From Chromera velia (Eukaryota; Sar; Chromeraceae), in assembly GCA_018398765.1 (NCBI GenBank), contig JAHBMJ010001156.1:1-34490 (forward strand): 34,490 bases of DNA, written 5' to 3'. Positions 1 to 34,490 of the stretch are shown piece after piece. A model generated the notes under the pieces. That model saw nothing but the letters and a program-made list of their open reading frames with translations. It did not search any database and had not been told where the DNA came from. How positions within the stretch are numbered: the first letter of the stretch is position 1; every line of letters begins with the position of its first letter. Position numbers and translations under genes: made by a program.

Positions 1-4
1 AGAG

Positions 5-1839
5 GTGAAAATTGACGAAAGGCAGCTCGGCTTCAGACAGGGGGTAGGGATAAGGGAGGCCTTCGCTGCTCTGTCTTCGTTAATTCTCAGCTCCAAAAAG
101 AAGAAGAGCCCTCTGATTGCCGCGTTTGTTGATTTCAGCAAGGCGTTTGATACAGTTCCTTGGGTCAAAATGTTAGGGAGGCTCAGGGAGGAAGGAGTAA
201 GCCAAGCCGATGTTTGGATGATTCATTCGATGTATAGTCAGGTGAAGGCTCAGGTAGATGGGACAACAGAATGCTTTCCAGAAGGCGGAGGAGTAAAACA
301 AGGCGATCCTCTCTCTCCTCTCCTCTTTCTTCTTTTTATCAACAATCTACATAAGTCTCTCAGCTCTGATAATGAAAACAGGAATCAAAGCTTGGCTGAG
401 GGTACTGATAGAGAGACTCCTGTCAGACTGTCTGACATTTTAATCGAAAGGCTTGGCATCGGATACGCTGACGACCTTATTCTGTTTGCTCACAGTGCTT
501 CTGACTTACAGAAACGCCTCTTTCGCCTCGAGGACTATTGTAAAGAGCATGGCCTGAAGGTGAATTTAAAGAAGACAAAAGTTATGCGTCTCTCCTCCTC
601 CTACCCCGACCTAGTGCCCCGGACCCCTTTTCTTTATGAAGGCAGACCAGTAGAAGTGGTGAGTAAATATCAGTATTTGGGCAACTGGGTTTTTGAGGGC
701 GGAGACCTTAGCAAGACAGTCGAAGCCCGCATTGAGGCGGCAGAGAAGGCTTTGGGGGCAGTGTTTGGTACTCTCTCTTCTCTGGGCTTTGTTTCTTCCT
801 TTTCTAAAATTACTTTGTTCAAGGCCCTCTGGCTGCCAGTCGCGTTGTATGGACTGGAAACGATCCCGCTGAGAAAGACAGATGTTGCCTGCTTCGATGC
901 ATTACAGTTACGTTTTGTTCGATGTTGTTTTGGTCTCTCCTATCACTCCTTTGTTTCGCCTTCCCTTCTCTCTCTCTCTCTCTCGAGCCATTCAGTTCTC
1001 TACTTGGTAAGTTGAGTGGGGGCTTCATCCAATGCATCAAATCGATCGACCGTGCTCTACCCCGGGCAGTGTGGAATGAGTGCTTGGCTGGCTCATGTGA
1101 ACCCTTCGTTAAGACAGTAAAATGGCTGGCCGTTCCATTAGATTGCTCCCTTTTGTGGCCTCCATTGCCAAGCACGGTGGGGGACAAGCTTAAAGGGAAG
1201 GGCAAAGGCAAAAGGAAAACAGCGGCAAAAAAGATCGTAGAGGGTGCCTGGCTGTCCGATTGGTTGAAAGAAGAAACTAAAAACGTTAGAGACAGAGACG
1301 GAAATTTTCCCCACCTTGCGAATCTCTCCTCTTTCCAATCAGAGAATCCGTCCAGACAGCGTTTGGCCATGCACCTTCTGAGTGAAAGGAAATGGTGTCC
1401 GAGAAGTGAAATAATAGAGTGCAGTGTTGAACCTCTGCCAAAGAGTCTGTTGCAGTCCTTTGCAGGCTTCCGTACGCTTTTTAGGGCTCTCACAGGGGGG
1501 GATATAAATAGAACCCAACCGGAACGGCTGTGCAATAAATGTTTGTCCCCCTCGTGTATGATCAAAGATGAGGTTCATGTTCTGACGGAATGTAAGGACA
1601 CAGAAAGGGAACGGAATAGGCTGAAAGAACTTCACGAAATTGCGAAGCAGAAAGCACCCATTGACATAAGAATACAGATCGCACAACGCGTTGCAGGTGC
1701 AACCGGGAGGGGCATTTTTGATAATGAGAAAAAAATGAAGGATATGGTGTTGCTGTTGTGCACAATTCTACCTAGAAGCGGTTCCAAAGCTATAGCCGAC
1801 TGTCTCAAGAAGGTCCATTCTGTCGATAAGGCAAGTTGA
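5..1839 (+). pseudogene. Reverse transcriptase ORF of the LINE, frameshifted
   Basis: This would copy element RNA into DNA at the target site. The first frame (5-1015) carries the RT motifs in order: DFSKAFDTV (motif A, metal-binding Asp), GGVKQGDPLSPLLF (motif B), YADDLILF (motif C, catalytic Asp pair), LKVNLKKTKVM and YLGNWV. The second frame (922-1839) continues downstream and holds a C-x2-C...H-x4-C motif (CNKC, then EVHVLTEC) like the zinc-binding segment found after the RT domain of many LINEs. The two frames overlap around a nine-unit TC run at 967-984, so one slippage event there is the simplest cause of the break. Both frames end in TGA. Without the shift it would be one protein of more than 600 residues, open at its N-terminus at the window edge. 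Confidence 0.85.
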
Positions 1840-1968
1840 GGCGAATCGATCCGATTGGCATACAGGCTTCCTCATCCCCCCCCCCCATGAATGTGTGCTC
1901 TGGGTTGTCCTCAAAGCCTTGCTAGTGGCTTGGGATTATGCGTCGCTAAATCTAGGATTTAACCCTCA

Positions 1969-1989
1969 ATCATCATCATCATCATCATC
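1969..1989 (+). repeat. (ATC)7 tail of the LINE
   Basis: Seven perfect ATC triplets sit at the boundary between the LINE 3' UTR and AT-rich DNA. Their position suggests they are the terminal tandem repeat of the retrotransposon rather than an independent microsatellite. Confidence 0.6.
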
Positions 1990-1990
1990 A

Positions 1991-2580
1991 GTTTTCTTTC
2001 TTTTTTTTTAGAAACGTGTAAGTTAATGTTGTTTAGATTGCTGATGAGATTTATTGGTTAGTGTATCCCTCATCCGATTGATAGAATTAAGCTATACAAA
2101 AAGCTTTATTTTTCTTAAATTAGTCTAGAAATTAGTATTTAAAATTTTCAATAAAAAGTATAGTCTCACCTCTCTGATCTAGTCTCTAATAAAAAAAAAT
2201 TTTGTTCAGGCGCTATAGGCTGTGCACTCAATCTAATTTTATCTTTTTAAAAATGCATACCACTGATTTTGTTTTTTAAATAAATTACCCCTAGTAGAAT
2301 AAGATGGGAATCATAAGATAAAATAATTAAATGTTTCATCTTATACTTCTTATTTTAGGATAAATGCACAGTAAGCAAATCTATGTATATATTTTTAACT
2401 TAAAAAAACTAATGAATCCGGTTCATGAACTTAATATTCAGCTGCATACAATTTAGTACCATAATTCAAAATATATGTCAGAATCAACTTGACAGCGTTT
2501 TGCTTAGCGTTTTGCATTCAGTCTAGCATTCATTTGCATGTTCGATATTGAATGATGTGCATACATTTGGCTATCAAACA
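1991..2580. other. AT-rich intergenic DNA, no gene seen
   Basis: This stretch is strongly AT-rich with stops in every frame and short A and T runs. No RNA gene, inverted repeat or coding signal was recognised. Confidence 0.6.
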
Positions 2581-3501
2581 TTTAGAATATTAAGGATTCA
2601 TGCATCCACGATCGAGAGTCACTAACTGTCATCGAGTGGCTAAGCACGGCACTTCCGCGAAGATCGAATGTATGGCACGTATACTGCTGTCTGATCGTTT
2701 TGCATGGTCCAGTGCATGGGAGATTCAAGAGCAACTGACTGCCCGACCGCATCCGTGGAGTTGGCATGAACATAAAAAAGAATCAGAAAGAGGACGGCAA
2801 ACAGCAATAAGCGGACACTCACTGCCTCTTTTGGGGCTGCACTGCCGATTCATCGCCCCCCTCCTTCCGTTCAGCCCCCCCCTGCTCGCCCCAGGATCCG
2901 AGGCCCCCCTCCCCTTTTTTGTCTGATGGATCATCGACCTGACTGCATACGGTGCCACTGGCATGCAAAGACATGGAAGCACTCAGTGTGTGTTCATGAG
3001 AGTCTGCATGCGAGTGAAGATTCACACAGCACATGTGCAAACGTGAGCATACGAAGAAACGGGACGGTTAAAAAGTCAGAGCGTCGAATAAAGAGAGGAA
3101 TAAACATCGAGAAAAGGAGGGAGGGCCTTGTCAGTCACTCGATCGGCTGTGGTCGCCTTGACGCCTCATTCGCAGGACATGCTTTCTCTCTGCTCTTTGG
3201 TCGACCCCTTTCTGTCTGTCCTAGCTCCGCCAGTGTCCTCAGTCTTCCTTCCGTCAGGTCACAACGTCATTATGATTCAACAATATCTCTCCGTCCCTTC
3301 TCTTCCCTCTGATACGAAAGCCATGTGAAAGTTCAGGGGTACAAAAATCAGTGGATAAGGAAAGAAAGAAAGAAAGAAAAGCACGCACACTTTCCCTTTT
3401 GTTCCCGCCTCCTGGAGGAAAAGCCACACTCCCCACCCCCCCCTGTCTATCTCCCTCTAATCTCACATGACTGTCAACTTACACCCCGCCCCCTTCCTTC
3501 C
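2581..3501. other. Intergenic DNA of mixed composition, no supported gene
   Basis: Short open frames on both strands overlap each other and read as low-complexity sequence. There are pyrimidine-rich patches (2860-2920, 3180-3310, 3420-3500) and a GAAA run at 3360-3380. The region lies downstream of the minus-strand gene that ends at 3502 and probably holds its 3' UTR. Confidence 0.45.
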
Positions 3502-6500
3502 TCAACGCAAGCCGCTGAAGCTCTGCCCAGAGACGCCAAGAGAGAACCTCTTGTGCTCTACACGCGTCTCAAGAAACCGAGCCAGCATGTAGAAGTCCGA
3601 GCCAGGCTTGATGAACCGGGGCCGCGCCTTCAGAGTCTCCGAACTCACCAGATCTTCAAAGAGAACGTACCTGACAACGGACATGCGTGCACGCATGCAT
3701 ATGTGTTCACATGCAGGGATAGAAAGACAGACAGGAGGGCAAACCTAGAGACCGACTTCCTCTTTCCTCCTTCCTTTCTCGTACTTTGTTTCATACCCAG
3801 ACAGATGGCAGACAGGAAGACCGGTGGGCGGGTTCTCAAATATCTTCGTTTGAGATACGAGGAAGCCTGCTACGTGCGGCCTTGATGTCCATCCACTTGG
3901 TCAGAACCAGAGCATTCTCATTGTGTCGGTGGTTTCTACCGTGAGGTCTCTCTTCTTTATCCGCTTTTCCTAAGCTGACTGACTTGAGGTCCAGCTGTCC
4001 GCTTGTGGAGACCATGTGCGCATCTAGTTGGTTCTCCACCACCGCCTTGTACCCCCGAACACCCAGCTGACTCCCCAGGATGACGTCAAAAGCGTGAGGG
4101 GCACCGCATCTGCATTGGATGGAGTCATTCATTAATTCATTCAATCATTCATTCATACATTCATTCATACATTCATTAATTCATTCATTCATTCGCTCAC
4201 TTATTCTTTGATGCGTCTGTCATTGCAGTCCTCCGTTCATCCAGTCAGTTGTTCATCCACCAACCCCTCTCATCCGGTCTTCTGTTCCTTTCTTTTTTCT
4301 TCTCGTTTATTTGCTTACTCATTCGCTCTCTCCTTCCTTCCTTCATCCACTCCCTCTGTTCTGTGTCCACCCCCGCTGTTGGTCCCCTGTCTTGTCTCTG
4401 ATTTGTCGGCCCCTTCCTTTTCCTCTTTCCTTTCCCTCAGCCGATTCAGCCACCTTTCATTCCTTTTCTTTGTGCGTTCGTCTGTGCATGAGGGCACTCG
4501 TTTCCTTAGGCTACTGCTGCAGTGGATGGAAGAAGTGCAGAGAAAGGGAAGGGGGAGAAAGCGAGGGAGAGAGAGAGAGAGAGAGAGGGAAAGAGAGGGA
4601 GAAAAGGAGAGAGAGAAGGAGAGAGGAACCAGGAGAGGAAGGGAAAGAGTCAAAGGGAGAGACACACACAGACAGACAGACACTGTCGGACAGACAGACA
4701 GACAAACAGACAGACAGTCTGAGACAGACAGATGGACACCGACTAACAGTCTGAGACACACAAAGAGAGAGGCAGCCAGACAGCCAGCCAGACAGACAGA
4801 GACAGAAAGACAGAGACAGACAGATACAGACAGATAGATAGACAGACAGGCTGGCGGAGTCTGACAGAAAGACAAGCAGAGAGACAGACGGATACACAGA
4901 CACAAACACAGACAGGCGCAGGCAGGCACACAGGCAGGCAGGGAGGCGTGCAGGCAAGCAGGCACAGACAGGCGAAGGCATGCGAATGAGGAAAGGTAGA
5001 TCGGGCAAGTGAATTAAGAGAGGCAGTTGGAGGCACCTGAAAGAAACGAGGCATATGTGAGCGTGTAAATGGCTTTGATTAGAGTCAGATGGGGCGTAAG
5101 AAGGAACTACAGGGGGACTTCTGAGAAGCAAAGCACCGACCTGCTGCTGCCTTTTTCACCGGTGCCCATCTCTACTACTCTACAGGGGGCATGCAAAAGA
5201 GTGAAAAAAAATATCCTTCTCTGTCTCTCTCTCTCTCCCTCTCCTTCCTTCTCGCCTCATCAGGTCTGCGCGTCCCCTCGTCTTCTTCAACTCCAACCGT
5301 CCCCCCTGTCTCGTCTCGATGAGTTGAAAGTCGAAAAGCAGCATGCACTCTGTGACTCCGAATGCACACACACGCATGCGCAGAGAGCGGTTGTCTGCAT
5401 GCATACCGGACCATAAGGGCACTCTCCCCCTCTCACCGTCGTCCCCCCCAAACGTGCACCTGCAGGAAGAGAAAAGAAGCCTTCCTTTTTTGTCACAAGG
5501 ATCCGACATGAGCAGAAGAACCACATTCATCTTTGCTGAAAACCACGAGCACGTCTTGCACCTTTTTTTTCTCAACGTCAGGAAGAGAAATCAAGAAGGC
5601 AACAGCACACCTGGGCACCAAACACACTGACTAACAGGCGATCCTCAAGGACGGAAAACATGCATCACTCAATCAGCCAACGAAGGACGACGGATTAAAT
5701 GATTGAAAGAAAAATAAATAATGCATGAAGGAAGAAAAAAAGAAGACCAACCGACCGCAAAGAGCATGGGTCTGGCAGACACGGTGGGGGGGTCTGATCA
5801 ACAGAGTGGGGGAGCTGGCAGACAGAGTGGGAGGGTCTGGGTAACAGGGTGGGGGGGTCTGGGAGACAGAGTGGGGGGGTCTGCAGAGGATCTGATCGGC
5901 AGGATGGGGGGGTCTTGCAGGCAGAGTGCACAGAAACTGCTGGCAGATAGAGTGGAGTGCCGGACAGAGTGCACAAAAAACTGGGAGACACGCTGGCAGA
6001 CAGAGTGGAAGGGCCTATACTAAGAGTCTTAATGAAATCACTTTCACTCGCGTTCACTGACCTTGAGGATTGTGCGTCCGTTGATGTCCGTCTTGCCAGC
6101 AGCTCTTGATGACGGGTGCAAGCAGCCATCCGACTGCAAGTCGAACCCAGAAGTGCACCTGCACAGAAGATCACACATATAAATATACATATACTGTTTA
6201 ACCTATCAAGTAGACACACAGAGACGGCAACGACACACGGCAACCAGACAGAGGCAGACTTGACAACTTGAAATGATAGGAGAAGAAAGCAAATCCAATC
6301 AGAGAGGGGTGCTCTTTTCCTTTGATTTCACGACTGACAGCCCCACGTTTCTTTTCTCTTGTACCTTTCTCTCGACATGCTCAGCTTCCCCCCTTTTGTT
6401 CGAAACAGAACCTGCAGTGAGCAAGCGACTAGCACAGGATGATCATTGGAAAGAGGCATCCAACAAAGAGGCAAGTGAGAGTGACTGACGAGTTGGTGTG

Positions 6501-6938
6501 ACACTCCCTCTTTATGCGTACGTCTTGTTGCCCTCTTCAACGATCTGCAGTCACAAAATGATCAAGGTAGAGTGGAGGAGAAGGGTCTGCAACCGCACAC
6601 AGAGCCACGGGAGACTGCTACAGGAAAGGCGTCTGCAAGGCTGACCGGTGCCTGTTCCCGCTGTGAGTCCCTCACATCCCCCCGCTGTGTTTTCCTTTTC
6701 CGCGTGTGGGTTGTCTTCTTCGCAGACGGAGACGCATCCGTGTAGGTGAAAGGACCGTGACATGGCACAGCAAGAAGACGCAGAAACACGGGAGACACGA
6801 CAGCTGCAGGTGAAGCCAAGACAAGGAGACGGAACAACAAACCAGGGTTCTGCGTCAAAGAGTGACGACTCGCTTGCTGCTTACACCCAACAAGCAAGGG
6901 AAGACAAACAGAAAGAAGAAGCAACTTTGTACGTACAT
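3502..6938 (-). CDS. Secreted protein of unknown function, six exons (about 208 aa)
   Basis: Exons in coding order are 6938-6885, 6411-6365, 6158-6062, 5630-5497, 4109-3984 and 3670-3502. They total 627 nt, and every junction keeps phase to a TGA stop. Introns start GTAAGC, GTACAA, GTCAGT, GTGACA and GTCAGT and end in AG, mostly after pyrimidines (GCAG, TCAG, TTAG). Exon 1 begins MYVQSCFFFLFVFPCLLG, a hydrophobic signal-peptide-like start. The mature part has several Cys (CTSGFDLQSDGC, KDECGSS, CGAPHAF), and the C-terminal third (VLFEDLVSSETLKARPRF and following) is free of repeats. I do not recognise the family. The two 3'-most exons are most certain; exon 1 and the exon 4 boundaries (weak GTGACA donor) are least certain. 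Intron 3 contains a G-rich minisatellite and intron 4 contains purine-rich microsatellites. Confidence 0.55.
4129..4200 (+). repeat. (ATTC)n microsatellite
   Basis: Imperfect ATTC/ATTA tetranucleotide repeats lie just inside intron 4 of the minus-strand secreted-protein gene, next to the acceptor of its fifth exon. Confidence 0.8.
4565..4960 (+). repeat. Long purine-rich (GA)n / (GACA)n / (CAGG)n tract
   Basis: About 400 bp of nearly pure purine-plus-C repeats: GA dinucleotides at 4566-4590, then degenerate GACA/CAGA units, then CAGG near 4915-4960. On the sense strand of the surrounding gene this is pyrimidine-rich intron sequence. Long open frames on both strands here are composition artefacts. 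Confidence 0.85.
5757..6012 (-). repeat. Minisatellite, CAGACCCCCC(A)C-type units read on the minus strand
   Basis: On the plus strand the unit is roughly GTCTG plus 9-20 nt plus CAGAGTGGGGGG. On the minus strand it reads CAGACCCCCCCACTCTGT, at least six diverged copies. A segment reading CAGATCCTCTGCAGACCCCC also occurs, slightly diverged, at 20008-20030 on the plus strand. It lies in intron 3 of the secreted-protein gene. Confidence 0.75.
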
Positions 6939-7200
6939 CTCAGCAAACTTCAATCAAGGTGCTTGTGATGATGTTCACTGCTAAAAAAAACTGAACGATT
7001 GCGCCCTCTATGTACACTGATGTACACTGATGCCAGCCTGTTACCGCGGGCGCGCAACAGGCGGCACGTGTTACGGGCTGCTAAAAAAAACTGAACGCTT
7101 GCCCCTTTTAGACTGATGCCATCGCGCACACGGCATGCACGCGCGAAATTCTCGTTCCAGGCCTACGCGTTTGACCGCTCGTGATGCATTACGCTGCCAC
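6939..7200 (-). promoter_or_regulatory. Probable promoter region of the secreted-protein gene, with a 100-bp duplication
   Basis: This is the 5' flank of the minus-strand gene whose ATG is at 6938. The motif CTGCTAAAAAAAACTGAACG occurs twice, at 6979 and 7079, exactly 100 bp apart. Each copy is followed by ACTGATGCCA, and TGTACACTGA is repeated in tandem at 7011-7030. Between the copies is an inverted repeat GCCTGTT (7036-7042) / AACAGGC (7056-7062). Promoter function is inferred from position only. Confidence 0.4.
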
Positions 7201-7667
7201 CTCCCCCCTGAAGAGGTGTTGTTCCCGCTATCGCCGGCTTAGGGACCGCACGTAGGAAAGCGTACAGCTATAAGAGCATCTTTCAGGGTTTGTGTCAAAC
7301 ACTAGGTCAAACATCCGGTCACACCGCGTGGTAAGCTTTGCTCCATTTGAGCCCAATGGGAACTGAGACCTTTCGCTTGTGTTGTGAACGCCGGGTCTAG
7401 CCGAGCTTGTGCACAGTCACGGATCACGATCCAATTCTCTTTGTCTCTCTCTCTTGAGCTCGTGTTCGCTGTATGTATGGTTCCGGGTTCAGTAGCTCTC
7501 CCGTGTTTTTGATTGTTTCTGCAAGTTTTGAGCATCTTCTGGAACAGACGTCAGTTGCGCCTTGGAGGGAACAACCCACCAAGAAGGATGCTTATCGCTT
7601 GGTTGCCGTCCACATCCCTGGAGCTCATGAAGAAAACAGATGAGAGGTGTACACGGTGGTTCCTTCG
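7200..7667. other. No supported gene
   Basis: Composition is mixed. Open frames on both strands (for example minus 7489-7686) overlap and show no recognisable motif. A CT run lies at 7443-7455. An exon cannot be excluded. Confidence 0.4.
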
Positions 7668-10600
7668 TTTCCATCAGACCCCCCACAGAATCTCTCTCCT
7701 GTTTCCGTCAGACGTCTTACAGAATCCCTGCCCTGTTTCTACCAGACCTCCTACAGAATCCCTCCCCTATTTCCGTCAGACCTCCCTTGTTTCCGTCAGA
7801 CGTCCCACAGAATCCTTCCCCTGTTTCTGTCATACCGCCGATAGAATCCCTCTCTTATTTTCCTTAGACCTCCCACAGAATCCTTCTTCTCAGACTGTTT
7901 CTGTCAGACCCCTCCTCTTTCCGTCCTAGTTTCCGTCAGACCTCCTACAGAATCCCTCCCCTGTTTCCGTCAGACCGCCGATAGAATCCCTCTCTTGGTT
8001 CCGTCAGACCCCCCACAGAATCCCTCCCCTATTTCCGTCACACCGTTGATAGAATCCCCCCCCTATTTCCATCAGACCCCCCACAGAATCTCTCCTCTGT
8101 TTCCATCCACCTCTCAGATGTCTCCCCTGTTTCCGTCAGACCCCCCACAGAATCCCTCCTCTGTTTCTGTCCACCCCTCAGATGTGTCCCCTGTTTCTGA
8201 CAGACCCCCCACAGAATCCCCCCTATTTCCATTAGACCTCCTACAAAATCTTTTCCCGGTTTCCATCTACATCTCCGCAGATGTCTCCCCTGTTTCCGTC
8301 AGACCCCCCACAGAATCCCACCCCTGTTTCCATCAGACCCCCAACAGAATCTCTCCCCTCAGGCTGTTTCTGTCAGACTCCTCCTCTTTCCATCAAACCC
8401 CCTACAGAATGTCTCCCCCGTTTCTGTCAGACCCCTCCTGTTTCCGTCAGTCCCCTCATAAAATCCCTCCCTTGTTTCTCTCTACCTCTCAGATGTCTCC
8501 CCTGTTTTCGTTAGACCCCCTACAGAATCCTTCCCCTCTTTCCGTCAGACCCCCCACAGAATCCTTCTTCTCAGGCTGTTTCTGTCAGACCCCTCCTCTT
8601 TCCGTCAGACCTCCTACAGAATCCCTCCCCTGTTTCCGTCAGACCCCCCTACAGAATCTATTCCCAGTTTCCGTCCACGTTTCAGATATTTCCCCTGTTT
8701 CCGTACACCTCTCAGATATCTCCTCTGTTTCCATCAGACCTCCTCCAGAATCCCTCCCCTGTTTTTGTCCACCTCTTAGATGTCTGCTCTATTTCCATCA
8801 GACCTCCTCCAAAATCTTTCCCCGGTTTCTGTCTACATCTCCACAAATGTCTCCCCTGTTTCCGTCAGACTGCCCACAGAATCCCACCCCTGTTTCCATT
8901 AGACCCCCTACTGAATCTCTCCCCTGTTTCTGTCCACCTCTCAGATGTCTCCCCTAATTCTGTCGACCTCTCAGATGTCTCTTCTGTTTCCGTCAGACCC
9001 CTTATAGAATCCTCCCCCTGTTTCCGTCAAACCTCTCACAGAATTCCTCCTCTGTTCCTGTTAGAGAATCCCTGTTTCCATCAGATCTCCTACAGAATCC
9101 CTCCCTTGTTTCCATAGACCTCCCCTGTTTCCGTACACCTCTCAGATGTCTCCCCTGTTTCTGTCAGACCTCCTATAGAATCCCTCCCCTGTTTTTGTCC
9201 ACCTCTCAGATGTTTGCTCTATTTCTATCAGACCTTCTACAGAATCTTTCCTCGGTTTCCATCCATATCTTTGCAGATGTCTCCCCTGTTTCCATCATAC
9301 CCCCCACAGAATCCCTCCCCTGTTTCCATCCACCTCTTAGATGTCTCCCCCGTTTCCGTCAGACCCCCCAAAGAATTCCTCCCCTCTTTCCGTCAGAACC
9401 CCCACAGAATCCCTCGGAGTCCCCTCTTTCTATTAGACCCCCCACAGAATCCCTCCCCTAGTCCCTCAGCTGTTTATGGCAGACCCCCTATAGAATCTCT
9501 CCCATATTTCTGTCTACTTCTCAGATGTCTCCCCTGTTTCTGTCCACCTTTCAGATGTCTTCCTTGTTTCCATCCACCTCTCAGATGTCTCCCCTGTTTC
9601 CATTAGACCCCCCACAGAATCTCTCCCCTGTTTCCGGCAGACCATCTGCAGAATCTCTCTTCTGTTTCTATCAGAGCTCCCCTGTTTCCATCAGACCCCT
9701 CCTGTTTCCATCAGACCCCCCATAGGATCCCTCCCCTGTTTCTGTCTACCCTTCAGATGTCTCCTCTGTTTCCGTTAGACCTCCTACAAAATCCCTCCCC
9801 TGTTTCTGTCAGACCCCCCACAGAATCTCCCCTATTTCCGTCAGACCCCTGAGGCTCCTGTTTCCGTCATACCCCTCATAGAATCCCTTCCCTGTTTCTG
9901 TCCACCCCTCAGATGTCTCCCCTATTTCCGTCAGACCTCTTACAGAATCCCTCCCCTGTTTCCGTCAGACCCCCCACAGAATCCCTCCCCTTAGACTGCT
10001 GACAGAATCCCTTTTTCTTTTTCATCAGACCGTCTAATTCCATTAGACCTCCTATAAACCCCCTACAGAATCCCTCCCCTGTTTTTATCAGACCTCCTAC
10101 AGAATCTCTCCCCTGTTTCCATCAGATCTCCCCTGTTTTTTCAACTCCCCCCCCCGTTTTCTACAGTATCTCTCACTACAGTATCTCTCCCCTCCCTTGT
10201 TTCCGTCAGACCCGCCACAGAATGTCTCCCCTATTTCTGTCAGGTCTCTGAAAGAATCCCTCCTCTGTTTCTGTCAGACCCCCTCCGTTTCTGTTAGACT
10301 CCCCTTTTTTCCACCCATCACAAAATTCGTTGCCAATGTATATCAGACCCCCCAGAGGTTCTATCCCCTCTTTCCGTCAGAGTCTCCACAGACTTTCTGT
10401 CAGATATCCTACAGAATCTCTCCCCTCTTTTCATCAGATCTCCTACATGTCCCCTCTGTTTCCGTTACACTCCCCTTGTTTTCGTCAGAGCTGCTTCAGC
10501 TGTTTCCATCAGACCTTCCACAGAATCCCTCCCCTGTTTCCGTTAGACTCTCCACAGAACCCCTCGCCTATTTCCTTCTGCCCTCCCCAGAGAATCCCTC

Positions 10601-11015
10601 TTCTTTTTTTATCAGACTCTCTACAGACTTTCTGCCAGATATCCTGCACAATCCCTACTCTCTTTCTATCACATCTCCTGCATGTCCCCTCTGTTTCCGT
10701 CCACCTCTCAGTTGTTTTCTCTGTTTCCATCAGACCTCTTAGTATAGAATCCTTCCCCTGTTTCCGTCTACCTCTCAGTTGTCTCCTCTGTTTCCATTAG
10801 ACCTCCTATAGAATCCTTCCCCTGTTTCCGTCTACCTCTCAGTTGTCTCCTCTGTCTCCATCAGCCCTCCTACAAAATCCTTCCCCTGTTTCCGTTTACC
10901 TTTCAGATGCTTCCTCTGTTTCCGTCAGACGTCCTACAAAATCCGTTGCCGATTTTCTTCAGACCTCCCACAGAATCCTTCTCCCATTTCCGTCAGACCT
11001 TCTTCAGAATCCTTT
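7668..11015 (+). repeat. Large pyrimidine-rich minisatellite (about 34-bp unit)
   Basis: About 3.3 kb of tandem copies. The main unit joins CAGACCCCCCACAGAATC to a CCCTCCCCTGTTTCCGT-type half (34 bp). A shorter variant starts CCACCTCTCAGATGTCTCCC (about 30 bp) and is interspersed in blocks. The plus strand is mostly pyrimidine. Because 34 is not a multiple of three, successive copies step through all three frames, and the consensus has no stop in any forward frame. Long open frames such as 7995-8957 therefore arise without coding meaning; they read as cycling RPPTESLPCF, RQTPHRIPPLFP and SDPPQNPSPVSV. Copies are diverged by substitutions and short indels and fade out at both ends. Confidence 0.92.
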
Positions 11016-11991
11016 GCATACGGGTGAATATACGATTACATATATGTATGTATACGTCTTTTGCCCTGCTCTCTACATATGCAGCTGTCTAGCTGAGAAA
11101 AGGAGACGGCACCCCAGGGCGCTTGCTCTTCAACTTACGGGCGCCCCCCCGCCCCCCTTGTGATCAACAGAAATCCAATGGATTCCTCTATCTAAGCATT
11201 GCTCCAAAAAATCGGTCAGTTGTCTTTCCTTCTTCAAATGGTTTCTTTCACAGCTAGAAAGAATGCTGGCTCATAACTGTTGCGAAATGTTGTACTTGCT
11301 GTTGCTGCTGCTGCTACTTGTTACTCTAAGTTTTGGTAAGCAAATATGGCAAAAAAAAGATAACGTGGTCGCAGTGGTAATGATTGTGGCTGTTAAGGTA
11401 CACGGAAAAAAAATCGATGATCCAGACCTACTCAGCTTGTTGTTGATCATACACACACATGCAGTCTTGATTTTGTTCTCTCACTCAAGAACTACACATG
11501 ACCAACATGACGACTCTTTCTCCTCCATTCTCAGGATGCCCATAATGTGTAGTGGGACTTAGCTGGCATGGCTGTATCTCTCTTTGCAGTGCCAATGATG
11601 ACCACTGCTAGTGATGATGAGGACAATAGCGGTGCTATAGTGAGGATAACGATGATGGCAGCAGCTGATGACAAGAAATATGCTCAGCCATCGGACTCCA
11701 ATGAGGAGAAGACGGTGATTTACATTGATGTATACATGATATTGTGGAGGCATTTAAAGGCGACTAGATACTTAAATGCTGCGACATCATCATTAGTTCA
11801 AAAAATATACGCTTATCCCTTTGGCTCGCTTATGAATTGAAGTTCTATCTTCAAACTGCTATTAAAGTTCATCTCTAGGTTCATCTACATTGTTTCTTAA
11901 GGAGTGTATTTATGCTATCTCTTTATATAACAATTGTTGACTATAATATACAAAAGGTAAAGACATTCATTCATTTGAAATACCCTTATGC
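11016..11991. other. AT-leaning DNA with no supported gene
   Basis: Contains CTG-type triplets near 11295-11320 and several short frames (plus 11263-11562, plus 11568-11840) made of hydrophobic low-complexity residues. No domain was recognised. The left end of the large TIR element follows at 11992. Confidence 0.45.
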
Positions 11992-12219
11992 TAGGGGCCT
12001 AGCTGAATACCGAAAGGCTATAAGTTCGATTGTAAGAACGAGCATTTTTTATGTATTAATCTAAAAAGTAGAGAATACGGTTGTTATTGTGATATTAAAG
12101 TGGTATCTCAATCCTTTACAGTTATAGTGGAGAAGTAACATTAAGTCGTATGAAAAGAATGTTTAACAGATGTTACGACTCCTTTTTTGAAACCCACAGA
12201 TGTACTTTTAGAGTAGGGC
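11992..12219 (+). repeat. Left terminal inverted repeat, outer part
   Basis: Pairs with the minus strand of about 20860-21060. Diagnostic matches: TAGGGGCCTAGCTGAATACC at the tip, GTAGAGAATACGGTT (about 12067), GTTTAACA(G/A)ATGTTA and TAGAGTAGG at the break. It contains many substitutions and several small indels. The repeat is interrupted at 12219/12220 by the nested element. Confidence 0.8.
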
Positions 12220-14079
12220 GACCTCCTTAAACCTAACCACTACTTAAAAACTCAAGCCGCATTTTTGGATAAGCTTGAAAGTCTGTGCCGCAGGCGCAGA
12301 TCATTTACAACGTCTTGAAAGCCAAAGCCACATATAGTGACCATGTTTGATTTGATTATATTTGATTTGATTTGATTTGAGCTTCAACCTCAAATATTTG
12401 ATATTTGAGGTAAGATTTGAGGTTAACCTCTTAGGGTTCCTCACTGAGTCACTGACTTACTATCACTCTGATCATTTTTCTCATGACAATAGTTATCAGA
12501 ACATTTCTGATGTGTGTTTCAAAAATTTAAAAAAATATATATATAATTATAACTTATCAGTTCCGTAAAAAAAATATGCCTGTGTGGCAGTGTATATACA
12601 CTAGTCACTGAGACTCACTCTAGTACTAATAGAGATTAAGAACGTAAAATTGATAGATTTGAAATTGCATATGACTTTTTGTTGATACGATAAAGTTAGA
12701 GCACGTACCAAAATTGAGGTGACAATCACTCAGCTTTATGGCACTTCCTTTTCCTCTTTTTCATGATCACTTTCTTCAATGTGAATCGAATTGATCGGTG
12801 GTGGGAGCTGCTGAGAGCTTTTTCTCTGGCTTTTCGGTTTTTTAGGAGTGGGTGCTCTTGGGCTTCTATTCGGTTGTGGAGAGATGACAACGGGGTGAGA
12901 CGGAGAACCACGCACACGTTTGCTATTGCTGTTGGTGTTGGAACGGTGTGGGTTACCGTCCTGTTTCTGGGTAGCTAAGCATCCAGAGTTAGTAAGTTCG
13001 GCTACCCTCTGTGCCGCACCAGGGCCGACAACAAGCCCCTTGTATTGGAGGTAAATATAGAGAGGTCGGTAGCCTTCCTCACCCGGAGTGATAACTTTCT
13101 CAGGAGGGGGAAGTTTCCCACCAACCTTGATTCTCTTCTTATGCGTCTCTGTATATGGTGCAACCACGGCTTCTGCTTCATCTTTGGTGGGGAAAAACGT
13201 TCACACGTCAGGCTACTTCGTCCCCCCTGCCCCTTCCGACGACTTTTCCTGTCTTTCTTGGAGCAGCTACACATGTTTGTCAGACGTGATCGTCAAACCA
13301 TACTGATTGATGAGGTGGGTTTGAAAAGAACTGGTTGCCGCTGCTGTATACTCACAGCCATAAATAGTTTCTCCTTCCCTCTCGGCTCCTTATATTTTCA
13401 CCTGACACTGAATCACATTTGCCCCCTTTTGCACGGACTATATTTTTTTTGCGTACCCGGCTCTAAAACCACATGCCTCTTTCTTCCCGTTCGACCCTGT
13501 CGGATTGTATGACATGTCTTTACGGGGTGTAAAATGTTTGCAGACGCTTAAAAAGGGGGCCGTAAAAGATGTTCCAGCACCAGAAAAGTCAACACAGCTG
13601 TTCAGCAAAACGTTCAGCTGATCGGTTTACCTCTATATGAAGTAAAAGGGGGTGAAACGTCAATTTCAGTGCAGCTCAAAACGTTTTTGTTTTTGAGAGC
13701 AAACCATCAAGATTTAGGTTTTTTCATTTGAATCAGCATGCGTGACGGATCGGTACTTACAAAAGTTTTTTCGGGACCTTCATATTTGAGGTTGAAAGTC
13801 ATATTAATCAAATATTTGATCGTATTTGATAGGTCTTTAAAATACTAGGTCCTCCCTGACTGGATATTTGATTTGAGCTTAAGCCCTACCTCAAATCAAA
13901 TCAAATCAAATCAAATCAAATCAAATCAAACATGGTCACTAGCCACATACATTATCTAGACGGTATTTTGAACGCCTACGCCGCAAGCGTAGACGGTCTC
14001 TTAAAAAACAATGCCGCAGATAGAGATGATCTTGATGATATTTTTTTAAGTGACACTTAGGTTCAGGGAGGTTTAACTT
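12220..14079. mobile_element. Nested element inserted in the left TIR, 8-bp AGTAGGGC flanks
   Basis: The sequence AGTAGGGC lies on both sides (12212-12219 and 14080-14087), and the outer TIR alignment resumes exactly past the second copy. This fits an 8-bp target-site duplication, the length typical of hAT elements. The ends form a diverged inverted repeat: ACCTCC-TTAAACCTAA near 12221 against ACCTCCCTGAACCTAA read inverted near 14075, then TGCCGCAGGCG / TTGCGGCGTAGGCG, GTGACCATGTTTGATTTGAT and TTTGA pentamer runs (12361-12380; 13890-13930). The right tip has about six extra bases, so the exact terminus is uncertain. The interior holds a broken minus-strand gene (12730-13515). Confidence 0.7.
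12730..13515 (-). pseudogene. Broken gene in the nested element, possible zinc-finger protein
   Basis: From the ATG at 13515 one frame runs 262 codons to TGA at 12730. It is interrupted only by TAG, TAA, TAG, TAG, TGA and TAA, with no frameshift. It starts MSYNPTGSNGKKEACGF. Around 13300-13340 it reads TSSFQTHLINQYGLTI, which resembles the end of a BED-type zinc finger (TS...HL...H) with the last His replaced by Tyr. The C-terminal 140 residues (GYRPLYIYLQYKGLVVGPG and following) end in a Pro/Ser/Lys-rich, then acidic, tail. A BED finger would suit a hAT-type element, but no RNase H-like transposase core is present, so this would be a fragment or an accessory protein. The family is not recognised with confidence. 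Confidence 0.5.
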
Positions 14080-14262
14080 AGTAGGGCTATATATGTATAA
14101 ATTTTTATATATCTAATGATCAACTAAAGTAACTGTTTTAGTAATAAAAAATAAGAACCGAATGCCTGAGCAAAATAAGTATATTACTAGCAGTGGCCTA
14201 GGTAATAGTGTATAAGGACTATTTGGAAACATGTTTATACCTAGGTTTATACCAACGGCACT
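14080..14262 (+). repeat. Left terminal inverted repeat, inner part
   Basis: After the second AGTAGGGC copy the outer inverted repeat continues. TATATATC(T/C)AATGATCAACT, GCAAAATAAGTATATTACTA, GCAGTGGCCTAG and ACATGTTTATA all match the minus strand of about 20697-20870. The match ends near CCAACGGCAC, inside the start of the chromodomain ORF. Confidence 0.8.
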
Positions 14263-15092
14263 GGCCGGAGACTTGGAACTACTAAACGAATACCTTAGAG
14301 TGAAAGGTTTACCTACTGCTAGAGGTAGCCAAGCAGTGCCTGACGTAACAACAACAACTAAGTGGGAGGTGGAAGAGATTCTGGATTACGACGAGCGATG
14401 CAATTGGTACAAAGTGAGGTGGCAAGACTCTCCACTTGGAAAAGATAATCCAGATTGGGCGAATACAGCCGATTTCAAAGGCTGTGGTGACCAGTTATTG
14501 ATTGAGTATCATCACAAAGTTACAAAAGATCTCCAGCTTCTTGAACAACATCTTGCTGTATTGAACTTTGACCAATGGGAATGAGACCATGATCTACTAA
14601 CTTTAGCAGCGACGAGAGTAAAAACCGAGGGGGGAGAAGAGGCAAGCATAAAATTTGTACCAAGCGCAGAGCTTAAATATTTTTTCAAATATCAGATTCC
14701 ACCCACTCTTTAAGAAGAACTCGGTCAAGTACACCTTACATTAAAGGCATTGTATGAATCAGGAAGAGAAATATAGAGAAAACCTCGTTCACTCATGGCA
14801 GCTGATCAAATGATGACAAGCTCTCAAGATTAATAAGCAAAGAGCTCATCTGGATGGATTAAAGCGATTCAGTTAACGCTTCAAAAGCAAGCAGCCTCTT
14901 TTGTTTACTCTGCTCAGCCTGGCATCTTTCAGGAGATGGAAGACTTTATGCGAGACGACTCGTTAATATACCGAGGTAATAGCCCTTGTAGTAACACTCT
15001 TTACAGCTCCCAACAACTATATCAGCTGGAACTACTAGGGTCTCACCACACCATAGTTGTTTTAAAAAGAATTGACGGACACGCTGTTGGGT
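14231..15092 (+). pseudogene. Chromodomain protein gene next to the left TIR, with in-frame stops
   Basis: The uninterrupted part (14231-14584, 117 codons) starts MFIPRFIPTALAGD and contains a chromodomain-like segment: WEVEEILDYDERCNWYKVRW, then NPDWANTADFKGCGDQLLIEYH. Chromodomains bind methylated histone tails and occur in integrases and transposases as targeting modules. A TGA follows, but the same frame continues with protein-like sequence (AELKYFFKYQIPP, EELGQVHLTLKALYESG, SGWIKAIQLTLQKQAASF, QLELLGSHHTIVVLKRIDGH), broken only by TAA, TAG, TAA-TAA and then TAG at 15090-15092. It stays open apart from one more TAA until TGA at 15289. The start overlaps the inner edge of the TIR. No catalytic residues were recognised. 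Confidence 0.55.
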
Positions 15093-15493
15093 AGCTGGTG
15101 AAGAGTGTACTATACGATCGAAAAACGACTTGGTATTTCGGCTTCTCCAAATGGCTGAGTGTATATCTGTAAAAGGGTTCATTTTCAGAAGGAATTGAGA
15201 CTATGTTTGTGTACTTTTTGTTTTTATATTCAAGTATAAATGTACATGATTTTTTAAATAAAAACATGCAAGTTTTTGGTGCACATTGAAAGGGTAATAT
15301 GTGCATATGACACAAATCCGTACATTGAAAGGCGGACAGATGTGAGTGATATAAGCAAAAAGTGTTTTGTGAATCTAGTTTGTGGATGCAAAAAATACCG
15401 TCTTTAGGCAAATGCTCGCAAAACTTTTAACAGACCTGGAAAAACCCCCGAGTGAACCCTCAATAGACTTTGATTTGCTTCCACTTCACCCGG

Positions 15494-16282
15494 TCACTAC
15501 ATTTCTGCAGATGAAAAAAAAACTTATACACCCACTTCTTTCTATATTCCTGTAAGAACATACATGCAGCCACTGTGGTGCAAATCATCATCCAATTTGA
15601 AGGAAACTGTTTAAGTCTGCAACTATTTGTATACAAATTCGGAAATGTAATCAGATTTGACTTTATTAGGTGGAATTCCAAAAGCTTGTCTCATATTGAT
15701 TTCATAGCGATCCATATTGAACGCATAAAAATCACGTTTCTATTTTTCTCATGACTTAATATTTTTTACCCCCTCTATATGATCTCCACTATTGTTTATC
15801 ATCATATCATGAGAGTACATGGTCGTACACTGAGCAGAATTTATTATTTGTGTCCTCAAAAACTCAGCAAACTCATTTTTGTTGAGCACAAAGTTAAGGT
15901 TCTGTATAAGCTGCTTGAACTCGGACGAAGTCTTCAAATATTCCTTCACAAAGGCACCATACTCTCTTGGGTGTGAAAAAACAAAGAAGTGCCTCTCCAT
16001 CAGGCACTTAATGTTTATTTCAAATCGCTTAGACAACCAGTCAATCAACGATTGAAGCCGGTTGTCCTGGTACCACCAAAACTTGTTTGATGTCTTTTCA
16101 TCACGTACGATAAACCAAAATTCCCAGGGATCAGTTTTATTTGAGACGTTTAGCCCCCATTTTGCAGAAGAAGTGTCAGCTGGAATACATATAAAATAAA
16201 TTATTATGGAACCCAGTCCCCCGTGGTTGAAACGGTTAGCCTTTTTCAAAGATATCCTAAAAGATATCTTTGATTGATACAA
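15494..16282 (-). pseudogene. Element gene of unknown function with UAR-rich C-terminal part
   Basis: The frame 16282-15749 is open for 177 codons (KWGLNVSNKTDPWEFWFIV, NKFWWYQDNRLQSLIDWLS, MERHFFVFSHPREYGAFVK) and ends in TGA. The same frame goes on with an ATG at 15715: MDRYEINMRQAFGIPPNKVK, then LDDDLHHSGCMYVLTGI, to TGA at 15494. This 74-codon part holds five TAG/TAA codons and no TGA before its end, yet still reads like folded protein. The N-terminal boundary is unclear. Upstream minus-strand frames (16283-16420) also look coding but are shifted. No family recognised. Confidence 0.5.
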
Positions 16283-16336
16283 GCGCTAGAGTATACTGTG
16301 AGCTCTCAATGGCCTAGCTCAATGGCTTTTTCTAAT

Positions 16337-16507
16337 TCATTATAGTCGAATGGTAATGGCCTAGGGTACTGGCTTTATTTATACTGCAGCACTGCTATAC
16401 CATGGTGCCTGTGCTACAAAGCTATTAATGACCAGTTGCTGATCTGGTTCTTCTAAGGGAGGAAACGATGGAGCGTACCGCATACCCTGGACATTAATTT
16501 ATGGCCA
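16337..16507 (-). pseudogene. Short element ORF fragment sharing WP-INVQG with 16973-17000
   Basis: Read on the minus strand, 57 codons run WP, TAA, INVQGMRYAPSFPPLEEPDQ and on to TGA, interrupted by TAA, TAA, TAG and TAA only. A second minus frame here reads PFDYNELEKAIELGH, so a frameshift near 16380 may join this fragment to the gene starting near 16282. The first residues match those encoded on the opposite strand at 16973-17002 (WPQINVQGIR). Confidence 0.35.
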
Positions 16508-17003
16508 TTCTATGCGTGCATAGGCGTGCGAGACCAATCTAAAACCATCCCCCCCTTTCACTGACCATCCCGCCTGAGCATGAGGTGGGGGCGTCTTCCT
16601 AGCCAAGCAAAAGCAAACAATACATGCTGTTGCTACCTATCCGTTTACTTGTTGCTTTGCTTTCTAACAGCTTTTCTACTCATCTCTCACATACACTTTC
16701 TCACCACTAGAGTGTTGCATCGATTAACAGAAGTCCAGGCACTGTAGTAAGACACAGTCAGTCAGTCAGTCCGTATGGAGCGTGAAAAAAAACGAGTATG
16801 CAGATGAACAATGCATGAATGAGTGCGTACATTCTCTGCATCCACGCATGCAGAGGGCGCCAGGCGGCGGCGGCATCCCCCCCCCCTCCACGGCGCATGC
16901 TCGTTGGTCGGGGCCGGCCCAGGTCCTGTATGAAGGCCTGCAGAAAAGAAAAAGAAAGTGAAAGCATACAAATGGCCACAAATTAATGTCCAAGGTATCC
17001 GCT
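16477..17003. repeat. Inverted pair of about 35-bp arms (16477-16512 and 16965-17003)
   Basis: The minus strand of 16477-16512 and the plus strand of 16965-17003 share AATGGCCA(T/C)AAATTAATGTCCA and flanking bases. They could be TIRs of a 0.5-kb nested MITE, or two divergent coding segments with a common peptide. Differences fall partly at synonymous positions (CAG/CAA, CGG/CGC), which favours the coding reading. The 450 bp between the arms is GC-richer and has no clear gene. Confidence 0.5.
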
Positions 17004-17169
17004 TGTGGTTGTCTGGTCCACCTAAAAAGAGTAATTTTTTTTTTAATAGGAGAAAATCAGTTGACCGCTCATTGTGGGGTGGAGGGGGTGCATGCTTCCA
17101 GAGAAGTTTTGTATATTCCTTTAGAGTGGACCTTCCAGAGTGAAGGAGGTCGTCGCGTGGTGGATTTGT

Positions 17170-19046
17170 TTAGATGAGTTGGTAGTCGTCAAGGGATGAA
17201 ATTTTCTTAGCCTCAGCTTTTTTTGCAGCTCTTGTAGGCAATGATACTGATGTTAATGGGCTTTCAATACATTTTATAATAGTAAACTGTCTTTTCCATA
17301 GAGTTTTTTCCTTCTTGCTGTTATTTTTCTTTTTTTCTTTGTTTTTGATTATCTTGCTGCTATCATTGCAGCTATATGATATATTGTGGTTACTTTTCTG
17401 AATCATTTCATTGGTAGTGGTGGAGAGGGTCACCATTGTACTGCTGTTACTGCTGCTATCATCACTGCTGCTACTACTACTGCTGCTGCTACTGCTACTC
17501 AGACTTGGAGTCTCTCTTTCCACATGAATATTGCTAGGCAGGGCACTCAAGTCAAGCAGACACTTCTTTTCTTCTATTGTATCACTAGTGTCTGTTGTAG
17601 CATTACCAAAATCTGTCGTTAGCTCATCTGTAGAGAGCAGCTGGACTGTTACATCTAGTGCTATCTTTGTCGGTGCTTGTGCTGTTACTGTTGTTGCGGA
17701 TATATGTTTTGACTATGTTTGCACCTCTGCTTGCAGCTCTTTTTGCACCTCTGTTTGCACATCTTTTTGCACCTCTGTTTGCACCTCTGTTTGCACCTCT
17801 GCTTCCACCTCTGCTTGCACTTCTGCTTGCACTTCTGTTTACATCTCTGCTTGCACCTCTGTTTGTAGCTCTGCTTCTACCTCTGCTTGCACCTCTGCTT
17901 GTACTTCTGCTTGCACCTCTGTTTGCACCTCTGCTTGCACTTCTGCTTACACTTCTGCTTGTATCTCTGCTTACACTTCTGCTTGCACCTCTGTTTGCAC
18001 CTCTGCTTGCACCTTTGCTTGCACTTTTGTTGTACTTTTTGTCTTTACTTCTAGTATCTGTGGTGCAGCTTCTACGATCTCTTTTGTTTCCACTACTGGT
18101 GTTGACTTCATATTTTGTTGTCTTTCCATGCTTTTCAAGGTTGATACTGATGCTGATGCTACATTTGACAGCTCTATGATCTCACTTTAAATTTTTTTTC
18201 TGCTTCTACCTGCAGTGCCTCTGTAGGTATTGCTTCTGCGGTCTTCTCTTTTTCTTTCATTTCTGTTACCAAAACGGGTGTCAACGCTTTATCTTCCTGC
18301 TGTTGTGTATTAGTTTGTATTTTTACTTACACTTGCAGCCCCACCTTTGCTCCTAATGCAAAAGCAGATGTTGATGCCTTATTTATTGATCTATGCTGAA
18401 TCTCCTTTTCTATGTTTTTTTGTGGTAGTTCTGTAGGTGGTTCTTCTGCTGATATTTCATTTTGTCTTCCCATGTCTGCAGACACTTCTTTGGTAGGGGC
18501 TATTGGAGCCATTACTCCGCTGACTGGACAAGGTACAGTCATTGTTTCACATTTCGTTTAACTTTGTTTATTGTTAGTTTCAATACAGTGGATTTGACTA
18601 ATAATGCTTACTGTTTTCAGGTCGTTTAGACATGTACTGGGGATACTCTTAGTAAAAAGACGTAGACGGCTCTTCATCACAGAGGGCCCTATAGGTTTTC
18701 TATCATTTGTTGCGAATAATAGCCTAAGAGTGGGAGAAATATACTTCAAGCTATAATTTGTTTGAGTGACACCTGACTCTGCTTGAGTATGAGAGTCTGT
18801 TTTCTTGTTATCAGCCCACTGTATCTGTGTTGAAGAATTAAATACTGTTTGCTTGCATCTTAACATTTTTTCAAGCTCCTCTTTCAAAGCAATTATCGCT
18901 TTATCTTTTTTGTTAACTTGCTTTTCAAGATAAACAGTACGCTTTTGATAAGATGATAAGTGTTGTTGAAGGTATTGTGTTGATTTATACTATTTTCCAC
19001 AGTGTTCGCACGTTTTAATCATCATCATAGACTCGTTAGGTTGCAT
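17170..19046 (-). pseudogene. C2H2 finger / coiled-coil / EVQ-repeat protein of the element
   Basis: The frame starts at an ATG at 19046. The N-terminus holds a C2H2-like finger, CEHCGK-stop-YKS followed by QQHLSSYQK: the TAG sits where Gln is common, and the last zinc ligand is Tyr instead of His. A coiled coil follows (YLEKQVNKKDKAIIALKEEL). Then come a Pro/Glu-rich linker, about 28 tetrapeptides of type EVQA/EVQT (18040-17710), a poly-Ser block (near 17490-17460) and a Lys-rich tail. One frameshift in an A8 run (about 18190) separates the two halves. In more than 600 codons there are about nine TAA/TAG and no TGA. The frame can be read past the TAA at 17170 to about 17000. A regulatory or structural DNA-binding protein is possible; no family assigned. 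Confidence 0.55.
17710..18040 (-). repeat. 12-bp coding repeat for EVQA/EVQT tetrapeptides
   Basis: On the minus strand the unit is GAGGTGCAAGCA with variants (GAA, ATA, ATG, CTG; ACA for GCA), about 28 copies. Length is kept in multiples of three throughout. Three copies have TAA in place of CAA. The peptide has a regular acidic/hydrophobic/polar pattern and could form an extended helix. Confidence 0.8.
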
Positions 19047-19094
19047 AATAGCTGCAGTGCTTATATTTGATAGTTGTCTTATAAGTAAACGCTT

Positions 19095-19415
19095 TCAGTT
19101 CTTTAGGTCGTTTTTGAACCCACTTGTTGCCCTTTGTATATTTTGCCTTTTGTTAACAGTCTTGCATGTCTATCTTTTATGCTTTAAAGCAGTAACGATC
19201 TGATGCTCGACAGTGTAAGCAACACGTAATCTTGTAGGCTTACTGGTGCTACATACTTCCAGAAAGAACCACTGTAAGGTAGTGACAGAATTTGGGTAAG
19301 GCACATACTGCATATACTTATAATCGGGGTAACATGTAGTTATACAGCAGGAATAAAGTTTCTCTTGTTCAGATACAGCCTTGATTATACAAAAGAAAAC
19401 AAGACTGAAAAAACA
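19095..19415 (-). pseudogene. ORF fragment upstream of the C2H2 gene, same frame
   Basis: Between TGA codons at 19416 and 19095 the frame reads LYSCCITTCYPDYKYMQYV, SVTTLQWFFLEVCSTSKP and RLRVAYTVEHQIVTALKHKR, then one TAG, then a basic stretch. It ends at TGA and continues in the same frame into the C2H2 gene 16 codons before its ATG. It may be the N-terminal part of that gene or a separate small gene. A TTTTTTCAG acceptor-like site lies near its start. No family recognised. Confidence 0.35.
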
Positions 19416-19967
19416 TCATACTTAAGTGAAGGCTTTACTTATTGCCAGTCAACTATTCCCACTCCGTCTCACTCTTGTTTTCTCTCATTTTGTTCTCTTT
19501 TCTAGTATCCATATGTATTTTTATTGTGGTGATGCAATGTAATCTTGTTGTTTTATTAGTATTCCACTTCTTTTTCATCGTCTGCTTTCATTCCTCTGGG
19601 ATTTATCGTCTGCCCTAATGTTGTTCCAACTTATCCTATATATTCTGTTTATAGTTTATTTGCCTTCATCGCTTTATATTCTTTCTCTCTTTATTCCATG
19701 ATGATTCTGCTCAGATTTTTATGAGCGAATGTTGCTTTCTGTGCAATGTCTGATTGACGCCCTGGGGCATAGCTATGAGGGGCGTAATCTACCTATCTAT
19801 TCATATTGTCTGGTTCAGTAAGTGATATGATTATTTTTTTATAGATCGTTCCTCATACATACTTTCTGTTTCTCTGCACTCTTTTGTTGGCCACTCATCT
19901 ATTGTTTTAACATTCAATTGCTTCCTTTGTTTCCTATCAATGCTCTTTTCTCCCTGTAGACCTCTCC
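19416..19967. other. T-rich interior of the element, no gene seen
   Basis: Pyrimidine- and T-rich plus strand with stops in all frames. No coding or repeat structure was recognised before the minisatellite at 19968. Confidence 0.45.
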
Positions 19968-20535
19968 AGATCTCTCCACCCTCTGCAGACCCCCCCACCC
20001 TGTGGATCAGATCCTCTGCAGACCCCCCCGCCCTGCTGATCAGATCTTCCGCAAATCCCCCCACTCTGTTTGCCAGATCCTCCTACCCTGTTAATTAATT
20101 CTTTTTTAGACCCCTCCGCCCTTTCTGCAGACCCCCCCACCCTACTTGTTAAATCTCCCCTATTCTATCCGTCAAATTTCTATAGATCCCCCCACCCTGC
20201 CTCTCAAATTCCCCCCTACCCGGTCCTTTAAATTCCTCCCTACCCGGTCCGTCAAATTTTTTCTTACCCGGTCCGTCAAATTTTTAGTGATACCTCTATC
20301 TTGTCTGTATATCAGATTCTCTACAAATCCCTTGACCTTGCTGGGTAGACTCCTCTCTGCCCTGCCGATCAAATTTCTATAATCTTTACTTTTTGCAGAA
20401 ACTCCTATATCAAATTTCTGTAAACCCCTTCTTCCGTGTTCATCAAATTTCTGCAAAAGCCCCCTCAATGTCAAATTTCCGCAGAACCCCCTCAATCGTG
20501 TCATTAAATTTCTGTAGACCCCCCTCTAACGTGTC
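19968..20535 (+). repeat. Pyrimidine-rich minisatellite inside the element
   Basis: The first half has units like CAGATCCTCTGCAGACCCCC plus CACCCTG. The second half has shorter units of the type TACCCGGTCCGTCAAATTT (about 24-27 bp), then CAAATTTCTG-type units. The first half matches the array at 5757-6012 in opposite orientation, and its CAGACCCCCC core recalls 7668-11015. Confidence 0.8.
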
Positions 20536-20694
20536 CATCAAATTTCTGTAATACGTTCATCGTCCTTGACGACTGAATCGTAAAGAAAGACAGTGAAAAA
20601 AATCGATAGATCAGAGGTATGTACTATAGGAAGTAAAAATGACTTGAAGCAACGTACCTAGCAACGTACGCTGCTAAAAATTCACAATACAAAG

Positions 20695-21060
20695 GTGCCG
20701 TTAGTATAAACATGTTTTTGAATATACTTTCTACACTACTATCTAGGCCACTGCTAGTAATATACTTATTTTGCTTAGGTGTTTGGTTTTATATTTTTTT
20801 ATTACTAAGGCAGTTACTTCAGTTGATCATTGGATATATAAATATTTATATAACATTGTGTATACTCCTACTCTAGAAATATATTTATAGTTTAAAAAAG
20901 GAATCATAACATTTGTTAAACGTTCTTTTTATACCACCCTCTACTATAAATGCAAAGGTCACTTAAATAATATTACAATCATAACCGTATTCTCTACTTC
21001 TTAGATTACTGTACAAAAAATCGAACTAATATAGCCTTTTGGTATTCAGCTAGGCCCCTA
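20695..21060 (-). repeat. Right terminal inverted repeat of the 9-kb element
   Basis: Read from 21060 downward: TAGGGGCCTAGCTGAATACC, then AAGTAGAGAATACGGTTATG, then TTTAACAAATGTTATGATTCC, then AATGATCAACTGAAGTAACT, then ACATGTTTATA. Each has a counterpart in the split left repeat. DNA to the right is GC-richer. Confidence 0.8.
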
Positions 21061-21139
21061 CCACCCCTCAGGGCCCTCTGTGACTGGTCGCTCCGGTCGC
21101 TTCGATCTGTTTCTTCTCCAATTTATCTTAATGACATGT

Positions 21140-21410
21140 TCACTCTGAGTCTTTCACTCTTTTATCTCTCTGTATATATGCAGAGTCTTGAGCGAGGCCT
21201 TCCGTAACAAAAAAGATCAGGGAAATGCGAAGACTTTCGAGGGGCAGGTTGAAGACAGCGTCAACCCAAAGGCTCTCGATGGTTTGCGGTGAACTCACAG
21301 AGGGGTTTCCTTCAGGGTCGGTTGAGATTCTGAACCTTTTGTACAACTGATTAACAGATTTCATGTCCGTCAAACACCTGCTGCTGGCTTGCATACAGAA
21401 TCTGATACAA
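21140..21410 (-). CDS. Possible terminal exon, unknown protein
   Basis: The minus frame ends at TGA 21140 and reads QLYKRFRISTDPEGNPSVSS, then SLWVDAVFNLPLESLRISL and EGLAQDSAYIQRDK, which is more protein-like than its neighbours. A GTGAGT donor-like site lies within the frame (CCCTCT/GTGAGT), so either the exon stops there or the site is unused. It starts only about 80 bp right of the large element. No family recognised; strand and limits are tentative. Confidence 0.3.
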
Positions 21411-21755
21411 ACAAGGAACCGGCGGCATAAGTTCTTTTCTCTCCTCGGTTGATACCACTCTTCATTCCCATCACTCACTCGTCGCACTCGATCTTTATAA
21501 CAAAAAATTTAATCCTTACCCTGCAACGAATCCTCCCCTCGACCTATCTGCATGTAAGTGCAGGGTCAAAAGAAGAGTCATCTCGTCTGCGCTTGTCGGG
21601 AAGCCAGATGGATTAAAGGACTGCTACGTCAAAAATCAGGCCGTGCACCTCAAACATCGAGGTCTCTGGTATTGCAAGACGTCAGCTGCATTTTCTCCTC
21701 AGAGTCTCTCTTCTACTCTTTCTCAGCTTTTCTGGGTTGCCTCGCCCTTGCTCTT

Positions 21756-21805
<50 letters not shown>

Positions 21806-21838
21806 CAGGACCTCCTCTCTCTGTCTCTCTCTTCAATC

Positions 21839-21869
<31 letters not shown>

Positions 21870-21880
21870 CTGTTTATCTT
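21756..21880 (+). repeat. (CT)n then (TATC)n microsatellites
   Basis: About 22 CT units with one T interruption (about 21758-21803), then TATC tetramers (about 21836-21872). The Ser/Leu-rich open frames across them are compositional. Confidence 0.9.
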
Positions 21881-21899
21881 TATTTGCCTAACTTTTTGT

Positions 21900-24750
21900 G
21901 GGTGTGCACATGTTATGCTAGCGGTGTGCACGCTCATCCGTTTTTCCTTATTTCGTCTCCAGTGCATATACGGTCTCTCCATATGACTATCTCTCCCCCA
22001 ATGTTTCGATCCCTTCCTGATTCTCTGTCTCTCTGTCGCTTTGTTTCTTTCTCTCTCTGCGTGTGTCTGTATGTACGTGTGTGTATATGTATGTGTATGT
22101 GTGTGTGAGAGAGAGAGACAGGCTCAGTGTTTGTATATACGTATATGTTAGTCTGTCTGCAATTCTGTCTTCATCTGTAGATGTTTACGATGTACTCAAA
22201 TTCCGTTTTGCATGTGTCTGATCGAATTTCTGCATACAGTATGATGCAAACCATCTGAGAGGATACGAAGAAGAGGGGTGCAGGCATGATGTACCTTGCA
22301 TGCAAGGCAAAGTGTTCTGCAGTCATATGACTCATGTATGCAACCAGTTAAAAATTGAAAATCACATACACGGGTCTATGTCCAAGTGCCAACACACACA
22401 AAACGACTACCCTTTTTTCGTTTTTCTTTCTGTGTTTTGCTGAAGTAACTCATAAGTAACCCATATAAAGATTTTGCTGCAAATATGCATGCGCCCGCAA
22501 AGCGTAAACCTGTTTTTTTCTGACGCTGGTTTCCGGTTGTTTTCACATGCAGTGATTAACTTGAACAAGTCAAAAAGTCTCAAGTACACCCAGGTTAACG
22601 ACACCTCTTGGGACATAGTTAGACGCCGTCAGTCGCAGTGCTGCAATGCAGTCTTGATTTGGTTCTACTGGATTCTTTTGTTCTCTTTGCGTAATTCATT
22701 TTGACTGAATTCATATAAGTTGCTAGCTGTGTTTCTCATAACTAGAGAATCTGATCAGCGCTGATCAGTTGCGTGCATTGTAGATCGAAGATTCAGTCAC
22801 TTGTATGTAAATTAAGCTGCTGCTTCTTCAATTTGCATTGACAGTACTGGAGTGGCTGCTTGAGACCTGCTGCTAAAGCTCTTATTGGTTCTCTTTCCCT
22901 TTCAATGCTCTATTGATAATTAAGTGATCGATTGATTTTTTTGGATTGGTTTGTCGAATTTCTAATAGAGTGGCTTTCTTGCTCACGTTTGTAGTGTTTT
23001 ATGCGATTATGGGCGCATTTAATTCTGCAATTATTTACAAAAACGTCATGGACCCACTTGTATACGTATGGATGCAGAAAACTTGCTCTGTAAGAGTTCC
23101 GATGTGTGTAAAGTACTTCTTCAGGCTTACGGAAGTCCCTTTCAGAGATTAACAGGCTCTCCAGCAATGCATCGATAAAGAGTGAGGGCGATCAACTGCT
23201 GTCGTACAGCGGTTTTGGTGACCTAGAGGAATGAACATGATGGAAAGCGGGGGGGAAGGGAGGGAGTATGAAGGTAAGGATAGAGTTTCAATATGTTTCA
23301 GTGACAGAAGATCAGCGTAGGGAGCTAAAGGAGAGGTGCGAGAACGTGGGACTTGTTTAGACTCTGAAATAAAGTTGATGGACCAGACTCATACTAGTTT
23401 CAGGAAAGAGCCAGAAACATGCTTTTGTTGGGTCACCTATAGCAGCCCTTTGAGAGAACAACGGAAAGGTTAGTGAAGATTCTAAGGAGACGCGGCGATG
23501 TAAATGAGTTCTGCCTTCATATACCGCAGATTATTGATGGTATTATTGATGATCAATCCGCTGCATACCGATCGATAAAAGTCATCCACATTTTTTTGCT
23601 ACAAATCTGATGCTCTGGCTCTGAGGTACTAGAGGTATATAGTTGAGGGTATATACACAGATCAATTTTGAAGCAGACTACATCACTTTTTCAATTTTGT
23701 TATAAGAAAACCGAAAGGTTTGGTATTTTAAATTGACAACTTGCAGTATGTCCAAATTTATTTATATTTTTTTCTTAATTCCTTTTAAATTAAAAATATC
23801 AATGCTAAATAATGCGGCAGAGGAATTAAGTATAATACCTATTAAAATGACTCGGCGTCGGCACTAGAGTTTGAATGAATTAATTATAAATTTATATTTT
23901 CTAAATTAAGATATAAAACAATTTAACACAATAATTTTTCATGAATTTAAAGCATGCATGGTTTAGTCTTATAATTTGGAATCGTAAACGGTTATGTGTT
24001 TCTTCTATATGGGAGGGACTGGCTGATCCTAGTACTTTGACTAACTCGGACTGATATTTAACGTTGGAAGTTCAAAAATGGACGGATGACAATGACGTAC
24101 TAGTATGATGACTCGGATGATAATGATATGTGTTCCGCTGTAGCGACGCTACTTCCTTACATAAAACCTAGCAAAAAACTAAGTGTGTATGCATTTGCAT
24201 ATCTTAGACGGTATCTATAGTTGCGTACGAAGTTTTTTTTTTGATCTCGTTTTTAATTTTTTTTTCTATAGTTTTTTAAGAATATGTCTGAGTGTTAAAT
24301 ACGACCAGTACTCAGCGGTGCAGAAAAAACGTTTTGATACATATGAAATAGAAAATTCTCATTTTTTCTTATCCCTGCCTTGTCACTGCATACCTCGTTA
24401 GTGGGCCGGGTGATAGGCCCTACCAGCACGTGCTAGGAATAGATCTTAAATGCCTCCTCCCCCAGCACCTCTGCGTGATTAACCAAAGAACGAGGCTGCT
24501 CCGTCTCCAAAAGCAAGTCATTGATCGATCGAGTCTTCCTTTGTTTATTGTCATGTCACTGAATGCCCGTAAGCGTTCTTGTGCATGGGCCAGTTTTGTG
24601 TTCTTTCATTGACGGATCACGCTTGTCGCTCTCTTTCGATGCCATAACAACCAGAGCTTTTTCTTAATTGCTTTTGCTCTTCCGGCCCTTTTCCCACCGC
24701 CTTGATCCTCATTCTTTCTTGTTGAGAGCTAGAGTGAAAGTCTCTCTAGC
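21900..24750. other. Mostly AT-rich intergenic DNA without a supported gene
   Basis: Holds GT-rich repeats (22060-22110), a G-run (23250-23265) and AT-rich stretches (23640-23960). Overlapping frames at 22910-23167 occur on both strands and cannot be decided. No RNA gene recognised. Confidence 0.45.
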
Positions 24751-26273
24751 TCACTGGACTGTCACGTCTCCGTGTCGGATCGCAACCTTGCAACTTGCGT
24801 CCATCTGTGTGAACACGGGCTTCTGTCCGTCTACCTTGTGGGACCCCCACACGTAGGTACCCGTCTGGATGCCCTCTATGACATCCTGGTATAGATTTTT
24901 CGCATGCCACCCCGGGCTCTTGAAGAGGTATTTCGGGTGCAGCCAGCGAGTGAGAAGAGCGACCATGAACCCCAGCTGGAAGAGCCTGTCCTGCTCGGAT
25001 GCACTCGGAGCTTTGCAGGTGAATCGCCTGAAGTCCGTCAGACGCACCGTGCCGCCCATGTCGAAGAGAACAGAGCGGTCTGTGGCCATTTTGTGAACAA
25101 CACCGGCGTCGATGATCCGCTCGAACGATCCGATCACTGCGCGCTGGACATTCTCAGAGGGCAGACAGGGACGCCCGTCTGTGTCCCTGAACTGAGTCGT
25201 GTACACCGCTGCACGCAACAAAGGCGATTGCACAGTCGCACATGCGCATTATGACCCAGGGACGTACAGCTAAACGTAGGCATCTTTCCTTGTACAGACA
25301 GATAGACGTATTAATAAAGAATATTCACAGAACGGTGCGCAAGAAAAGGGAATTCCTGCGTCAACAGCCGTAGGCTCTCAAGAGCGATTGTGCTGTGGAA
25401 GTTCATTTGTGTTCAAATTCGACGGACAGAACCGCCACCTGAGTGTGCATGAATGGGCACACAGACAGGCTGTCTGACTAGACGTACATCGGACTGTGGC
25501 CAAGTGACATCACCGCAAGAAGCGAAAGCATTGACAAGGTTGAAAGAAAGAAGTCAAAAGGAGGACACAGAGAAGTTTGGAAGCCCAGAGAGAAAAGAGA
25601 GGTGTTGAAAAAATTTCGGGGAAGCGAGTCGAACTGAGCAAAGAAAAGAACACGAAAGAAAAAGAAGAGAGGAAACACAAGAATCTCATCAGTGCTCAGC
25701 AAAAAGCACGGAAAGGCGGGTAACATGTAGAACGACGTCCTGTGTTTTGTCGCATGGTTGACTGCATTTCCGAATGAATGGCCTTCTTTCTGGTTTCGGT
25801 TTCCTCTCACCTTGATGTCTTGCTTGGAGGAAGATTCCGTACTCCTTGCTGTCCTGTACACAGGTCCATCTGTCGATCAGGGCAGGTGTGAGTTCCTGTG
25901 CGGTCAGGTGCTCCAGGACGCAGACCTCCTCCTGGAAGTGGACCTTTGTGTACTCACCAAATTGGCTCAAAGTTCGAAAGGTCAAAACGTAGTCGTTTGT
26001 GGGATATCGCACGTACTCAGGTGTACGGGCGAGTCGGTCGGCATTCTTGACTGAGTAGACCACAGAGCCTGGGGAGGAGAGCTGTCCCTGGACCTCACCT
26101 AGAACCAGGCCCCGCAAACAACCCTGAACTCTGTCTGACACAGTGATCTTGGAGTTGCATTTCGGGTTGCACTCTGTTGCCTCTGTGGCCTCTCTCGCTG
26201 ATGCAAAGAGTTTCTGTGAGTCCTTGAAAAGGACACAGAAGAAGGTAGATAGAAGGAAACGGCGAGCACACAT
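24751..26273 (-). CDS. Secreted kinase-fold protein, probable pseudokinase (306 aa)
   Basis: Two exons, 26273-25811 and 25208-24751, are joined at a phase-1 intron (CAAG/GTGAGA ... GTGCAG/CG), 921 nt in all, stop TGA. The start MCARRFLLSTFFCVLF resembles a signal peptide. Kinase-like landmarks: beta3-like YVLTFRTL without the usual Lys, alphaC-like FQEEVCVLEHL, hinge-like region before the intron, FERIIDAGVVHKMATDRSVLF where the catalytic loop HxD should be, and VRLTDFRRF where DFG should be. The beta3 Lys, the catalytic Asp and the DFG Gly all appear missing, so catalysis is unlikely. The C-lobe continues with QLGFMVALLTRWLHP. It could be a secretory-pathway or exported pseudokinase. It lies head to head with the RING gene at 26859. 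Confidence 0.6.
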
Positions 26274-26858
26274 GATGAGGTGAACTTCGGATCTCTCTCT
26301 CTACCTCAGCCGCTCTTGTGCTGCATTTTTCAATAAAAGCGGAGTGGAGTTGGCCTGAACAAATTCACCGTCTTCAGCGGCGTGCCTGCTACTGCTCAAA
26401 TGATGTTGACCGCGCAACCACAAAGGTACTGCGTTGTCGACGTGCCTGGCATTAATTGTCTTCCGGATTCGTTTCCTTTCTGACAATTGAGGTTGCATTG
26501 CAAGATGAATGCATGCATGCATCCGTGCATGTGCGTGTATCGGTGTGCACGACTGACAACTTGCGTGAAGTCGATCGCGGGGCCCGGCCGCGGTCCGGGC
26601 GCCGCCGGCCAGGGTGCATGCGCGCGCGGGTCGCGGATTGAATGCGGAATCCCGGCCATGCATGGGTTTGGATACGTTTGCATGGATGGGTTTGGGTTTG
26701 CCAAATATCACCAATAGTTGAGCAAGGAGTTTCAGCGTTTCACTCACCACAGCTTTGAAAGTCGTACGGATAACCCTTACGGTACTGCTTCTTGCGGTTT
26801 CCGACGGGTCAACCCACTGGATTTCAAGTCACTGATCGGTCAAATCAATTTATTGAAC
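26274..26858. promoter_or_regulatory. Shared 585-bp region between divergent genes
   Basis: Lies between the start codons of the pseudokinase gene (-) and the ubiquitin/RING gene (+). It contains ATGCATGCATGCAT (26511-26522 area), further TGCATG copies, one GTGCAC (26542-26547) and a GC-rich block (26578-26612, GGGCCCGGCCGCGG). TGCATGCA- and GTGCAC-type motifs are known ApiAP2 targets in apicomplexans; use here is inference. In-frame sequence upstream of 26859 is open back to 26718, so a longer N-terminus is not excluded. Confidence 0.4.
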
Positions 26859-28560
26859 ATGGGGGGGACTTTATCAAATCTGTGGGCAGAAAGAGATATC
26901 AGCAAACATTCTGAGCACAGCATGCCGTTGAAGATTTTCTTTGCAGAGAAGGGGGGGGCGGCAAACGTCGACTCTCTCGCGCTTGATCCCAAACATGATA
27001 CGCTTGCTCAGATGGAAGCACTGGCGAGAGGTCGCTGTTTGGAGAATGACACCTGGTACGTCGGCTTGAAAGTCTTCAGAGACGGCAAGATGGTGTCATG
27101 GTGTCCGAAGAAGAAGATCGACTTTTATCTCGGTTGTTCTTTTCACGTGCAAGTTTGCTCCGTCAAGAAGCTTAGCTTCGTTGAAGAGGAAGATGGAGAG
27201 TGGGTCCATCGTCAGAAGATCGATGCCAAACCTTCTGATACAGGCGAGAGCTTGAAGGCCAAGATCCGGAGCTCCGTTGAAGTTCCTCAAGAGCTCCAGT
27301 ACTTGATGACCCTCGACGGACAGCACCTGGCAGACAACACGCCTCTGTCGAAGTATGACTTTGGGACAAACGCAAGCGTGCATCTGCAGCTTTCACCCGT
27401 CCCAAATTCAGATAATGCCCTGATTTGGGTGTTTGTGCACACTCTCACTGGGAAAATTGTGGACATTCCGATGAACATCTGTGATGATGTTTTGACCGTC
27501 AGTTTGGCTACTTCTCCCCACTTCCTTCCTCTCCTTCTCACTCTTCTGCGGTGATCCTTTTCCCTTCCCTTCCCTTCCCTTCCCTTCCCTTCCCTTCCCT
27601 TCCCTTCTCGCCTCTCGCATCGGATTCCCTCTGCCGCCTCTGTCTCCCCCGCGCATCCCATCCCGGATAGTATTGCGAAGTTTTTGGTTTGGATTATTCT
27701 GAGAAGAGGTACACAGATTCAGACGCATTCCTGGCTCGCTCATACACCTGATGCATTTACCAAACCCTGCTATTGTCCCCTGTGTGTCTACTCATGCCCT
27801 CGATATGCAGCTGAAAGAAAAGATCCAAGACAAGGAAGGTATCCCGCCAGAGCAGCTGAGGCTAATCTATGAGGGCAAGCAACTGGAAGATGCAAGAACG
27901 CTTCTCGACTATGGAGCAACATCCGAATGTACGACTATTCACATGGTGCTGCGTCTGCGGGGTGGTCATATCCCGCCCACTCCGTTTGTCGACGTACGTG
28001 GTGCTCTGAGGGTGCAGCAGTTCAGCGACAGTGCTCCTTCCTGGCGGACGGTCAGACCGGGGCTGAACCTGCACGGAAAGTGCAAAAACCGAAATTGCAG
28101 GGCCTACGGGCACCAGGTGATCATGCCGCAGGGTATGGAGAGCTTTGACTTTATTCTCAGCTCTGCAGACTGCACATGTCCGGAGTGCGGTATCTGGACC
28201 CAGCCAGAGACGTGCGGGTTCTACAAGTGCCAGTGGAGCCACGAGGCTATTTTCTTGCAGGGTCCTGGCACGCGTCCGGAAACTATTCGGGGTGACTGGC
28301 AGAGTGCAATTCACAAGGCTTACCAGAGGTTTGAGGAGGGTACGCAGTCGCTCAACTACGTGCGCCTTGTGTTCTTCATGCGAGAACTGGATGAGGCAGA
28401 CGAATGCTGCGTCTGCTTTGAGGGGTTGCACAGAGACGTTGTCACACCCTTCGCTTGCAGGCGCCACCGATTCCACCACCTCTGCGTCCAGGGGTGGCTC
28501 GAGAATGCGACCAACACCTGCCCTCTGTGCCGGGCTGCCCCGGCAAGGGTACCTGCGTGA
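26859..28560 (+). CDS. Ubiquitin-like/ubiquitin/zinc/RING-H2 fusion, probable E3 ligase (462 aa)
   Basis: Exons 26859-27497 and 27811-28560 join in phase 0 (ACC/GTCAGT ... ATGCAG/CTG), stop TGA. The start MGGTLSN fits the N-myristoylation pattern (Gly2, Ser6). Domains: N-terminal region of about 110 aa, unrecognised; a ubiquitin-like domain (about 115-190: [32 protein letters not shown]); a ubiquitin domain (about 197-272: [39 protein letters not shown]) ending in intact LRLRGG; a Cys-rich zinc module ([30 protein letters not shown]); and a C-terminal RING-H2 ([19 protein letters not shown]). The intron falls inside the ubiquitin fold and confirms the join. It would transfer ubiquitin to substrates, possibly at membranes. 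The internal LRLRGG-H junction is a potential deubiquitinase cleavage site. Confidence 0.85.
27558..27606 (+). repeat. (TTCCC)n in the intron of the RING gene
   Basis: About ten perfect CCCTT/TTCCC pentamers lie within the single intron (27498-27810), 60 bp after the donor. Confidence 0.9.
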
Positions 28561-28595
28561 GAGGCAGTCAGCCAGAGGAAAGAAAAACGCACTAA

Positions 28596-29016
28596 CAAGA
28601 CGGAGAAAGAAGGAAGGAAGGAAAGGAGGAAGAAAGGTACAGATAGAGAGGCAGACAAGTAGAAACACTGACAAAAGGACAGAGGCACAGACGGGCGGAC
28701 AAACAGACAGAAAGACGGAAAGACGGACAAAACGAAAAGAAAGAAGGAAGCATATGAATCAAGAAAAAAAAGAAAGAAAGAAAAACGGGGGGAGGGAGGG
28801 AGTGAGAAGGAAAGAAAGGAAAGAGGAAAGGAAAGAAGAGAAGCCAGCGGGGAAGGAAGAAGGAAGCAAGGAAATTTCAGAAGGAACACGAAGAAAAAAG
28901 GACGGAAGGAAGCAACGAAGGAAAGGGGAAAAGGAGGGAGACAAACAGAAAGAGCAGATAGACAATGAAAGACACACAGGCAGGCAGGCAGACAGACAGA
29001 CAGACAGACAGACAGA
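28596..29016 (+). repeat. Purine-rich (GAAG)n / (GACA)n tract
   Basis: Follows the RING stop codon by about 35 bp and probably includes its 3' UTR. GGAA/GAAA-type repeats grade into GACA units (28978-29013). Long frames through this tract on both strands are artefacts of composition. Confidence 0.85.
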
Positions 29017-30867
29017 TTCTCTGTGTACTTCTTTTTTTTCTTCTCTTTGTGCATATTGGCAGACAGAGAAAGAGACAGAGGAATGTCTTTGCGGCAATCA
29101 CCTTTTCTCTTTGACGGAAAAAGACAACCTGTGTAGAAATGCATCTATTGTCAAGGCATATGCAAAAGGAACGAAGGAAGGAAAAATGACTTCAGAGTGC
29201 CTGGCCCAGTGACTTTCTGTGTGCATTCGTGTGCTTTGCGGTTCTGGGAGCGAAGAGGGCATGAACTGGCGTGCGGGTCCAAGTCGATCATGCGATGAAG
29301 CGTGGTGATAGGTGCTTGCGTGCAGTCAGACAAGCAGATCGGCTGAGCAAGGCTGAGCGAGAAGGGGACTCACTTTGGTGTATGTCCTTCGTTAGTGTGG
29401 TGTCTTCCGTGGTGTGGGAGTGGATGGTTGCGCTCTGCCAGTGGCCGCCGGCGGTGATCCGTGATTGAATGAGTCGCCACGATCGCTTCCTCCAGTGAGC
29501 TTGATTCATGGTGAGCCTTTGAGTCTGTCGGTATAAGTCTGAGGTGTCGACAAGGCTGCGTAGGGCCCTAGCCCTAGCTAGGGCCTAGCTCTTGCTTGTG
29601 TGGACCTGAGTGTGGACATTGGTGGCAACGTTCGCTGAGCCTGAATCTGCTTGAAGGCTGAGGCCCAAGGTCACGGTGCATCGATTCTCCCCAAGGTTCT
29701 CCGCATTACAAACAAAAACCTTTTTTTGAAGTGCTTTGACTGCAGGATGGATTTGTGCACGGAATTGAAAGCTCATCTAGATTCTCATCTTTTATAGATG
29801 GTGATGATCCTATACAGATGATTCTGACTCCGAGTCGAATTTCCGAGGAGATCTGAAAAATTTGCTGACGTGTACGTATGTCAGATCTAGTGTCAGATAA
29901 AGATTTTTATGATTTCCTATACATGATTTCCTAGATAATTTCCCGGATTTAAATTGAAATAAATTTTAAGAATTATTAAAGAATATTGTTTAAAGTAAAA
30001 TGATGTTTTGTTCAAGGTTTTTTACGTTTTTCTCTAGGTTTTTCTTGGTAAATGAACGCTAGAAGACCAGCTAGAGTTCAAAACCTTTCTACTCTAGTTT
30101 CTACTAGCCTTTATATACATATTCTAGCTATAGACTAATTTTTGTTTGTACTAAAAATCCAATGGGGATACAATTAGGGAATTTAAATTCTAATCGTGCA
30201 ACTGGGTACAACTGGGGTCCAGGCTGGGGATTCCAATTATTTCACCTAGTGTTCCATTCTAGGTTCTATTATATTTATTCCAATTAGTTCCAATTGTCAT
30301 AGGATTAGTAACATGCATTAAATATATAATATATAAATGATTGATCATTACTTCTAATTATTTTAGTCCCTCAGGCTATAGCTGACCTAACCCGGTGTTT
30401 AAGTGAGTTGTAGAGTGAGTTGCTGGTATGACTATTCCATGTTGTACCCACGGAACTTTAAGTACTTGTATGCATGCCAAGCGACGGTGTACCTCAGTGT
30501 CTGAAGTACTTAAGCCTCCTTAAGAAGGTTGATCCACGCCCGTTTGTGCAAACAATTTGGAGCATGCAAGATTTGAAAAAGCCGACCATCATAATTGTTG
30601 GAGTGCAAACTGTGCAGTTCATGCGCACACGCGCGTCTTCGTGATTGAGTGCCGAGTCACTGCCGACAGGACGCCAGGGGGTCCCGCTGTGATTCCTCCG
30701 AGACCCTCAAACACACCCTGGCTGACTGACAGGCTGGCTGCATAGCTTAGATGATGGCTAGCTTTACGCACCCTTTTCGGGCTCTCCTGAGAAGGAAGCC
30801 GGTGAGCGCATTGCACCCCTATTTGCAGTCTAAAAGGCAGTGATGACATTCCCTCCTCCCCTTCCGT
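29017..30867. other. Intergenic region, no supported gene
   Basis: 29017-29780 is of mixed composition; it contains a 14-bp palindrome, GCCCTAGCTAGGGC (29571-29584), followed by CTAGCTC. 29790-30480 is AT-rich with stops in all frames. 30500-30860 has short overlapping frames without motifs. Confidence 0.5.
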
Positions 30868-33800
30868 TCAACTGAGTTCCCACCATGAAGGCCGATGCGT
30901 CGGTCCCTGTGGTTGTTGATTTATTCGAAATACACCACAGAGAGCGAGCGCAAGGTGTTCTTTGCTGTCTGAATCGACGGATAGATCGAGAATAAGACCT
31001 ACCCACTTGAGAGTTTGAAAGAAATACTCGAATCTCCCCGTCTCCTAACAAGCTGGCCGCTCCCCCCATACAGTCAGAGAGAGGACCCTGGCCGTTCCCT
31101 CTTCCCCCGACAGCACCAATCAATCAGTGAAGGGATCAATCAATCATCCGCAACGACGGGAGACACGAAGGAGACCGACGTTGTTCAACAGTTCCCAATC
31201 AATCGGTCATCCCATTTCTCTTTCCCGGCCCCACCCCCTCTCTGTAGCACAGTGATTAACCCGTAATTCCCCTTTTTCCGACTGCTGTCCTTGTCTGTAA
31301 CCCCTTTTTGATCTCTCTTTGTCTTCCTCTGATTGCAGCTCTACCCCCCCACCCTCAACCTCCCTACCTCCCTCTCTCGTCCTTCCTGAAAACTCCCCGT
31401 CTCCTTCTCCCTATTCGTTGTTTGTGATTGATCTTCCCTTTCCTCCTCCCGTTGTTCGTACGGCCAGCCGAGCGCGTTTTTGGGCGTGCCGCAGCCCTTC
31501 TTGCACAGCTCTTCTATCGTTCCCTCTGGTACCTGAGTTCCTCTCCGTGATACAAAGTGAAAAGAAGTGAGGTCAAGGCACCACCCAATCAACAAACACG
31601 GAAAGGTTCAACTAGACAGGACAGAGAGATTGAGAAGAGTCGCCTAAAGTCGCCAGACAGATAGAAGAATAGAAGAAAGGGGACAAAGAAGGAAAGAAGG
31701 GAAGCAAGAAAGAAAGCAAGGGTGAAAGAAACAAGAGGGAAGGAAAGAAAGAAAGAAAGAATCAAAGACCACATGCGATAAGTGTATCATGTACATATGC
31801 AGTCCTGCACGAAAGCTGACAGGCATGAAACACCTACGGGGGGAAAACTCTTTTCCTTTCTTCTTTCCTCTTTTTCTTTTCTCTGCCTTTCCTCTGCACG
31901 CCCTCGTCGAGTCTAGGTCCTCTTTCATTCTTTCATCGTTAATTCCTTTTTCTCTGCTGAGCCTCCCCCGTTTCCTCTCATCATTTGTTTGTGTACAGGC
32001 ACGCTTCATGCAGCTGGAATTCCAGTCGGGCAGTTTGATGGACTATTTCAGACCTTTTTTCCTTCATCGAGGCGACCACAAACATGCAGGCAGGTAGGCG
32101 AACTCAAAAAACCCTCCACTCCCCTCTTCAAAAAGTGCAGCCAGGCATGAGGGGAAGTGAAGAATTCAGGGGCATCTTCATGGTTTCATTATCTTGGTCG
32201 TGGGGGGGGAGGTGGTGCTGTTGGCGGTTTGGGAGGTGGAGGGGGTACCTCCCCGCCTGCTGCTGAGGCTGAGGCCTGCCCTCCCCCTCCCACCTTGAGA
32301 ATCGAGGTGAGACCTCCACTCTCGGACCCCCCCCCTATGCTAGGGTCTCTCCCCTTGATGCCCTTTCCGAGGAGTTTCCTCTTTCTCTCTACATCCACTG
32401 GATCCACAACAAGCCGAAAGTCCCTCAAACCCCACAGACGCATCAGGGCCCCTCGAAGGCATTTGAAGGAACAATAGTTCTGCACACACATTAATACATT
32501 AATACAAATACACGTGTGGAAATATCGACGGTCATCATGCGCCTGTGCTTTCGTTTACAATAGCGCGACAGAGAGGAAAGATTCATTCAGAGACACACAC
32601 TCATAAATGGATAGACGAAGAAGCAACTAGACACACCGAGCGACACATAGATAGATGGGTAGATTCATACATACATAGCCACAGATAGAGAGGAGAAAAA
32701 ACATACGACTTCGCATTCCACCTCCGGTGAGTGAAAAGCTTTCTCTTCCTCATTGTGCACACATCCTATTTGTATGGCATCTTTCGGTGGTTTCCTGCTG
32801 AGAACAAATCATGCCTGTGTAAATGATTCAGCAACTGACGCTTCTAAGCACGAGCACGCGCCTTGTCAGTCAGATGCACAGAGGCAGGCTGAAACACAAA
32901 ATAACTCACAAGGCGATCTGTCTGACTGTTAGAAAGAAAAACGGAATGCCGCACATGGACAGGCCTGTCCACTCCGCATCGCATCACTCACCGCAAAGAA
33001 ATGCTTGTGCCAAATCGGAAGGGGCACATAGTCGTCCTGGAGGTAGCAGTGGCAGAGGAAGAGCTGCAAAATCACCACGTACCCCCTCTCCCGCACCTGC
33101 ATTGCTGCCCCAGTCTTTGTGCCTAACACGTGCTCCAAGCAGCAGAGGGTCATCGAGAGAATGCTCTCAGCATCCGTGCTGGCGACTCCATACGCTCGAA
33201 ACAAACGAAGAACTGCACAAACACAAAGAAAGATTAGAAGTCATCTAATCAGCAGGAAGAAGAATAAAAGCAATTTGCGACTGCCTGTCTCAATGAAACA
33301 CACCTGTTGCACTTCTCCAGCCGTTCTTCATTCTTAGAAGATCAAACATTTCCTCCTTTCCTGTATAGCTGCTTGACAAGCTCACTGACAGACTGAAAGA
33401 AGGTGGTCACACTGACAGACAGACGGACGGACAGACAGACAGACAGACAGGCAGGCAGGCAGGCAGGCAGACAGGCAGGCAGACAGACAGACAGACGTCT
33501 AGACAGACAGACCGTTGATGACCATGCAGACACCGTCGATGTACCCGAACAGGTCCAGAATTTCACAAAAGTTGAAGCACAAAAGTGCGTCTGCATAGAT
33601 GCATGATAAGATGCAATGAAATGAAAATGGGGAGGGGAGAGATCATCAGCTCGAGAACGTATGCGCCTATTCATAAAAGAATGTGCCCATTATGGATGCA
33701 GGTAGGGTAAATAAGGTGATACAGGAGGACAAAGAGGGAGAGAGGCCAAGAAGCGGACTACTCCAAGGGTCCCTGTGCGTCTCAACGCAAGACACCCAAC

Positions 33801-34085
33801 AGCCAGAATTTTGGCAAAGTAGCTACCAAGGTGATGGAACCAAGTGAAGTCTTGTGCTCTCCTTGTCAACTGTGAGACCGAAATGAAACAGATTGAGAGT
33901 CAACTACACACTTTCACACACAGGCACACTAACAACCGCATGCATCCATTCACCGACCCATGCACTGACCCACCTTCCTCCCTCTCTGCCCAGGAGATAA
34001 GCCAGTCCTTGATTCGCTTCACCTTCGATGGGAAGTGGGTCGTCCGAACATGTGCTAGGTGCTTGTCATCAAAAACAACCAGGTA
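30868..34085 (-). CDS. 3' part of an unrecognised multi-exon gene (299 aa visible)
   Basis: Exons in coding order: 34085-33974, 33590-33513, 33212-32992, 32479-32294, 31532-31368 and 31005-30868. They total 900 nt, all phases agree, stop TGA. Splice sites: donors GTGGGT, GTCTGT, GTGAGT, GTGGGA and GTAGGG; acceptors TTGCAG, ATGCAG, GTGCAG, GTGCAG, CTCAG and TCAAG. Landmarks: YLVVFDDKHLAHVRTTHF, WLISWAEREE, LLCFNFCEILDLFGYIDGV, SILSMTLCCLEHVLGTKTG, GYVVILQLFLCHCYLQDDY, DFRLVVDPVDVERKRKLL, EELCKKGCGTPKNALGWP and WVGLILDLSVDSDSKEHLAL. Helical, Cys/Leu-rich segments suggest a folded repeat-like or membrane-associated protein, but I do not recognise it. The last junction is least sure. Upstream, 34170-34240 reads [17 protein letters not shown] and may be an earlier exon, but its phase does not fit. 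Confidence 0.6.
31640..31765 (+). repeat. Purine-rich (GAAA)n/(GAAG)n tract
   Basis: Lies in the intron between exons 31532-31368 and 32479-32294 of the minus-strand gene. On the sense strand it is pyrimidine-rich. Confidence 0.8.
33414..33510 (+). repeat. (CAGA)n/(CAGG)n microsatellite in an intron
   Basis: CAGA units, then CAGG (33448-33470), then CAGA again, starting directly after the donor of exon 33590-33513 of the minus-strand gene. On the sense strand the intron begins GTCTGTCTGTC, so the donor itself is built from the repeat. Confidence 0.85.
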
Positions 34086-34248
34086 CTGCAAGGCAAACAT
34101 CATGCAGGGGCAGAGACACATGTGTAGGCAGATAAATGAGATATGATAAAAGCGGTCTCACACCGACATCCTTTCAATCCGCCATCTGCAACGTCCTCGA
34201 GGTGAAGTTTGAGTAGCGCGGCACCAACAAAAAAACAGGGCACAAACA

Positions 34249-34490
<242 letters not shown>

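Follow-up and report, generated by a model that had tools for sequence, protein, structure and literature searches.

The in-frame stop codons that interrupt the element genes of a 34,490-nucleotide contig of Chromera velia (C1155, the whole of which we refer to as the window) are very probably standard-code nonsense mutations in broken copies of what are likely to be transposon genes, mostly C-to-T changes at CpA and CpG, with deamination of methylcytosine as their likely source. That these genes have decayed by C-to-T change is well supported, and recoding, in which UAA and UAG (UAR) would be sense codons, is rejected. The gene families occur in many copies, open copies stand beside broken ones, the damage is independent between copies, the genes themselves end in UAR, and both strands carry an excess of C-to-T change at CpA and CpG, inside as well as outside coding frames. 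Under the mechanism that we propose, CAA and CAG would become TAA and TAG by C-to-T change at CpA, TGG would become TAG through the same change on the other strand, and CGA would become TGA at CpG. The elements would have moved as transposons, their cytosines would be, or would once have been, methylated, deamination of 5-methylcytosine at CpA and CpG would be the cause of the changes, and broken copies would then decay gradually and neutrally, without selection.

Frames as rich in UAR as these can be mistaken for recoding when genomes are scanned, and a false lead is hereby removed. Three simple tests settle the matter, namely whether UAR stands at Trp positions, whether the family's own terminators are UAR, and how fast CpA changes outside Gln codons. 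Beyond that, a C-to-T bias at CpA and CpG has been measured in the repeats of a chromerid alga.

The window was compared with the rest of the 177.8-Mb assembly to which it belongs; the published C. velia assembly is given as 193.66 Mb, about 30 Mb of it transposable elements (PMC4501334). The original prediction, made from the sequence of the window, described five segments with long protein-like frames whose stops are mostly TAA and TAG. Matches in the genome confirm that these frames belong to real gene families, but the segments are not all separate, since the third, fourth and fifth are one gene, here called BC, split by an insertion. The features of the element are as follows.

11989..12217, + strand: left inverted terminal repeat, outer part, with 70% identity to the reverse complement of 20867-21063
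12335..13941, - strand: small element lying in the left terminal repeat, with inverted ends of 46 bp
12736..13515, - strand: gene of the small element, degraded, ending at its own TAA stop (12738-12736), with four UAR and a TGA in frame ahead of it
13953..14240, + strand: left inverted terminal repeat, inner part, of which 14096-14240 pairs with 20704-20850 (86%)
14258..14959, + strand: gene A, of the chromodomain family, without its first 234 residues, alignable with residues 235-481 of the copy in contig C1391, which is open
15611..19115, - strand: gene BC, degraded, ending at its own TAA stop (15613-15611), colinear with the frame in contig C90
16474..17006, no strand assigned: insertion of about 530 bp splitting BC, with ends GGACATTAATTT and AAATTAATGTCC, found in no other BC copy
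17713..18030, - strand: EVQA repeat array inside BC, with a 12-base unit and three TAA at CAA positions
20704..21063, + strand: right inverted terminal repeat, pairing with 14096-14240 and 11989-12217

The inverted terminal repeats flank a convergent pair of genes, A on the forward and BC on the reverse strand, and the small element has inserted into the left repeat, separating its outer and inner parts. Both the larger and the small element have inverted repeats in their window copies; the arms of the small element (12335-12380 and 13896-13941) are 96% complementary, with TA at both edges by eye, and by eye the larger element has no clear target-site duplication. A second copy of the insertion found in BC lies in contig C1089 (26410-26935, 87% identity). 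With the insertion set aside, positions 14263-19951 of the window are colinear with 18580-23699 of C1089 and, in large part, also with C3477, C3401, C90 and C1725.

Gene A is fully open in C1391, where it forms a single frame of 481 codons with which positions 14231-14257 of the window do not align. The genome holds 72 matches to this family, 19 of them free of internal stops, and the matches with stops hold in total 66 TAG, 38 TAA and 21 TGA. The codon at 14960-14962 is TCG in the window copy and TAG in the closest relatives of like orientation (L002, L003, L004, L005 and L007), which places the usual end of A after 14959, so that the remainder of the segment, 14963-15092, is probably non-coding. 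As to what A encodes, the Pfam chromodomain (PF00385) passes the cut-off in one relative (E=8.9e-06) and falls short of it in three other matching relatives and in L045; no other Pfam family was above the cut-off, and a search of the PDB gave weak chromodomain matches only (E 0.79; 0.13 and worse). The first part of A may resemble a GIY-YIG nuclease. With an A copy from the same assembly as query, the one protein-database match was a UniRef entry from C. velia CCMP2878 (95% identical across 23% of the query). The PHROGs collection held no match for A or BC, and a plasmid collection gave none.

Gene BC runs for 850 codons without a stop in C90. The TAA at 15613-15611 is kept in every one of the six copies aligned at that point and is the terminator of BC, which changes the reading of the densest UAR cluster in the window. 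Five UAR and a TGA are indeed present between 15494 and 15715, as first reported, but most of them are no candidates for recoding, since one of the UAR is this terminator, three more and the TGA lie beyond it, and a single UAR (15625) is inside the gene. The claim that very few frameshifts interrupt the frames is borne out for A (0 or 1 frame-breaking gap runs) but not for BC (6 to 14), as counted between the window copy and five other copies with gaps of at least 200 left out; some stretches of the fourth and fifth segments are out of frame because they follow such gaps or lie inside the insertion. No Pfam family above the cut-off and no protein-database match was found for BC, and the N-terminal part of the window copy resembles a C2H2 finger, below the Pfam cut-off. 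In the EVQ array all three stops do stand in place of CAA, as had been noticed, making TAA 3 of the 22 CAA/TAA units; in 4 of 24 units the usual GTG is replaced by a codon ending in A.

At least 151 matches to the protein of the small element were found in the genome. Among the 150 matches listed, 78 are free of internal stops and the other 72 hold 72 TAG, 18 TAA and 6 TGA. Its terminal TAA is common to eight other aligned copies, and no Pfam family was above the cut-off for the protein. The genes of all three families therefore terminate in UAR: TAA in six of six copies of BC, TAA in the window copy and eight others of the small element, and TAG in the five relatives of A named above.

The residues that the stops replace can be read from the other copies. 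For the 13 stops of the window copy that align inside A or BC (a set without the three EVQ-array stops and without one further stop in A, two more aligned stops lying past the end of A), the other copies have mostly Gln at eight, mostly Trp at two, and Arg, Glu and Tyr at one each. The original prediction would have given up recoding if other copies had CAA or CAG at every such site; Gln codons at 8 of 13 tell mostly against recoding. The 30 best copies of A contain 32 stops, and for 27 of them a single residue makes up at least 60% at the position concerned. Eleven of the 27 are at Trp positions (9 TAG, 1 TAA and 1 TGA, of 90 codons), eight at Gln positions (4 TAG and 4 TAA, of 119 codons) and five, all TGA, at Arg positions (of 148 codons), with two UAR at Tyr positions (of 149 codons) and one at Ala (of 60). 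The presence of UAR at Trp positions argues against a code in which UAR is Gln and for C-to-T change acting through the other strand. The TGA codons that had been seen in mid-frame are real but not random, since five of the six at classifiable positions stand at Arg and one at Trp.

Substitution rates by codon were obtained for A and BC together from five copies (the window copy, C3477, C1089, C3401 and C1725). Change of Gln CAR to TAR (33/197) is no more frequent than non-silent change of NCA to NTA (63/371, p=1.0). The corresponding rates are 48/263 for NNT|G>A, 33/131 for silent NNC|A>T, 7/82 for Trp TGG>TAG and 5/37 for Cys TGY>TAY. His CAY>TAY (5/61) is below Gln CAR>TAR (p=0.15), and is 0/13 in the window copy alone. 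In C90 and C1391 the rate of CAR>TAR is 3/62, and in the window copy the changes at codon positions 1, 2 and 3 number 90, 70 and 108 of 709. In the frame of the small element, CAR>TAR is 9/63 and NCA>NTA 1/63, with CAY>TAY at 5/45; the first pair, taken alone, would favour recoding. However, four of the six copies fetched for this set were chosen for having stops, and the excess sits in those four (8/35 against 0/27), whereas the four other copies, with the window copy left out, have none (1/21 against 1/26).

The sequence context of the changes was taken from leave-one-out counts within repeats only (nine copies of the small element and seven of A and BC). In the small element C-to-T change is about three times as frequent at CpA (112/1248) and CpG (49/548) as at CpC (25/853) and CpT (38/1127), with T>C at 77/5493, although the choice of copies may raise these counts somewhat. 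In A and BC the counts are 239/1470 at CpA, 48/311 at CpG, 63/789 at CpC and 168/1497 at CpT, with T>C at 615/10602. The excess at CpA over CpC and CpT together is significant in both (p=4e-12 and p=4e-08), albeit modest in A and BC (0.163 against 0.080 and 0.112), and CpA is not favoured over CpG in either (0.090 against 0.089 in the small element and 0.163 against 0.154 in A and BC). Eight other repeat pairs, in which changes are not polarised, gave 136/717 at YpA, 78/395 at YpG, 52/597 at YpC and 88/712 at YpT (YpR against YpY, p=3e-09); the YpA excess is absent from the pair C3477/C3766 and there is hardly any in the inner terminal repeat. C-to-T change spread over non-coding parts, the other observation that was to tell against recoding, is therefore found as a bias outside frames in most, but not all, of the repeat pairs tested.

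Some stops are common to several copies. At four sites in A and BC the window copy has a UAR in common with C3401, C1725 or C1089, and in an unrooted tree of A and BC it does not group with C3401 or C1089, which makes recurrent change at CpA the simpler reading of these common stops. In the small element the window copy has a UAR in common with L055, and the two are sisters (support 0.99), so that the copy shared by their lineage was probably already broken when it propagated.

It is very improbable on these data that UAA and UAG mean glutamine in the element or in its genome of origin. Nuclear codes with UAR as Gln are known from ciliates, and long frames broken mainly by UAA and UAG are what they share with the window families. 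Such codes exist among alveolates, the authors of a study of Amoebophrya sp. ex Karlodinium thinking Gln the likely reading of UAA and UAG there (PMC12005148). The predominance of UAR among the stops and the many at Gln positions would fit a donor code of this kind, which the original prediction had put forward; the UAR common to several copies and the lower rate at His than at Gln codons in A and BC speak against C-to-T decay. Against such a code, UAR in these families also sits at Trp positions and terminates the genes, Gln codons in A and BC show no excess over other CpA changes, many UAR sites have CAR in other copies of the same genome, and the EVQ array of C1089 uses 35 CAA and 1 CAG against 1 TAA. 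A scan of the window found no tRNA genes. It is equally improbable that the genes work and that introns or untranslated stretches of theirs contain the stops. The UAR cluster does lie in part past the stop of BC, and 16474-17006 is an insertion, but BC in C90 is one uninterrupted frame across the in-gene stops of the window copy that align to it and A in C1391 runs through 481 codons in one open frame, and these open, unspliced copies rule introns out. A strand-specific, APOBEC-like editor of a single-stranded intermediate, which would suit the dominance of C-to-T in several copies, is likewise ruled out, in this case by strand symmetry; on the coding strand of A and BC, C-to-T and G-to-A at CpA/TpG stand at 134/760 and 109/610 (p=0.94), leaving such an editor a negligible chance.

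Transposon pseudogenes decayed by methylcytosine deamination are familiar from plants and animals, and resemble the present families in their many copies, open beside broken, in two-strand C-to-T change and in stops at Gln, Trp and Arg codons; they differ in that the present families have CpA raised as much as CpG, and methylation is here something we infer. Fungal RIP changes C to T in repeats while sparing single-copy DNA, on both strands and with a preference for CpA even over CpG. It has in common with our observations two-strand C-to-T change in repeats, raised at CpA and leaving TAA and TAG. An active defence of this type, which would recognise repeats and act in bursts of C-to-T mutation, chiefly at CpA, is possible but unlikely as the source of the stops. 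C-to-T change at CpA is elevated in several families of repeats, on both strands alike, and in copy L054 C-to-T makes up 26 of the 30 changes counted; but CpG is changed as often as CpA, CpC and CpT are not spared, other copies are rich in other changes (20 transversions beside 27 C-to-T in the window copy), and L054 was among the copies chosen for their stops. The window repeats, which were compared among repeats only, differ from RIP in having no CpA-only preference and no evidence of a burst, and of the hypermutation originally offered as an alternative to recoding the C-to-T change stands but a strict burst does not, gradual decay fitting equally well. We accordingly doubt that a defence akin to RIP, disabling repeats by C-to-T change at CpA and CpG, exists in this algal relative of the apicomplexan parasites; if it did, it would leave whole transposon families studded with TAA and TAG. 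RIP has been linked to DNMT4, and several families of DNA methyltransferases are described from diatoms and dinoflagellates in a paper whose main text does not include Chromera (PMC9998398). Neither RIP nor cytosine methylation of chromerid transposons appears in the titles and abstract openings of the open-licence literature searched.

Further frames and repeats lie in the window or near copies of its elements. Frames that match Prim-Pol, PriCT_2 and, weakly, D5_N occur near copies of A (L038:1770-2597, - strand, in C1391; L043:1519-4157, + strand, in C3766). The primase gene of C1391 is convergent with A, like BC in the window, and A may be part of a family of DNA elements with a primase-helicase of their own. 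Contigs C211 and C877 hold distant relatives of A, C and B on one strand, where the genes of the window are convergent. A Retrotransposon Gag frame (PF03732, E=5.7e-12) lies at L039:1867-2571 (+ strand) in contig C90, some 5 kb away from the copy of A/BC. Minisatellites rich in C, with a unit length of about 33-34 bases, occupy 5768-6016, 7654-11004 and 19980-20209 of the window, and similar arrays lie near A/BC copies in C90, C1725, C3477 and C3766. A further repeat of about 1.3 kb, outside the A/BC finding, relates 6172-7427 to C3401:57555-58818 (84% identity), and an open frame of 269 amino acids at 27751-28560 is by eye like a host gene of ubiquitin-like and RING type.
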